Part shown: positions 1 through 64,000 of the stretch, piece after piece
Position numbering within the stretch: position 1 is the first letter of the stretch
How the letters are laid out: each line of letters starts with the position of its first letter
NCBI RefSeq assembly: GCF_021568775.1
Contig: NZ_JAKGSG010000021.1
Coordinates: 1 to 64,000, forward strand
Direction: 5' to 3'
Source: Antribacter soli
GTDB lineage: Bacteria; Actinomycetota; Actinomycetes; Actinomycetales; Cellulomonadaceae
Length of the DNA stretch: 64,000 nt
Notes under the pieces: generated by a model
Seen by the model: the letters and a program-made list of their open reading frames with translations, nothing else
Told to the model about the DNA's origin: nothing
The model's database searches: none
Program-made: the position numbers and the translations under genes

Positions 1-24
1 CCCCCGCCGGCGTCCGTCCGCCCG

Positions 25-70
25 CCCGGGGGGGGGGGGGGGCCGCGGCCCCCCCCCCCCCCCCCCGGCC
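25..70. repeat. G/C homopolymer palindrome downstream of parB
   Basis: Fifteen G (28-42), the palindrome CCGCGG (43-48) and eighteen C (49-66) form a perfect inverted repeat with 18-nt arms (28-45 and 46-63). It lies about 45 bases past the parB stop codon, so it could act as a terminator stem, but no T-tract follows on either strand. Homopolymers this long are error-prone in sequencing, so the exact length should not be trusted. Confidence 0.6.
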
Positions 71-110
71 AGTTCTCTGTGCGCGTTCGGTTCTGGCGCG
101 TCAGGCCTGG

Positions 111-1541
111 TCAGTCCTCGTCCAGGTCGTCGCCGCTCGCCCCGTCGTCAGTCTGGGACCGGAGCAGGCCCGGATCCTCGGGCGCCATGACGGCCAGGAT
201 GCGATTGAGGTCGTCCACCGAGGCGAACTCCACGGTCAGGCGACCCTTGCTCCTGCCGACATTGACCTTCACGCGGGTCTCGAACCGGTCGGAGAGGCGC
301 GTGGCGAGGTCGTCGACCGCCTCGAGCCGACCCCCGGCACGCGGTGCCTTGCGGGGCTTTGTTCCCGCGCCGCCGGTCTCCGTGAGCATCACGATCTCTT
401 CGGTGGCACGCACCGAGAGGCCTTCGGACACGATGCGCTGGGCGAGTCGCTCGATCTCCGCTGCATCGCTCAGGCCGAGCAGTGCACGCGCGTGGCCGGC
501 AGAGAGAACCCCTGCCGCAACCCGTCGCTGCACGAGAGGCGGCAGCCGCAGGAGCCGGAGCGTGTTGGAGATCTGCGGTCGACTCCGGGCGATGCGGGAC
601 GCGAGCTGCTCGTGGGTGCAACCGAAGTCGTCGAGGAGCTGGCGATAGGCGGCTGCCTCCTCGAGCGGGTTGAGCGCCGCACGGTGGAGGTTCTCGAGGA
701 GCGCGTCCCGGAGCATGTCCGAGTCGTCGGTCTCCCGGATGATCGCCGGGACGGTGTCGAGGTTCGCGGCCTGCGTGGCGCGCCAACGGCGCTCGCCCAT
801 GATGAGCTCGTATGCGCCCGGCGTCGTCTTGTCGGGCCGGACGACGATCGGCTGCAGCACGCCGATCTCCTTGATCGACTCGACCAGCTCGTCGAGCTCG
901 CCCTCGTCGAAGATCGTTCGCGGCTGCCGCGTGTTCGGCCGGATCGCCCCGACGGGAATCTCGGCAAACCTGGCGCCGGGGACCGGCAGGAGGTCCTGGG
1001 TTTCACGTGAAACGTCGCCGCCGAAGAACGCTGAGTCCAGCGCGCTCGCCGAGTCGCTGGGCGTGCCGTCGTTCGAGACCGACAGGCGCCCGCTCTCGAT
1101 CGCCGCGTCCCACTTCGGCCGAGAGGCCGGGCGGAAGGCCGACGGTGCCCGCCTTCCCGGCTCCACGACGTGCGACGCGTCCCCAGCCGACTCTGTCTCT
1201 GCCGCAGGTCCGGGCTCCCCGTCAGGCGTGGCGGAGACGATCTCGGTCGCGACCGGCGCCACTGCGCTCGCCTCTGGCGCCGCGCCCGCCGGGAGCCCGT
1301 CCGCACTGGGTGCGGTTACCGCCGCAGGTGCGGGGGCTTGATGGGGTGCCGCGACAGGCTCGGGCGTGACTGCCGGCTCATCAGGAGCGCCGGCCCCGGC
1401 GATCGCGGGAGGAGCCGGCCGCTCCTCGACTGCGAGAGCGGTCACCGCACCAAGACCGTCGCGCCGATCGTCATCCTCCGGGGAGGTAGGGATCAGTGCG
1501 CCCAGGCCGCGCCCGAGTCCTCGCCGCTTCTGGGTGCTCAT
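111..1541 (-). CDS. parB: Chromosome partitioning protein ParB
   Basis: This is the parS-binding CTPase that loads onto the origin region and works with ParA to segregate it. The 476-residue product opens with the typical [14 protein letters not shown] segment. A roughly 170-residue Ala/Pro-rich linker follows, then the ParB domain from about residue 192, with the CTP-binding GERRWRA motif at about 249-255. A helix-turn-helix (residues [13 protein letters not shown]) and a C-terminal dimerisation domain complete it. The ATG at 1541 was chosen over the upstream in-frame start at 1592 because GGAGGA sits seven bases before it and the family N-terminus begins there. It lies 25 bases downstream of parA and is probably cotranscribed. 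ParB proteins are usually about 330-380 residues, so the linker is long. A parS site is embedded at 1000-1013. Confidence 0.95.
1000..1013. promoter_or_regulatory. parS site 1, inside parB
   Basis: This is a perfect copy of the palindrome GTTTCACGTGAAAC, the ParB-binding site. It lies in the parB coding frame, where it is read as Val-Ser-Arg-Glu-Thr just before the ParB domain. Confidence 0.95.
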
Positions 1542-1566
1542 CGTGCTTCCTCCATCGTCAACGCCC

Positions 1567-3699
1567 TCACCACTGGCCATCCTGCGCGACACCCGCCGGG
1601 CTCGGACGACGCGGGCTCGAGAAGCCCTGTCCTCGCTCCGCGAGCTCCCGAGCGGCCTCGAGATACGCCAGCGCGCCGGTCGACGACGGGTCGTAGGTCA
1701 TGACCGTCTGGGCGTAGCTCGGAGCCTCAGAGATGCGCACCGACCGCGGGATCGTCGTGCGGAAGGTCTCGTTCGGGAAGTGCGTTCGGACCTCGCTCGC
1801 GACCTGCTGGGCGAGGTTGGTGCGGCCGTCGTACATCGTCAGGAGGATCGACGAGACGCGCAGGTCAGGGTTGAGGTGAGCGCGGATCATGTCGATCGTC
1901 TTCAGCAGCTGGCTCAGACCCTCCAGCGCGTAGTACTCGCACTGGATGGGGATGAAGACCTCGCGCCCCGTGACGAACGCGTTCACCGTGAGCAGGCCGA
2001 GGCTGGGCGGGCAGTCGATCAGAACGTAGTCGATCCGCTCCTCCCCGTTCGCGATGCGCTGTTCGAGGTACGTGTCGAGCGCGCGGCGAAGTCGCGTTTC
2101 ACGTGAAACGAGCGACACGAGCTCGATCTCGGAACCGGAGAGGTCGATCGTCGCGGGGACGCCCCAGAGGTTTGGGACGTCGGGGCACTCCTGCACGGTG
2201 CTGGCGATCGGCGCGTCCTCGATGAGGACCTCGTAGACAGAGGGTGTGCCTGCGCGATGCTCCAGGCCGAGTGCTGTCGACGCGTTGCCCTGCGGGTCGT
2301 TGTCGATCACGAGGACGTTCAGACCGGCCTGAGCCAGGCCGGCGGCGAGGTTGACGGTGGTTGTCGTCTTGCCGACGCCACCCTTCTGATTCGCCACCGT
2401 GATGATGCGCGTCTTCGGGGGGCGCGGAAACTTGCGCCCGTGGAGCTCGAGGCGACGACGGGCGTCCATCGCAAGCTCGGCGGCAAGTGGTGTGGTCTCG
2501 TCGACGATCGGGACGCTGGCGATGAGTGCCGCACGGCGGTCTTCCTCGCTCACGTAGCGGTCCTCGCCGAGGCCCTGGGCGGACTGGGGCGTATTCGAGG
2601 GCCACTGCTCCGCCGACGCCGTTTCACGTGAAACGGCGGGGGTCGGAGCGGAGAGCCCTTGCACAGGGATCGGATCCGTCACGCGCACACTGTAGTCGCT
2701 GCGGTTGTCGTTCGGGCTGCTATCCGCGCTGGTGGGCGCCGACTCGCCGACGGCCTCGCCGGTGTCGGCACCCGCGTCCACCTCTGCGGGACGCACGGCC
2801 AGCGCCACAGAGGCCGACGACGCAGCGGCCGGTCCGGCGACGATCGCCTCCGAACGAATCCCGTCGAGCGACCCCGGCACGAGCGATGTCGCGCGGCCGG
2901 CCGGTTCTCGATCCGTGTCCACGACGGACCCGGCCGCCGACTCCTCGGCATCCTGCTCCTCGCCGTCCGAGTCCTCGCCCACCGAGTCCGCCGCCGAGTC
3001 CTCGCCCACCGAGTCCTGAGCCACCGATTCGGACGGGGAATCGGACGGGGAGCCGACCGCCGACGTGGCCGACGCGCCGGACGAAGGCTCGACGGCAACC
3101 TCGGGCTCAGGTGAGCGCTCGGTGTCCACCTCTGGATCGGACGGGTTGCCCGGATCCACCTCCGGCGTGACCGCCGGGTCTGTGTCCGGACTCAGGCCGG
3201 AATCGGGCTCCAGGTCCGGGACCGTCTCCGGGTCTGGCTCGACGCCCCGGACCACCTCCGGATTGGTGTCCGGGTCCGTCTCCGGCTCCGGCTCGGCGTC
3301 CGGTTCCGGGTTGGTGTCCGGTTCCGGGTTGGTGTCGGGCTCGGCGTCCGGCTCCGGCGCGACGTCCGGCTCTGCATCCGGCAATATCTTCGGCTCTGGG
3401 CCCCGATCTGCGTCAGGCAAGACCTCGGGGTTCCCCAGGTCTGCCTCCAGATCGGGCACGGACTCCGGTTCCGGGCTCTCCGACTCCACCCCGGCGGGAG
3501 ACCCGCTCTCCGGGTCCACGTCCACCGTCGCCAGCGCTGCGGCCACCGGTGCCGGCGCCAGCTCGAGCGACCGAGCCGCCTCCGGCGCGGGCCCCGGTTC
3601 GATCAGAGGCCCAGCCGCCGCGTCCGCGACGGGCTCAGCAGCCGTTTCGGAACCGCTCGCCGGCTTCTGCCGCTTCGATTTCCTCCTGAAGAACCACAC
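1567..3699 (-). CDS. parA: Chromosome partitioning ATPase ParA with long acidic N-terminal extension
   Basis: This is a deviant Walker-type ATPase that acts with ParB-parS in origin segregation. The ATPase core fills about the last 300 of 710 residues: the Walker A motif KGGVGKTTT is near residue 435, followed by the DNDPQGN and DCPPSLG motifs. The first 400 or so residues are low-complexity and acidic, with Glu-Pro-Asp repeats such as [15 protein letters not shown]. They stay in the ParA frame with G/C at nearly all third positions, so this stretch looks genuinely coding. The start is uncertain. GTG 3699 was chosen because it begins [10 protein letters not shown] and has TAGCGT seven bases upstream, as for a leaderless message. 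A GTG at 2553 with GAGGA ahead would give a family-typical 328-residue protein. parB follows 25 bases later. Two parS sites lie in frame. Confidence 0.9.
2096..2109. promoter_or_regulatory. parS site 2, inside parA ATPase domain
   Basis: A perfect GTTTCACGTGAAAC palindrome is read in the parA frame as Val-Ser-Arg-Glu-Thr. Confidence 0.95.
2621..2634. promoter_or_regulatory. parS site 3, inside parA N-terminal region
   Basis: A perfect GTTTCACGTGAAAC palindrome is again read as Val-Ser-Arg-Glu-Thr in the parA frame. It lies just upstream of the alternative parA start at 2553. Confidence 0.95.
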
Positions 3700-3781
3700 C
3701 CGTGTAACGCTACGGTCGTGGACACGGCCCCACCGGGTCGAAACGCCGCCCGTCGACGAATTGTCCGCCCGACCTCTCGCC

Positions 3782-3795
3782 GTTTCACGTGAAAC
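3782..3795. promoter_or_regulatory. parS site 4, upstream of parA
   Basis: A perfect GTTTCACGTGAAAC palindrome lies about 85 bases upstream of the preferred parA start. ParB bound here could also affect the parA promoter; that is inference. Confidence 0.95.
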
Positions 3796-3865
3796 GTGCC
3801 GGATCGGAATCAGCGGGTCACACCGGTGCGCGTTCGCCGGAACTGACAATCCTCGACCTGAGTCG

Positions 3866-4243
3866 ATGCGCCCTCCGGGCACGGCGTCGCGCCTAGGTTC
3901 TTCGACGCAGGCGTGCCCTACCGCACGAGGAGCTGCCGACCCCCGACTTCTCAGACGTGCCGTCTCCTGGGTCGTCGCCGTTCTCGTCCTCACGATCGCC
4001 CCACGGGCAAAGGCCACGACGTTCGCCACCCCCGCGCAGGCCGTCGCTCAGCGCAGCGGCGCCGGCATCGGCTGGGCCTCGAGCCGTGGGTGCAGCCACC
4101 CGTACAACGCGACGGGCACCTCACTCGAGCAGATCCGGCAGACGACCAACCAAGGCTGCGGCCGCTGCACGGGCCGTGTGACGCGCATCGGCCCGTCGCC
4201 ATCAGGCGACGGGCCGATGACGGGCCGATGCTGTTTCACGTGA
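3866..4243 (+). CDS. Possible small secreted Cys-containing protein
   Basis: A 125-codon rightward frame lies in the parA-rsmG gap. Its middle reads as a signal-peptide-like segment (AVSWVVAVLVLTIAPRAKA). A 60-residue stretch rich in Cys, Gly and Thr follows, with codons ending mostly in G or C, and the stop codon falls inside parS site 5. I do not recognise the product. The ATG is the only clear start in frame, but the first 35 codons have poor third-position bias and no ribosome-binding site is visible. It may be a chance open frame or a decayed gene. Confidence 0.25.
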   Translation: MRPPGTASRLGSSTQACPTARGAADPRLLRRAVSWVVAVLVLTIAPRAKATTFATPAQAVAQRSGAGIGWASSRGCSHPYNATGTSLEQIRQTTNQGCGRCTGRVTRIGPSPSGDGPMTGRCCFT

Positions 4244-4246
4244 AAC
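4233..4246. promoter_or_regulatory. parS site 5, downstream of rsmG
   Basis: This is a perfect GTTTCACGTGAAAC palindrome. All five parS sites fall within 3.3 kb, about 5.5-9 kb left of oriC. Confidence 0.95.
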
Positions 4247-4266
4247 GGCTCCGCCGGGCGAACGAG

Positions 4267-4944
4267 CTACTTCCCGCGACGAACACGCAGGATTGTCGTC
4301 GCCTCGACGCCCGGGACCGTCACGCCCTCGAGGATCTCGGGCTCGCCGGCGCGGAACGAGCGGAGCGCCTTGCGCGCCGGCTCGATCTCGAGCGCCACAT
4401 TGCGCCCCTTGAGGATCACCATCTCCCCTCCCGGGCGGACGAGCGGCATGCTCATGCGAACGAGCTTCGACAACGCCGCGACCGCGCGGGAGGTCACGGC
4501 ATCCGCCTCGAAGGCGCCGTGGAACTCCTCCGCGCGCCCGCGCTTCACCTGGATGTTCCCGAGTCCCAGGGTCGTCGCCACCTCGGACAGCCAAACGGTC
4601 CGCCGCTCCATGGGCTCCACGAGAAGGACCTCGACGTCGGGCCGCATGATGGCGATCACGATGCCTGGCAGGCCCGCCCCAGATCCGATGTCGGCCACCG
4701 AGCCCGACGACGGCAGGTAAGGGACGACCGCGGCGGAATTGAGGATGTGCCGTTCCCAGATGCGCGGCACCTCCCGCGGGCCGATCAGTCCGCGGAGCTC
4801 GCCCTGCTCGAGCAGCAACGCCGCGAACTGCGCCACCTTGTCGTAGCTGCCGCCGAAGTACTGGCGTACGGCGTCACTCGTGCCGAGCGTCTCGGCGTCG
4901 CTCGCGTCGAGCGTCTCGCCTCGGGGCTCTCCGACCTCGTCCAT
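4267..4944 (-). CDS. rsmG: 16S rRNA (guanine-N7) methyltransferase RsmG
   Basis: RsmG (GidB) methylates a conserved guanine in the 530 loop of 16S rRNA with S-adenosylmethionine. The 225-residue product has the family's SAM-binding motif DIGSGAGLPGIV and the preceding ERHILNS segment. GGAG lies five bases before the ATG. A strong terminator separates it from jag upstream, so it probably has its own promoter in 4945-5100. Loss of this gene gives low-level streptomycin resistance in several bacteria, and nothing here suggests damage. Confidence 0.95.
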   Translation of the reverse strand: MDEVGEPRGETLDASDAETLGTSDAVRQYFGGSYDKVAQFAALLLEQGELRGLIGPREVPRIWERHILNSAAVVPYLPSSGSVADIGSGAGLPGIVIAIMRPDVEVLLVEPMERRTVWLSEVATTLGLGNIQVKRGRAEEFHGAFEADAVTSRAVAALSKLVRMSMPLVRPGGEMVILKGRNVALEIEPARKALRSFRAGEPEILEGVTVPGVEATTILRVRRGK

Positions 4945-5097
4945 CGTCTCTCCATCTCTCCTGCCGCCAATCCTCCTGGCGGTCTCCCGACAGCACCATC
5001 AGACAGCCTGGCGAGCACCACACCCGACGCCGCAGCAGGCACGACAACCCACGCTCCACGGAGCACCGCCCGGCATCAGCCCGACGCAGCGGGACCG

Positions 5098-5137
5098 AAC
5101 AAAGGGCCGGTGCGCATCGGTCGACGCGCACCGGCCC
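5098..5137 (-). terminator. Rho-independent terminator after jag
   Basis: A perfect 12-bp stem (5104-5115 with 5126-5137) is followed on the minus strand by TTTGTT. It lies 17 bases past the jag stop and would end the rpmH-to-jag transcript. Confidence 0.8.
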
Positions 5138-5153
5138 CTCGCACCTGCCGGGT

Positions 5154-5723
5154 TCAGTCGCCGGAGCCCACCTCGGCGTCGGCCGAACCAGCCAGCTGCA
5201 CCACGACGTACCGCTGCGGCTCGACACCCCGCGAGTCGCTCGCGAGGCCGGCGGCGGCGACGGCGTCGTGCACGACCTTGCGCTCGAAGGCGTTGAGGGG
5301 CTCGAGCTCCACCTCGGCACCCGTGGAGCGCACCTCCTCGATCGCCGCCTCCGCGATCCGCGTGAGCTCCTCGCGGCGCGCCGCCCGGAAGCCGGCGATG
5401 TCGAGCATCAGCCTGCTCCGCTCGCCCGTCTTGGCCTGGACGGCGAGGCGCGTCAGCTCCTGCAGTGCGTCGAGGACCTCACCGTCGCGGCCGACGAGCC
5501 GCGCCAGCGGCTCGGTGTCGTCCGCCACCACCTCGACCGCCGCGCGGTCGTACTTGATGTCGAGGTCGATGTCGCCATCGAGGTCCGCGATGTCGAGCAG
5601 CTCCTCGAGGTAGTCGGCGGCGATCTCGCCCTCCTCTTCGAGGCGTGCCGTGAGGTCCTTGACGACCGGGGTCGCCTCGTCCTGCGCGGGTGTGCCGGTC
5701 TCCGCCGGGGTGGTGGGGCTCAT
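5154..5723 (-). CDS. khpB: Jag/KhpB-family RNA-binding protein
   Basis: This is a cytoplasmic RNA-binding protein with a KH domain (around ARLVGRDGEVLDALQELTRL) and a C-terminal R3H domain (LNAFERKVVHDAVAA). The ATG at 5723 was chosen over the in-frame start at 5786 because AGGAGG stands nine bases ahead of it. That leaves a 189-residue protein starting 13 bases after yidC. The arrangement yidC-jag is conserved next to bacterial origins. In Firmicutes the family is tied to cell elongation and division; its role in actinobacteria is less certain. Confidence 0.92.
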   Translation of the reverse strand: MSPTTPAETGTPAQDEATPVVKDLTARLEEEGEIAADYLEELLDIADLDGDIDLDIKYDRAAVEVVADDTEPLARLVGRDGEVLDALQELTRLAVQAKTGERSRLMLDIAGFRAARREELTRIAEAAIEEVRSTGAEVELEPLNAFERKVVHDAVAAAGLASDSRGVEPQRYVVVQLAGSADAEVGSGD

Positions 5724-5736
5724 CTGCGTGATCCTC

Positions 5737-6807
5737 CTACTTCTTCTTCTGCTTCGAAGTGTCGTCGTCCGCCTCGCCGGTCGCACGGTCGGCTTCGTCG
5801 CCGCCCGCGGGAGCGGACTGCGCCGTGGCGGGCCGCGGGTTCACCTGCGAGCTCGGCTTCTGCCGGCTCTTGCGCTTGGGCTGGACGCGCTGTCCTCCGC
5901 GCGGCGCCTCGACCTCGGGGGCGTCCACGACGACGACCTCACCCCGGGCTGCAGCCTTCTCGGCCGCCTTGCGCGCCTGGCGCTCCTTGAGCTGCTTCTC
6001 GGCGAGCGACCCCGGTGTCGGCATGCGCTTGATCGTGTAGTACTGCTGGCCCATCGACCACAGGTTGGTGACGGTCCAGTAGATCAGGACGCCCACGGGG
6101 AAGTTCACGCCCGAGATCGCAAAGACGACGGGGAGCAAGTACAGCATCATCTTCTGCGTCTGAGCCATCGGGCCCTCGAGCGCCGACGGCGGCATGTTCT
6201 TCATGGTCAGCTGACGCTGCGTGAGGAACGTCGTGGCCGACATCGCCACGATGAGGGCGATGACGACGGCGCGCGAGACCCACGAGTCCGTCGTCAGGAA
6301 GACGTCGGACAGCTGGGCGCCGAACAGCGTCGAGCTCTCGATGTCACCGGCGACGTTCTGGGTGATCGGGCCGATCGCGTCGCGGGAGTGCGTGCCGTTG
6401 GAGATCGGCTCCAGGCTGTTCAGTACCCGGAAGAGCGCGAAGAAGATCGGCGACTGCAGCAGGAGCGGCATGCAGGACGCGAACGGGTTGGTGCCGTGCT
6501 TCCGGTACAGCTCCATGGTCTCGCGGGTCATTGCCTCGCGGGACGCCGGGTCCGTCTTGCCCTTGTACTTCTTCTGGACGGCCTGCAGCTCGGGCTGGAT
6601 CATCTGCATCCCGCGGGACGCCTTGATCTGCCTGAAGAACAGCGGGATCAGGGCGATACGGATCACGATCACGAGCGCGACGATCGACAGCACCCACGCG
6701 GTGCCCGGTCCGGATGCAAGGCCGAGCATCGTGAAGAGCGTGTGGGACCCGTACATGATCCAGGCCACCACCCACTCGATCGGGTAGAGGAACGCGAAGA
6801 AGTCCAT
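5737..6807 (-). CDS. yidC: Membrane protein insertase YidC/Oxa1
   Basis: YidC inserts and folds inner-membrane proteins, alone or with the Sec translocon. The 356-residue product has the expected membrane segments: one near residues 10-30, one at about 38-58 followed by the charged loop RQIKASRGMQMIQPEL, and three further on. A basic tail ends in KQKKK, which helps ribosome contact. GGAG lies eight bases before the ATG. It has the short actinobacterial form without the large Gram-negative periplasmic domain. It sits between yidD and jag in one leftward operon. Confidence 0.95.
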   Translation of the reverse strand: MDFFAFLYPIEWVVAWIMYGSHTLFTMLGLASGPGTAWVLSIVALVIVIRIALIPLFFRQIKASRGMQMIQPELQAVQKKYKGKTDPASREAMTRETMELYRKHGTNPFASCMPLLLQSPIFFALFRVLNSLEPISNGTHSRDAIGPITQNVAGDIESSTLFGAQLSDVFLTTDSWVSRAVVIALIVAMSATTFLTQRQLTMKNMPPSALEGPMAQTQKMMLYLLPVVFAISGVNFPVGVLIYWTVTNLWSMGQQYYTIKRMPTPGSLAEKQLKERQARKAAEKAAARGEVVVVDAPEVEAPRGGQRVQPKRKSRQKPSSQVNPRPATAQSAPAGGDEADRATGEADDDTSKQKKK

Positions 6808-6879
6808 CAGGAGTGCTCCAAAGTCGTGTACCGCGAAGTCCAGGGTTCCCGGGCCGCGTCCCGGGGCGAGCGCAGGGGC

Positions 6880-7221
6880 TCAGTGCGTGTGCGGCTTCCC
6901 GTCTGGCACGTCGGCCGGGGCATCGCTCGCCCGGCCACCGCGCGCCGGCGGTACGTCGTTCACGCCCCCCAGGCTCCACGGGTTGCACCGCAGGAGCCGC
7001 CACAGCGCGAGCCCGAGCCCGCGCAGGGCGCCGTGCCGTCGCAGCGCGATGACCGCGTACTGCGAGCACGAGGGGTAGTACTTGCACGTCGGCCCGCTCA
7101 TCGGTGAGATGAACGTCTGGTAGACCCGGATCATCCCCACGAGGACCGTCACGGGCAGGTCGCCGAGCCCGGCTCGCGCAGTCCCCGGGGCGAGCGTCGT
7201 CAGGCGGAAGAGGCCGGTCAT
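6880..7221 (-). CDS. yidD: Membrane protein insertion efficiency factor YidD
   Basis: YidD is a small amphipathic membrane-associated protein that assists YidC-dependent insertion. The family core is intact: [23 protein letters not shown] followed by [14 protein letters not shown] and RLLRCNPW. The start at 7221 overlaps the rnpA stop as ATGA, indicating coupled translation, and gives 113 residues; an in-frame start at 7317 would lie deep in rnpA. The Gly/Asp-rich tail after [13 protein letters not shown] is dispensable in the family. Confidence 0.93.
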
Positions 7222-7631
7222 CGCACGCCACCGGTCACGCGTCGGGCATCGTTGCCCGACGTCGGACGGGTCGCCTCGGGGGCGGCCGTCGCCCGCGCGA
7301 CGGCCCGGGTGAGGCACGAGGCCAGGTCGCCGGCGAGGTCCGCGTAGCTTGCCTTGGAAGCGGCCGGGAGGGCACGCACGACTGCCCGGGCCCGGGGCGG
7401 CAGGCCCGCCACGTGCGGGGCGGCCGCGGCCCGGAGCCGGCGCTTCACGATGTTGCGCTGCACGGCATTACCAATGGCCTTAGATACGACAAAACCGACC
7501 TGTGGAGGTTCAGAGTCCTCCTCGGTGACGAGGAGGTGAACCACCAAGGTCGATCGTCCTGCACGCGTGCCGCGGCGCACCGCCCGCTCGAAGTCGACGG
7601 AACGGCGCAGTCGGTGCGCCGCGGGAAGCAC
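7218..7631 (-). CDS. rnpA: Ribonuclease P protein component
   Basis: RnpA is the protein subunit of RNase P, which trims the 5' leader of tRNA precursors. The 137-residue product carries the signature [17 protein letters not shown] and the upstream FVVSK strand. It starts with GTG three bases after rpmH and overlaps yidD by four bases. The final 35 residues are an Ala/Thr/Arg tail not needed for the fold. Confidence 0.95.
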
Positions 7632-7634
7632 GGC

Positions 7635-7772
7635 TCAGGCAGAGAGCTCGACGCGACCCTTGCTACGGCGAGCGGCCAGGATGGCGCGGCCGGCACGGGT
7701 GCGCATGCGCAGCCGGAAGCCATGGGTCTTGGCACGCCGGCGGTTGTTCGGCTGGAAGGTCCGCTTGCTCAC
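7635..7772 (-). CDS. rpmH: 50S ribosomal protein L34
   Basis: This 45-residue basic protein has the complete L34 signature, [20 protein letters not shown] followed by [14 protein letters not shown]. The GTG start has GGAG six bases upstream. It is the first gene of the leftward operon and is divergent from dnaA. Confidence 0.96.
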
Positions 7773-8098
7773 GAGGTACTCCAAGAACGTCGGGGAGGCA
7801 CACCGTCAGTCCTCGACGATGCAGGGGTGGTAACAAGGCCGTGCAGCGTAGCGCGCTCGACCGGGCCGAGCCGGGCCTGGGGCCTCAGTACGGTGGGTTC
7901 TGGGCGCGCTGAAGTACCTGGAACGGCTACCAGACGTTACGCCGCGGGCGGCTCTCGGGTCAAACCGGGAGCCTGTCACGAGCACCACACGAGCACCGTG
8001 TTTCACGGCATCCACAACCTGTGGACAACTGTGTGGACGGTGACCCATCATGGCAGACTTCAGTGATCCCACGAGCACGACGACACGAAGGAACACCA
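7773..8098. promoter_or_regulatory. rpmH-dnaA divergent regulatory region
   Basis: This 326-base gene-free interval must hold the leftward rpmH and rightward dnaA promoters. A perfect DnaA box (TGTGGACAA, 8020-8028) and a weaker copy (TGTGGACGG, 8032-8040) lie 60-80 bases before the dnaA start. They are well placed for DnaA autoregulation. No promoter hexamers were clear enough to assign. Confidence 0.7.
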
Positions 8099-9532
8099 GT
8101 GGCCAACCCGGACGAGAACATCGGTGACGTCTGGGCACAGACCCTGGCCACGCTCGAGTCCAGACCCGATATGAGTCCGCGGCAGCTCGCCTTCATCAGG
8201 CTCGCGAAGCCGATGGCGGTCCTGGACGACATGGTGTTCATCGCGGTGCCGCACGAGCAGACGCGAACCTACCTCGAGACCGCGGTGCGCGACGACCTGG
8301 TGTCCGCGATCTCCTCGGTGCTCGGCCGGGACATCCGCTTCGGTATCACCGTCGACCCGGAGCTGAGCCACGTCTCGCTCGCCGGGCCGTCGCAGATCTC
8401 AGGCCCCGCCGCGCTGTCCCTGACACATGAGCCGCCCGAGCCCGAGGCGGCCCAGATCCCGGTCGCGCCGCAGCCGGCGCCCAAGCCGTCGAACGAACCG
8501 ACACGACTGAACCCGAAGTACATCTTCGAGACGTTCGTCATCGGCTCGTCCAACCGGTTCGCGCACGCGGCCGCAGTCGCCGTGGCCGAGGCGCCGGCGA
8601 AGGCCTACAACCCGCTGTTCATCTACGGCGACTCGGGGCTGGGCAAGACGCACCTGCTCCACGCGATCGGGCACTACGCCCACAACCTCTATCCGCACGT
8701 GCGGGTGCGCTATGTGAACTCCGAGGAGTTCACCAACGACTTCATCAACTCCATCGGCGAGGGCAAGGCCGGCGCCTTCCAGCGCCGCTACCGGGACGTC
8801 GACGTCCTGCTCATCGACGACATCCAGTTCCTGCAGGGCAAGGAACAGACGATGGAGGAGTTCTTCCACACCTTCAACGCGCTCCACAACGCCAACAAGC
8901 AGGTCGTGATCACGTCCGACGTTCCCCCCAAGCAGCTCAACGGCTTCGAGGACCGGCTCCGCTCACGATTCGAGTGGGGCCTCATCACCGACGTCCAGCC
9001 TCCCGACCTCGAGACCCGCATCGCGATCATGCGGAAGAAGGCGGCCTCCGAGCACCTCGACGTGCCGGACGAGGTCCTCAGCTACATCGGCTCCCGCATC
9101 TCGACGAACATCCGCGAGCTCGAGGGGGCCCTGATCCGGGTGACGGCATTCGCCAACCTCAACCGCCAGCAGGTCGATCTCGCACTGGCGGAGATCGTCC
9201 TCAAGGACCTCATCACCGATGACGACTCCGCCGAGATCACCGCCGCCGTCGTCATCGCGCAGACGGCGGCCTACTTCGGCCTCACCATCGAAGACCTGTG
9301 CGGGTCGTCCCGCTCGCGCGTGCTGGTGACCGCTCGGCAGATCGCGATGTATCTGTGCCGCGAGCTCACCGACCTGTCGCTGCCGAAGATCGGCCAGCAG
9401 TTCGGCGGCCGCGATCACACGACGGTGATGCACGCCAACAAGAAGATCGCCGGCCAGATGGCGGAGCGGCGCTCGACCTACAACCAGGTCACCGAGCTGA
9501 CGAGCCGGATCAAGCAGCAGCACCGCGGCTGA
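8099..9532 (+). CDS. dnaA: Replication initiator DnaA
   Basis: DnaA binds DnaA boxes at oriC, melts the origin and loads the replicative helicase. The 477-residue product has an N-terminal interaction domain, a short Pro-rich linker, the AAA+ core (Walker A GDSGLGKTH near residue 177, Walker B LLIDDIQF near 238) and domain IV with GGRDHTTVMHA near 436. The GTG at 8099 was chosen because AAGGA lies six bases upstream. The longer frame would begin inside the upstream DnaA boxes. The linker domain is much shorter than in Streptomyces. Confidence 0.97.
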   Translation: MANPDENIGDVWAQTLATLESRPDMSPRQLAFIRLAKPMAVLDDMVFIAVPHEQTRTYLETAVRDDLVSAISSVLGRDIRFGITVDPELSHVSLAGPSQISGPAALSLTHEPPEPEAAQIPVAPQPAPKPSNEPTRLNPKYIFETFVIGSSNRFAHAAAVAVAEAPAKAYNPLFIYGDSGLGKTHLLHAIGHYAHNLYPHVRVRYVNSEEFTNDFINSIGEGKAGAFQRRYRDVDVLLIDDIQFLQGKEQTMEEFFHTFNALHNANKQVVITSDVPPKQLNGFEDRLRSRFEWGLITDVQPPDLETRIAIMRKKAASEHLDVPDEVLSYIGSRISTNIRELEGALIRVTAFANLNRQQVDLALAEIVLKDLITDDDSAEITAAVVIAQTAAYFGLTIEDLCGSSRSRVLVTARQIAMYLCRELTDLSLPKIGQQFGGRDHTTVMHANKKIAGQMAERRSTYNQVTELTSRIKQQHRG

Positions 9533-10199
9533 GGCGCTCACCTGCGCAAACACCCGCGAGAGCGCCAACACGACCCTGCGTCCCCAGTCGGTCCACAACC
9601 CTGTGGACTCCGCCTGGGGACGTTGCGTATCTGCACCTCCACACCTTCGTCCACATCCTGAGGCGCGGAGTCCCGCGGCTCGACTCCGGCCGTCCCCATC
9701 CATGTGGACCGAAGCTGTGCAGAACTCGGTCGAACCGACCATCGAACCCGTGCACACCTGTGAACAACCTTGTGGACGGGTGTGGACTACTGGCCTATCT
9801 CTGTGGGCGCAGAGGCACTCATCGGTGGACGGCGTGTGTGTACAGATCCGCTGCCCACAGGCACCCCCAGTTAACCCACAGGTCACCCCACAGATGCTCC
9901 ACAGCCAGATAGCACCGCTGACCTGCGGAAACAGTCGATTTCCCCAAGTTCCACAACACCTACTACGACTACGACAGAGTTAATGGAAGAGGAAGATCCC
10001 CCGCCTTCATCAGGCACCCGGCCGACTCGACCGGCCATCCCGACGCTCCTGCCCCGTGGCCTCGAACACCCGTTCGTTGGAACACTAGTACGAGGTCAGA
10101 TCCCACCGCAAGAGTGGCAGCTCCCCGGGTGCCTGAGAGCCCGGACCTCGCGTAGGGTTTGCCAGGACAGTCGGCGTCATAGAGGGAGATGGAAGCGGC
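9533..10199. other. Replication origin oriC between dnaA and dnaN
   Basis: This is a 667-base gene-free interval in the canonical actinobacterial oriC position. It is rich in DnaA-box-like 9-mers, all degenerate: TGTGGACTC (9602-9610), TCGTCCACA (9647-9655), TGTGAACAA (9759-9767), TGTGGACGG (9771-9779) and TGTGGACTA (9781-9789), plus several CCACA half-sites to about 9955. The three boxes at 9759-9789 are spaced 10-12 bases apart. A relatively AT-rich segment (about 9930-9985) is the best candidate for duplex unwinding. The dnaN promoter must also lie here. Confidence 0.88.
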
Positions 10200-11333
10200 A
10201 TGAAGTTCAGGGTCGAGCGCGATGTCCTCGCCGATGCCGTGACCTGGACCGCCCGCACGCTCCCGACGCGCCCGCCGGCGCCGGTTCTCGCGGGCGTCCG
10301 CATCGAGGCTGACGCGCAGGGGATCATCAACCTCGCGAGCTTCGACTACGAGACCTCCGCCCGCTCCGAGATCCCCGCCGAGGTCGCCGAGCCAGGCACC
10401 GTCCTCGTGTCGGGCCGCCTCCTGGCCGAGATCTCCCGTGCCCTCCCCAACAAGCCTGTGGACGTCGCGCTCGAGGGCACGAAGGTCATCGTCACCTGCG
10501 GTGCCAGCCGGTTCACGCTCCTCACGATGCCCGTGGAGGACTACCCGTCGCTGCCCGCGATGCCGGAGCTGAGCGGCACCGTCTCGGGCGAGGCGTTCAC
10601 GCAGGCCGTGTCACAGGTCACCGTCGCGGCGAGCCGGGACGACACGCTGCCCCTGCTGACCGGCGTCCGCGTCGAGATCGAGGGCGAGAAGATCACGCTC
10701 CTGTCCACGGACCGCTACCGCCTGGCGCTCCGCGAGCTCACGTGGACCCCGGCCACGCCGGGCTACTCCGCGGTCGCCCTCATCCGTGCACGCACGCTGA
10801 ATGACGTGGCGAAGTCGCTCGGTGGGAGTGGCAGCCTCGTCAACGTCGGGCTGTCCACAGGTGCCGGCCTGGACCTCGTGGGGTTCGAGGCGGGCGGGCG
10901 TCACACCACCTCGCAGCTCGTCGACGGCGACTACCCGGCCGTCCGTCGTCTCTTCCCGGACGCCACCCCGATCCACGCGGTCGTGGCGACCGGCCCGCTC
11001 ATCGAGGCCGCGAAGCGCGTCAGCCTCGTCGCCGAGCGCAACACGCCGATCCGGCTCAGCTTCACCGACGGGCAGGTGGTCCTGGACGCCGGCCAGGGCG
11101 ACGACGCCCAGGCGTCGGAGGCCCTGGAGGCCGTGCTGGTCGGCGAGGACATCGCTGTGGCGTTCAACCCGCAGTTCCTGCTCGACGGCCTGGGCGCCCT
11201 CGGAACAGACTTCGTGCGCCTGTCGTTCACGCACCCGAACAAGCCTGTGGAGTTCACGGGTCAGGAGTCCCTGGACGGCGAGGACGACTCGTCGTACCGC
11301 TACCTGCTGGTCCCGATCCGCTTCGCGGGCTGA
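10200..11333 (+). CDS. dnaN: DNA polymerase III sliding clamp (beta subunit)
   Basis: The homodimeric beta clamp tethers DNA polymerase III and other partners to DNA. The 377-residue protein shows the three repeated clamp domains, starting MKFRVERDVLADAV and ending with the standard YLLVPIRF. A purine-rich GGAAG lies seven bases before the ATG. It follows oriC and precedes gnd. A short hairpin at 11341-11366 just past the stop may attenuate transcription into gnd. Confidence 0.97.
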   Translation: MKFRVERDVLADAVTWTARTLPTRPPAPVLAGVRIEADAQGIINLASFDYETSARSEIPAEVAEPGTVLVSGRLLAEISRALPNKPVDVALEGTKVIVTCGASRFTLLTMPVEDYPSLPAMPELSGTVSGEAFTQAVSQVTVAASRDDTLPLLTGVRVEIEGEKITLLSTDRYRLALRELTWTPATPGYSAVALIRARTLNDVAKSLGGSGSLVNVGLSTGAGLDLVGFEAGGRHTTSQLVDGDYPAVRRLFPDATPIHAVVATGPLIEAAKRVSLVAERNTPIRLSFTDGQVVLDAGQGDDAQASEALEAVLVGEDIAVAFNPQFLLDGLGALGTDFVRLSFTHPNKPVEFTGQESLDGEDDSSYRYLLVPIRFAG

Positions 11334-11340
11334 GCTCGCG

Positions 11341-11366
11341 CGGGGCAGCCCGCAGTTTCTGCCCCG
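11341..11366 (+). terminator. Weak hairpin after dnaN
   Basis: An 8-bp stem (CGGGGCAG at 11341-11348 with CTGCCCCG at 11359-11366) starts eight bases past the dnaN stop. It has no T-tract, so it may act only as a partial terminator or transcript stabiliser. Confidence 0.35.
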
Positions 11367-11435
11367 GGCACGACCCGAGGCGACCGTCCGTCGTCGGGCA
11401 CGGCGCGATCCGCGCCCATCTGGAGGAAGCTGGAA

Positions 11436-12332
11436 ATGGTCACCCACATCGGCCTGGTCGGGCTCGGGAAGATGGGCAACAACATGCGTGCCCGCCTGCG
11501 CAGGGGCGGTATCGAGGTCACGGGCTACGACCCGCGGCCCGAGGTGTCCGACGTCCCGACCCTCGCGGACCTGGTCGCGGCGCTGCCCGCGGAGCAGCGC
11601 GTGATCTGGGTCATGGTGCCGGCGGGAGCGCCGACCCGCGGCGTGGTCGACGCCCTCGGCGAGCTCCTGGGCCAGGACGACATCGTCATTGAGGGCGGTA
11701 ACTCGCACTACGTCGAGGACCAGGAGCGGGCAGCCGCTCTCGCCGTCAAGGGTGTCGGGTACGTCGACGTGGGCGTCTCGGGCGGCGTGTGGGGCCTCGA
11801 CAACGGCTACGGACTCATGGTCGGCGGCTCCCCCGCCGACATCGCGTCGCTCATGCCGGTCTTCGACGCCCTGCGCCCCGAGGGCCCGCGCGAGGAGGGA
11901 TTCGTCCACGCAGGGCCGGTCGGCGCCGGCCACTTCGCGAAGATGGTCCACAACGGCATCGAGTACGGTCTCATGCAGGCGTACGCCGAGGGCTACGAGC
12001 TGCTGGCGGCGAAGAAGGACGTCATCACCGACGTCCACGGCACGATGAAGGCGTGGACCCGCGGCACCGTCGTCCGCTCCTGGCTGCTCGACCTCATGGT
12101 CAAGGCGCTCGAGCAGGACCCGGAGCTCGAGCTCCTCGACGACTGGGTGGACGACTCCGGCGAAGGTCGCTGGACGGTCGACGAGGCCATCGATCTCGCC
12201 GTGCCGCTCCCGGTGATCTCTGCCTCGCTCTTCGCGCGGTTCGCGTCGCGACAGGACAAGTCGCCGGCCCTCAAGGCCGTCGCGGCGCTCCGTCAGCAGT
12301 TCGGCGGGCACGCGGTCAAGGCCGTCGACTGA
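11436..12332 (+). CDS. gnd: 6-phosphogluconate dehydrogenase, decarboxylating (short form)
   Basis: This enzyme oxidises 6-phosphogluconate to ribulose 5-phosphate and CO2 in the pentose phosphate pathway. The 298-residue product has the N-terminal nucleotide-binding motif GLVGLGKMGNN, the substrate motif EGGNSHY and the catalytic segment GHFAKMVHNGIEYG. It is the short (about 300-residue) type rather than the 470-residue enterobacterial type. GGAGGAAG lies upstream of the ATG. Placement between dnaN and recF is typical of actinobacteria. Confidence 0.93.
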   Translation: MVTHIGLVGLGKMGNNMRARLRRGGIEVTGYDPRPEVSDVPTLADLVAALPAEQRVIWVMVPAGAPTRGVVDALGELLGQDDIVIEGGNSHYVEDQERAAALAVKGVGYVDVGVSGGVWGLDNGYGLMVGGSPADIASLMPVFDALRPEGPREEGFVHAGPVGAGHFAKMVHNGIEYGLMQAYAEGYELLAAKKDVITDVHGTMKAWTRGTVVRSWLLDLMVKALEQDPELELLDDWVDDSGEGRWTVDEAIDLAVPLPVISASLFARFASRQDKSPALKAVAALRQQFGGHAVKAVD

Positions 12333-12530
12333 CCGGACGTGCACGGCTGAGCCCACTGCTTCATTCACAGGCCCCTGTGGACGACGGCGGTCGCTCGCTC
12401 AGGCGGTCGGGTCGCCTGGCCCGGCGGTAAATTTGGGCCAGTTTGAGCCAGTTTTGAGGGATTCTCGGCCCTGCAAGGGCAGTCCTCATCCCCGGTGGTG
12501 TCCTGCCTGACAGCAGGGTTCTCCACACGG

Positions 12531-12564
12531 TTTTCCACAATGCGTGTCCACAGGTTTGTCCACA
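12531..12564. promoter_or_regulatory. DnaA-box cluster upstream of recF
   Basis: Three DnaA-box-like 9-mers lie in 34 bases: TTTTCCACA (12531-12539), GTGTCCACA (12544-12552) and the perfect TTGTCCACA (12556-12564). They end 24 bases before the recF start. The rest of the 256-base gnd-recF gap shows no gene. Confidence 0.7.
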
Positions 12565-12588
12565 GGAATCCGTCGCCTCGGGATCGTC

Positions 12589-13782
12589 ATGTACGTGTCG
12601 CACCTCTCTCTGCTCGACTTCCGGTCGTACCCGGCCGTCGACGTCGAGCTCGAGCCCGGGGTGAACGCCTTCCTCGGCCCGAACGGGCAGGGAAAGACGA
12701 ACCTCGTCGAGGCGATCGGGTACGTGGCGACGCTCGGCTCGCACCGGGTAGCGACCGACACTCCGCTCATCCGGGCCGGCGCCGACCGGGCCGTGGTGCG
12801 TACCCGGATCGTCCGGGGCGACCGCGCAAGCACCGTCGAGGTCGAGATCACGCCCGGGAAGGCCAACCGCGCCAGGATCAACCGGGGGCAGCCCGTCCGC
12901 TCGCGGGACGTCCTCGGGATCCTGCGGACGGTGCTCTTCGCGCCCGAGGACCTCGCCCTCGTCAAGGGCGACCCGGACGGCCGCCGCCGCTTCCTCGACC
13001 AGCTCCTCGTGCTCATGGTTCCCCGTGTGGCGGGAGTCCTGTCGGACTACGACCGCGTGCTGCGGCAGCGGTCCGCGCTGCTCAAGTCTGCGCGAACGAT
13101 CCGTCGGGGGGCGCGGACCGCGCCGTCCACAGGGAGCGCATCGCCCGAGGTGGCGACGCTGGAGGTGTGGGACGCCCGGCTCGCCGAGCTCGGCGCGGAG
13201 ATCCTCTCGCTGCGCCTGCAGCTCGTCACGGCGCTCCGACCGGCAGTCGCGGCCGCGTACGAACAGGTGAGCGCGGCGGTCGGGGCCGCCGAGATCGGCT
13301 ACCGCTGGTCGCTCGCAGGCGACGTGCCCCGGGAGGTTCCTGGTCTCGCGGAGCTGCGCGAGGCACTGCTGAAAGGGATCGCCGAGGCACGGTCGCAGGA
13401 GCTCGAGCGCGGCGTGAGCCTGGTCGGGCCGCACCGGGACGACCTCGTGCTCACGCTGGCCGGCCTGCCTGCGAAGGGCTACGCCAGCCACGGGGAGTCG
13501 TGGTCCTTCGCCCTGGCGCTACGGCTCGCCTCGTACCGGCTGCTCGGCGGAGGAGAGACGGGGCCCGCATTCTGGAACCCGGACCTCGGCGTCGACGCCG
13601 ATCCGGTACTGATCCTCGACGACGTCTTCGCCGAGCTTGACGTCCGCCGCAGGGAGCGGCTCGCCGAGCTGGTCGCGCCCGCGCGGCAGGTCCTCGTCAC
13701 GGCCGCGGTGCCCGACGACGTGCCGGCCGCCCTCCAGGGTGCTCGGTTCCACGTGGAACCAGGGAAGGTGACCCGTGCCTGA
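12589..13782 (+). CDS. recF: DNA replication and repair protein RecF
   Basis: RecF is an SMC-like ATPase that helps load RecA at single-strand gaps. The 397-residue product has the Walker A motif GPNGQGKTN near residue 30, the signature LVGPHRDDL near 278 and Walker [12 protein letters not shown] near 341. The ATG at 12589 was preferred to the start at 12544 because [14 protein letters not shown] is the family N-terminus. The ribosome-binding site is weak. Its stop overlaps the dciA start by eight bases. Confidence 0.95.
13746..13759. promoter_or_regulatory. parS-like palindrome at the recF end
   Basis: GTTCCACGTGGAAC differs from the parS consensus by one symmetric substitution in each half and keeps full dyad symmetry. 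It sits in the recF 3' end, on the opposite side of oriC from the five perfect sites. Whether ParB binds it is not known. Confidence 0.4.
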
Positions 13783-14368
13783 GGTGAACGAACCGCTCGA
13801 GCCGAGCTCCGGCGTCGGGCAGCCGCGCGATGCGGGTACCGGTGCGGGCGCCGATTCCGGGGGCGACGCACCCCTGACGCCTGCCTCCGAGGTGGCGCGT
13901 GCCGCGCTCAACCGGGCCAAGGCGGCCGCGCGGGCCAGGGGCCTGCGGCCCGGCTCGTCCGCACGACGCTCTCCCCTGGCCGAGCCACGCAAGGAGCGCA
14001 CCGGGCCCGGGGCGCGCGATCCGCAGCTCGTGTCCGACGTGCTGGGCCGCCTCCTGCGCGAGAAGGGGTGGACCGAGGACGTCTCCGTCGGTGGCGTGAT
14101 CGGACGGTGGCGCGACGTGGTGGGGCCGGACGTGGCCGAGCACTGCACTCCCGAGACGTTCGAGGACAAGGTGCTCCTGGTGCGCGCCGACTCGACGGCC
14201 TGGGCCACCCAGCTCCGGCTGCTCGTCCCGACGCTGCTGCGCCGCATGGCCGAGGAGATCGGCGAGGGGGTCGTGGAGGAGGTGACGGTCCTCGGTCCGG
14301 CGGGTCCAGGGTTCCGCCGGGGGCCACGGGCCGTTCGTGGGCCCGGGCCGCGGGACACCTGGGGCTGA
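13775..14368 (+). CDS. dciA: DUF721 / DciA-family helicase-associated protein
   Basis: DUF721 proteins (DciA) assist loading or function of the replicative helicase DnaB in bacteria lacking DnaC. The 197-residue product has an N-terminal disordered Ala/Arg-rich half and the DUF721 core from about residue 88: [14 protein letters not shown], then [15 protein letters not shown] and [17 protein letters not shown]. The GTG start lies eight bases inside recF with AGGGAAGG ahead, indicating translational coupling. In most relatives gyrB follows directly; here three surface-protein genes intervene. Confidence 0.9.
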
Positions 14369-14381
14369 ACGGACGCGAGAA

Positions 14382-14410
14382 GGGCGGACACCCCGGTGGG
14401 GTGCCCGCCC
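14382..14410. terminator. Bidirectional terminator between dciA and surface gene 1
   Basis: A 13-bp stem with one mismatch (arms 14382-14394 and 14398-14410) lies in the convergent gap. TCCTTC follows on the plus strand. Confidence 0.7.
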
Positions 14411-14442
14411 TCCTTCGACCGACGGTGTCAGGGTGGTCGCGG

Positions 14443-15387
14443 TCAGTCGCGCGCGACGAGCCGCCGGCGGTACCAGAGCAGGCCGGTCCCCAGCGCGAGC
14501 AGGAGAGCCGTCGCGCCAACAGCTGTGCCCACGGTGGCGCCCGTCTCGGGCAGCACCTCGGTGCTGTCGGCGGCGGCCGACGGGCTCTGGCTGGTCGACG
14601 AGACCGGGTTGGCGACCGGCGTCGCGGCCGGGACCGTCGCGTCCGTGCCGCAGGGGTTGGTGATCGGCGCGTCCTCGAAGAAGGTGGCGTAGTACCGCCG
14701 AATCCCGTCGGCTCCCAGGTACCCGGCCGAGAAGTGGAGATCGACGTCGGCCACCCGCACCTGGGGGTTGTCGCGGCTCGAGTAGGTGCCGTCCGCATTC
14801 ACGACGATATCCGGCCAGTGGTAGAGGCCGGACAGCGGATAGTCGTGGCCGGACCCGGAGGCAAGGACCTCCCACCCAGCGCGGTCACCCTCCCAGGAGA
14901 TCAAGGCGATGTCATCGCGCGTGGCACCCTCCGGCCGTGCGATCTCATACTTCAGGTGAGGTGTGCCGTCCACGCAGACGGGCTCGTACGAGAGAACCGT
15001 CAGACCGCACCGGGGAGCGACAAGCTGTTCGATGCCGAGCTCAGCGGTGTGGCCGGTGAGGAACCCGCCCTGTCGCGGGTCTTCGTCGGGCGTGTGCCGG
15101 TACCTGCCGAACGACCCTCCCGACCCGAAGGTGTAGCCGGGCATCGTCCGGGCGACGAGGTACCTGCCGTCGAACGTGTAGTCGATCGCCTCGGTGTCCT
15201 CGGGGACGACGACGTCCTCGATCGTGGCGTCGCAGTCGGTGATCTGCCCGGGGTCGGCCGGCACCACGAGCTCGGGCGCTGCAGGCGAGGAGGGCGGGGC
15301 GACGTCGGCTGCGGCGGGCATCGCGGCAACGGTCAGTCCGCCCAGGGCGAGCGCGGTCGTCGCCACGCTCGCAAGAATCTTGTGCAT
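14443..15387 (-). CDS. Sortase-anchored surface protein 1 (LPETG signal)
   Basis: This is a 314-residue secreted protein. A signal peptide (residues 1-28, ending AMPAAADVAP) is followed by an extracellular part of about 230 residues and a Ser/Thr/Ala-rich spacer. A cell-wall sorting signal closes it: LPETG at about 279-283, a hydrophobic helix, and the basic tail YRRRLVARD. It shares with its two neighbours a motif of the form Cys-Asp ... DVVVPEDTEAIDY, followed by an aromatic-rich strand segment. AGGA lies five bases before the ATG at 15387. I know no named family for the extracellular part. It is transcribed against the replication fork. Confidence 0.85.
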   Translation of the reverse strand: MHKILASVATTALALGGLTVAAMPAAADVAPPSSPAAPELVVPADPGQITDCDATIEDVVVPEDTEAIDYTFDGRYLVARTMPGYTFGSGGSFGRYRHTPDEDPRQGGFLTGHTAELGIEQLVAPRCGLTVLSYEPVCVDGTPHLKYEIARPEGATRDDIALISWEGDRAGWEVLASGSGHDYPLSGLYHWPDIVVNADGTYSSRDNPQVRVADVDLHFSAGYLGADGIRRYYATFFEDAPITNPCGTDATVPAATPVANPVSSTSQSPSAAADSTEVLPETGATVGTAVGATALLLALGTGLLWYRRRLVARD

Positions 15388-15534
15388 GGAATTCCTAGCA
15401 GAGGACGCACGGGACCGTGCGCACAAGGGATGTTTGAGCCGTATTGAACCAGTCCGGCGAGGCCCCTCCTGACCACCTTCCGGTCTTTCACCCCCTGTGT
15501 GGTGCGTCCGGCCGGGGTGCGCGCGGCGGGAACG

Positions 15535-15570
15535 ACGGAGGGCTCCCCGCCATGGCGGGGAGCCCTCCGT
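15535..15570. terminator. Terminator after surface gene 2
   Basis: A perfect 17-bp stem (15535-15551 with 15554-15570) with a two-base centre lies 19 bases past the stop of the leftward gene. There is no long T-tract. Confidence 0.75.
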
Positions 15571-15588
15571 GAGACCGGGGCGGTCAGA

Positions 15589-16464
15589 TCAGCCGTTGTT
15601 GTGGATCCGCTTCCGGGCCCAGACCAGGCCGAAGCCGCCGGCGACGAGCAGCAGCGCGAACAGGATCGCGCCGCCCACCTGGGCGCCCGTCGAGGCGAGG
15701 ATCGGGGGCGTGCCGGCGACCGGCGCCGGCGAGGCGGAAGCCGAGGGCGTCGGCGTGACCGACGGTGACGGCGTGGGCTCGGCGGACGGCGTCGGGGTCG
15801 GCGTGGGCGTCGTCACCGGAGTGGGAGCCGCCTCGGTGGGCGTCGGGGTCGGGGTCGGCGTCGGCTCGGTCTCGCACTCCTGGGCCTCCAGGAGCTCCGC
15901 GAGTGCGGCGGCCGGGTAGGTCGCGGTCGTCGTCGACTGCTGCGTGTACGGGCCGAGGTCGCCCCAGGCGAAGCCGCGGCTCAGCGTCGCGAGGATGCCC
16001 GCGGCGTCCTTCGTGTAGGTGATCGACTCGGTGTCCTCAGGCTTGGCGATCTCGTCGACCGAGGTGATGTCGCAGTTGACGGTCGGTGCGGCCGGCGACA
16101 CCGGCGTCGTCGTCGGCGTGCAGTCCTCGAGCGGGCCACCCCTGAGGGTCCGGTCGAACTGGTTGCCGTCGGTGGCGTCGATCGCGACGGACCAGGACTT
16201 CACGGACGCCGGGTCGATGCCGTGCCCGGCCCACTCGTACGTCTCGTGGAAGCTGCGGGCGAACGTCGTCGCCTCGAGCTCCTTGCCGTCGACGACGACC
16301 GTCACGGAGTTGCGGCCGTTCGAGTAGGCCGTGAGGTCGACCGTCAGACCGGTGCAGTCGGCCTTGGCAACGGGCGTGTGAGCAGAGGCCGGTGTCGCGG
16401 TGGCGACCAGCCCTCCGAGAGCGAGCGCCATGAGGGCACCGCCCGCCAGGATCTTCTTCATCAT
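15589..16464 (-). CDS. Sortase-anchored surface protein 2 (LASTG signal)
   Basis: This is a 291-residue secreted protein. A signal peptide with the Ala-x-Ala end TPASAHT covers residues 1-28. An extracellular part contains the motif shared with its neighbours (CDITSVDEIAKPEDTESITY), and a Thr-Pro/Ser-Pro spacer follows. The sorting signal is LASTG, a membrane helix, then ARKRIHNNG. LAxTG is the motif preferred by class E sortases, and such an enzyme is encoded at 31483-32349. GAAGGA precedes tandem ATGs at 16464 and 16461. The first extracellular segment differs from that of its neighbours. Function unknown. Confidence 0.85.
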   Translation of the reverse strand: MMKKILAGGALMALALGGLVATATPASAHTPVAKADCTGLTVDLTAYSNGRNSVTVVVDGKELEATTFARSFHETYEWAGHGIDPASVKSWSVAIDATDGNQFDRTLRGGPLEDCTPTTTPVSPAAPTVNCDITSVDEIAKPEDTESITYTKDAAGILATLSRGFAWGDLGPYTQQSTTTATYPAAALAELLEAQECETEPTPTPTPTPTEAAPTPVTTPTPTPTPSAEPTPSPSVTPTPSASASPAPVAGTPPILASTGAQVGGAILFALLLVAGGFGLVWARKRIHNNG

Positions 16465-16612
16465 CGGATTCCTTCGCGGTAGCGAGAGTGCGCAACTTTC
16501 GAGATGCACAGTCGGGTGGCGCCTGGTATTAGACCAGAAATCGGCAGATGGGCGAAATGCCCATCTTTGAGTGGGGATACCCAGGTCTCCGTGAGCAGCG
16601 GACATGACTGAG

Positions 16613-16637
16613 GCGGGCACCCACGAAGGGTGCCCGC
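16613..16637. terminator. Terminator after surface gene 3
   Basis: A 10-bp stem (GCGGGCACCC with GGGTGCCCGC, five-base loop) begins 15 bases beyond the stop codon of the leftward gene that ends at 16653. Confidence 0.65.
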
Positions 16638-16652
16638 CCCGGTTGTCCGGCG

Positions 16653-17765
16653 TCAGCGGTGCGCGGTCAGCGGGCGATCACGCCGTCCTGCCGACCACCT
16701 CTCCTTCCGGGGCCGACAAGCGCCGAAGGCGGGCGCCCCGTGGGGGTACCCGCCTTCGGCGCTTGTCGGCCCCGAGGCCAACCGGCCAGGCGGGCGCCCG
16801 AACCCCCCGCGGGAGCTCAGGAGGGCCAGGCCGGCGGCGACGAGCAGTCCGGCCAGGACGGACGCGCCGGTGACGGTGGCCCCGGTCTCCGCGAGCATCG
16901 GGATCGTCGGGGTTGCAGCGGCGGCCGGGGTTGCGGCGGTCGGGGTCGCGGCGGCGGCCGTCGGCGCATCTCCGCAGGCCGGCGTCAACGCCGGCATGCT
17001 CAGTGCCGTGACCACGTCGTAGTAGCCGAAGTAGTTGCCGGCGGTCGAGCGCGGAGTCCACGGCAGCTTGCTGCTGACCTCGCCGTACCACCCGAACGAG
17101 TAGCCGGAGCTGGCTGTCGCAACAAGGTTGCTCCCGTCGAGGCGGTAGCTGATCGCCTCGGTGTCCTTCGGGAGCGGCACGTCCTCCGGTCCGGCATCGC
17201 AGGCGGTGATCGGGTACTGGACACCGGCGGGAAGCTCGGGAGACACGACGACGTCGAGCGGCGCGGGCGGCCCGCAGGGGTTGTCGAGCGGCGGCTCCTC
17301 CACGGTGACCTCGATCTGTGTGAACCCGTCGTCCTCGCGCGCGGTGTTCGCCGAGAAGTACAGGTCGATGTCGTCGACAGGGATCCCGTACTCACGCATC
17401 ACCCAGCCGTCACCCTGCGGGGCCAGGTCGAACCAAGGAAGGCGGCCCGTGAACGCCCCCATGTAGACGCCGTGCGCCTCGCCGACGGGCTGGCCCTGGT
17501 AGGAGTACTTCCAGGTCGCGGTAGCAAGGCTGGTCTCCGCGTCGGGGTGGGGCTCGATGACGTAATCGAGGAAGGCCTCGCCGTTGTCGCAGACGGCGGT
17601 GAGGGAGATGGGGTTGAGGCCGGTCGGTACCGCCGCGTCCGCAGTCGTCGCGGCGTCGGAGACGGGGTCGAGGGACTCCGTCTCGTCGGCGATCGCCGCG
17701 GTCGGGGTGAGGATGAGGCCGGCGGTCAGCGCGGCAGCCGCGGCGCGCACCAGGTTCTTGGGCAT
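16653..17765 (-). CDS. Sortase-anchored surface protein 3 (LAETG signal) with extended tail
   Basis: This is a 370-residue secreted protein with a signal peptide (residues 1-27, ending PTAAIADE). Two extracellular parts follow; the second carries the shared motif CDAGPEDVPLPKDTEAISY and the aromatic segment seen in surface protein 1. An Ala/Thr/Pro spacer leads to the signal LAETG and a hydrophobic helix. Unlike its neighbours it continues for about 55 residues past the helix, through a 25-bp inverted repeat (16709-16773), instead of ending after a short basic tail. None of the three frames has a stop before that repeat, so the original stop was probably lost. The ATG at 17765 begins the signal peptide. 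Function unknown. Confidence 0.8.
   Translation of the reverse strand: MPKNLVRAAAAALTAGLILTPTAAIADETESLDPVSDAATTADAAVPTGLNPISLTAVCDNGEAFLDYVIEPHPDAETSLATATWKYSYQGQPVGEAHGVYMGAFTGRLPWFDLAPQGDGWVMREYGIPVDDIDLYFSANTAREDDGFTQIEVTVEEPPLDNPCGPPAPLDVVVSPELPAGVQYPITACDAGPEDVPLPKDTEAISYRLDGSNLVATASSGYSFGWYGEVSSKLPWTPRSTAGNYFGYYDVVTALSMPALTPACGDAPTAAAATPTAATPAAAATPTIPMLAETGATVTGASVLAGLLVAAGLALLSSRGGFGRPPGRLASGPTSAEGGYPHGAPAFGACRPRKERWSAGRRDRPLTAHR
16709..16773. repeat. 25-bp perfect inverted repeat inside surface gene 3
   Basis: Arms 16709-16733 and 16749-16773 are perfectly complementary around a 15-base loop. It resembles a former terminator now read as coding sequence, because the surface gene 3 frame continues through it. 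Confidence 0.85.
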
Positions 17766-18167
17766 GGGACCTCTTCGGAGAGACGGGCGACCAGGAGGTC
17801 GCCGAGGCGGTGAGGGGTGAGGGTCGCAAGGCGGAGATTTCCCGATATGCGCCCTCATACCGACCCCACGAACTGCTTCCTGGAAACGTTGTGGCGCTCT
17901 TCCGAGAACGTCGACGCACCGCCCTGTCACCCCTGTGGAAGAACCTTGTGGAGAACTGTCCACAGGAGCCGGTGAGATCCCTGGTTTCCGGCCCCCAGAA
18001 GGTAGACTGAGCAGGTCAACCGCGCCGGGTTCCGCCCGGAACGCTGAGCACCGACCAGCCGCCGACGAGCGTGGCTGCCGCCAGTCTTTTTTCACCCGGG
18101 TCCGGCCCAGCCGTCACCTGTGGGGCGTGCTCGTCGTGTGCCTGAAAGACGAGGAGTACCACAGCCC
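17766..18167. promoter_or_regulatory. Divergent region between surface gene 3 and gyrB
   Basis: This 402-base gene-free interval must hold the gyrB promoter and the leftward surface-gene promoter. A DnaA-like box (CTGTCCACA, 17956-17964) and the palindromic half-sites CCTGTGGAA and CTTGTGGAG lie just left of TAGACT (about 18003), a possible gyrB -10 hexamer. No open frame with credible codon bias was seen. Confidence 0.5.
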
Positions 18168-20258
18168 GTGACAGAGCGAATCGACGGCGGCTACGACGCC
18201 GGGAACATCACCGTCCTGGAAGGCCTCGAGGCCGTCCGCAAGCGCCCGGGGATGTACATCGGATCAACCGGCGAACGCGGACTCCACCATCTCGTGACCG
18301 AGATTGTGGATAACTCTGTGGACGAGGCTCTGGCGGGCCACGCAGACACGATCGACGTGACGCTGCTGGCGGACGGTGGCGTGCGCGTGCAGGACAACGG
18401 CCGCGGCATCCCGGTGGCCATGCACCCGACGGAGGGGCGTCCGACGCTCGAGGTCGTCATGACGATCCTGCACGCCGGTGGAAAGTTCGGCGGTGGCGGC
18501 TACGCCGTCTCGGGCGGCCTGCACGGCGTCGGCATGTCGGTCGTGAACGCCCTGAGCACGCGGTTCGTCTCCGACGTGAAGCGCGACGGCTACCGGTGGC
18601 GCCAGGAGTACGCGGACGGCGGCAACCCGGTCACGGAGGTCGAGCGCCTCGCGGCGCTGGGTCCGGACGAGCACACCGGCACCACCCAGACGTTCTGGGC
18701 GGACGGCTCGATCTTCGAGACCACGGAGTACGACTTCGAAACCCTGCGGTCGCGCTTCCAGCAGTACGCGTTCCTCAACAAGGGCCTGCGAATCACCCTG
18801 ACGGACGAGCGCGAGGGCCACGCTGACCTCGAGGACGAGGTCACCGGCGCGGTGCCGCAGATCACGCCCGAGATGCTCGCCGCGGCGGCCGAGGGCGCCC
18901 AGCCGGGCGACGCCCCGGCAGTCAGCGGGCTGGATGTCGAGCGAGCGGCGTCGGGCCGAAGCGTGAGCTACCGGTACGACGGCGGCCTCACCGACTACGT
19001 GAAGCACCTCAACTCGGCGAAGAAGGTCGAGCTGGTGAACCCCGAGGTCATCGACTTCGAGTCGGAGGACACCGAACGGCGCATCAGCGTCGAGATCGCG
19101 ATGCAGTGGACGAGCGCGTACAGCGAGTCCGTCCACACCTTCGCGAACACCATCTCCACCCCCGAGGGCGGCACGCACGAGGAGGGCTTCCGCGCGGCAC
19201 TGACGACGCTGGTCAACAGCTACGCCCGCGAGAAGGGCATCATCAAGGAGAAAGAGGAGAACCTCACGGGTGACGACATCCGCGAGGGTCTCACCGCGGT
19301 CCTGAGCATCAAGCTCGGCGAGCCGCAGTTCGAGGGCCAGACCAAGACGAAGCTGGGCAACACCGAGGCCAAGACGTTCGTGCAGCGGGTCGTGCGCGAG
19401 CGGCTGACCGACTGGTTCGACGCGCACCCCGCCGAGGCGCGGGACATCATCCGCAAGGCGATCCAGGCCTCCCAGGCCCGCATCGCGGCGCGCAAGGCAC
19501 GTGAGGCGACGCGTCGCAAGGGCATCCTCAACAGCGGCGGCATGCCGGGCAAGCTGCGCGACTGCCAGTCCAACCGGCCCGAGGAGTGCGAGGTCTACAT
19601 CGTCGAGGGCGACTCCGCCGGCGGTTCGGCCGTCCGCGGCCGCAACCCGCACACGCAGGCGATCCTCCCGATCCGCGGCAAGATCCTCAACGTCGAGCGG
19701 GCACGCCTGGACAAGGCCCTCTCGAACCAGGAGGTCCAGTCGATCATCACGGCCTTCGGCACGGGAATCGGCGAGGACTTCGACATCTCGAAGCTGCGGT
19801 ACCACAAGATCGTGCTGATGGCCGACGCCGACGTGGACGGCCAGCACATCGCGACGCTGCTGCTCACGCTGCTTTTCCGGTACATGCGCCCGCTCATCGA
19901 GCACGGCCACGTGTACCTGGCGCAGCCGCCGCTGTACCGCCTGAAGTGGTCGAACGCCCCGCACGACTACGTGTACTCCGACCGGGAGCGTGACGCCTTC
20001 CTGGCGGCCGGCGCGGCCGCGGGCAAGCGGATCCCGAAGGAGAACGGCATCCAGCGCTACAAGGGCCTCGGCGAGATGGACTACACCGAGCTGTGGGACA
20101 CCACCATGGACCCCGAGCACCGGACGTTGCTGCAGGTCACGATGGATGACGCGGCCGCAGCGGACGAGATCTTCTCGGTGCTCATGGGCGAGGACGTGGA
20201 GTCCCGCCGCAGCTTCATCCAGCGCAACGCCAAGGACGTGCGGTTCCTGGACATCTAG
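18168..20258 (+). CDS. gyrB: DNA gyrase subunit B
   Basis: GyrB is the ATPase subunit of gyrase, which introduces negative supercoils. The 696-residue product has the GHKL ATP site ([33 protein letters not shown]), the transducer domain and the TOPRIM metal site (EGDSAGG near residue 481, DADVDG near 553). GTG 18168 was chosen because GAGGAG lies 11 bases upstream and [19 protein letters not shown] fits the family start. The frame opens further at 18120. A perfect DnaA box (TGTGGATAA, 18305-18313) falls in the NSVDEAL codons. gyrA follows after 110 bases. Confidence 0.97.
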
Positions 20259-20368
20259 CACGTTGCCCGACGGCGGTCGCCCACCTGTGGCGGTCGTCGC
20301 CGGCTCGCGCAGCCGGAGCCCAGGAGTCGAAGTGACACGCCCACCGGCGTGGGAAGGAAGAACAGACG

Positions 20369-23019
<2,651 letters not shown>

Positions 23020-23020
<1 letters not shown>

Positions 23021-24645
23021 TGACGACGAGCGAGAACAGCGGGCCGAAGACGGGCACGGCCACGTCGCCGGAGCTCGACGAGGACCTGGACATCACAAAG
23101 GTGCGGATCGGCACCGTGCCGGGGAACGCATCGCCCGGCAGCGCCGCGTCCAGCGCCGGCAGTACCGGCGCGGGTGAAATCCCCGAGCCGGCTGCGGTTC
23201 AGGAGAAGACCACGGCCGAGCGCGTGGACGACCTCGCGAGGCCCAAGACCGCGACGGGGCCTGGATCGACGGAGTCGCCCGACGGGGCCGCGCGCACCGA
23301 ACCCGAACCCGGGCCCAAGGCTCCGCAGACCCCCGCGCCGGGATCCGGGCCCACGGAGTCGAAGGCCGCGGAGTCGAAGCCTGCGGCCGAGGCGTCCTCG
23401 GCGCTGAAGCCTGCCGCGCCGACGCCCGCCCCGCCGACGCCTGCCGTGCCGACGCCTGCAGCTCACGAGTCCGCGCCGACGCCGGGCACCTCGCCGTCAG
23501 GGCTCTCGTCGCCCGTGCCGCCGTCCGCGCCGCCGACCGGCTCGTCGTCCTCGAGCTCCACGTCGGGTGTCCCCGTGCAGGGCGGCATCTGGCGTTCCGC
23601 CTACGCCGCGGGCGACAGCTCGCCGGCAGCGACGGCCCCGTCGACGTCCGCCCCCGGTCCCGCAGCCGTCAACGGGTCCGCCTCCGGGCGGACAGCGGTG
23701 CCGCCGGTCCCGCCGCCTCCGGCGGCGAACCCGTTCTCCACGGTGCCGACGAGCGCGGCGTCCGGGAAGGGGTTGCCAGGGCGCTCTGCGGCCGACGCAG
23801 TGCCCGGTACCGCGCCCGCCACGGTCGGGGCCTCCCCGGTGCGCGAGCCGTGGAACCGTCCGGTCCAGCAGAGCACGTCCAACGACGTCCCTGCGGTAGA
23901 GGGCGAGGGCGACGAGGCGTCGTCCCCGCTGGCCGATGCCGCGGCCGGCGTCAAGGCCGGAGCAGTCAAGGCTGCGGCCGCGGCCCTCGCGGCTGCTCGC
24001 AGCGCCGCCAAGAAGGTGTCTTCCGTGCTGCCCGAGTCAAGCACCGACGACGAGACCCCTGCCCCTCCCCCGCCGGGCTCGCGTCCGGAGATGCACTACG
24101 CAGCCGGCGGGGTGCGCGGCACCGCGGTCCCGGTCGGCGTCCCCGTCGGAGTGCCGGGTGTCGGAACGCCGGGCGGGATCCCGGGCGCCATGCCCGGTGC
24201 GGGCGGCGTGCCCAGGCCCGGCGCGGTTCCGCCCGGCGCCCCGCAGCCGCAGAGCGGGCAGCTCCCGCGCGTTCCCGCCGGTCCGCGTCGCGTGCGGCTG
24301 GCCGTGTCTCGGGTGGACCCGTGGTCGGTCATGAAGCTCGCGTTCCTGTTGTCGGTCGCGGTGGCCATCATGGTCGTGGTGGCCACGGGCGTGTTCTGGT
24401 CGGTGCTCAACAGCTTGGGCGTGTTCGTGAGGGTCGAGGAGTTCGTCGCGAACGCCATCGGGCCGCAGTACGACGTGACCAACCTGACCCAGTACTTCGA
24501 GATGAATCGGTGGCTCTCCCTCGCGACGCTCGTGGCGATCTGCAACATCATCCTCACCACGGCGCTCGCGACCCTCATGGCGTTCCTGTACAACATCACG
24601 GCGGCGCTCGTCGGCGGCGTGCACATGACGCTGACGGACGACTGA
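23020..24645 (+). CDS. DUF3566 membrane protein with long disordered N-terminus
   Basis: The last 110 residues are the actinobacterial DUF3566 domain: a membrane helix at about 437-463, the conserved stretch VEEFVANAIGPQYDVTNLTQYF, and a second helix at about 500-530. The family follows gyrA throughout Actinobacteria, but its molecular role is unknown. The first 420 of 541 residues are low-complexity Pro/Ala/Ser/Gly sequence, longer than in most homologues. Translation is coupled to gyrA by a one-base overlap. A terminator stem follows at 24655-24686. Confidence 0.88.
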
Positions 24646-24654
24646 CGTACCCTC

Positions 24655-24686
24655 GACGTGCGCCCGGGATCACTCGGGCGCACGTC
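24655..24686 (+). terminator. Terminator after the gyrB-gyrA-DUF3566 operon
   Basis: A perfect 12-bp stem (24655-24666 with 24675-24686, eight-base loop) begins ten bases after the DUF3566 stop. No clear T-tract follows. Confidence 0.65.
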
Positions 24687-24710
24687 ACACCGCAGACCCT
24701 GCTTTTCGGT

Positions 24711-24740
24711 TTGGGACAGACCCCCTGCCTGCGGTAAGGT
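24711..24740 (+). promoter_or_regulatory. Promoter for tRNA-Ile
   Basis: TTGGGA (24711-24716) and TAAGGT (24735-24740) are 18 bases apart, a good match to a housekeeping-sigma promoter. The tRNA-Ile gene begins 35 bases downstream. Confidence 0.65.
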
Positions 24741-24774
24741 CTCGTGCGGCGCAAGGGCACGACGCTCGCGCTAT

Positions 24775-24848
24775 GGGGCTATAGCTCAGACGGTTAGAGC
24801 GCTTCCCTGATAAGGAAGAGGTCGGAGGTTCAAGTCCTCCTAGCCCCA
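24775..24848 (+). tRNA. tRNA-Ile (GAT)
   Basis: This 74-base cloverleaf has a 7-bp acceptor stem (GGGGCTA with TAGCCCC), D-arm, anticodon loop CTGATAA with anticodon GAT, and T-arm with GTTCAAGTC. The 3' CCA is not encoded. Position shortly after gyrA, next to tRNA-Ala, is typical of actinobacteria. Confidence 0.97.
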
Positions 24849-24884
24849 CTCCCCGGACCTCGATCGGTCCCACCAGGAGGAATC

Positions 24885-25004
24885 GTGAAGAAGCTGCTCA
24901 TCCTGCTGCTCGCGGCTGGTGCTGGCTACGTCCTGTGGCGCAAGCTCAACGAGGACGCAGAGGGCCGGGACCTCTGGTCCGAGGTCACGGACAGCTTGGA
25001 CTGA
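24885..25004 (+). CDS. DLW-39 family small membrane protein
   Basis: This 39-residue protein matches the actinobacterial DLW-39 family. It has a basic start (MKKLL), one short membrane helix (ILLLAAGAGYVLW), a charged segment and the namesake motif Asp-Leu-Trp at residues 29-31. It starts with GTG after AGGAGG, lies between tRNA-Ile and tRNA-Ala as the family usually does, and has no known function. Confidence 0.9.
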   Translation: MKKLLILLLAAGAGYVLWRKLNEDAEGRDLWSEVTDSLD

Positions 25005-25020
25005 CTCCGGGCCGTTCCCC

Positions 25021-25096
25021 GGGGCCATGGCGCAATTGGTAGCGCACCTGCTTTGCAAGCAGGGGGTTAGGGGTTCGAGTCCCCTTGGCTCCACCA
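25021..25096 (+). tRNA. tRNA-Ala (TGC)
   Basis: This 76-base cloverleaf includes an encoded CCA (25094-25096). The anticodon TGC is at 25054-25056 in the loop TTTGCAA, and the T-loop is GTTCGAGTC. The acceptor stem has one G-T pair. Confidence 0.97.
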
Positions 25097-25098
25097 CC

Positions 25099-25134
25099 GC
25101 CCACCAGGGCCGATACATTCGGCTCTCGGTGGGC
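25099..25134 (+). terminator. Terminator after tRNA-Ala
   Basis: A long stem (GCCCACC with GGTGGGC outside, AGGGCCGA with TCGGCTCT inside, one G-U pair) starts three bases after the tRNA. Confidence 0.7.
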
Positions 25135-25318
25135 GTCGTCATTCCCGGCGCCGGAGAGTTCACGAACGGTGGCCGCTCCTTCACCATGCGCTCTCCCCCG
25201 GGAATCGCCGCTCCCGCGAGGCATCGCCGCTCTCTGGCCGGCCCCCGACAGCTCGCCAGGGCGCGAGACACAGTGCTCGCCGTCGTATCTTGGGGTTCTG
25301 CGATGGGAGAGGGGCACT

Positions 25319-25807
25319 GTGGGCGAGGAGATCATGACGGCCGAGGAGGCCGCCGGCAACGACCTGGTGCTTGCCTTCGGGCGGCTGCTCGGAGCGGCGA
25401 ACCGGCTGGAGTACCTGCTCGGGCGCGCGATCGAGGAGCAGTGCGGGATCTCGCACCTGATGTACGAGGTGTTGCTGATCTTGGCCCGCGAAGGCAACCG
25501 GGGCATGTCGATGCGCGCGATCAGCCGCGAGCAGGTGCTCACCACCGGCGGCGTGACGCGGCTGATCGACCGTATGGAAGCGCTCGGACTCGTCGAGCGC
25601 ACTCTCGATCCGGGCGACCGGCGCGGACGTCTGGTGCGGTTGACGGGAGCGGGCGCGGCCAAAGCCGTCGAGGCGACCCGGGTGCACCTGGAGAACGTCC
25701 GGCGGCACTTCGTCGAACCCATTCCGGTCGAGCACCGCAAGCGGTTCGCTGAGGACCTGCGGACGCTGAGCCACTCGGCCCGCGAGGCGATTCCGCGCCT
25801 GCGCTGA
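25319..25807 (+). CDS. MarR-family transcriptional regulator
   Basis: This 162-residue winged-helix repressor has the MarR recognition region MSMRAISREQVLTTGGVTRLIDRMEALGLVERT and the wing DPGDRRGRLVRLT. Two starts are possible: GTG 25319 with GAGGGG ahead (chosen) or ATG 25334 with GAGGAG three bases ahead. It precedes a metallo-beta-lactamase-fold gene and a SnoaL-like gene by 121 bases and probably controls them. The inducing ligand cannot be predicted. Confidence 0.85.
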   Translation: MGEEIMTAEEAAGNDLVLAFGRLLGAANRLEYLLGRAIEEQCGISHLMYEVLLILAREGNRGMSMRAISREQVLTTGGVTRLIDRMEALGLVERTLDPGDRRGRLVRLTGAGAAKAVEATRVHLENVRRHFVEPIPVEHRKRFAEDLRTLSHSAREAIPRLR

Positions 25808-25928
25808 ATCCAGTGATCCGGGCCACACCCCCTGACTCGCGGAATATCTGACTGCGCAGATACTTTCTGTTAGGTGAAGCGGGCCCGCAGCAGGCGGGGT
25901 CGCAACGAGCACCTTACGAGGAGCAGCG

Positions 25929-26732
25929 ATGACGACGCTCGAGTTCACGATTCTCGACCTGGACTTCCCCGCCGGGAGCAAGGCCAAGACCGCCACCCTC
26001 GTCACCGGCGAGCGGGAGGCGCTGCTGGTGGACGCAGGGTTCACCCGAGCCGACGGCCACCGCCTGGCCGCTGCGGTCCTCGACTCGGGCAAGACCCTGA
26101 GGACGGTGGTCATCAGTCACGGCGATCCCGACTTCTACTTCGGCGCAGAAGTCCTCGCCGACGCCTTTCCCGGCGCACGCTTCGTCGCCACCCCGCCGGT
26201 CATCGACCACATCCAGCATTCCTACGAGGGCAAGCTCCAGGCCTGGGCCGCATCGGGGGCGAACCTCCCGACGCGGTTGATCGAGCTCGAACCGCTCACC
26301 GGCGACCTCGAGCTCGAAGGCCACCCGTTCGAGCTCAAGGGCGGCGCCGCGGGGCTCGCCGACCGCCACTACCTCTGGCAGCCCGACCACCGCGTCGTTC
26401 TCGGCGGCGTCCTGGTGTTCTCGGGCCAGCACGTCTGGACCGCCGACACGGGTGCCGACGCCCGCACGGTCTGGAAGGGCGTCCTCGACGAGATCGAGGC
26501 ACTCGAGCCCGAGCTCGTGGTGCCCGGCCACCGCGCCCCCGGGGCGCCGGCGACCGTCGAGGCGGTCCGCCACACCCGTGACTACCTCAATGCCTTCGAG
26601 GAGATCCTCGCAGACCAGAGCGACGGCCAATCCGTCACAGCCGAGCTGGTGCGCCGCTACCCCGACGCCGAGCTGCTTGTCGCCGCCCAGATCGGCGGCA
26701 AGGTCGCGAAGGGTGAGATGCAATGGGGCTGA
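25929..26732 (+). CDS. Metallo-beta-lactamase-fold protein lacking most metal ligands
   Basis: This 267-residue protein has the overall order of a COG0491-type MBL-fold hydrolase: the LLVDAG strand, then ISHGDPDFYFG where HxHxDH is expected, then VVLGGVLV where a metal-binding Asp (VVxGD) is usual, and VVPGHRAP with the late His retained. Two of the usual His and the bridging Asp are replaced, so ordinary di-zinc hydrolysis looks doubtful. A GAGGAGC stretch precedes the ATG. The last ten bases overlap the SnoaL-like gene. Confidence 0.8.
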   Translation: MTTLEFTILDLDFPAGSKAKTATLVTGEREALLVDAGFTRADGHRLAAAVLDSGKTLRTVVISHGDPDFYFGAEVLADAFPGARFVATPPVIDHIQHSYEGKLQAWAASGANLPTRLIELEPLTGDLELEGHPFELKGGAAGLADRHYLWQPDHRVVLGGVLVFSGQHVWTADTGADARTVWKGVLDEIEALEPELVVPGHRAPGAPATVEAVRHTRDYLNAFEEILADQSDGQSVTAELVRRYPDAELLVAAQIGGKVAKGEMQWG

Positions 26733-27142
26733 ACGACACCGACCTCGCGAGCTCCGCGGCTCCGCGCGACGTGGTGCGCCGCCAGTACCTCGCCTCGGCC
26801 GCGGGCGACCTGCCGGCGCTGCGCGCCACCCTCGCCCCCGACGTGGAATGGACCGAGATGGCTGGGTTCCCGCTCGCAGGGACCTACCGGACTCCCGAGG
26901 GCGTCACGTCGAACGTCATGGAGCGGCTCGGCGCCGACTGGGAAGGCTGGACCGCTCACGACGACACCTATGTGGTCGACGGTGAGCACGTCGTGGTCCT
27001 GGCCCGCTACACGGCCCGCAACAAGGCCACCGGCAAGGACCTCGCCGTCCGCGTCGCCCACCACTTCACCGTCAGAGGCGGCCTGATCGTGCGCTTCGAG
27101 CAGTTCGTCGACACCGCCAAGGTCCGAGACGCCATGGCCTGA
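26723..27142 (+). CDS. SnoaL-like (NTF2-fold) protein
   Basis: This 139-residue protein has the alpha+beta cone layout of SnoaL-like polyketide cyclases and related ester-binding enzymes: VVRRQYLASAAGDLPALRATLAPDVEWTE at the N-terminus and a final strand RFEQFVDTAKVRDAM. The start overlaps the MBL-fold gene, so the two are translated together and probably act in one pathway. The substrate is unknown. Confidence 0.8.
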   Translation: MGLNDTDLASSAAPRDVVRRQYLASAAGDLPALRATLAPDVEWTEMAGFPLAGTYRTPEGVTSNVMERLGADWEGWTAHDDTYVVDGEHVVVLARYTARNKATGKDLAVRVAHHFTVRGGLIVRFEQFVDTAKVRDAMA

Positions 27143-27266
27143 GGCCGATACGTAGGCACCAGTGCGGCGAGGTGGTCCGCCCGCGTGACGGGGTCGGGAT
27201 GGTGGCCGACGCGTCAGGCGGAGAGCGCTGGACCCTTCTGACCGGCTGTGCGACCGCGGGTAGCAA

Positions 27267-27306
27267 CACGACGGCCCGGTCCCCAAAAAGGGACCGGGCC
27301 GTCGTG
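27267..27306. terminator. Terminator between SnoaL-like gene and Ala-rich membrane protein
   Basis: A perfect 17-bp stem (27267-27283 with 27290-27306) with a six-base loop (CAAAAA on the plus strand) lies in the convergent gap. Confidence 0.8.
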
Positions 27307-27316
27307 ATCGATGGAG

Positions 27317-28417
27317 TCAGCCCTCGGGCCGGTGCTCGCTCGTCTTCTCCGCGACCTCGTCGGCCGCGTCGGCGACGGCGTCAGCGGCCTTCTCGGCCGC
27401 CATGTCGGCCGCCTCGGTGACCTTGTCGGCGGCCGCGTCGGCCGCCACTGCGGTAGAGTCCGCCGCCGACGTCGCCTTGTCGGCAACCGCGCCCGACACC
27501 TTCCGCGCCTGGGCGCTCGCCTTCTGCGCCGTGACCTTCGCCGTCGTGGTCGCCCTGTCAGCCGCCGACTTCGCGGCCTCCGAGGCCTTGGCCGCAGCCT
27601 CGGCCGCCATCGTCCGCACCTCCTCCGCGGCCTGCGCGGCCTTCGCGCTGAGGTCCTCGGCGGCCTGGGCTGCCTTCGCGCCGGCCTCGCGGCCCATGGC
27701 GACGGCCGTGCCCGCCGCCTCGCCCACGGACTCGGCGGCGTGCGCCACCGCGTGCTTCGCGTCGCGCGCGGCACCGGTGTAGTCGGGCTTCGTGACCTGC
27801 TCCCACGGCTCGGCCCACGGGTCGTTCTGCGGCTGGGCGCGCCGCCAGAACACGTAGCCGACGGCTGCGGCGCCCACACCGAACAGCGCCCACAGCCAAC
27901 CCCGCTTCCGTCCGGAGCGGGACGCCTTGTCCGCCTTTGCGGCGACCTTGTCGGCGAGGGACCTGGCCGACTGGGCTGCCGCCGTCGTACCCGCGGCGAC
28001 CTTGCCCTCAGCAGCATGGGCGGCGTTGGCCGCCGCGCTGTTGAAGGCGGCCACCACCTTGGGCAGCACGTCGTCGACGAGCTTGTCGTGGGCGGTGTCG
28101 ATGAGCGGCCCCGCCTTCTCCGCGGCCTTCTCGACCCGCGGGGCTGCCGCCTGGACGCTGTCGTGCCAGGCCTTCTCGGCGCGCGGGGTGAGCCAGGCGA
28201 TGAACTCCGCCACTCTCGGCTCGGCCCAGTCCTTGGCCTGCACGGCTCTGTCCTTGGCCTGGCCGGCGAGCGTGCCCGCCTGGGCCGCAGCCTTCGAGCT
28301 CACGTCGGCGAGCACGGCCGCTGCGACCGCGGCCTGCTCCTTGACCTTCTCCGTGTCGATCTTGGCCACGTCGATCTTGCTGGTGTCGACGTAGTCGGTC
28401 ACCTTCTTGCGCGTCAT
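27317..28417 (-). CDS. Ala-rich coiled-coil protein with one central membrane helix
   Basis: This 366-residue protein is dominated by Ala, Lys, Glu and Asp in 11-residue-like amphipathic repeats resembling LEA or apolipoprotein-type helices. One membrane segment near the middle (GWLWALFGVGAAAVGYVFWRR) is followed by the short motif NDPWAEPWEQ. Proteins of this plan are common in Micrococcales, but I know no assigned function. The ATG at 28417 was chosen over a TTG at 28423; only a weak GGGGG tract precedes it. Confidence 0.75.
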   Translation of the reverse strand: MTRKKVTDYVDTSKIDVAKIDTEKVKEQAAVAAAVLADVSSKAAAQAGTLAGQAKDRAVQAKDWAEPRVAEFIAWLTPRAEKAWHDSVQAAAPRVEKAAEKAGPLIDTAHDKLVDDVLPKVVAAFNSAAANAAHAAEGKVAAGTTAAAQSARSLADKVAAKADKASRSGRKRGWLWALFGVGAAAVGYVFWRRAQPQNDPWAEPWEQVTKPDYTGAARDAKHAVAHAAESVGEAAGTAVAMGREAGAKAAQAAEDLSAKAAQAAEEVRTMAAEAAAKASEAAKSAADRATTTAKVTAQKASAQARKVSGAVADKATSAADSTAVAADAAADKVTEAADMAAEKAADAVADAADEVAEKTSEHRPEG

Positions 28418-28625
28418 GAACAACCCCCAGGACGCCGGTCTCGGGCCGGATGATCAGTGCATATTCCTCGTGTGCCCACTCTGCCACCGGTGCGCGACCG
28501 AAGCGAGGCAAGCCCGGACCAAAGGGCGGCAATCCTCGCGGAGGCTCCACGCAGATCCGCGCGGACCCGGCGCGGATTGCGCGCGGGCGCGGCGCGCCAC
28601 CGCGTCGTCGTGGGAGGATTGAGAC

Positions 28626-29165
28626 ATGTTCGCAACCCTGCACACGACCTCCGGCGACATCCGCATCGAGCTCCTCCCGAACCACGCTCCCAAGACGGTA
28701 GCGAACTTCGTCGGGCTCGCGACGGGCACCAAGGTCTGGACGGACCCGCGCACCGGCGAGGAGAAGAAGGACCCGTTCTACGACGGCCTGATCTTCCACC
28801 GGGTGATCGACGACTTCATGATCCAGGGCGGCTGCCCGCTCGGCACCGGGACGGGCGGTCCGGGCTACACGTTCAACGACGAGATCCACCCGGAGCTCGC
28901 GTTCGACCAGAAGTACCTCCTGGCGATGGCGAACTCGGGCAAGCGCCGGAACCCGGTGACGGGCGAGACCGAAGGCACCAACGGCTCGCAGTTCTTCATC
29001 ACGACCACCGAGACGCCGTGGCTGAACGGCAAGCACACGATCTTCGGCCGCGTGGCCGACGACGAGTCGCGCGCGGTCGTCGACGCGATCGGTTCGGCGC
29101 GCACCCGTCCGGGCGACCGCCCGGTCGAGGACATCGCCATCACGTCCGTGACGATCGAGGACTGA
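28626..29165 (+). CDS. ppiA: Peptidyl-prolyl cis-trans isomerase, cyclophilin type
   Basis: This cytoplasmic cyclophilin catalyses Xaa-Pro isomerisation during folding. The 179-residue product contains the family motifs FHRVIDDFMIQGG, NGSQFFITT and LNGKHTIFGRV. GGAGG lies eight bases before the ATG. A rhomboid gene follows in the same direction after 57 bases, as in many actinobacteria. Confidence 0.95.
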   Translation: MFATLHTTSGDIRIELLPNHAPKTVANFVGLATGTKVWTDPRTGEEKKDPFYDGLIFHRVIDDFMIQGGCPLGTGTGGPGYTFNDEIHPELAFDQKYLLAMANSGKRRNPVTGETEGTNGSQFFITTTETPWLNGKHTIFGRVADDESRAVVDAIGSARTRPGDRPVEDIAITSVTIED

Positions 29166-29222
29166 GCCATCGGCGAGCGAGCGGGCGGGCCCGAGGGCCC
29201 CTCGGAGCCCGCCGGCCCAGGC

Positions 29223-30086
29223 GTGGGACCCGGGTCAACGGCAGAGGTTCCCGTCTGCCCACGGCACCCGGATCGCGTGTCGTACGTGCGGTGCCAGCGC
29301 TGCGGCCGTCCGGCGTGCCCGGAGTGCCAGCGCCCGGCGGCCGTGGGCGTCCAGTGCGTCGACTGCGTGCGGGAGGCGGCGCGGCGGGCACCTCGCGTGC
29401 GGACGGCGCTCGGCGGCTCGCTGACCGACGGCCGCCCGGTCGTCACGCTCACGATCGTGGCGGTGTGCGTGGCGAGCTGGCTGCTGCAGCTCGCGACGGG
29501 CGGCGCCTGGACCTCGCTGTGGGACTTCTGGCCGGGCGGCGGTCTGCAGGAGCCGTGGCGGTTCCTCACCGCCGCGTTCCTGCACTCGACGAGCCCGCTG
29601 CACATCCTGTTCAACATGTACGCCCTGTGGATCACCGGCTCGTTCCTCGAGCCGCTGCTCGGGCGGGCGCGGTTCGCCACGCTGTGCGGGCTTGCGGCGG
29701 TCGGCGGCTCCGTGGGCGTGCTGCTGCTCTCCGGTGAACCCGTCCTCACCGCCCAGGGCTGGGTCTGGGGACCGTCCGTGGTGGGCGCCTCGGGCATGGT
29801 GTTCGGCCTGTTCGGCGCGATGCTCCCGGTGCTGAACCGGCTCGGCCGCTCTGGCGGGCAGGTGCTGGTGCTGCTCGGCGTAAACTTCGCGATCGGCTTC
29901 CTGGTGCCCGGGATCTCGTGGCAGGCCCACCTCGGCGGGCTCATCACGGGCGCCGCCGTGGCCGCTGCGTTCGCCTACGCGCCACGGTCGCTGCGACCGG
30001 TCACGGCGTGGCTGGTGCCGGTCGCGGGCGCGGTCCTGCTGGTGCTGGCTGCGGCCTGGAAGTACTCGAGCGTCGGGATGCTCTGA
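29223..30086 (+). CDS. Rhomboid-family intramembrane serine protease with N-terminal zinc-finger-like region
   Basis: This 287-residue membrane protein has six predicted helices. The catalytic Ser is in GASGMVFG and the catalytic His in WQAHLGG. HSTSPLHILFNMYALW is the usual helix-2 segment. The first 50 residues hold a Cys/His cluster (CPRHPDRVSYVRCQRCGRP, then CPEC and CVDC) that could bind zinc. GTG 29223 is the only start in frame after the cyclophilin stop. Substrates are unknown. Confidence 0.9.
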   Translation: MGPGSTAEVPVCPRHPDRVSYVRCQRCGRPACPECQRPAAVGVQCVDCVREAARRAPRVRTALGGSLTDGRPVVTLTIVAVCVASWLLQLATGGAWTSLWDFWPGGGLQEPWRFLTAAFLHSTSPLHILFNMYALWITGSFLEPLLGRARFATLCGLAAVGGSVGVLLLSGEPVLTAQGWVWGPSVVGASGMVFGLFGAMLPVLNRLGRSGGQVLVLLGVNFAIGFLVPGISWQAHLGGLITGAAVAAAFAYAPRSLRPVTAWLVPVAGAVLLVLAAAWKYSSVGML

Positions 30087-30144
30087 TCCGTCGGCTCAGT
30101 TCGTCCAAGCCGAGATCTGTCGCGTACCTCTCTTTTCCCCAGCT

Positions 30145-30195
30145 TTACCCACAGCTGTGGAAGACGGCGGTGGGCCGGTCACCCGGCCCGCCGCC
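30145..30195. terminator. Terminator between rhomboid gene and crgA
   Basis: An 11-bp stem with one G-U pair (30166-30176 with 30185-30195) separates the convergent genes. Just left of it lies TTACCCACA (30145-30153), which begins a CCACAG/CTGTGG palindrome. Confidence 0.6.
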
Positions 30196-30210
30196 TTCAG
30201 GCTCGGCGGC

Positions 30211-30465
30211 TCACTTCCAGCGCGTCGTGAGCCCGAAACCGGCGATCAGCAGGCCAAAACCGACGGCCAGGTTCCACCTGCCGATCCACGGCAGCGGGAG
30301 CTGGAGGTCGGCGCTGGTGAGGTAGAACGTCACGATCCAGGCGAGGCCCAGCACCATCAGACCGACCATCACGGGCGCGAGCCAGGGCGGACTGGGCCGG
30401 TCGGCTGCGGCCGTCCGCTCCGCACGCGGGACGACCTTCTTCTTGCGCGTCTTCGACTCGGGCAC
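30211..30465 (-). CDS. crgA: Cell division protein CrgA
   Basis: CrgA is a small two-helix membrane protein of the actinobacterial divisome that interacts with FtsZ, FtsQ and penicillin-binding proteins. The 84-residue product has a basic N-terminus (SKTRKKK), helix 1 (APVMVGLMVLGLAWIVTFYL), a loop with LPWIGRWN and helix 2. The GTG start has AGGAG eight bases upstream. Its place beside the pabA-pknB cluster is conserved. Confidence 0.93.
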   Translation of the reverse strand: MPESKTRKKKVVPRAERTAAADRPSPPWLAPVMVGLMVLGLAWIVTFYLTSADLQLPLPWIGRWNLAVGFGLLIAGFGLTTRWK

Positions 30466-30721
30466 GAGGCGGGCTCCTGTCCTGGGGGGACGGCCGCATG
30501 CGGCCGACGGTAGCTATCGTGGACTAGCGTAGTGGTCACCGGGACCTGACAGGGACGCGGCCGTGACCGGTGCGTGACGACAGGCGCCGGCAGGCCGATG
30601 ACAGGCCGGCGACACAAGGCCTGAAGGCCGATCAACGACAGACGCCGGCCAGCCGGCCGCCAGGCCGGGCGAGCATGACGGACGACAGATGCGTGGGCGA
30701 CGGGCGCGTGGAGGGGGCGGC

Positions 30722-31486
30722 ATGACGGAGACGGGCACGCTCGAGGCCGCCCCGGTGCGCCGGGGGCTGCGGTCGTCGATCACGGTCGGTGCGGTCCTCG
30801 CGGCGGCGGGGTTGATCTTCTCGATGAGCGCACAGCTCGCGGGCGGGGAGGATGCTCGACAGCCGCAGGACCTGGTGTCGCTCGCCGACGCCGAGACACG
30901 GCGCGTCGCCGAGCTGTCCGAGCAGGTCGAGGCGCTGACAGCACAGATCGGCGCGCTGGACGACCCGGTCGGGACCGTTATCCCTTCGCGCGACGCCCTG
31001 CTCGCCGCGCGCGAGGGCGTCGTGTCCGGCTCGGTGGCCGTGTCCGGCCCGGGCCTGACGGTGTCGCTCGACGACGCACCGCCGTCGTCGGTCTCGGTCG
31101 CGGGTGCCCAGGCGGACGACCTGGTGGTGCACCAGCAGGACCTGCAGGACGTGATCAACGCCTTGTGGGCCGGGGGCGCGGAGGCGATGACGCTCCAGGG
31201 CGAGCGCGTGACCGCGACGTCGGCCTTCCGGTGCTCGGGGAACATCCTCCTGCTGCACGGCAAGGTCTTCTCTCCCCCGTACGTCGTGACCGCGGTCGGC
31301 GACCCGGATCGGCTCAGTGCCGCGCTCGACCGCTCGCCTGGGGTGCAGACCTACCTCGACTACGTCGACTGGGTGAACCTCGGCTGGTCCGTCCATCGTC
31401 ACGAGCAGGTCGAGCTGCCCGCCTTCACGGGCGGCAGCGGTCTGCGCCACGCTCGCGTACCCGAGGGAACGGACGTCTTCTCGTGA
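30722..31486 (+). CDS. DUF881 family membrane-anchored protein
   Basis: This 254-residue protein has an N-terminal helix (RSSITVGAVLAAAGLIFSMSAQLA), a short coiled coil (ETRRVAELSEQVEALTAQIGAL) and the DUF881 domain with GPGLTVSLDDAP and DLQDVINALWAGGAEAMTLQGERV. The family is typically found near division genes in Gram-positives; its role is unknown. ATG 30722 was chosen over 30689. The stop overlaps the sortase GTG (GTGA), suggesting coupled translation. Confidence 0.88.
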   Translation: MTETGTLEAAPVRRGLRSSITVGAVLAAAGLIFSMSAQLAGGEDARQPQDLVSLADAETRRVAELSEQVEALTAQIGALDDPVGTVIPSRDALLAAREGVVSGSVAVSGPGLTVSLDDAPPSSVSVAGAQADDLVVHQQDLQDVINALWAGGAEAMTLQGERVTATSAFRCSGNILLLHGKVFSPPYVVTAVGDPDRLSAALDRSPGVQTYLDYVDWVNLGWSVHRHEQVELPAFTGGSGLRHARVPEGTDVFS

Positions 31487-32349
31487 CCCTGCGCCAGTCG
31501 TCACCCGCGCCGGGCGGGGCAAGCTCGGGCCGTGGCCCGGAACCCGTGTGGCCGGGTCCGCAGCATGCGGGTGCCCGACGTCGGTCGCCCACCGCGGGCG
31601 GCGTCGTCGCCGCGGTCGTCGGCGTCGTGGGCGAGCTGCTCGTCACGGCCGGCGTGCTGCTCGGCCTGTTCGTCGTCTGGCAGCTCTGGTGGACCGACGT
31701 GGAGGGTGACCGCCACCAGCAGGAGATCATCGCGGGTCTCGACTGGACGCCACCACCGGCGCCGGCCGAGTCGGCCGGGCCGAGCGTGGCGACCCGGCAC
31801 GAGGAAGCGCCTCCGGTCGACGCCCAGCCCGCCGAAGCGACCGTGTTCGCCCAGCTCTACGTGCCGCGCTGGGGCGCGGACTACGTGAAGCCGGTCGCCG
31901 AGGGCACCGACAAGCCGACGGTGCTCGACACGATCGGCATCGGCCACTACCCGGACACCGCGATGCCGGGCGACGTCGGCAACTTCGCGACGGCCGCCCA
32001 CCGCACGACCTACGGCAAGCCGTACAACCGGATCGCGGAGCTGCAGCCGGGCGATCCCGTCGTGGTGCGGACGGAGACCACCTGGTACGTGTACCGCGTG
32101 ACCGAGTCGAAGATCGTCGCGCCGACGCAGGTCGAGGTGGTGGCCCCGGTACCCGGCCTGCGCGCGGGCGACCCCCTGCCCGAGCTGACGGAGCGATACC
32201 TCACGATGACGTCCTGCCACCCGATGTACTCCGCGAGGGAGCGGTACATCGTCCACGGGACGCTGGACTACTGGGCGCCGGTGAGCGAGGGCACGCCGCA
32301 GGAGCTGCTCGACGCCGGAATCACGTTCGACGCGGCGGGGGTGGAGTGA
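31483..32349 (+). CDS. srtE: Class E sortase
   Basis: This membrane-bound cysteine transpeptidase cleaves LAxTG-type sorting signals and links proteins to the wall. The 288-residue product has an N-terminal membrane helix (about residues 40-65) and the sortase barrel, with His173 in AAHRTTYG, Cys245 in TMTSCHP, and Arg252/Arg254 in SARERY. The TMTSCHPMYSARERY stretch matches the class E TLTTC pattern. The GTG start is four bases inside the DUF881 stop region, and a 54-residue membrane protein follows with a TGATG overlap. Likely substrates include the LASTG and LAETG proteins at 15.6-17.8 kb. Confidence 0.93.
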   Translation: MTLRQSSPAPGGASSGRGPEPVWPGPQHAGARRRSPTAGGVVAAVVGVVGELLVTAGVLLGLFVVWQLWWTDVEGDRHQQEIIAGLDWTPPPAPAESAGPSVATRHEEAPPVDAQPAEATVFAQLYVPRWGADYVKPVAEGTDKPTVLDTIGIGHYPDTAMPGDVGNFATAAHRTTYGKPYNRIAELQPGDPVVVRTETTWYVYRVTESKIVAPTQVEVVAPVPGLRAGDPLPELTERYLTMTSCHPMYSARERYIVHGTLDYWAPVSEGTPQELLDAGITFDAAGVE

Positions 32350-32513
32350 TGTACGGGGCGATCTGGCGTCTGCTGCCGGGGCCGCTGTGGCTGCGGGTGG
32401 TCCTCGCGGTCGTGCTCGGGGGCGCGGTCGTGGCCGCGTGCTTCGAGTGGGTGTACCCGTGGCTCGCGGAGTACATGCCGTTCAACGACACGACCGTGGG
32501 CGCCGGAGGCTGA
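32349..32513 (+). CDS. Small membrane protein downstream of sortase
   Basis: This 54-residue protein has one membrane helix (RVVLAVVLGGAVVAACFEWVYPWL) followed by AEYMPFNDTTVG. Its ATG overlaps the sortase stop by one base. Short proteins of this pattern often follow class E sortase genes in actinobacteria. The function is unknown; an accessory role to the sortase is inference. Confidence 0.75.
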   Translation: MYGAIWRLLPGPLWLRVVLAVVLGGAVVAACFEWVYPWLAEYMPFNDTTVGAGG

Positions 32514-32555
32514 GCCGGGAACCGGTACTCGCCCGCGGCCCAGTACGATCGGGGG

Positions 32556-33209
32556 ATGACGCGCATCCTCGTGGTCGACAACTACGACTCGTTCGTCTAC
32601 ACGATCGTGGGCTACCTCGACCAGCTCGGGGCGAGCACCGTCGTCGTGCGCAACGACGCCGTGCCGGAGCCGGACGCCGACGGGGTCTTCCACGACGAGG
32701 ACGGGACGCCGTTCGACGGCGTGCTGGTGTCACCCGGGCCCGGTACGCCGCACGAGGCGGGCAGCAGCGAGGACGTCATCCGCGCGTGCGCCCGTTCGGC
32801 CACCCCGATGCTCGGTGTCTGCCTCGGGCACCAGGCCCTGGCGGAGGTCTACGGCGCCAAGGTGACGCACGCGCCGGAGCTCATGCACGGCAAGACGAGC
32901 CTCGTGGAGCACGACGGCGCCGGTGTGCTCGCCGGCCTGAAGAACCCGTTCACGGCGACCCGCTACCACTCGCTCGCCGCGACACCCGACAGCATCCCGG
33001 ACGAGCTCGTGGTCACGGCCACCACCGGGAGCGGCGTGATCATGGGCCTGCAGCACCGCGTCCTGCCGCTGCACGGCGTGCAGTTCCACCCTGAGTCCGT
33101 GCTGACCGAGGGCGGACACCGGCTCCTGGCCAACTGGCTGGAGACCTGCGGGCTCGAAGGTGCGGTGGAGCGGTCGGCCGGCATGGCTCCGCTCGTGCAC
33201 CAGGACTGA
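32556..33209 (+). CDS. pabA: Anthranilate/aminodeoxychorismate synthase glutamine amidotransferase component
   Basis: This subunit hydrolyses glutamine and passes ammonia to a chorismate-using synthase (folate or tryptophan pathway). The 217-residue product has NYDSFVYT, the oxyanion region SPGPGTP, the nucleophile Cys in GVCLGHQ, and His/Glu in FHPESVLT. TACGAT lies six bases before the ATG with no ribosome-binding site, fitting a leaderless transcript. No synthase partner lies nearby. This isolated pabA-like gene beside pknB is conserved in actinobacteria. Confidence 0.92.
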   Translation: MTRILVVDNYDSFVYTIVGYLDQLGASTVVVRNDAVPEPDADGVFHDEDGTPFDGVLVSPGPGTPHEAGSSEDVIRACARSATPMLGVCLGHQALAEVYGAKVTHAPELMHGKTSLVEHDGAGVLAGLKNPFTATRYHSLAATPDSIPDELVVTATTGSGVIMGLQHRVLPLHGVQFHPESVLTEGGHRLLANWLETCGLEGAVERSAGMAPLVHQD

Positions 33210-33216
33210 CGCTCCC

Positions 33217-33284
33217 GCGCAACCGGTCTGGTCGCGCAACCGGTCTGATCCCGCAACCGGCGTCTCCTGCAACCAACCTTGCCG
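33217..33284. repeat. Four degenerate 17-bp tandem units before the pabA/pknB terminator
   Basis: Units start at 33217, 33234, 33251 and 33268. The first two (GCGCAACCGGTCTGRTC) differ at one base and the last two diverge. The next copy of GCGCAAC forms the outer end of the adjacent terminator stem. Confidence 0.75.
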
Positions 33285-33337
33285 CGCAACGACGAAGGCT
33301 GCCTCCCCGACCGGGGAGGCAGCCTTCGTCGTTGCGC
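33284..33337. terminator. Bidirectional terminator between pabA and pknB
   Basis: A perfect 25-bp stem (33284-33308 with 33313-33337) around a four-base loop sits seven bases beyond the leftward pknB stop. Confidence 0.85.
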
Positions 33338-33343
33338 GTCGCG

Positions 33344-35413
33344 CTATGGCGTCGGGGTCGGCGTCGGGGTCGGGGTGCTGTTGCCCGATCCCTGCGGCCC
33401 GAGCGAGATCACGATCGTGACCTCCGTGCCGGTCTCGACCTGCGAGCCGGGCGTCGGGTTCGAGGAGATCACCTCGCCGCGGTCGACCACCTCCGAGTAC
33501 GCCGTCTCGATGCGGGAGTTGAGGTTCGCCCCGCCGAGGGCCTCCTCGGCCTCGGCCTGCGTCATGCCCACGAGGCCGGTCGGGACCTGCGTCAGGTCAG
33601 GGGCCGGCTCCTCGGCGATGCCGAGCGTGATGCGCGAGCCCTGGTCCACGTCGCCCGCGGGCGGGTTCTGCTCGACCACCGTACCGACCGGCTCCTCGCT
33701 CTCGACGGTGCGCGTGTCCACGTTGAGACCGAGGTCCTGGAGCGTGCGGACCGCGTCGTCCTGGGCGTCGCCGCGGACGTCGGGCACCGTCACCTTGCCC
33801 GTCGACACGTAGAGCGTGATCGTCGTGTCGGTGGAGACGGTCGCACCGGCGCCCGGGTCCGTCTTGATGACCAGGTCCTTCTTGATCGTGGGGTGGTTCT
33901 CGGCGGTGGGGACGGCGTTCACGGTGAAGCCGCGCGCCTCCAGCGCGGTCGTGGCCGCCTCCCGGGTCTGGCCCGACACGTCCGGGATCGTCGCCGCCCC
34001 GGGCTCGCCCGCGTAGTAGACGAGAACGTCGGAGCCCTCGTCGACCTCCTCGCCGGCGGGCGGGTCCGTCACGCCGGTGACGGTGTCCTGCTCGACGGTG
34101 GCCTCGGCATCGACCGTCAGCACGGGGACCAGCCCGGCCTCCGTGATCGCGGCCTCGGCCTCCGCCGTGGTCATGCCGGCCGTCAGGGTGGGCACGCGCA
34201 CCTGCTCGGTCCCGGGCTGCATCAGCAGGAAGATCACGATCGCCACGAGGGCCGCCGCGGCGATGCCCACGAGGGTCCACAGCAGGGTCTTCTTGGTGTC
34301 CGTCTCCTGGCGCTGCGGCGCCCGCCCGCCCGGTCCTCCGGGGCCCGGGAAGCCGCCGCCGGGCGTCGTCGGGCCCGCCGGGGCGCCCCACGGGGAGCCG
34401 GGCGCCGCAGTCCCGTTGCCCATCGGGGCCATGACCTGCGTGGCCCCGGCGCCGCCGTACGGCGGGTACTGGCCGGCGGCCGGGCCCATCATGACGGTGG
34501 TCGCGGCGCCGCCCATGCCCACGCCGCCGCCGATCATCGGCGCGGCGACCTGGCCGCCGCGCATCGCGGCGTCGAGGTCGGCGCGGAACTCCGCGGCGGT
34601 GGAGTAACGCTGGTCGCGGTCCTTGGTGAGGGCCTTGAGCGTGATGCGGTCCAGCACGTCCGGGACGTCGGTCGCGATCTCGGACGGGCGCTGCGGCGCC
34701 TGCCCCACGTGCTGGTACGCGACGGCGACAGGCGAGTCGCCCTGGAACGGCGGACGTCCGGTGAGCAGCTCGAACAGCACGCAGCCCGTCGAGTACAGGT
34801 CGGAACGGGTGTCCACCTGCTCGCCGCGCGCCTGCTCGGGGGAGAGGTACTGGGCGGTCCCGATGACGGCGTGCGTCTGCGTCATCGTGGACGCGGAGTC
34901 CGCCATGGCGCGCGCGATGCCGAAGTCCATCACCTTCACCGCACCGGTCGGCGTGATCATCACGTTCGCCGGCTTGATGTCACGGTGCACGATGCCCGCG
35001 TGGTGCGAGTACTCGAGCGCGGACAGGACACCCACCGTGATCTCGACGGCCTCCTCGATCGGCACCGCGGCGCCGTCGTGCAGGATGTCGCGGACGGTGT
35101 GGCCTTCCACGTACTCCATGACGATGAACGGGACGTGGACCTCACCGCCCTGGGAGTCGTGGTGCACGTCTTCGCCCGTGTCGTACACCGCGACGATGGA
35201 CGGGTGGTTGAGCGCCGCCGCGGCCTGCGCCTCGCGGCGGAAGCGCGCGAGGAAGGACGGGTCGCGGGCGAGGTCGGAGCGCAGCACCTTGATCGCGACC
35301 GTACGACCGAGTCGCGTGTCGTGCCCGATGTGCACCTCGGCCATGCCGCCGCGACCGATGAGCTCGCCGACCTCGTACCGGCCGGCGAGTACCCGGGGCG
35401 TGTTGTCCACCAC
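33344..35413 (-). CDS. pknB: Ser/Thr protein kinase PknB with PASTA domains
   Basis: This membrane kinase senses peptidoglycan fragments and controls growth and division. The 689-residue product has the kinase domain (GRGGMAEVHIG glycine loop, AIKVL, catalytic HRDIKPAN, DFG), a Gly/Pro-rich juxtamembrane linker, one membrane helix near residue 390, and four extracellular PASTA repeats. It ends in a Thr-Pro repeat tail. The GTG start directly follows the pknA stop, with AAGGA eight bases upstream. It is the last gene of the leftward cluster. Confidence 0.96.
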   Translation of the reverse strand: MVDNTPRVLAGRYEVGELIGRGGMAEVHIGHDTRLGRTVAIKVLRSDLARDPSFLARFRREAQAAAALNHPSIVAVYDTGEDVHHDSQGGEVHVPFIVMEYVEGHTVRDILHDGAAVPIEEAVEITVGVLSALEYSHHAGIVHRDIKPANVMITPTGAVKVMDFGIARAMADSASTMTQTHAVIGTAQYLSPEQARGEQVDTRSDLYSTGCVLFELLTGRPPFQGDSPVAVAYQHVGQAPQRPSEIATDVPDVLDRITLKALTKDRDQRYSTAAEFRADLDAAMRGGQVAAPMIGGGVGMGGAATTVMMGPAAGQYPPYGGAGATQVMAPMGNGTAAPGSPWGAPAGPTTPGGGFPGPGGPGGRAPQRQETDTKKTLLWTLVGIAAAALVAIVIFLLMQPGTEQVRVPTLTAGMTTAEAEAAITEAGLVPVLTVDAEATVEQDTVTGVTDPPAGEEVDEGSDVLVYYAGEPGAATIPDVSGQTREAATTALEARGFTVNAVPTAENHPTIKKDLVIKTDPGAGATVSTDTTITLYVSTGKVTVPDVRGDAQDDAVRTLQDLGLNVDTRTVESEEPVGTVVEQNPPAGDVDQGSRITLGIAEEPAPDLTQVPTGLVGMTQAEAEEALGGANLNSRIETAYSEVVDRGEVISSNPTPGSQVETGTEVTIVISLGPQGSGNSTPTPTPTPTP

Positions 35414-37027
35414 TCAGACGTCCTTCGGTGTCGTGGCCACGCGATGACCATCGCGCAACTCGTCAGGGAGCATCATCCCAGAGTCGGGGCGACTGGACGT
35501 CGCCTCGGCAACCATGGTTTCAGCGTTCTCGGTGTTCAGTTTCCACAGACCCTGCGTGTCGCGGTGCGGCGTGACGGCCGCGTCGTCGTCGCCACGGCTC
35601 GCGAGGAGGCTCGCGACCAGGACCACGAGCAGGAGTCCCACCAGCGCGACGAGCGGCCAGGAGAGCCGGCCGCCCAGCGACTCGCGCAGGCGGTCGAGCA
35701 TGCCCGACGCCGTCCGGGCGCCTCTCCCGGAGCCCTGCGGACCGCGGGACGTACCCGGACGGGCGGGCTGCACGCGCCGGATGTCCGACCGGGTCGTGGC
35801 CTGGACCTCGCGCCGTGACGGGTAGGAGCGGGACGGCGCGTCGGTCCCGAGCGCGCTCGGGATGTAGCCCGAGCCCGGCTGGTACCCCTGCGGGACCGGT
35901 GCACCCGGGTGCGCTCCGGCGTCGGGCAGCGGAGCCGGCGCGGCGGTGTGCTGGTGCACCGCCCGGCCGGACGGGGTGGCGTGCCGCGGCGGCAGGAGGT
36001 GGGGGTCGAAGGCGGCGCCGTTCCCGCTCGCGTGGCCGCCGCCGTATCCACCACCGTGGCCGGCCCCACGTCCGCCGCTCTGTCCGTCGCCACGTGCCGG
36101 CGCGACGGTCGGCGGGAACGACACGGCCTGCGGGTCGGCGGTCGCGCCGGCCGACTCGCGCCGCGACCGGCGCGAGGTGTACCGCGCCGTGCCGAACGGG
36201 TCGGCGGCGATCTCGGTGGCGAGAGAGTCCAGGAGCCGGGCCAGCTCGTCGGCCGACGCGTAGCGCCGCCCGGGGTCCTTCTCGAGCATGCGGACGATGA
36301 CCTCGGAGAGGCCGGGGTGCACAGACGTCGGCAGCGGCGGCACGGGCGAGTTCACGTGCGCGATCGCGATGTCCACCGGGGTCTTGCCCGTGAAGGGACG
36401 GCGGCCCGCCGTCGCCTCGTACGCGACGACGCCGAGGGCGTAGATGTCGGAGGCGGCGGTCGCCGGCTGGCCCACGGCCTGCTCCGGCGAGAGGTACTGG
36501 GCCGTGCCCATGACCATGCCCGTCGCGGTCATCGGCACCTGGTTCTTGGCGACCGACACGCCGAAGTCGGTGATCTTCACCGTGCCGGAGTGCTCCAGCA
36601 GGATGTTCCCGGGCTTCACGTCGCGGTGCACCACCTGCGCCCCGTGCGCGGCGTGCAGGCCTCGCGCCGTCTGCGACAGGATCGGCAGGAGCCGTGCGGG
36701 TGCGAGGACGGGCTCCCGCTCCAGGAGGTCGGCGAGCGGCTCACCGAGGACCAGCTCCATGACGAGGAAGCCGGCGCCGCGCTCCTCGCCGTAGTCGTAC
36801 ATCTGGGCGATGTTCCGGTGCACCAGCGTCGAGCTGTTGCGGGCCTCCGTGCGCAGGCGGCGCAGGAAGTCCTCGTTCCCCGTGTACTCCTCGCGGAGCA
36901 CCTTGACGGCCACGTCGCGGCGCAGCGTCTCGTCGAACGCGACCCAGACCTCGCCCATCCCGCCGACGGCGAGCCGCCGCACGAGGCGGTAGCGCTCGCC
37001 GAGCCGGGCCCCCTCCATCGGCCTCAT
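35414..37027 (-). CDS. pknA: Ser/Thr protein kinase PknA
   Basis: This partner kinase in the cell-shape cluster has 537 residues. The kinase domain spans about 10-275 (GGMGEVWVAFDE, VAVKVL, HRDVKPGNILL, DFGVS, the GTAQYLSPEQ activation segment). A long Gly/His/Pro-rich linker leads to one membrane helix near residue 470 (WPLVALVGLLLVVLVASLLA) and a short outer tail without PASTA repeats. The ATG overlaps the pbpA stop as ATGA; the second Met three codons on is an alternative. The open frame extends further upstream, but that part overlaps pbpA. Confidence 0.94.
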   Translation of the reverse strand: MRPMEGARLGERYRLVRRLAVGGMGEVWVAFDETLRRDVAVKVLREEYTGNEDFLRRLRTEARNSSTLVHRNIAQMYDYGEERGAGFLVMELVLGEPLADLLEREPVLAPARLLPILSQTARGLHAAHGAQVVHRDVKPGNILLEHSGTVKITDFGVSVAKNQVPMTATGMVMGTAQYLSPEQAVGQPATAASDIYALGVVAYEATAGRRPFTGKTPVDIAIAHVNSPVPPLPTSVHPGLSEVIVRMLEKDPGRRYASADELARLLDSLATEIAADPFGTARYTSRRSRRESAGATADPQAVSFPPTVAPARGDGQSGGRGAGHGGGYGGGHASGNGAAFDPHLLPPRHATPSGRAVHQHTAAPAPLPDAGAHPGAPVPQGYQPGSGYIPSALGTDAPSRSYPSRREVQATTRSDIRRVQPARPGTSRGPQGSGRGARTASGMLDRLRESLGGRLSWPLVALVGLLLVVLVASLLASRGDDDAAVTPHRDTQGLWKLNTENAETMVAEATSSRPDSGMMLPDELRDGHRVATTPKDV

Positions 37028-38526
37028 CTGCTCAGCACCGCCTGGATGACCTGCTGGGCGATCGGCGCGGCGCGACGGCCGCCCGTCGACTCGTTGGTCG
37101 ACTCGCCGCCGTTCTCCAGGACGACCGCCACGGCAACCTCCGGGGCCTCGGCCGGTGCGAACGCCGTGAACCAGAGAGTGGGCTGGCGGGGGTCGTCCTC
37201 GGCGGTGCCGGTCTTGCCCGCGACGGCCACGCCCGGGATCTGGGCCGCCGTGCCGGAGCCGTCGTTCACCACGGCCAGCATCATCTGGGTCAGCGCCTCG
37301 GCGGTGGACGGCGAGATCGGCGTCTTGTAGCGCTTCGGCGAGGTCTCCTCGATGACGGCGAGGTCGCTGTCCTGAATCTGCTGGACCAGGTACGGCTCCA
37401 TGAGGACGCCGTCGTTCGCGATGGCGGCCGCCACCATCGCCATCTGCAGCGGCGTGGCCTTGACCCCGCCCTGGCCGATGCCGGTCTGCGCGACCTTGTC
37501 GGGCGACATGTCGGCCTCGTAGCTGCTCGCGGTGGTCGACATCGGGATCTCGAGCGTGTCGTTGAACCCGAACGCCTCGGCCTGCTCGCGCAGCGCGTCC
37601 TCGCCCAGAGTGGTCCCGAGCTGGGCGAACGCCGTGTTGCAGGAGATCCGCAGCGCATCGAGCAGTGTCATCTGGCCCGTCGCCGAGCACCGCTCGCCGC
37701 CGAAGTTCTGCATCTCGGTGGAGGTGCCCGGGAGCAGGTAGGTGTCGGGCGCCGGGATCTGCGTGCTCGGCGTGTACTGACCACTCTCGATCGCGGCCGC
37801 CGACGTGACCAGCTTGAACGTCGAGCCCGGGAAGAAGGTCGCGCCGATGGCGCGGTTGGTCAGCGGGCCGTAGGGGCTGTTCGCGGCCGACCCGTCGATC
37901 GTGGCCGTGGGCAGCTTCATGTTCGCCAGGGCCTCGTAGTTCGTGGTCGCCGTGTCGTCGTGGGTCGCGAGGACGTTCGGGTCGAACGTGGGTCGGGAGA
38001 CGAGCGCGAGGATCTTGCCCGTGGCCGGCTCGATCGCGACGACGGCGCCCTTCTGGTCACCGAGCGCGTCCCAGGCGGCCTGCTGCACGGCCGGGTCGAG
38101 GGTGAGCACCACGGAGGAGCCCTGGACCTCCTCGCCCGTGATGAGGTTCTGCAGGCGGTCGAGCCAGAGCGAGTCGGCACTGCCGGAGAGAAAGGAGTCC
38201 TTGGCGTTCTCGATGCCCGAGATGTTGCCCGTCACGGAGTAGAAGCCCGTGACCGGGGCGAAGATCTGCGCTCGGGTGGCGTCACCGCTCCCGTAGACCC
38301 GCTGGTAGCCGTAGCGGTCGTCCACTGCCACGGAGGCGGCCACAGCCTCGCCGCCCACGACGATCGGACCCCGGAAGTTGCCGTACTCGGCGTAGATCTT
38401 GCGGTTGTTGTTGGGGTTCTCGTTGTACTCGCCGGACCGGACGAACTGGATCCAGGTGGTCGAGACCATCAGCGCCATGAACATGGCGATGACGACCGTC
38501 GACAGGCGGCGCAGGGTCGCGTTCAC
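37024..38526 (-). CDS. pbpA: Penicillin-binding protein PbpA (transpeptidase)
   Basis: This class B penicillin-binding protein crosslinks peptidoglycan and works with RodA. The 500-residue product has an N-terminal membrane anchor and the transpeptidase motifs SxxK (GSTFKLV), SxN (SCN) and KTG (AGKTGTAE). The GTG start overlaps the rodA stop (GTGA), and its own stop overlaps pknA, so four genes in a row are translationally coupled. Confidence 0.95.
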   Translation of the reverse strand: MNATLRRLSTVVIAMFMALMVSTTWIQFVRSGEYNENPNNNRKIYAEYGNFRGPIVVGGEAVAASVAVDDRYGYQRVYGSGDATRAQIFAPVTGFYSVTGNISGIENAKDSFLSGSADSLWLDRLQNLITGEEVQGSSVVLTLDPAVQQAAWDALGDQKGAVVAIEPATGKILALVSRPTFDPNVLATHDDTATTNYEALANMKLPTATIDGSAANSPYGPLTNRAIGATFFPGSTFKLVTSAAAIESGQYTPSTQIPAPDTYLLPGTSTEMQNFGGERCSATGQMTLLDALRISCNTAFAQLGTTLGEDALREQAEAFGFNDTLEIPMSTTASSYEADMSPDKVAQTGIGQGGVKATPLQMAMVAAAIANDGVLMEPYLVQQIQDSDLAVIEETSPKRYKTPISPSTAEALTQMMLAVVNDGSGTAAQIPGVAVAGKTGTAEDDPRQPTLWFTAFAPAEAPEVAVAVVLENGGESTNESTGGRRAAPIAQQVIQAVLSR

Positions 38527-40130
38527 CGGGTACCTCCTTCGCGGGGGCCGTCAACGATCACGGTGGTCTCCGCACCGCCGGCCGCTCCATCGGCGGCAGC
38601 ACCGTCGGCCGGTCCGGCAGGCGGGCCGAACGACGACTCGCCCGGAGGGTTGGCGGACCGCCCGGGCACGGCGACGGCGTCGCGCGCGGCACCGGCGGCC
38701 ACGGGCAGCGCGCCCGTCCCGGAGGGACCCTGGCCGACCTCGTGCGGTGTCGGGCCGGCGAGCTGACCGCGCATCGGCAGGGCGGACGGGCGTCGGGCGT
38801 TGTCCGAGATCCGCAGGAGGAGGGCGACCACGACCCAGTTGGCGAGCAGCGACGAGCCACCCTGTGCCATGAAGGGCAGCGTGAGGCCGGTCAGCGGGAT
38901 GATCCGCGTGATGCCGCCGATCACGACGAAGAGCTGCAGGGCCATGACGAACGCCAGACCGCCGGCGAGGAGCTTCCCGAAGCCGTCGCGGACCGCGATC
39001 GCGTTGCGCAGGCCACGCTCCACGATGACCAGGTAGACGAGCAGGATCCCGAGCAGGCCGGTCAGGCCGAGCTCCTCGCCCAGCGCCGAGTAGATGAAGT
39101 CCGAGTAGGCGTACGGAACGAGATACGGCATGCCCTCGCCCCAGCCGGCGCCGAACATGCCGCCGTGCGCGAGCCCGAAGAGTCCCTGGACGATCTGGAA
39201 GGACGCCCCGGTGATCAGCTCCGGGTCGAACGGGTTCAGCCAGATGTCCACACGCCTCTGCACGTGCCCGAAGATCGACCAGGCGAGCACGGCGCCCGAC
39301 GCGAACATCACCAGGCCGATCGCAACCCACCCGCCACGCTCGGTCGCGAGGTAGAGCATGCCGACGAAGAGGCCGAAGAAGAGCAGCGACGTGCCCAGGT
39401 CGGTCTGGCCGACGAGGACGCCCAGCGAGATCGCCCAGACCACGAGGATCGGACCGAGGTCCCGCGCACGCGGGAGCTGCAGCCCGAGCACCTTGCGGCC
39501 GGCCAGCGCCAGCGTGTCCCGGTTGGTGACCAGGTACCCGGCGAAGAACACGGCGAACGCGATCTTCGCGAACTCCGCCGGCTGCAGGGAGAACGGGCCG
39601 ATGAAGATCCAGACCTTGGCGCCGTTGATGGGCCTCCCGAGGCCCGGGATCAGCGGGAGCATCACGAGCACGATGCCGGCGATCATCGCCGTGTAGGTGT
39701 ACTTGCGCCAGGAGCGGTGGTCGCGCAGGAACCACAGCAGCACCCCGGCGCACAGCATCGCGAGCAGGATCCACATGAAGTGGCGTCCCGCGTTCGCGGG
39801 CGTGGCGAACCGCGCGTCCTCGAGGTCGATGCGCAGCACCATCGCCAGGCCGAGCCCGTTGAGCAGGACGACCGCCGGCAGGATCACCTGGTCGGCGTAC
39901 GGTGCCCGGAACCGCAGCAGGAGGTGGAGAGCGAGCGCGAGCCCGGTCAGCCCCAGCGTGTACGTCCAGAATCCCGGCGGCAGCCCGCCGACCATCGACT
40001 CGCCGACCATCCAGATGGCACCAACGCTGAGGACGAGTGCCACCACCAGGAGGAACGCCTCGGCGACACGGGCCGGCACACGCTCGTCCGTCTGCAGCAT
40101 GCCGGGCTCGGCCGGCGCGACGCCGCTCAT
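38523..40130 (-). CDS. rodA: SEDS-family peptidoglycan polymerase RodA/FtsW
   Basis: This multi-pass glycosyltransferase polymerises lipid II. The 535-residue product has about 12 membrane helices, the SEDS signature segments PSxLQPAEFAKIA-like (SLQPAEFAKIAFAVF) and GQTDLGTSLLFFGLF, and the catalytic-loop region RRVDIWLNPFDP. A disordered Pro/Gly/Ala tail of about 95 residues follows. The ATG at 40130 overlaps the phosphatase stop (ATGA). The longer open frame to 40526 is out of context with the family and overlaps pstP. Confidence 0.95.
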   Translation of the reverse strand: MSGVAPAEPGMLQTDERVPARVAEAFLLVVALVLSVGAIWMVGESMVGGLPPGFWTYTLGLTGLALALHLLLRFRAPYADQVILPAVVLLNGLGLAMVLRIDLEDARFATPANAGRHFMWILLAMLCAGVLLWFLRDHRSWRKYTYTAMIAGIVLVMLPLIPGLGRPINGAKVWIFIGPFSLQPAEFAKIAFAVFFAGYLVTNRDTLALAGRKVLGLQLPRARDLGPILVVWAISLGVLVGQTDLGTSLLFFGLFVGMLYLATERGGWVAIGLVMFASGAVLAWSIFGHVQRRVDIWLNPFDPELITGASFQIVQGLFGLAHGGMFGAGWGEGMPYLVPYAYSDFIYSALGEELGLTGLLGILLVYLVIVERGLRNAIAVRDGFGKLLAGGLAFVMALQLFVVIGGITRIIPLTGLTLPFMAQGGSSLLANWVVVALLLRISDNARRPSALPMRGQLAGPTPHEVGQGPSGTGALPVAAGAARDAVAVPGRSANPPGESSFGPPAGPADGAAADGAAGGAETTVIVDGPREGGTR

Positions 40131-41659
40131 CCCGCGGTCTCCGACGGGTTCGGCGTCGGGCTGACGACCTCGCTCGGGGAGGCGGTGGGGGAGGCGCTCG
40201 GCGAGGCGGACGGCTCCGGTGTCTCGGCCTCCGCCTCGGCGATGAGCCGGTCGACGCGGCTGCGGGCGTCCTCGAGCGACGAGGCGCGGATGGTCTCGCC
40301 TACGGCGTCCGCGATGTACGCCGGGAGGTCCGCCACCGCGGTGCCGGTCAGCTCGACCGGCCGCGAGAGCGTGATCGGGCCGGCTGTGGCCGGGATGCCG
40401 CGGTAGATGGCGACCTGGCCGTCGGCGGCCCCCACGTAGTACTGGCCCTGGGTCCACCGGTACCCGGCCCACCCGGCGACGGCGAGCCCGCCGACCAGCA
40501 GGAGCGCGCCGAGCACCGTCAACCACGGGCGAGCCTTGGGCGCGGGGCGCGCGTCGGCGTCGTCCGCCGTCGGATCGTCGAGGTTCTCCGGTCCGGCCTC
40601 GGCGCCGTCGACGGAGCGGGGGACGGCGAGCGGGTCGGTCAGCGTCGCGACGGCGCCGTGCGCCTCGGAGGATCCGTCCGTGCCGCCGCCGTCGTGCGCC
40701 GCCGCGACGGCGTCGAACGCCTGCGCCATCGTCTGCGTCATCGAGGAGGGGGCGTCGCCGCCGTCGGGCGGAGCGGTGCCGGGTGCGCGCGGGGCACCGG
40801 GGGCCGTCGTCCCGGAAGCCTGCCCCGACCTGCTCGCGGAGAGGCGGGCGCCGACGCCCGCGAGCTCGGCGGCGCCGACGACGAGCGGCTCGCGTGCGGC
40901 GGCGGCCTCAGGCCCCGCGACGGCGGCGTTCCGGTCGTCCAGGACGTCGGCGACGACGACCGTGATGTTGTCCGTGCTGCCCGAGCGCATCGCGAGCGAG
41001 ACGAGGCGCTCCACCGCGTCGATCGGTTCGGGGGTCTCCGTGAGGAGGTCCGTGATCTGCTCGAACGGAACGAAACCGGACAGGCCGTCCGAGCAGAGCA
41101 TCCAGCGGTCGCCCGGTCGCGCCTCGCGGACCGACATGTCGGGAGTCAGATCGAGGTCGAAGTCGCCGAGCACTCGCATCACGACGTTGCGCTGCGGGTG
41201 GTGCTCGGCCTCGTCGGGCGAGATGCGCCCGGTGTCGACCAGGTGCTGCACGAAGGTGTGGTCGACCGTGACCTGCGTCAGGACGCCCTCGCGCAGGAGG
41301 TACGCGCGCGAGTCGCCCAGGTGGGCCATCGCGAGCGTGTTGCCCGTCCGCAGCAGCGCTGTGACCGTGGTGCCCATGCCGGCGAGCTCCGGGCTGGCCA
41401 CTGTGGCGCGGACCAGGTCCTGGCGCGCGCGGTCGACAGTCTGCTCCAGGTCGGTCAGTGCCTGGTCCGGACCGTGGTCCGGCCGGTCGAGGGGCGCGAG
41501 GGCTGCGATGGTCAGCGCGGACGCGACGTCGCCCCCGGCGTGCCCGCCCATGCCGTCGGCGACGACGAGAAGGTTGGGTCCGGCGTACGCCGAGTCCTGG
41601 TTGTTGGAACGTACGAGGCCGACGTCGGAGCGCGCGGCATAGCGCAAGGTCACGGTCAC
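40127..41659 (-). CDS. pstP: PP2C-family Ser/Thr phosphatase PstP
   Basis: This metal-dependent phosphatase reverses PknA/PknB phosphorylation. The 510-residue product has the PP2C domain in about the first 240 residues (SDVGLVRSNNQDS, VVADGMGGHAGG, MAHLGDSRAYLL, CSDGLSGFV, GSTDNITVVV). A Pro/Ala linker leads to one membrane helix (WLTVLGALLLVGGLAVAGW), an outer domain, and a Ser-Pro-rich tail. GTG 41659 was chosen; another GTG lies two codons on. It is coupled to rodA by a four-base overlap. Confidence 0.95.
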   Translation of the reverse strand: MTVTLRYAARSDVGLVRSNNQDSAYAGPNLLVVADGMGGHAGGDVASALTIAALAPLDRPDHGPDQALTDLEQTVDRARQDLVRATVASPELAGMGTTVTALLRTGNTLAMAHLGDSRAYLLREGVLTQVTVDHTFVQHLVDTGRISPDEAEHHPQRNVVMRVLGDFDLDLTPDMSVREARPGDRWMLCSDGLSGFVPFEQITDLLTETPEPIDAVERLVSLAMRSGSTDNITVVVADVLDDRNAAVAGPEAAAAREPLVVGAAELAGVGARLSASRSGQASGTTAPGAPRAPGTAPPDGGDAPSSMTQTMAQAFDAVAAAHDGGGTDGSSEAHGAVATLTDPLAVPRSVDGAEAGPENLDDPTADDADARPAPKARPWLTVLGALLLVGGLAVAGWAGYRWTQGQYYVGAADGQVAIYRGIPATAGPITLSRPVELTGTAVADLPAYIADAVGETIRASSLEDARSRVDRLIAEAEAETPEPSASPSASPTASPSEVVSPTPNPSETAG

Positions 41660-41666
41660 GTGCTGG

Positions 41667-42182
41667 TCATCCCTGGAGCTCGACGACGGACTGGCCGATC
41701 TGCACGCCGACACCCGGCGCGAGCGGCACGATCCCCTGGATCGGCTGTTCGCCGATGAACGTGCCGTTGGTGGAGCCGAGGTCCTCGACGTACCACTGGC
41801 CGCCCTGCGGGAAGATACGGGCGTGCCGCGACGAGGAGTAGTCGTCGTCGAGCACCAGCGTGCAGCTGGGCGCGCGGCCGATGAGGATGGCCGACGCCGT
41901 CAGCGGGATCGTCGTACCCGTCAGCGGGCCCGCGACGACGACGAGCCGCGCAGGCCCGCGTCGCGGCTGCGGGGCCCGCCCCCCCGCACCGCCGGCGACC
42001 GGGGTGGGGGTGCTGACCGGCGCGGCCGCGCTCGTCATCTCGGGACGGCGGCTGCGGCGGGTCGACGACGGCTGGCGCGGGCCAGAGAGGTCACGCCGCA
42101 GGACCGCGACCGCGGAGAGCACGAACACCCATAGCAGCACCAGGTAGCCCAGCCGCAGCAGGGTGAACGTCAGCTCGCTCAT
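41667..42182 (-). CDS. fhaB: FHA-domain protein FhaB (FipA-like)
   Basis: This 171-residue protein has an N-terminal membrane helix (LRLGYLVLLWVFVLSAVAVLRR), a Ser/Arg/Pro linker, and a C-terminal FHA domain (LIGRAPSCTLVLDDDYSSSRHARI, then DLGSTNGTFIG) that binds phosphothreonine. In mycobacteria the equivalent links kinase signalling to division and wall synthesis. It is encoded between fhaA and pstP. Confidence 0.94.
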   Translation of the reverse strand: MSELTFTLLRLGYLVLLWVFVLSAVAVLRRDLSGPRQPSSTRRSRRPEMTSAAAPVSTPTPVAGGAGGRAPQPRRGPARLVVVAGPLTGTTIPLTASAILIGRAPSCTLVLDDDYSSSRHARIFPQGGQWYVEDLGSTNGTFIGEQPIQGIVPLAPGVGVQIGQSVVELQG

Positions 42183-42191
42183 GCGGGTGGA

Positions 42192-42908
42192 TCACCACTC
42201 CTCGTTCTCGGCCCCGGAGGCCTGGCCCGTCCAGAACATGATCCTGGTGCGGCCGATCGTCAGGGTGTTGCCGTCCAGCAGCGTCGCCGCCGGGACCTGG
42301 TGCCCCTCGACGTACAGACCGTTCGTGGAGCCGAGGTCCGTGGCGATCACGCCCTCCGCCGTCACGCGGATCTCCAGGTGCCTGCGGGAGACGCCCGGGT
42401 CGTCCACCACGATGTCCGCCTCCGCGTCCCGCCCGATCACCGTGACCGGGCCGGTGAGCAGGTAGCGCTGGCCGTCGATGTCGATCAGCGGGTGGCGCAC
42501 GCTCGGGCTCGCCGAGGTCGCCGGCGCGACGTTTCCCTGCACGCTCCGCGAGCGCACCTGGAAGCGGCCCGGGACCAGCTCGTACTTCTCGTCGAAGGTC
42601 ACACTGACCGGCCCGACGAACGCGTAGTGCTGTGACGCCGCGTAGGTCGTGATGTTCGCGGCGAGCTCGTCGGCCAGGGTCTGTGCGCCCCAGGCCTCGA
42701 TCTGCGCGAAGTCGTCCGGTGAGAGCTCGATCGTGAACTCGTTCGGTGCGACGGTACGGTCACGACCCACCACGGCGGCACGGTCGTCGATCTCCTTGCG
42801 GAGCCTGCTCGCGAGCTCGACAGGCTTCACCTCGCCACGACCCACCTTGGCGAACGCGTTGTTCATCATGCGCTCCACGCTCTTCTCGAAGCGATCAAGG
42901 GCGCCCAT
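42192..42908 (-). CDS. fhaA: DUF3662/FHA-domain protein FhaA
   Basis: This 238-residue protein has an N-terminal DUF3662 domain (MGALDRFEKSVERMMNNAFAKVGRGEVKPVE) and a C-terminal FHA domain (VIGRDAEADIVVDDPGVSRRHLEI, DLGSTNGLYVEG). It is shorter than the mycobacterial homologue because the central linker is short. AAAGGAGG lies four bases before the ATG, a very strong ribosome-binding site. It is the first gene of the leftward kinase/cell-wall cluster. Confidence 0.95.
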   Translation of the reverse strand: MGALDRFEKSVERMMNNAFAKVGRGEVKPVELASRLRKEIDDRAAVVGRDRTVAPNEFTIELSPDDFAQIEAWGAQTLADELAANITTYAASQHYAFVGPVSVTFDEKYELVPGRFQVRSRSVQGNVAPATSASPSVRHPLIDIDGQRYLLTGPVTVIGRDAEADIVVDDPGVSRRHLEIRVTAEGVIATDLGSTNGLYVEGHQVPAATLLDGNTLTIGRTRIMFWTGQASGAENEEW

Positions 42909-43361
42909 GCCACCTCCTTTCCCGGAGCCTGCGATCCGACGTCGTCCTTCCGGTAGGTTGTGCGGCGGTTGCCGGACGGGTACCGAAGCTTCTTCGTTGT
43001 CCTACGCCATGGTTACGGCGCGTCGCGGGCAGACTACCTAGATCGTATAGATCGGCGGGAGGCCACAGACCGGAATCCTGTGGATGTCCTGCGGATCTTC
43101 TCGAATCTTCCGGGCGAGAGATGGGCGGGCGGACTCGCACCGTACCGGACTGCGCCGGTGCCGGCGGACCACCCACGAGCACATCGGCGCGCCGGACCGG
43201 GTGATTGGCGGGTGATTCGGGAAGATCGCCCACCGATCACCCCGCAGTGATCGACCGACGAGCCTTCCCCGCCGGGGATTCTGCCCCGCGCGGGTGTGGT
43301 CGGCATCTCCCGATATGGATTCGGGATCGCAGATGGGGACGTGCTAGTCTCCTTCAGCAGC
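42909..43361. promoter_or_regulatory. Gene-free region between fhaA and tRNA-Leu
   Basis: This 453-base interval must carry the leftward promoter of the fhaA-pknB cluster and the rightward tRNA promoter. The AT-richer patch at about 43035-43055 (TAGATCGTATAGATC) is the likeliest promoter area. No open frame with actinobacterial codon bias was seen. Confidence 0.4.
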
Positions 43362-43445
43362 GCGCGAGTGGCGGAATAGGCAGACGCGCACGGTTCAGGT
43401 CCGTGTGCCCGAAAGGGCGTGGGGGTTCAACTCCCCCCTCGCGCA
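43362..43445 (+). tRNA. tRNA-Leu (CAG)
   Basis: This 84-base class II tRNA has a 7-bp acceptor stem (GCGCGAG with CTCGCGC), anticodon CAG at 43396-43398 in the loop TTCAGGT, a variable-arm stem (GCCC GAAA GGGC) and T-loop GTTCAACTC. CCA is not encoded. Confidence 0.96.
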
Positions 43446-43480
43446 CAGAGCACGACAGTGCACGTTGTAGGCAAGCGCTG

Positions 43481-43517
43481 CGAAGCCCCGGCTCCCCTCA
43501 GGGAGCCGGGGCCTTCG
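43481..43517 (+). terminator. Terminator after tRNA-Leu
   Basis: A perfect 12-bp stem (43485-43496 with 43501-43512) has a CTCA loop and an outer CGAA/TTCG extension. It lies 39 bases past the tRNA. Confidence 0.75.
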
Positions 43518-43627
43518 TCATGCTGGGGCCTCCCCGGGGGCGAGCCCCCGGAGCCCGCTCGGGCCGTTCGGAAGCCTGGTTTGACCGGTGTCGAGTCGTT
43601 GCCCGGAATTGCGCCACAATCTCCCCC

Positions 43628-44470
43628 ATGCTCGACGTCTCGCTCGCTCCCGCACCGGCGCCGGACGCGCCCTTCGAGGACCACGTCTCCTGGGCTCGCA
43701 GCGCGCCTGCCGCGCCGGCGACGCCGGCCACGCTCCTCCCCGACGGCCTCGAAGCGACACCCGTCGCGGGCCGCCTGACCGAGGACCGGCCACCGTGGGA
43801 CTACACCGCGACCGCCCGGGAACTCGTCTCCGGCGCTCGCGGGCCGGTGCTCGACATCGGGACCGGCGACGGCACCCTCTTCGCCGGCCTCCGCCCGCCC
43901 GCCGGGTCCGCCGCCACCGAGAGCGGGCACACGTTCCTGGCAGCCCGGCGCAGGCTCGCGCCGCTGGGCGTGGACGTCCGGCAGGTCGAGGCGGCGGCCG
44001 GAGAGGTCCTGCTCCCCTTCTTCGACGCCCGCTACGCCGTGGTGCTCAGCCGTTACGGCACGATCGACCCCGTCGAGGTTGCGCGCGTGCTCTCGCCGGG
44101 CGGCACGTTCTGCACGGAGCAGATCGACACCCGCGACGGCATCGGCATCAACCAGGCCCTCGGCGTGCCCCTGCCCTGGGACCCCGACGACGTGACCGTC
44201 GACGTCATCGCCGACGGCCTGACGGCGGCAGGGCTCGAGGTGCTCCGGACCGAGGAGCACGCGGGCGTGCGCACCTTCACGGACCTCGGTTCGCTGCTCT
44301 GGTACCTGCGCGTCGCGACCTGGCAGGTGCCCGGACTCGCCGGCCTCACGCCGTCCGCGGTGGCTCGGCACGAGGCGGCACTTCGCGCGCTGCACCTGCG
44401 GTTCGCGGCCGGCCAGGAGCTGGTCGACGAGGCGCCCCGGATCCTGGTCACGGCGCGCAAGCCGGGCTGA
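43628..44470 (+). CDS. Class I SAM-dependent methyltransferase
   Basis: This 280-residue protein has motif I VLDIGTGDG near residue 75, a later LSPGGTFCTEQ strand and a C-terminal LVTARKPG. The PPWDYTATARELV stretch before motif I resembles a family of actinobacterial methyltransferases acting on small molecules or proteins; the substrate cannot be assigned. The ATG at 43628 has no ribosome-binding site, and TTGACC at 43581 may be its -35 element. The frame opens further upstream, but that part overlaps the tRNA. Confidence 0.8.
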   Translation: MLDVSLAPAPAPDAPFEDHVSWARSAPAAPATPATLLPDGLEATPVAGRLTEDRPPWDYTATARELVSGARGPVLDIGTGDGTLFAGLRPPAGSAATESGHTFLAARRRLAPLGVDVRQVEAAAGEVLLPFFDARYAVVLSRYGTIDPVEVARVLSPGGTFCTEQIDTRDGIGINQALGVPLPWDPDDVTVDVIADGLTAAGLEVLRTEEHAGVRTFTDLGSLLWYLRVATWQVPGLAGLTPSAVARHEAALRALHLRFAAGQELVDEAPRILVTARKPG

Positions 44471-44494
44471 CGGTCGCCTGGTTGACGGCCGGGC

Positions 44495-45580
44495 TCAGCC
44501 CGGGCAGTCCACCAGGCCGTGCCGTAGCAGGGCCCCGAGGGCGGGCGCGAGCGCGGCGGCGTCGACGTCATGGCCGGACTCCGGACCGCACTCCAGCAGC
44601 GTCACCCGGTGTGCGTGGGGCAGCGCCCGGGCGAGGGAGTCGCCCGCGGCGCGCACGAACGCGGCGCTCGCTCCGCCGTCGGCCACGAGGACCGGCTGGG
44701 TGACCTCCTGCCAGCGCGCGACGAGCGCGCCCTCGCCGCCGGTGACGGACCGCATGACCCGGCCGTCGTACGCGAGGGTGGGCGCGACCGCCTCGAGTGA
44801 CGCCCACGACGGCGAGCTCCGCATCCTCGTGAGGTACCGGGCCGGCATGCCGAGGACGTCAAGGAAGACCTCGACAGCGCCGCCGGGGTCGCCCGCGCCG
44901 ACTCGCTCCTCGACCCCGTGGATCTGGCGTGGGTCGGCTGCCGGCCCGCCGCTCGCGACGTCGTACGGGGCCTCGTAGGCCGCCACCGCCACGACCCGGT
45001 GGGGGCCGAGGTCAGCCGCGGCGCGTAGCGCGAGGAAGGCGCCCGACGCGACGCCGAGGAGCGCGGCCCGCCCGCCGACGGTGTCGATCACCGCGGCGAG
45101 ATCCTCGATCTCGCGCTCGACCGCGTACGGCGGGGTGTCCGAGCTGCCGCCACGACCTCGGCGGTCGTACCGGACGACGACCACGGGCAGCAGTGCGGCC
45201 AGCGGGAGCACGCCCTGGAGGCGGCGCGTCAGGGCGCCGTCGACCACCACGAGGGCCTGGGCGAGGTCCGTTCGCCCGGCGGGGTCCGTCGGTCGGGTTG
45301 TGTGGGTTCGTCCGGCGGGACTCCTCCCGTCATTGGTGCTCGCCCGGCCGTTGGTGCTGGTCCGGCCCTTGGTGCTGGCCCCGTCGGTGGTCGCGTCGCT
45401 TGCGGCGGTCGTGTCGTGGGCGAGGGTGGTGCCGTCGGCCGCGGTCGTGTCGTGGGCGAGGGTGGTGCCGTCGGCCGCGGTCGTGTCGTAGGCGAGGGTG
45501 GTGCCGTCGGCCGACGTCGTCGTGGCGTCGGTGGTCGTCACGGTCATGCTGGGAGGACCGTCGGTGCGACACGGACTCAT
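44495..45580 (-). CDS. Alpha/beta-hydrolase-fold protein with repeated N-terminus and altered nucleophile site
   Basis: This 361-residue protein has a C-terminal 250 residues that follow the alpha/beta hydrolase plan: ALVVVDGALT, VVVRYDRRGRGGSSDTPP, then LLGVASGAFLAL where the nucleophile elbow is expected, and ESGHDV at the catalytic-His position. The elbow reads Gly-Val-Ala-Ser-Gly, so the usual nucleophile Ser position is Ala. The N-terminal 105 residues are built from three copies of a 12-residue unit (ADGTTLAHDTTA) and a Thr/Asn/Arg-rich stretch. Two starts are possible: ATG 45580 with GGAG ten bases ahead, or ATG 45547 without one. Activity is doubtful. Confidence 0.7.
   Translation of the reverse strand: MSPCRTDGPPSMTVTTTDATTTSADGTTLAYDTTAADGTTLAHDTTAADGTTLAHDTTAASDATTDGASTKGRTSTNGRASTNDGRSPAGRTHTTRPTDPAGRTDLAQALVVVDGALTRRLQGVLPLAALLPVVVVRYDRRGRGGSSDTPPYAVEREIEDLAAVIDTVGGRAALLGVASGAFLALRAAADLGPHRVVAVAAYEAPYDVASGGPAADPRQIHGVEERVGAGDPGGAVEVFLDVLGMPARYLTRMRSSPSWASLEAVAPTLAYDGRVMRSVTGGEGALVARWQEVTQPVLVADGGASAAFVRAAGDSLARALPHAHRVTLLECGPESGHDVDAAALAPALGALLRHGLVDCPG
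45333..45386. repeat. 18-bp tandem repeats in the hydrolase gene
   Basis: Three 18-bp units begin TTGGTGCTSG at 45333, 45351 and 45369, encoding Ser/Thr-Asn/Lys-Gly-Arg-type repeats on the minus strand. Confidence 0.8.
45405..45512. repeat. 36-bp tandem repeats in the hydrolase gene
   Basis: Three units at 45405-45440, 45441-45476 and 45477-45512 differ at one base. Each encodes one 12-residue ADGTTLAxDTTA unit, apparently a duplication of the first beta-strand motif of the fold. Confidence 0.9.
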
Positions 45581-45637
45581 CGGCGGGGGACTCCGGCCAC
45601 GCTCACCTCCGGCTCATCGGCGGGGGACTCGGGCCAC
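45576..45637. repeat. 25-bp direct repeat upstream of the hydrolase
   Basis: 45576-45600 and 45613-45637 are 25-bp direct repeats with a single mismatch and a 12-base spacer. They cover the hydrolase start at 45580 and the bases just upstream of it. Confidence 0.75.
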
Positions 45638-45675
45638 CTCCGGACACGAGCCGTGTTCACCCGTGGAAAAAGGTG

Positions 45676-45704
45676 TTGGCGACGGGGGAGGTGCGGCGTA
45701 AGTT
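45676..45704 (+). promoter_or_regulatory. Rightward promoter for a leader transcript
   Basis: TTGGCG (45676-45681) and TAAGTT (45699-45704) are separated by exactly 17 bases. Transcription would start near 45711, a few bases before an extended ribosome-binding sequence. Confidence 0.6.
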
Positions 45705-45738
45705 CGTGGGCACATGAGAAAGGAGGTGATCGAAGAGC

Positions 45739-45777
45739 ATGAAGTTTCTTCGGACCCATGAGGTGGTCGCGCGCTAG
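45739..45777 (+). CDS. Putative 12-residue leader peptide with extended ribosome-binding site
   Basis: A 13-codon frame encodes MKFLRTHEVVAR. The 15 bases AGAAAGGAGGTGATC (45717-45731) are perfectly complementary to the 3' end of 16S rRNA and end seven bases before the ATG. A good promoter lies just upstream and stable stems just downstream. That arrangement looks like a translated leader. An overlapping 15-codon frame starts at 45714. I recognise no known leader family. Confidence 0.4.
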   Translation: MKFLRTHEVVAR

Positions 45778-45802
45778 TCGCCGCGCGACGCGTTAGCGTT
45801 TC

Positions 45803-45920
45803 GCGCCCTGATGAGGGGCGCGCGGGACGGGTAGCGAGTTTCTCGTGACCACCGGAGCCCGCGGGTGCCGTGCACTCGTCCAGCACGGCAGGGAGGTTCG
45901 CCTCCGGCCCGCGGGCTCTT
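45803..45920 (+). ncRNA. Candidate structured RNA with three-way junction
   Basis: Several perfect stems follow the putative leader peptide. CGCGCCC pairs with GGGCGCG around a TGATGAG loop (about 45803-45823), and CGAG TTT CTCG forms a small hairpin near 45840. The main element is an 11-bp outer stem (45855-45865 with 45908-45918) enclosing two hairpins: TGCCGTGC/GCACGGCA (45866-45873 with 45883-45890) and GGAGG-TTCG-CCTCC (45892-45905), the latter with a stable UUCG tetraloop. TTCC follows. It could be a leader attenuator, an independent small RNA or a complex terminator. It matches no RNA family I know. Confidence 0.45.
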
Positions 45921-46040
45921 CCATGCCTGTCGCCCGCCTCGCCTCGCCTGCGCCCGATCTCTGCACAACCGGCTCCGCCCGCGCGGGTCGCACAGGTCGC
46001 AGGGCGTTCTCGCCGGTCCCCTTTTACGGGTCCGCCCCGG

Positions 46041-46085
46041 CGGGCACGGCTGGCACGGCGGGCACGGCGGGCACGGCGGGCACGG
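46041..46085. repeat. Five 9-bp tandem repeats upstream of the phosphatase gene
   Basis: Five units of CGGGCACGG (the second reads CTGGCACGG) end 12 bases before the GTG start. Confidence 0.85.
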
Positions 46086-46097
46086 CACAATGACGCG

Positions 46098-46703
46098 GTG
46101 ACGTACCGCGTGATGACCGTGTGCACCGGCAACATCTGCCGCTCCCCGATGGCCGAGGTGGTCCTGCGCGAGCGCTTCGAGGCGGCCGGGCTCGGCGACC
46201 TGGTGGTCGTCGACTCCTCCGGCGTCAGCGACGAGGAACACGGCAACCCTGTCGACCGGCGGGCGCGGGCGGTGCTTGCGGCGCACGGTTACTCAACCGG
46301 TGACGGGCACCGCGCCCGCCAGGTGACCCCGGCTGACCTTGCCTCCCGGGACCTCGTCCTCGCGATGACGGCCCACCACGCGCGCCGGCTGCGCGCGCTG
46401 GCACCGGGCCGTGTGGCGGATACGCCGGTCGGCGCTGCGTCGGAGCCGGCGGCAGGCGGGGTGGCCGGCACCGCCTCCGAGATCCGGATGTACCGCTCGT
46501 TCGACCCCGCGGCGCCGGCGGTGCCGCCCGGCGGCTCGGAGCACGTGCTCGACGTCGAGGACCCCTGGTACGGCGGTCACGACGACTTCGAGACGTGCCT
46601 CGCGGAGGTCGAGGCTGCGGCGGACGGAGTGGTGGCGTTCGTGCGGGCAGAGCTCGCGCGGACCGGCCGGAATCCCCGCCTCGCCGAAGACGCCACCGCC
46701 TGA
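46098..46703 (+). CDS. Low-molecular-weight protein-tyrosine phosphatase
   Basis: This 201-residue protein has the phosphatase P-loop CTGNICRS (Cys9, Arg15) near the N-terminus and the general-acid Asp in the late motif DVEDPWYG. A Gly/Ala/Pro-rich insert of about 40 residues precedes the DPW motif, making it longer than the usual 150-170 residues. GTG 46098 has no ribosome-binding site. CACAAT lies six bases upstream, fitting a leaderless message. The open frame extends left to 45870 across the structured-RNA and repeat region, which is unlikely to be translated. Confidence 0.88.
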   Translation: MTYRVMTVCTGNICRSPMAEVVLRERFEAAGLGDLVVVDSSGVSDEEHGNPVDRRARAVLAAHGYSTGDGHRARQVTPADLASRDLVLAMTAHHARRLRALAPGRVADTPVGAASEPAAGGVAGTASEIRMYRSFDPAAPAVPPGGSEHVLDVEDPWYGGHDDFETCLAEVEAAADGVVAFVRAELARTGRNPRLAEDATA

Positions 46704-46765
46704 CCCGCCACGGACCCGCCACGGACCCGTCCCGGACCCGTCCCGGAACAGCGCCCACAGCCGAG

Positions 46766-46800
46766 TTTTCCACAGGGTTTGTCCACACCTGTGTGGATGG
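46766..46800. promoter_or_regulatory. DnaA-box cluster far from oriC
   Basis: TTTTCCACA (46766-46774), the perfect TTGTCCACA (46779-46787) and TGTGGATGG (46792-46800) lie within 35 bases in the gap between two genes, about 37 kb from oriC. TGTGGATCG follows at about 46845. Confidence 0.55.
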
Positions 46801-46905
46801 ATCGTCCTCGAAGCGCTGCGTGCGAGGTAGGCCGGGGGGCAGCCCTGTGGATCGTCGGCCGGGAGCCACGCGCGGGAGAGCGACCGGGCGGCATACGGTG
46901 GGATT

Positions 46906-47775
46906 ATGGCGCGCACGACGAGGGACGGGCTGGTCGCGGTCACCGGAGCCGGCGGCCGGCTCGGTTCGCGCCTTGCGTTCCGGCTCGCCGCCGAGGGCGC
47001 ACGTCAGCGGCTCGTCGTCACCGACCGCCGTCGAACGCCGCACCTCACGGATGGCCGCCCCCTTCCGGAGACGGAGGTCGCCGTCTGCCCGCCGGACGAC
47101 CTCGTGGCGCTCAAGGCCGCCTTCGTCGGTGCGGACAGCGTGTTCCTCGTCGGGGGTCGCAACAGCGAGGCGGCCGTCGCCGCCGCGACGGAGGCCCGAG
47201 TCCGGCGGGTGGTCCTCGTCTCGCAGGCCGGTGCCGACCGCCACGCGATCGCGACGGGGGCCCGCGACCTGTGGCATGCCGAGGAGCGGCTCAAGGCCTC
47301 CGGCCTCGCGTGGACCATCTTGCGCACCTCGGTTTTCCACAGCTACCTCCCGGAGGCGGTGCACAACGACGTCCTGCGCGCCCCGTGCGCGGACGGTCGC
47401 GTGGCCTCTGTGGCCCACGACGACGTCGCCGACGCCGCGACAGCCGTGCTCCTCGACGAACGTGCCCACGTCCACGACCGCGCGACGTACCTGCTCACCG
47501 GCCCGGAGGCGCTCACGCTCGCTGAGGCGGCCGAGGTCATCGGCCGGACGGCGGGGCGAGCCGTGACCTACGAGCCGCAGACGGTCCAGCAGGCGTACCG
47601 GAACTGGGGCCGGCTGGCCCGGTCGGACCTCGAAGCCTGGGTCACCTGCTGCGCGGCGATCGCCGCGGGGGTCTACGAGGAGATCGGCGACACCGTCGAG
47701 CGCCTGGCGTCGCGCCCGGCCCGCTCGCTCGCCGCCTGGCTGGACGACTACCCGGCCGAGTGGGCGCTGCGGTGA
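46906..47775 (+). CDS. NmrA-like NAD(P)-binding protein
   Basis: This 289-residue protein has the Rossmann motif TGAGGRLGSRLA, a VVTDRRR strand end, VFLVGGRN, VVLVSQAGADRH and the WTILRTSVF stretch. These are typical of NmrA/HSCARG-type atypical short-chain dehydrogenases, which often act as redox sensors or quinone/NADPH reductases. The catalytic YxxxK is absent. TACGGT lies six bases before the ATG with no ribosome-binding site, suggesting a leaderless start. The stop overlaps a possible 41-codon gene. Confidence 0.85.
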   Translation: MARTTRDGLVAVTGAGGRLGSRLAFRLAAEGARQRLVVTDRRRTPHLTDGRPLPETEVAVCPPDDLVALKAAFVGADSVFLVGGRNSEAAVAAATEARVRRVVLVSQAGADRHAIATGARDLWHAEERLKASGLAWTILRTSVFHSYLPEAVHNDVLRAPCADGRVASVAHDDVADAATAVLLDERAHVHDRATYLLTGPEALTLAEAAEVIGRTAGRAVTYEPQTVQQAYRNWGRLARSDLEAWVTCCAAIAAGVYEEIGDTVERLASRPARSLAAWLDDYPAEWALR

Positions 47776-47897
47776 CTCCCAGGTGGGGCCTCGAGCCGAA
47801 GATCGACGCGCTCCTCGAGGAACGTGGCATCCACCCGGACGAATTCCACCACGAGGAGCGCAAGGAGCTGGCCCTGACGCTACGTTCAGTAGCGTGA
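47772..47897 (+). CDS. Possible 41-residue protein between NmrA-like and hydrolase genes
   Basis: GTG 47772 overlaps the preceding stop (GTGA), and its own stop overlaps the GTG of the following hydrolase (GTGA). Most codons end in G or C. The product reads MTPRWGLEPKIDALLEERG followed by a charged helix. I do not recognise it. The double overlap supports a real coupled gene, but the region could also be an untranslated leader holding the hydrolase promoter (TACGTT at 47881). Confidence 0.4.
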   Translation: MTPRWGLEPKIDALLEERGIHPDEFHHEERKELALTLRSVA

Positions 47898-49087
47898 TCA
47901 GCGACTCCGACGTCGGGTGGGGGCCCGACTTCCTGCACGGCTACGAGCGGCTCACGCTCCACCTCGCCCCTGACGACGAGGGCGACGTCGTAGCGACCCT
48001 CGTTCGCCCGATGCTGCGCCCGCCCGAGGACGCGGGTCCTGCGGCCGAGCGCGCGCCGGGCGGTCGTCGCACCGAGTCTCTCGCCGAGCGGTTCGCCCGT
48101 TTCTGGCGAGACCTCTCCGCAGTGCAGGGGCCACCCGGAGTGACCGGTCCGACGTCGGGCGGCGGCTCGGCGGACGGTACGGGTGGCGTGCCCGACGCGG
48201 GCGTGGACCTGCTCTACCTCCACGGCTGGCAGGACTACTTCTTCCAGACGCACCTCGCCGAGTACTGGGAGGGTCTCGGCGTGCGGTTCCACGCCCTTGA
48301 CCTGCGCAAGTACGGCCGCAGCCTGCACCAGCACCAGACCCCCGGGTACGTGACCGATCTGGCGACGTACGACGAGGACATCGAGGCGGCGCTCGCGGCC
48401 ATCGGCCACGGCCTGGGGCCATCCGCGTCGGCTACCGAGACGACGTCGGGCCGACGGCTCATTCTCATGGGCCACTCGACCGGCGGGCTCACCCTCAGCC
48501 TGTGGGCGGCGCGCAACCCCGGCCGGGCGGCCGGGCTCGTGCTCAACTCGCCGTGGCTGGAGTTCCAGACGCGGCAGGTCGGCCGGCGGGTGCTCGAGCC
48601 AGGGATCGGCGCGCAGGCCGCGATCGCCCCGCGCAGCCAGGTGCTGTTCCTCGACCGCGGATTCTACGTCCGGTCCATCTCGAGCAGGCTGGACGGCGAA
48701 TGGGACCTCGACGTGCCATGGCGGTCGGACGAGGCGCCCTGGAAACCGACGTCGGGCTGGCTCGCAGCAATCTTCCGCGGACACCAGCAGGTCGCGCGCG
48801 GACTCGGTCTCAACCTGCCGGTGCTGGTGCTGCTGTCGGCCCGGTCGACGGCCCCACTGCGGTGGAGCGACGACATGGTTCGGACCGACACGGTGCTTGA
48901 CGTGGTGGGCATCGCGCGCCGGGCGACGGACCTCGGAAACCTGTGCACCCTCGTGCGCGTCGAGGGTGCGCTCCACGACGTGACGCTGTCCGCTCCGCCG
49001 GTGCGAGAGGTGGTGTGGCGGGAGACGACCCGCTGGTTCCGCTGCTATGTCGGTTCCGCGACCGTGGCGCCTCACGCCGCGGGCTGA
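47894..49087 (+). CDS. Alpha/beta hydrolase (serine aminopeptidase/S33-like)
   Basis: This 397-residue protein has the hydrolase motifs DLLYLHGWQDYFFQTHLAEYW, a DLRKYGRSLHQHQ segment, the nucleophile elbow GHSTGG, a VLVLLSARST strand and the late His in EGALHDVTLS. It resembles uncharacterised actinobacterial lysophospholipase-like hydrolases. A Gly/Ala-rich insert of about 50 residues follows the first strands. GTG 47894 was chosen; TACGTT lies seven bases upstream, fitting a leaderless start, and the frame upstream overlaps other sequence. The substrate is unknown. Confidence 0.82.
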   Translation: MISDSDVGWGPDFLHGYERLTLHLAPDDEGDVVATLVRPMLRPPEDAGPAAERAPGGRRTESLAERFARFWRDLSAVQGPPGVTGPTSGGGSADGTGGVPDAGVDLLYLHGWQDYFFQTHLAEYWEGLGVRFHALDLRKYGRSLHQHQTPGYVTDLATYDEDIEAALAAIGHGLGPSASATETTSGRRLILMGHSTGGLTLSLWAARNPGRAAGLVLNSPWLEFQTRQVGRRVLEPGIGAQAAIAPRSQVLFLDRGFYVRSISSRLDGEWDLDVPWRSDEAPWKPTSGWLAAIFRGHQQVARGLGLNLPVLVLLSARSTAPLRWSDDMVRTDTVLDVVGIARRATDLGNLCTLVRVEGALHDVTLSAPPVREVVWRETTRWFRCYVGSATVAPHAAG

Positions 49088-49175
49088 GGTCGGGGGGCGG
49101 CCTGGTCTCCTCGCCCGCGCGGTGGGACGATGGGGACAGGTGTCGATGACGTCGTCCGGCACCGGAGGGAACATC

Positions 49176-49469
49176 ATGGCAACGCACCAGAGTGCTCAGC
49201 CGCATGCCCGCCCTGGCGGGCCGTTCCTCACGCGCGACGAGCGCGTCGTCGGCATCGCGGTCGCAATCTTCGGGATGCTCCTGTCTCCCGCGATGGCCGA
49301 GGCCATCACCATCGCCGGGTGCCTCGTGCTCCTCGGCGCGGCCGCTGGGCGGGCCGGCGGGTGGAAGGGTGCGCGGACGACCGCCGTCGTCGGAGGAGCG
49401 CTCCTGCTCGGGTCGATGCCGTACTGGCTCGTCGCGGGAGCGCTCATCGTCGCGCAGTACGGGTTCTGA
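49176..49469 (+). CDS. Small membrane protein of unknown function
   Basis: This 97-residue protein has three hydrophobic segments: GIAVAIFGMLLSPAMAEAITIAGCLVLL, then TTAVVGGALLLGSMP, then YWLVAGALIVAQYGF. GGAGGG lies six bases before the ATG. I do not recognise the family. A 19-bp tandem duplication covers its stop codon. Confidence 0.75.
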   Translation: MATHQSAQPHARPGGPFLTRDERVVGIAVAIFGMLLSPAMAEAITIAGCLVLLGAAAGRAGGWKGARTTAVVGGALLLGSMPYWLVAGALIVAQYGF

Positions 49470-49489
49470 GGCGCAGTACGGGGTCTGAA
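49452..49489. repeat. 19-bp tandem duplication at a stop codon
   Basis: 49452-49470 and 49471-49489 are tandem copies with two mismatches. The first contains the last codons and TGA of the small membrane protein. Confidence 0.8.
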
Positions 49490-49523
49490 CCCGGGGTGAG
49501 CCCGGGCGGACCGGCCTGAGCGC

Positions 49524-49961
49524 TCAGGATGCCGGGCGGTCGATCACGCGCGACATGACGATCGCGGTGCGCGTCTTGTCGATCTTCGCGCTCGACCGGA
49601 TGCGCTCCACCGTCTCCTCGATCTCCGCCATGCTCCGTGCCATGACGTGCACTATGGCGTCCGCGTCGCCCGTCACCGTGACGACGCGCACCACCTCCGG
49701 GATCGGGGCCAGGTCACGGGCGAGCGCCGTCGGCGGCATGATGCCGCGGTAGAAGACCTCGACGTACGCCTCGATGTCCCAGCCCAGGGCGTGTGGGTCG
49801 ACCTGCACCGTGAACCCGGCGATCTCGCCGCGCGCCACCATGAGGTCGACCCGCCGCTTCACCGCCGGGGCCGAGAGCCCCACGGCGTCGCCGATCTTCT
49901 GGTACGTGGCGCGGCCGTCCCGCAGCAGGTAGCCGACGATGCGGCGGTTGGTCTCGTCCAC
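49524..49961 (-). CDS. Lrp/AsnC-family transcriptional regulator
   Basis: This 145-residue regulator has an N-terminal helix-turn-helix (YLLRDGRATYQKIGDAVGLSAPAVKRRVDLM) and a C-terminal RAM ligand-binding domain (VVRVVTVTGDADAIVHVMARS). GTG 49961 was chosen because CAGGAG lies six bases upstream; the frame continues to 50132. It is divergent from ddaH across about 150 bases and probably controls it in response to an amino acid such as arginine or ornithine (inference). Confidence 0.9.
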   Translation of the reverse strand: MDETNRRIVGYLLRDGRATYQKIGDAVGLSAPAVKRRVDLMVARGEIAGFTVQVDPHALGWDIEAYVEVFYRGIMPPTALARDLAPIPEVVRVVTVTGDADAIVHVMARSMAEIEETVERIRSSAKIDKTRTAIVMSRVIDRPAS

Positions 49962-50109
49962 GGCGGACTCCTGTCCACGTCGGGCCCGGGTGGTCAGATG
50001 GGCGATGAACGAATCGTTCACCACGAGGACGCGTGTCGCAAGAAATGCTGACCATCTGCGCAACGGATCGTGGTTTGTTGCGCAACGGGCCGATCCTACG
50101 GTGGAGGCC

Positions 50110-51015
50110 ATGACGCTGAGCCCCACGCACACCGCCGTTGCCAGCCCCGCCGGGAGCCCGGAGACCGAGGCCTCGCGCGCGGCGACCCCGCGCCACTACC
50201 TCATGTGCCCGCCGACGTACTTCGACGTCGTGTATGCGATCAACCCGTGGATGGACCCGACGAGCGGCGTCGACACGGCGCGCGCCGTCGCGCAGTGGGA
50301 GGAGCTCAAGGCGACGTACGAGGCGCACGGCCATCAGGTCGAGGTCGTCGACCCGGTGGCTGACCTGCCGGACATGGTCTACGCGGCGAACGGCGGCGCC
50401 GTCGTCGGAGGGCGCGCACTCGCCGCGCGGTTCGTCCACGCGGAGCGGCGCGCCGAAGGCCCCGCCTACGAGGCGTGGTTCTCGGGGCCGGGCGCCGTCG
50501 TCGGGCTGAAGAGCCTCGGTCAGGCGGTCGAGCTCAACGAGGGTCAGGGGGACTTCCTGCTCGCCGGGGACGTCCTGCTCGCCGGCACCGGCTTCCGCAC
50601 CACCCTCGCGGCGCACGCCGAGGCCGCCCGGCTGCTCGACGTCGAGGTCGTCACCCTCGAGCTGGTCGATCCGCGTTACTACCACCTCGACACGGCGCTC
50701 GCCGTGCTCGACGACGGAGCCGTCTCCGGTGAGCGGACGCTCGCCTGGTATCCGCCGGCGTTCAGCTCCCGCTCACAGGAGGTGGTGCGTGACCTGTTCC
50801 CGGACGCGATCGTGGCGAGCGACGAGGACGCCGCCGTCCTCGGGCTCAATGCCGTGTCGGATGGCCGGCACGTGTTCCTCACCGACCGGGCGACGGGCTT
50901 GCACGAGCGCCTGCGCGAGCGCGGATTCGAGCCCGTCGGGATCGACCTGTCCGAGCTGTTGAAGGGTGGCGGTTCGGTGAAGTGCTGCACGCTGGAGCTC
51001 GACCTTCCGCGCTGA
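50110..51015 (+). CDS. ddaH: Dimethylarginine dimethylaminohydrolase (amidinotransferase family)
   Basis: This 301-residue protein belongs to the arginine-modifying superfamily that converts dimethylarginine or arginine to citrulline products. Visible motifs are MCPPTYFDVVYAINPWM near the start, DMVYAANGG, EGQGDF, the catalytic His segment YYHLDTAL and the C-terminal catalytic Cys in SVKCCTLEL. The ATG at 50110 follows GGAGG very closely; TACGGT upstream may be a -10 element. The Lrp-type neighbour supports a role in arginine metabolism. The exact substrate is not fixed by sequence. Confidence 0.85.
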   Translation: MTLSPTHTAVASPAGSPETEASRAATPRHYLMCPPTYFDVVYAINPWMDPTSGVDTARAVAQWEELKATYEAHGHQVEVVDPVADLPDMVYAANGGAVVGGRALAARFVHAERRAEGPAYEAWFSGPGAVVGLKSLGQAVELNEGQGDFLLAGDVLLAGTGFRTTLAAHAEAARLLDVEVVTLELVDPRYYHLDTALAVLDDGAVSGERTLAWYPPAFSSRSQEVVRDLFPDAIVASDEDAAVLGLNAVSDGRHVFLTDRATGLHERLRERGFEPVGIDLSELLKGGGSVKCCTLELDLPR

Positions 51016-51127
51016 TGCGGCATCGGACGCGGGACCCGGGCGTACCGCGCCGCCGCCGAGCCGGACCGGGTTGATGGCTCGCCAGGCGCAGCGATGCTGC
51101 CCCGCGTGCTGAACCGTGAGTGCGGCC

Positions 51128-51949
51128 TTACCAGGGCCGCCACCAGGGCTTCTTCTCGCTCGTGGCGCGATCGCTCGTCGTCTGCAGGTCTGGATTCCCC
51201 CGCCTGTCCGACGCCGGCCGCTCGCGTCCTCGGGACGGTGACGCTCCGGCGTCGGCGGTGCGGGCCGCGCCCGCCGCGCGGTCGGTGCGGTCGGTGCGGG
51301 CCTTGCTGTCCGGGCCTGACCGGGCCGCCCTGCGTGTCGCGCGGCGCTGCCGCCAGCGGGCGACCTCCTGGTCGACGTCCCGGGTCGGCGTGACGACGGG
51401 CGGGCCACCCAAGAGCTGGCGGCGCGCGTCGATCACGCGGGCGTTGAACTCCTCGACGATCTCGCGGACACGCTCCTCTTGAGCCTCCCTGTCGAGCGCC
51501 TCGTCCAGCTCGGCGTCGTCCTTGCGGAGCTGGGCTGAGGGCAGCACGCCGGTGATCTGCTCACGCTCGACGAGGTTCTTCAGCCACCAGTCCGGGTCGT
51601 GAGCGCCGCTCTTCAGGCTGGGGATCGGCTTGCCATGCAGCGGCAGGTTGTCGAACTCGCCGCGCCGGATCGCCTGGTCGATCACCGTGTCGACATAGCG
51701 TGAGCGTTCATCCATCCGGATGCGTCGCGGGCCGCCGGGGACCCCCTCCGTTGCGCCGGGGTCGTCGTCAGCGTCCCGAGTGTCCCCAGCGTCCTGGGTG
51801 CTCGCGGCGTTCCGGACGCCGCGGCCTGTCCCCGCCCGCCCGGGTTCGGTTGCACTCTCTGCAGCCTCGCGCGCGGCCTCCCGGTCCACGCGGTACTGCG
51901 CAGCCCTGCGCACCGGGTCGTCCTCGCGATCCTCGCCTCGTCCCGCCAT
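51128..51949 (-). CDS. DUF1992 (DnaJC28-like) domain protein
   Basis: This 273-residue protein has the DUF1992 domain in its middle: YVDTVIDQAIRRGEFDNLPLHGKPIP, DPDWWLKNLVEREQITGVLP and a VREIVEEFNARVIDARR helix. The family relates to the conserved part of eukaryotic DNAJC28, but its function is unknown. N- and C-terminal thirds are Arg/Asp/Ala-rich and disordered, ending KKPWWRPW. The ATG at 51949 has TACCGT six bases ahead and no ribosome-binding site, suggesting a leaderless start. Confidence 0.88.
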   Translation of the reverse strand: MAGRGEDREDDPVRRAAQYRVDREAAREAAESATEPGRAGTGRGVRNAASTQDAGDTRDADDDPGATEGVPGGPRRIRMDERSRYVDTVIDQAIRRGEFDNLPLHGKPIPSLKSGAHDPDWWLKNLVEREQITGVLPSAQLRKDDAELDEALDREAQEERVREIVEEFNARVIDARRQLLGGPPVVTPTRDVDQEVARWRQRRATRRAARSGPDSKARTDRTDRAAGAARTADAGASPSRGRERPASDRRGNPDLQTTSDRATSEKKPWWRPW

Positions 51950-52311
51950 GAACCCACGGTACCTGCGGTCGAAATGCATCGGAATGGCACTGAATGCGCC
52001 GCTACGACGGTGTCCCCGGCTGGCGGCCCGCCTCGAAGGTGACCGGCCACTGGCGGCCCTGAAGCATTGGCTGCCCCGACGGCTTGCCCGGTGCCGCTGA
52101 CGGCTAGGTGCTCGGTGCCGGGGTGACCTGTGTTGCGTGCCCTGTGCCAGGTGCCGGGGTCACCTGTGCCGCGTGCCCTGTGCCAGGTGCCCGCTGCCCG
52201 GTGCTTGCGGCCCGGACGCCTTGCTGCCGGTGCTCCACTGTCAACAGGCAGCGGGCCCCTGCGGCTGCCCACGATGGGGTCGAGTTCGGAGTGAGCGGCG
52301 ATTGCACGGAC
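51950..52311. repeat. Gene-free region with 36-bp tandem repeats
   Basis: No gene was seen in this 362-base interval. Two 36-bp tandem units (52114-52149 and 52150-52185) with three mismatches are followed by degenerate GTGCC-rich remnants to about 52215. They are built from shorter GGTGCC/CCTGTGCC words. Confidence 0.75.
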
Positions 52312-53808
52312 TCATGCCGCGGCCGTGTGTTCGCGGTATCCCGTGATCGGTTTGCCGTGGCGGTCGGTGAAGGCCCACCCGCTGGTGCTGCTCATGCCGT
52401 CCTCTCTTGCACCGATCGGCTCCTCGCTGTTCGGGCGGCCTCCCCAACGCATGCTGATGCGACCGGTGTCGACGAGCGTGTGGTGATGCCGGCACAGGAG
52501 CGCGGCGTTGCGGACCGAGGTCTCCCCTCCGTCTGCCCAGTGGCGTTCGGCGTGATGCACGTCGCACCGGCCGGGCGGCTGGTCGCAGTCCGGGTAGACG
52601 CAGTGCTGGTCACGGGCGATGACGGCGCGGCGGAGCTGCCCGGTCACGGTTCGCTGGGCCCGACCGACGTCGAGGACCTGCGAGTCCGGGCCGAACACGA
52701 CCCGGGTGACCTCGCTGTCGCACGCGAGCTTCCGCAGGAGCGATGGTGGGACGGGTGTGCCAGTCTCGGTGAAGTAGGCGGGCAGTCCGGGCCTGCCGGA
52801 ACGGCCAGGCTCCCCCGGCCGACCAGGCTCGCCAGTGCCAGTGCCAGTGCCAGTGCCAGTGCCAGTGCCAGTGCCAGCCATGGCCTGCAGCTCCGACCAG
52901 GAGACGGTGACAGCGAGGTGCGGGCGCACGGCGGCCCCCGTGCCGGTGTGGCCGTTGTCCAGGACGGTGCGGGCGACATCCGCCAGGGCCGCAGCACGAC
53001 GCCGGCTCGCGGTGCGGTCGTCGGCGGCCGTCGGGGCGCCCATGACGGAGGCGAGCGCGGTAGCCAGAGCCAGGCCGTTCTCGTCGGTGAGGAAGCCGGC
53101 CACGTGATAGCCGCCGAACGTCTTTGCCAGCTCGAGGAACTCGCGGTCGACGGCATCCTTGTAGCCTCGGTCGTCCGACTCGGGGTCGGTGATGCGCGCG
53201 AAATGCTGAACCAGACGACGGAACGGCGAGGGCTTGCTCGCGACGGCCAGGCGGAGCAGGCGCTCCTCGCCCGTCACCGGCTCGCTCGCAGGGTCCTCGG
53301 GGTCGACCGCACGGCCGGCGAGGGCCTCGCGGCGGGCCTCCGACGTCGGGCCGCCGTCGACGAGGATCCTCAGGTGGTCAGGGCCGATCCGGCCGGTGGC
53401 CGCGGCCTCGAGGGTCGCGGGCAGGTGTTCGCACAGGGTGGTCGCGGTTCGGACCTCCCGCTTCGCGGTGCCCACCTCGACGTTCTCAGCGGTGGCGAGC
53501 CAGGACGCGAACGTACGGGCTCCGCGCACGGCCCACATGCCCTCGGCCTCGATCCGGGGCAGCCACGCCAGCCGGGCTGTCTGCAGCCGCGACGCGACGG
53601 CACGGACTCGCGGAGAGGCCGCGGTCAGCCGGACCGCCAGCCCCGAGACGACCGACCCGGCGGCGTCCGCGGCGTCGAGCGCGGACGGCCCGGCGACCGC
53701 GACGAGCTCCTCGGTGAGGCGTTCCAGGTCGGCCAGCACGGCCTCGAGGGGACGCGCGCCGGGCGTCGCCGTCTCGCTCGCCGTCCCGCTTGCCATCTCG
53801 ATTGCCAT
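52312..53808 (-). CDS. DUF222 and HNH endonuclease domain protein
   Basis: This 498-residue protein has an N-terminal DUF222 helical domain and a C-terminal HNH nuclease domain with two Cys pairs and the metal-binding core (CVYPDCDQPPGRCDVHHAERHWADGG, then NAALLCRHHHTLV). The family is abundant and multicopy in Actinobacteria, often associated with mobile DNA; its role is unproven. A Gly-Thr repeat encoded by a 6-bp microsatellite (52831-52878) splits the protein. The ATG at 53808 has GGGAGG close upstream; the open frame begins at 53907. Confidence 0.9.
   Translation of the reverse strand: MAIEMASGTASETATPGARPLEAVLADLERLTEELVAVAGPSALDAADAAGSVVSGLAVRLTAASPRVRAVASRLQTARLAWLPRIEAEGMWAVRGARTFASWLATAENVEVGTAKREVRTATTLCEHLPATLEAAATGRIGPDHLRILVDGGPTSEARREALAGRAVDPEDPASEPVTGEERLLRLAVASKPSPFRRLVQHFARITDPESDDRGYKDAVDREFLELAKTFGGYHVAGFLTDENGLALATALASVMGAPTAADDRTASRRRAAALADVARTVLDNGHTGTGAAVRPHLAVTVSWSELQAMAGTGTGTGTGTGTGTGEPGRPGEPGRSGRPGLPAYFTETGTPVPPSLLRKLACDSEVTRVVFGPDSQVLDVGRAQRTVTGQLRRAVIARDQHCVYPDCDQPPGRCDVHHAERHWADGGETSVRNAALLCRHHHTLVDTGRISMRWGGRPNSEEPIGAREDGMSSTSGWAFTDRHGKPITGYREHTAAA
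52831..52878. repeat. 6-bp microsatellite inside the HNH gene
   Basis: Seven perfect GCCAGT units and one variant encode alternating Thr-Gly on the minus strand. Unit loss or gain would keep the frame. Confidence 0.9.
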
Positions 53809-53997
53809 GCCACCTCCCTGGTGCGTTCGATCCTCGTCCGGAACCCCTTGGGCGACTCTATCGAACGGCTGTTCGTGATGCATGGCAGGATTTGATATTG
53901 TGGACAACTTCTTTATGAAGGCTCTTGTGGTCGACCTCCGACCCGCGGACCGTCGTCAACGCGACCCGGCCGGAGCGGTGGGCGAGCCGGCGAGGGC
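53809..53997. promoter_or_regulatory. HNH/aminotransferase divergent region with a perfect DnaA box
   Basis: This 189-base divergent gap holds the promoters of both genes. TGTGGACAA (53899-53907) is a perfect DnaA box in an AT-richer patch. Confidence 0.45.
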
Positions 53998-55179
53998 ATG
54001 ATGGCCCGTATGAAGGTCTCGCGCCGGTCCCATGTCCCGCCGTTCGCCGTCATGGAGGTGCTCGCGGCCGCGAACGCGCGGCGCGCCGCCGGGGAGGACG
54101 TGCTCAACCTCTGCGCCGGGGAGCCGTCCACGGGCGCATCGGACGTGGTGCGCGAGCGTGCCGCCGAGCTGCTGCGCACCGCCGACCTCGGCTACACGGA
54201 GGCGATGGGCGTGCCCGCGCTGCGGGCCGAGATCGCTGGCCACTACCGCCGCTGGTACGACGTGGAGGTCGACCCGGCGCGGATCGCGGTGACGACGGGT
54301 TCGAGCGGCGGGTTCCTGCTGACGTTCCTCGCGGCGTTCGACGTCGGCGACCGCGTCGCCCTGGCCCGGCCGGGCTACCCGGCGTACAAGAACATCCTGG
54401 CGGCGCTCGGCTGCGAGGTCGTCGAGCTCGACTGCGGCCCGGAGACCCGCTACCAGCCGACGGTTTCGCAGCTCCAGGAGGCGTACTACGGCGGCGGGCT
54501 GGACGGCCTCGTCGTCGCGAGCCCGGCCAACCCGACGGGCACGATGATCACGCCGTCCGAGCTGGCCGCCGTCGCCGAGTGGTGCGCGGAGCACGAGGTG
54601 CGCCTCATCAGCGACGAGATCTACCACGGCATCGCGTACTCGGACGAGGTGTCGCAGGCGACGGCCGCCACGTACACCGACCGCGGTGCCGTTGTCGTGA
54701 ACTCCTTCTCGAAGTACTGGGCGATGACGGGGTGGCGACTCGGCTGGCTCGTCCTCCCCGACGAGCTGGTGGCACCCGTTGATGCCCTCGCCGGCAACGT
54801 CGCGCTCTCGCCGCCGGCGCTCGCGCAGCATGCGGGCGTCGCGGCCTTCTCGCCGGAGGGCTACGCGGCCGCTGCCGCGAACGTCGCGCGTTACGCGGCG
54901 TCGCGGGAACGCCTGCTGGACCGGCTCGACGAGCTCGGCTGGCGGCCCGTCGCGCCCGCCGACGGCGCGTTCTACCTGTACGGGAACATCGACTGGACCG
55001 GCCTTGACTCCGTCACGTACTGCGAGCGGCTGCTCGCCGAGGCGAACGTCGCGATCACGCCGGGCACCGACTTCGACGGCGTGCGCGGCCGCGACTGGGT
55101 GCGGCTGTCGTTCGCGGCGGCGCCCGACGTCGTCGCACGGGCGACGGACCGCATCGTCGCCTGGCACAAGACGCTCTGA
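53998..55179 (+). CDS. Pyridoxal-phosphate-dependent aminotransferase (fold type I)
   Basis: This 393-residue class I/II aminotransferase has PANPTG in the expected place, ISDEIYHGIAY, and the PLP-binding Lys in NSFSKYWAMTGWRLGW. It has the N-terminal substrate-gate region LNLCAGEPSTG and a C-terminal RLSFAAA with the carboxylate-binding Arg. It resembles aspartate/tyrosine or valine-type enzymes; the amino donor cannot be assigned. ATGs at 53998, 54001 and 54010 are all possible; GAGGG fits the second best. Confidence 0.88.
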   Translation: MMARMKVSRRSHVPPFAVMEVLAAANARRAAGEDVLNLCAGEPSTGASDVVRERAAELLRTADLGYTEAMGVPALRAEIAGHYRRWYDVEVDPARIAVTTGSSGGFLLTFLAAFDVGDRVALARPGYPAYKNILAALGCEVVELDCGPETRYQPTVSQLQEAYYGGGLDGLVVASPANPTGTMITPSELAAVAEWCAEHEVRLISDEIYHGIAYSDEVSQATAATYTDRGAVVVNSFSKYWAMTGWRLGWLVLPDELVAPVDALAGNVALSPPALAQHAGVAAFSPEGYAAAAANVARYAASRERLLDRLDELGWRPVAPADGAFYLYGNIDWTGLDSVTYCERLLAEANVAITPGTDFDGVRGRDWVRLSFAAAPDVVARATDRIVAWHKTL

Positions 55180-55243
55180 GGCGACGGCCGGGCCCGGGTT
55201 CGCGAGCAGACGGCGGCCGGCCGGTGGCCGGCGAGGCGCGCGG

Positions 55244-55738
55244 CTAGCCGCGCCGCCGCAGGACCTCGGGCAGCACCATCCAGAGGAGGAGCAGGACTGC
55301 GAGCACCGCGCTGCCGGCGACCATTCCCGCCGTGCGCCCGACGACGAAGTCGAAGATCAGCAGCGCCGTGCCCGTCACGGTCAGCGCGAGCACGAGGAGC
55401 GCGGCGCGCGTGATGCGGTCGCCGACCGTGACGACGCTCATCTTGAGGTGCTTGCGGAAGAGCGATCGGTGCACGCTGACAGGCCCGACGATCAAGGCCG
55501 TGGCGGTGACGGCCGCGACGACCAGGATGAGGTAGACCGTCAGCTGGTACTCGTCGAGCCGCGTGAACCGGGGCTGGAACGGGAGCGTCAGCAGGAACCC
55601 GGTGAGGATCTGCACGCCGGTCTGCATGACCCGCAGCTCCTGCAGCAGCTCGTTCCAGTTGCGGTCCGCCCGCTCCTCGGGGGTCTCCTTCCGCCCCTCG
55701 GGCCCCAGCGATCGCGACGCCGGGCCATCGTCCGTCAT
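55244..55738 (-). CDS. DUF6328 family membrane protein
   Basis: This 164-residue protein starts with a charged cytoplasmic segment (ERADRNWNELLQELRVMQTGVQILTGFLLTLPFQPRFTRL) typical of the family, followed by four membrane helices. GGAGG lies five bases before the ATG at 55738, which is better placed than the GTG two codons upstream. Function unknown. Confidence 0.82.
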   Translation of the reverse strand: MTDDGPASRSLGPEGRKETPEERADRNWNELLQELRVMQTGVQILTGFLLTLPFQPRFTRLDEYQLTVYLILVVAAVTATALIVGPVSVHRSLFRKHLKMSVVTVGDRITRAALLVLALTVTGTALLIFDFVVGRTAGMVAGSAVLAVLLLLWMVLPEVLRRRG

Positions 55739-55876
55739 GGCCACCTCCGGTCGGTGCCTCGAACCGCGATCCTGGTCATGCCATCATCGCCGCACGTCGC
55801 CGTCCTCGCGTGCCCGGCGGCTTGGCAGCCCGGCAGCGGCGGCTTCGCAGCCCGGCAACACAGCAAGACCAGCGTG

Positions 55877-56218
55877 TCAGAACACCGGCCTGCCGCCGGT
55901 CACGCCGAGCACGGCGCCCGACACGTACGACGCCGTCGTCTGCGACGCGAGGAACACGAACGCGGGCGCGAGCTGGGCAGGCTGTGCCGCGCGCCCCGGC
56001 GGGGTGTCCTGGCCGAACGTCGCGACCTTCTCCTCGAACTGCGTCGCCGGCTGCAGGGGTGTCCACACCGGACCGGGCGCCACTGCGTTGACCCGGATGC
56101 TGCGGGGGACCGACCTCCGCCGCGAGGTTCACGGAGAAGTTGTTGATGGCGGCCTTCGTGGCGGCGAGCCGGGCGGCACCTGCTGCTGCGGCGGAAACTG
56201 GGTCTGGTCCTGGTTCAC
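55877..56218 (-). pseudogene. Short-chain dehydrogenase pseudogene (YhdF/YghA-like)
   Basis: Remains of an SDR oxidoreductase. The 5' end is intact, with GGAGG five bases before GTG 56218 and the family start NQDQTQFPPQQQ. The sequence then jumps to the catalytic-Lys helix ATKAAINNFSVNLAAEV, so roughly 150-180 internal codons, including the Rossmann motif, are missing. A second lesion follows. A run of five G on the plus strand (56104-56108), where four would keep frame, shifts translation before the C-terminal part NAVAPGPVWTPLQPA to SYVSGAVLGVTGGRPVF. Both lesions destroy function. Confidence 0.85.
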
Positions 56219-56533
56219 GTCGTCCTCCGTCGTCGTGAGACGCCCGGTCCGGGGACTCGACTTCGGTGGCCGCTCCTCGACCGCATCCCACGCTAGACCG
56301 GGCGGCTTCCGGTCGCTCTCAGGGACCGGGAACCTCGACGATTCACTGCGACCAGCGCCGGTCGCGGGACCCGGATCGGCTAGATCTTGCGGGTGAGCGG
56401 GGAGAACGTCTGCTGCTTTTCGTCTGGCCATCGAGTACTGTCGAGAAGCACCGGTTCCGACGCCCGCCTCGCGCGGGTGGTCTTGCTCAGGGTCGAGCAG
56501 CGGCCCCTAAAGCGCCTAGGACGGGGGAGAGAA
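56219..56533. promoter_or_regulatory. Region between SDR pseudogene and PAS-ANTAR gene
   Basis: This 315-base divergent interval holds no credible gene. It should contain the promoter of the PAS-ANTAR gene. The frame in 56219-56431 lacks actinobacterial codon bias and ends in the pseudogene. Confidence 0.4.
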
Positions 56534-57265
56534 GTGAACTCCATCGCGCAGCTCAACGAAGTTCCGCCTCTCGACGATGCCGTGGAGGCAGCCCTGGCAT
56601 CCGGTGACCGGCCGCCCGTCGGCCGGTACCGCCTCGACCTCGCTACCGGCCGCTGGAGCTGGTCGGACGAGGTGTACGTCATGCATGGCTTCGAGCCGGG
56701 CGAGATCGTCCCCACCACGCAGCTCATGCTTTCGCACAAGCACCCGGAGGACCGGTCGCGTGTCGACGGCCTCCTGCGGTCGGCGGCGTCCACCGGCGAG
56801 CCGTTCAGCTCGGTGCACCGCATCTACGACGCCAACGGCAAGATCCGGACGCTCGCGGTCACGGGACAAGGACGTCGCGACCCGGAGAGCGGGAAGGTCG
56901 TCGAGCTCATCGGGTACTTCATCGACGTCACCGAGGCCCAGCGTGAGGCCGCGCAACGGGAGGCGACGGCGTCGATCCGGGCGTCCGCCGAGCGTCGCGC
57001 CGCGATCGAGCAGGCCAAGGGCGTCCTGATGGTCGTCTACTGCATCGACGCAGACGAGGCGTTCGCGCGCCTGCGCCATGCCTCGAACCACGCGAACGTC
57101 CCCGTGCGAGACCTCGCTTCGTGGCTCGTGAACTGGTTCTCCCGGCCAGGGGTCATGGCGTTCCCCGGCGATCAGGAGGTCTCCGACTTCTTGGCCGACC
57201 CCGTCCCTCCTGGGAACGGCGCGGCCCCGGTCGGCAGTTCCTCGCCCCTCGCCGCCGCCGGCTGA
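56534..57265 (+). CDS. PAS and ANTAR domain regulator
   Basis: This 243-residue protein has an N-terminal PAS fold (RYRLDLATGRWSWSDEVYVMHGFEPGE ... HPEDRSRV ... GYFIDVTEAQREA). A C-terminal ANTAR RNA-binding helix bundle follows (RRAAIEQAKGVLMVVYCIDADEAFARLRHASNHANVPVRDLASWLV). ANTAR proteins bind paired hexanucleotide hairpins in leader RNAs and prevent termination; the PAS domain would sense the signal. GTG 56534 follows a GGGGGAGA tract. The RNA target is not evident here. Confidence 0.9.
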   Translation: MNSIAQLNEVPPLDDAVEAALASGDRPPVGRYRLDLATGRWSWSDEVYVMHGFEPGEIVPTTQLMLSHKHPEDRSRVDGLLRSAASTGEPFSSVHRIYDANGKIRTLAVTGQGRRDPESGKVVELIGYFIDVTEAQREAAQREATASIRASAERRAAIEQAKGVLMVVYCIDADEAFARLRHASNHANVPVRDLASWLVNWFSRPGVMAFPGDQEVSDFLADPVPPGNGAAPVGSSSPLAAAG

Positions 57266-57289
57266 GCCAGACAGCGGCGATCCGGTCAG

Positions 57290-58645
57290 TCATCGTCCGA
57301 CCGTGAACCGCAGTCCCAGATGGTCCACCGTCGCGGGGAGCGGGTCCCGTGCGAGGTAGCGTGACCGGCCCTCGAGGTCCAGGTTGCCACCCGCCACCAG
57401 CCGGGTGAGCCAGCTGGAGGCCACCAGCAGCACGAGATCACGCCCGGCGCAGGCCGCCGGCCCACCACTGAACGGGACGATCCCCCGGTCGTCCGCAGCG
57501 CGGCCGTCGGACCAGGCGCCGGGCGTGAACTCGTGCGCGAACGGCAGCCTGCGCTCGTCCCGGTGGAAGAACGCGCTCACGATCGCGAAGCCCGTCCCCG
57601 CCGGCAGCTCGCGCGCACCCCAGACCGTCGGCTCCGTCGAGTCCCGCAGGATCAGCAGCGTGGTCGGCCACAGTCGGACCGCCTCGAGCACGGCCGCGCG
57701 GGACGCCGGGAGGAGGGGCGGGTGGTCCGACGTCGGAGGGATCACCTCGGCCAGGACCGCCGCCCGGGCCTCGGGCCGGGAGGCGAGCACGGCCAGCGCC
57801 CGGAAGACCGTGCTGCCCGCGGCGTCGAACGCGAAGAGCCAGTGAGGCACCTGGCCGGCCGGGTCGGCGATGCCGGTGGTGCCGTCCTGCTCGGCGCGGG
57901 CGAGCGCGCGCCCGAGGAGCGTCCGCGGCGGGGCGGCGCGCGCGTACAGGCGGATGCGGGAGTCGAGGTCCCGCCGAAGGCGCTTCCGCCGCGGGTGCAG
58001 GTACGACCAGTTCGCCGCGCGTCGCAGAGCGGTCAGCGTGTCGGTGAGCGGCGTGTCGTCACGGGCCGTCGGCCCGAGAGTGATCTCCCGCGCGGCGCGC
58101 GTGAACGCGTCGGTGAACGCCGCCCAGTCGAGGATGCCGCGCTCGCGGGCCCTGGCGAGCAGCCCGTGCGCCTCCCGGTCGACGACCTCCAGGATGAGGT
58201 CGGCGTCGCCGTGGACGGGCCGGCCGGTGTCGAGCGCGGCCTCGTTGACCGGGCGGCGCACGGTGCGTCCGGCCGCCGTGGAGACGAGCACGCCGTGCGG
58301 CACGAACTGGTCGAGGGCGCCGCGCTTCTCGCGGGTGGCCGCCGAGAAGGGGACGGGAGTTCCCTGGAGGAGGCGGGCGACGTCGTCGGCCTCCGTCACG
58401 ACGACGATGCGGCGAGGTCCCAGCCGCAGGACCAGCGGCGCGCCGCCGTGACGGTCCCGCAGCGAGCCGAGCGTCCGGACCAGGTCGCGATCCACCTGGC
58501 GCCGTTCGGCCCACGCGGTGACCGCGGGCCGGCGCATGATCGCGCCCTCGGCGACCAGCGGGCCCAGCACCTTGCGGAGCACGAGGAGGGTCTCGGCGGG
58601 GCCGAGGTCGACGGGCGTCCGGCCGAGGGCGGCGTGCGCGGGCAT
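57290..58645 (-). CDS. Cytochrome P450
   Basis: This 451-residue haem monooxygenase has the I-helix AGST motif (FAFDAAGSTVF), the ExxR motif in EAVRLWP, and the haem-binding loop FSGGPAACAGRDL with Cys399. GGAGGAG precedes the ATG. No ferredoxin or ferredoxin reductase gene lies nearby, so redox partners must be encoded elsewhere. The I-helix region is slightly atypical, and the substrate is unknown. Confidence 0.92.
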   Translation of the reverse strand: MPAHAALGRTPVDLGPAETLLVLRKVLGPLVAEGAIMRRPAVTAWAERRQVDRDLVRTLGSLRDRHGGAPLVLRLGPRRIVVVTEADDVARLLQGTPVPFSAATREKRGALDQFVPHGVLVSTAAGRTVRRPVNEAALDTGRPVHGDADLILEVVDREAHGLLARARERGILDWAAFTDAFTRAAREITLGPTARDDTPLTDTLTALRRAANWSYLHPRRKRLRRDLDSRIRLYARAAPPRTLLGRALARAEQDGTTGIADPAGQVPHWLFAFDAAGSTVFRALAVLASRPEARAAVLAEVIPPTSDHPPLLPASRAAVLEAVRLWPTTLLILRDSTEPTVWGARELPAGTGFAIVSAFFHRDERRLPFAHEFTPGAWSDGRAADDRGIVPFSGGPAACAGRDLVLLVASSWLTRLVAGGNLDLEGRSRYLARDPLPATVDHLGLRFTVGR

Positions 58646-58793
58646 GGCGTTGCTCCTCCGGTGGGGCGCAGGTCCGTCCGACGGCGTCGGTGTCCGTCGT
58701 CAGACACGGTGCGCGCGCTGTGCGGCACTCGCACCTCGGACCGGTTCCGCCCGCCCCGCGTGCGACGCGCGTGTGATTCCGTCTCCTCCTATC

Positions 58794-58913
58794 GTGAAAA
58801 GACGTCTCGAGACGCGGGGCGCCGACCGGGATGACCACGTAGGACGGCCGCAGGACGAGTTCGTCAAGACGTTCGGCGAGCACGCACTGCCACGACTGAA
58901 GGAGACCTCATGA
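58794..58913 (+). CDS. Possible 39-residue protein upstream of DUF2231 gene
   Basis: GTG 58794 opens a frame that ends by overlapping the DUF2231 start (ATGA). The product begins MKRRLETRGADRDDHVGRPQ. Its first codons cover the perfect palindrome CGTCTCGAGACG (58803-58814), which could be an operator. The frame may be a coupled small gene or simply leader sequence; no ribosome-binding site is visible. Confidence 0.3.
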   Translation: MKRRLETRGADRDDHVGRPQDEFVKTFGEHALPRLKETS

Positions 58914-59473
58914 CCACGGCTACGACGCCCGGTGAAGGGTCGGCCCTGCTCATGGGCGCTCGCGCCCTCGAGAGAGAAGAGACGCTCGACGGCATCGGCG
59001 CGGTGATCGGGAAGGTCGCCGGCATGGTCCTGCCGCGGGGCGAGGCGCTGCAGATCCTGCGCGGCAAGGGCTTCGGCCATGCCCTGCACCCCGTGCTCAC
59101 CGACCTGCCGCTGGGCTGCTTTACGGCGGCCGCAATGCTCGACCTGGCGGGGCCGCACCGGTACGCGGATGCCTCGCGCCGCCTGATCGGCACCGGCCTC
59201 CTGTTCGGGGTGCCGACGGCGTACACCGGCCTCGCCGAATGGACGCGCACCTCCGGTGGCTCGCGCCGGGTGGCCACGGCCCATGCCGCGCTCAATTTCA
59301 CGGTGACCTTGTCGTATCTCACGTCCTGGATGCTCCGGCGCCGCGACCACAAGGTGCTCGGGATGTGGGCGAGCTTCATGGGCGGCTCGGTGGCGATCGT
59401 CAGCGGCTACCTGGGCGGCCACCTCACGCTGGTGCTCAAGGAGCCGGTCGAAGGTCCGGTCGAGGGGGAGTGA
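58910..59473 (+). CDS. DUF2231 family membrane protein
   Basis: This 187-residue protein has the family pattern GHALHPVLTDLPLGCFTAAAMLDL with later membrane helices around LLFGVPTAYTGLAEW, AALNFTVTLSYLTSWML and GMWASFMGGSVAIVSGYLGG. AAGGAG lies six bases before the ATG. Function unknown; similar proteins bind haem or accompany Rieske-type proteins in some genomes. The last 38 bases overlap the convergent phosphatase/nuclease gene. Confidence 0.85.
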   Translation: MTTATTPGEGSALLMGARALEREETLDGIGAVIGKVAGMVLPRGEALQILRGKGFGHALHPVLTDLPLGCFTAAAMLDLAGPHRYADASRRLIGTGLLFGVPTAYTGLAEWTRTSGGSRRVATAHAALNFTVTLSYLTSWMLRRRDHKVLGMWASFMGGSVAIVSGYLGGHLTLVLKEPVEGPVEGE

Positions 59474-60275
59474 GCGTCACGTCCACGACCAGCGCCCGAT
59501 GGTCTGATACGCCCGTGTCCACGGACTGCGCCTCGCCGGCCGCGACCACGTCGCCGTCGGCGAGGACGTGGTCGATCTGGAAGCGGGGCCGGGCCGCCGG
59601 GTAGGTCGGGGCCGTCGCGAGCGGGCGCAAGCCCGTGACCTGCGCGGGGATCTCACCACGGAGGTTGAGGTCGCCCAGCAGGACGAGCGGCCGGGGCGCA
59701 ACGCGCAGCGCGACGTGGAGGTAGCGCAGCTGGAGCACGTTGTGGCCGGGACCGTGGCTCGCCTGGTCGTGCCCGGGCCGGCTGTGTCCTGCCTGCTGGA
59801 CCCGACCCGCTGAGAGGTGCGTGCACACGACGGTGAGGGGGCCGTCGGGCGTGTCGAGCTCCGCGGCCAGGGCCGCACGCGGTTCGTCGCGCGCCACCTG
59901 GCCGCGGGCGAGCAGCCACGGGACGGCGAGCGGCAGGCGCAGGCGGTGCCACGCCCGCACGGGGTGGCGGGAGAGGAGGGCGATGCCGTAGCCCGGCACG
60001 TCCGGCGGCTCGTCGCCGCGTGCCCGTCGTCGTGCGCCCCAGACGTCCACGGGGCCGGCGACCGTCGGGACGAAGCGGTGGTCGGCCGCGCCCACAGCCT
60101 CCGCCGCCACGGCCGCCAGGTCCGAGCGCCCGGAGCGGGCCTGCCACCGGTCGACCTCCTGCAGGGCCACGACATCGGCGTCGAGCGCCGCGACGGCCCG
60201 TGCCAGGCGCCCCGCGTCCACGACGCCGTCGGCACCGAGACCGTGCTGCACGTTGAAGGTGGCGAGGCGGATCAT
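59436..60275 (-). CDS. Endonuclease/exonuclease/phosphatase family protein
   Basis: This 279-residue metal-dependent phosphoesterase has the catalytic layout of the DNase I-like fold: FNVQHG (Asn), LQEVDRW (metal-binding Glu), THLS, LLGDLNLR (Asp, Asn) and SDHRALV (Asp-His). The substrate may be nucleic acid, a phosphoinositide or another phosphoester. It overlaps the DUF2231 gene tail-to-tail by 38 bases. Confidence 0.88.
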   Translation of the reverse strand: MIRLATFNVQHGLGADGVVDAGRLARAVAALDADVVALQEVDRWQARSGRSDLAAVAAEAVGAADHRFVPTVAGPVDVWGARRRARGDEPPDVPGYGIALLSRHPVRAWHRLRLPLAVPWLLARGQVARDEPRAALAAELDTPDGPLTVVCTHLSAGRVQQAGHSRPGHDQASHGPGHNVLQLRYLHVALRVAPRPLVLLGDLNLRGEIPAQVTGLRPLATAPTYPAARPRFQIDHVLADGDVVAAGEAQSVDTGVSDHRALVVDVTLTPPRPDLRPAP

Positions 60276-60415
60276 CGTGCCGAGTCTCCCGGTTCGTCCG
60301 GGCTCTCGCCAGGGGGCGGTCCCGGCGTCCTGGCCCCGCGGTCCTAGGCGCTACGCGGCAGTCCCACAGCCCCGGGTGGCGGCTCGACGGCCCCGCGCGC
60401 CGCCCGACAAGGGAG

Positions 60416-60733
60416 CTAGGCGGCTTCGGCGTAGGCCGGCTGCTCGACGGCGGAGCCCGCCTCGTCCTGGTGCCTCGCGCGGGACCGCGCCCGGCCGAGC
60501 GCGAAGACCGCGCTCGCCCCGATGACCAGCCACGCCATGTTCGCCGCCGCCGACGGCCAGACGCCGTTGACGGCCGCGACCGCGAGCATCGCCGCGGCGC
60601 CGGCGAGGTTCGTGAGCTGGAACGCCAGCGAGTCCGCGCTCCAGCGCCCGCGGCTGACCATGGCGTAGGCCAGGATGCCGGCGAAGGCGCCGATCCAGCC
60701 GAGCGTGGTGACGACGGTCATGAGCGTGGACAT
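60416..60733 (-). CDS. CBU_0592-like small membrane protein
   Basis: This 105-residue protein has three membrane helices: VVTTLGWIGAFAGILAYAMVSRGRW, FQLTNLAGAAAMLAVAAVNGVWP and ANMAWLVIGASAVFAL. It matches the pattern of small CBU_0592-type proteins of unknown function. The ATG at 60733 was chosen because GGAG lies nine bases upstream. It is divergent from the LysR gene, which probably regulates it. Confidence 0.75.
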   Translation of the reverse strand: MSTLMTVVTTLGWIGAFAGILAYAMVSRGRWSADSLAFQLTNLAGAAAMLAVAAVNGVWPSAAANMAWLVIGASAVFALGRARSRARHQDEAGSAVEQPAYAEAA

Positions 60734-60877
60734 GGAACAGGACTCCGAGGGCGTGACGAGCGAGGGTGGGGAGAGAGGTGTGGGCGCCAGCCCCTTGAGG
60801 AGGGTGAAACCGGCCGGCGCCGTACCAATGATGACCCCGGAATCAGGTTCAGCACAATCGAACGATCGTGCACGGAC

Positions 60878-60896
60878 CATGTAGCATTACTACATG
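60878..60896. promoter_or_regulatory. Operator-like palindrome over the LysR start
   Basis: CATGTAG and CTACATG (60878-60884 and 60890-60896) flank five bases. The repeat covers TAGCAT (60882-60887), a -10 element six bases before the ATG, and the start codon itself. Confidence 0.6.
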
Positions 60897-61799
60897 GCTA
60901 CGGACCCGCGCCGACTCGCCTTCCTCCTCGCGGTGCACAGGGCAGGGGGCGTCCTTGCCGCCGCCGACCTGCTCCGGGTGACGCCGTCGGCCGTCTCGCA
61001 GCAGATCGCGCGGCTCGAGGCGGAGGAGGGGATCGACGTCCTCGACCGCGGCCCCCGCGGGGTGACCCTCACCCCCGCCGGCCGGGTCCTGGCCGAGGCC
61101 GCCGAGCGGATCGAGGCCGAGCTCGTGGGCGCCCGCCAGGCCATCGCGGCCCTCGGCGAGGGGGTCACGGGGCGCGTCGCGATCGGGTCGTTCCAGACGG
61201 GCATCCGCGCGGTCGTCGCGCCCATGCTCGGCTCGCTCGCGGAGCGGTACCCCGGAATCGAGGTCGACGTCCGCGAGCACGACCCCGCGGACTCGCTCCG
61301 GATGCTGCGCGCCGGGGACCTCGACGCGGTGGTCCTGGAGCGCGACGTCGACGTCGACGCCCCCGCCCCCCGCGGCTCCCACGACGTGCCGCTCCTCGAC
61401 GAGCCGTGGCGCGTCGTCGTCCCGGCGGGGCTGCCCGTGCCCGAGCGGATCGACGACCTGAGCGAGCTCGCGTGGATCGCGCCCCAGGAAGACACCGCCG
61501 CCGGACGCGCTCTGCGCCGCCTGTCCCGGACGCTCGGCGCGACCTTCACGACGCGTCATGCCTACTCCGACTTCGACACGGCGCTCGCGCTCGTCGCCGC
61601 AGGTCAGGGCGTCGCGATGCTGCCCGCGCTCGCCCTGGAGGGCGAGGTTCCATCCGGGGCGGCGGTCGTCGGGCTGCCGGGCCTCGGCTCGCGCCGGCTC
61701 GTCGTCCGGCACCGGTCGACGCGGCACGAGCCCGGCCCGGCGGTGCGTGCGGTGCTGGACGAGATGGTGGAGGTCGCCCGCCGGCTCCGGCTGGCCTGA
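60894..61799 (+). CDS. LysR-family transcriptional regulator
   Basis: This 301-residue regulator has the N-terminal helix-turn-helix (FLLAVHRAGGVLAAADLLRVTPSAVSQQIARLEAEEG) and a C-terminal effector-binding domain. The message appears leaderless: TAGCAT lies six bases before the ATG, and the start is within a palindrome, suggesting autoregulation. Its divergent neighbour is a small membrane protein that could be a transporter-like target. The effector is unknown. Confidence 0.92.
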   Translation: MATDPRRLAFLLAVHRAGGVLAAADLLRVTPSAVSQQIARLEAEEGIDVLDRGPRGVTLTPAGRVLAEAAERIEAELVGARQAIAALGEGVTGRVAIGSFQTGIRAVVAPMLGSLAERYPGIEVDVREHDPADSLRMLRAGDLDAVVLERDVDVDAPAPRGSHDVPLLDEPWRVVVPAGLPVPERIDDLSELAWIAPQEDTAAGRALRRLSRTLGATFTTRHAYSDFDTALALVAAGQGVAMLPALALEGEVPSGAAVVGLPGLGSRRLVVRHRSTRHEPGPAVRAVLDEMVEVARRLRLA

Positions 61800-61899
61800 C
61801 GCGTGCACCGCACTCCCTGAGCCGAGACCCCCGCCGGGCTCTGATCTCGCGCGGCCTGCAGCCGATAGGATGACCCCACAACTTCATGCTGCTCGAACC

Positions 61900-62190
61900 G
61901 TGACGGGAGAGTCCGGAGCACCGGAAGGTGTGGCCGGCGCCGAAGGAGCAAGTCCTCCCCGGGAATCTCTCAGGCCCCTGTACCGTCGTGGCGAGGCAAC
62001 TCTGGAAAGCGGCCCTACCGCGCCGGCCCGACCGGCGCGCGCGGCCCACCGACGGTGCAAGCCGGCGCGTCCCGCCGCACGGAGCCCGGCCCCCACGCCG
62101 GCCCGCGCGGAACGACGGACCGGCAAAACTCTCAGGTCGACGCGGTGCGCCAGGCGGCGCACAGTGTCCGATGACAGAGCGGGGAGGGAC
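61900..62190 (+). promoter_or_regulatory. Tandem glycine riboswitch upstream of gcvP
   Basis: The segment carries the conserved words of glycine aptamers in order, twice. Aptamer 1 has GACGGGAGAG, GCGCCGAAGGAGCAA, AATCTCTCAGGC and GGCAACTCTGGAAAG. Aptamer 2 has CCGACGGTGCAAGCC, AAACTCTCAGGTC and GATGACAGAGCGGGGAGG. It ends 44 bases before the gcvP start. Glycine binding would switch on the glycine cleavage enzyme. No clear terminator stem was found, so control may act at translation. TAGGAT at 61866 may be the -10 element. Confidence 0.93.
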
Positions 62191-62234
62191 CTTCGTCGTC
62201 CCCTCGATGCCTGCTCGAACACCTGGAGCCCACC

Positions 62235-64000
<1,766 letters not shown>

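Follow-up and report, generated by a model that had tools for sequence, protein, structure and literature searches.

The genes lying between dciA and gyrB in this genome raise the question of what kind of proteins they encode, how these would be held at the cell surface, and how three of them came to occupy the same gap. In the window, the 64,000-nucleotide stretch of Antribacter soli DNA that was analysed, open reading frames are present for three leftward genes, here called A, B and C:

13775–14368, plus strand: dciA, the left border, found as an orthologue in 215 of 222 genomes from the family
14443–15387, minus strand: gene A, encoding a signal peptide followed by the shared block, an FnIII-like VC module and LPETG
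15589–16464, minus strand: gene B, with a signal peptide, an Ig-like N1 module, the shared block, a Pro/Thr-rich linker and LASTG
16653–17765, minus strand: gene C, with a signal peptide, a VC module, the shared block, LAETG and an unusually long tail
18162–20258, plus strand: gyrB, the right border (start at about 18162)

The probable starts are at 15387 for A, 16464 or 16461 for B and 17765 for C, with a signal peptide beginning at each. Judging from the position of dnaA and dnaN and the direction of the genes, all three would run head-on to replication, as an earlier, sequence-only reading of this DNA had proposed.

Three modules are recognised in the encoded proteins, each with conserved cysteines near its ends: the Ig-like N1, the FnIII-like VC and a Cys-bounded block of ∼80 residues that is common to A, B and C.

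15004–15267, minus strand: shared block in A
15868–16107, minus strand: shared block in B
16971–17246, minus strand: shared block in C
14644–15003, minus strand: VC module in A, an FnIII-like sandwich (the profile match, 14644–15273, spans both modules)
17250–17627, minus strand: VC module in C, matching residues 127–255 of A (E 1.1e-6)
16114–16383, minus strand: N1 module in B, an Ig-like sandwich, from an alignment

A profile search recovers the block in A, B and C at E 7e-24, 7e-25 and 3.5e-18 respectively, values that are circular in that the family profile was built with these three sequences included; a blind genome search with A as query, which is free of this circularity, agrees, with E-values of 1.7e-8 for C and 3e-4 for B. 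The modules are arranged as block-VC in A, as VC-block, the reverse, in C, and as N1-block-Pro/Thr linker in B. The earlier claim that the extracellular parts differ outside the block is thus only partly right, A and C having a second module in common in swapped order.

The AlphaFold model of B is confident (pLDDT 93) and that of A fair (pLDDT 84). Alignment of the models with VIA-align gives a Z-score of about 8 for N1 against Ig domains and of about 7 for VC against FnIII domains. The shared block was modelled inside both the A and the B constructs, and the structure-search matches are all to Ig/FnIII modules. Such folds, as predicted here, are common arrangements and are uninformative on the ligand. 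Pfam and NCBIfam scans place A, B and C in no known family beyond their anchor motifs and find no adhesive domain in them. Searches by sequence against solved structures give no match for block plus VC, and for N1 only matches at chance level (E 0.45 or worse).

Data from the same genome suggest where the modules come from. Long LPVTG proteins at two contig ends (C74 and C14) are tandem repeat arrays, and the profile of their repeat aligns with that of the shared block with an hhalign probability of 95%. These LPVTG repeat proteins match PF18998 (Flg_new_2, the divergent InlB B-repeat domain) above its cut-off. The shared block, unlike that domain, is a more divergent single copy, and none of its direct Pfam matches is significant (best 0.13). 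We conclude that the block is, as judged by profile comparison, a divergent single copy of the LPVTG-protein repeat and homologous to it; through these repeats it would be weakly linked to InlB B-repeats. The LPVTG proteins are broken at both contig ends, and their InlB-like repeats are very similar between the two. The VC module also occurs in further families of this order, frequently within proteins of >1000 residues. Since the LPVTG repeat is akin to the block and VC is widespread in the order, the modules are of a commonplace kind.

The state of the dciA–gyrB gap in relatives was followed by computing its length from the positions of the two genes in 110 family genomes, among the matches listed, a sample in which distant genera are under-represented. 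The gap has two states: it is either short, at 212–501 bp in these genomes and about 180–500 bp in the family more widely, or 1.3–5.2 kb with a leftward gene of the same kind. In the long state this gene carries the block, except in five genomes of the Promicromonospora group; where these blockless genes were read directly, they consist of N1 alone. The gap is occupied in both genomes of the window's genus, in every genome of four further genera (13/13, 4/4, 16/16 and 1/1), in 7 of 17 of the Isoptericola group, in 1 of 6 of a Xylanimonas-like genus and in none of the other genera. The taxa concerned are Antribacter, Promicromonospora and Myceligenerans, filled in all that were sampled, Cellulosimicrobium, filled in nearly all records, Isoptericola/Krasilnikoviella, filled in some, and Oerskovia flava, where the surface gene leaves about 3 kb of the 5.2-kb gap to other sequence. 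On a GyrB+DciA tree of 79 rows, from which O. flava was left out, the occupied and empty states need four changes. The record named Cellulosimicrobium cellulans DE0111, with an empty gap, groups with Cellulomonas on this tree, and that named Sphaerisporangium cinnabarinum ATCC 31213 groups with Cellulosimicrobium, which suggests that both records are mislabelled.

The distribution indicates that a single gene of this kind has long had its place in the gap in this subclade. B is the probable orthologue of the relatives' resident gene there. The sequence-only reading holds in that the gap is empty in most of the family. Its description of the cluster as lineage-specific at this position does not, since most members of the subclade around it have one such gene in this gap; because of this occupancy, what it had named as telling against its proposal, presence at this site in most relatives, is in part what is found.

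All three proteins begin with a signal peptide and carry, at the C terminus, an LxxTG motif with a hydrophobic stretch and a basic tail, which supports the earlier reading of them as sortase-anchored surface proteins. A sorting-signal profile matches LPETG of A at E 3e-15, LASTG of B at 5e-20 and LAETG of C at 2.5e-14. In C, basic residues follow the membrane helix and are themselves followed by an abnormal tail: the frame (16653–16840, minus strand) runs about 50 residues beyond the helix and, without interruption, across an inverted repeat. C appears to have lost the short basic tail that is usual, and its odd tail may weaken its sorting signal.

The window encodes one candidate for the anchoring enzyme:

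31165–32349, plus strand: class E sortase open reading frame, with its domain at 31855–32265 and its true start uncertain

This sortase passes NF033747 with 258 bits against a cut-off of 160, has PDB matches to 5utt and to SrtE1 (5cuw), and is the only PF04203 match found in the genome, which is 99.8% complete. It has a TMTSC active site of the TLTxC type and, in the alignment, a GHY motif whose Tyr, about 17 residues before the catalytic His, is kept in all ten relatives aligned; by position rather than structure, this residue may be equated with Tyr229 of SrtE1, the conserved Tyr of the β3/β4 loop. The presence of Ala at P3 in B and C fits the proposed match between LAxTG signals and a class E enzyme. 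A has LPETG instead, which differs from the preferred class E motif and counts against the explanation favoured below. SrtE1 of S. coelicolor is, however, reported to accept Ala or Pro at P3 (PMC5148588), and a single class E sortase handling both LPxTG and LAxTG would agree with that range. Because the genome has further sorting-signal proteins of both kinds (LPVTG on C66, C74 and C14, and LANTG on C46), one class E enzyme presumably serves both. The only sortase found being of class E, with none of class C, and the best pilin match having an E-value of 0.61, we find no sortase-assembled pilin.

The sequence-only reading had pointed to this sortase 14 kb away; a class E enzyme is indeed encoded there, at about 31.2–32.3 kb, but not as a dedicated partner. 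A sortase lies roughly 10–25 kb from gyrB in many of the 24 genomes compared, including two in which the gap is empty (G041 and G021), and the enzyme stays near gyrB in Isoptericola genomes with an empty gap. Because of this proximity also where the gap is empty, it is best regarded as an enzyme that belongs to the region in general. Isoptericola/Krasilnikoviella have another class E-like sortase lineage (HRRTHGNSF), whose genes lie away from gyrB, and in Krasilnikoviella flava a sortase of this type is the only PF04203 match found. The idea that the sorting motif tracks the sortase type was rejected: the LPxTG genes of Isoptericola/Krasilnikoviella co-occur with the different class E copy, yet Oerskovia, with that same copy, has LAATG, so that there is no strict link.

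Each of the three genes has its own strong GC hairpin at its 3′ side, and sequence boxes are found upstream of A and B:

14382–14410: GC hairpin between dciA and A, from an RNA fold
15535–15570: GC hairpin downstream of B, from an RNA fold
16607–16643: GC hairpin downstream of C, terminator-like, with no U tract
16708–16774: inverted repeat with 32-bp arms, 94% complementary, in the 3′-terminal part of the reading frame of C
16524–16536, minus strand: box TGGTCTAATACCA, resembling a promoter or operator, ahead of B; comparable boxes precede the relatives' genes
15440–15451, minus strand: similar sequence TGGTTCAATACG upstream of A, read directly from the sequence

The inverted repeat within C folds as RNA at −76 kcal/mol (z −9.5); it was rejected as a dispersed repeat, the genome having no other full copy. 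Antribacter and Cellulosimicrobium both have the box TGGTCTAATACCA, or TGSTCTAAT, about 60–95 nt before the start, and variants of it are seen in Myceligenerans and Promicromonospora. As a regulon operator it was rejected, with a single site in the window.

That A, B and C are adjacent, on the same strand and with the block in common had led to their description as tandem paralogues, and A and C do group together weakly in the first block tree (84/58). Recent tandem duplication within this lineage, with diversification as an adhesin family, is nevertheless unlikely. Both block trees join B to its A. gilvus orthologue (100/100), and the first places it with Myceligenerans (97/92), while its wider grouping is not settled by the larger tree. 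The second group, in which A and C are placed, also includes the other A. gilvus gene, a MAG, second Cellulosimicrobium copies from elsewhere in the genome and stand-alone Promicromonospora proteins; A and C have opposite module orders and relatives outside the genus. Both modules of C are joined to a stand-alone Promicromonospora protein with LAATG (98/83 for the block, 97/85 for VC) and the VC module of A to an A. gilvus gene (92/87), although long branches make the finer placement of A and C unsure. In other genomes this second subfamily lies mostly outside the gap. Since B sits with the resident gene of Promicromonospora and Myceligenerans and A and C with the other subfamily, we conclude that the three are probably not recent local duplicates; A and C, members of a second, probably older subfamily, accompany the resident B there. 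The suggestion of diversification fares better, with evidence of both fast divergence and turnover: between the two Antribacter genomes, identity is 68–71% in the block of B and 52% in its N1 module, as compared with 87% in GyrB and 85% in DciA.

We think it quite unlikely that A, B and C are instead decaying fragments of a longer protein, even though relatives do have all the modules in one protein. The single N1-mid-block-VC gap gene of Cellulosimicrobium and Isoptericola, found in this analysis and absent from the papers searched, resembles the present locus in site, strand and modules and differs from it in encoding one longer protein rather than three short ones. Signs of decay are also seen: in A. 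gilvus a frame change interrupts the B orthologue, leaving its N1 and block parts in different frames (a pseudogene or a sequencing error), and the A-type neighbour lacks a sorting signal, its end consisting of HPEHPGHPGH repeats; the tail of C is abnormal. Against this, A, B and C each begin at a start of their own and have separate signal peptides, sorting signals and hairpins, and Promicromonospora and Myceligenerans already carry a short N1-block form. The occupied gap is found mainly in genera generally known for mycelial growth. In mycelial actinobacteria, class E substrates such as chaplins or Actinoplanes CwpA/CwpB have developmental roles (PMC13251363). Like these substrates (Streptomyces long chaplins; Actinoplanes SspA, CwpA and CwpB), A, B and C have an LxxTG-type signal, a class E sortase and expected display on the wall; they differ in their extracellular modules, which are Ig-like, FnIII-like and repeat-like, and in that one of the three signals is LPETG. 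A role as developmental wall proteins in hyphal growth is very unlikely, however: a Pfam scan up to E 1 gives no chaplin match, and the extracellular parts are Ig/FnIII-like. A plasmid origin was rejected, with no match to A.

In the reading that we prefer, with a probability of about 0.78, A, B and C would be Sec-exported, sortase-anchored modular wall proteins at an old gap site, built of small Cys-bounded beta modules (the Ig-like N1, the FnIII-like VC and the InlB-repeat-like shared block). The one class E sortase of the genome would link them to peptidoglycan, and the resident B would share the gap in this genome with A and C of the second subfamily. Export, anchoring, disulfide formation and wall display are what we infer from these features. 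Fibrillar adhesins with Ig/FnIII stalks are similar in carrying short beta modules on a sortase anchor; they are unlike A, B and C, which have only two modules and no recognised adhesive domain. Surface decoration or adhesion is the most likely role, as far as sequence can indicate. The locus is a locally expanded instance of an existing surface-protein locus, not a new system.

Here N1, the block and VC represent module families that neither Pfam nor NCBIfam names, and the locus offers a simple case of one class E sortase expected to act on LAxTG and LPxTG substrates alike. Because the gap falls cleanly into two states and the family is well sampled, gains, losses and permutations of wall proteins can be traced there. 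It is possible, if doubtful, that the gap is a preferred exchange site for surface-protein modules near oriC, subject to gain, loss, permutation and breakage while the flanking replication genes stay intact. If so, wall proteins would be diversified from a constant high-dosage site, always head-on to replication.
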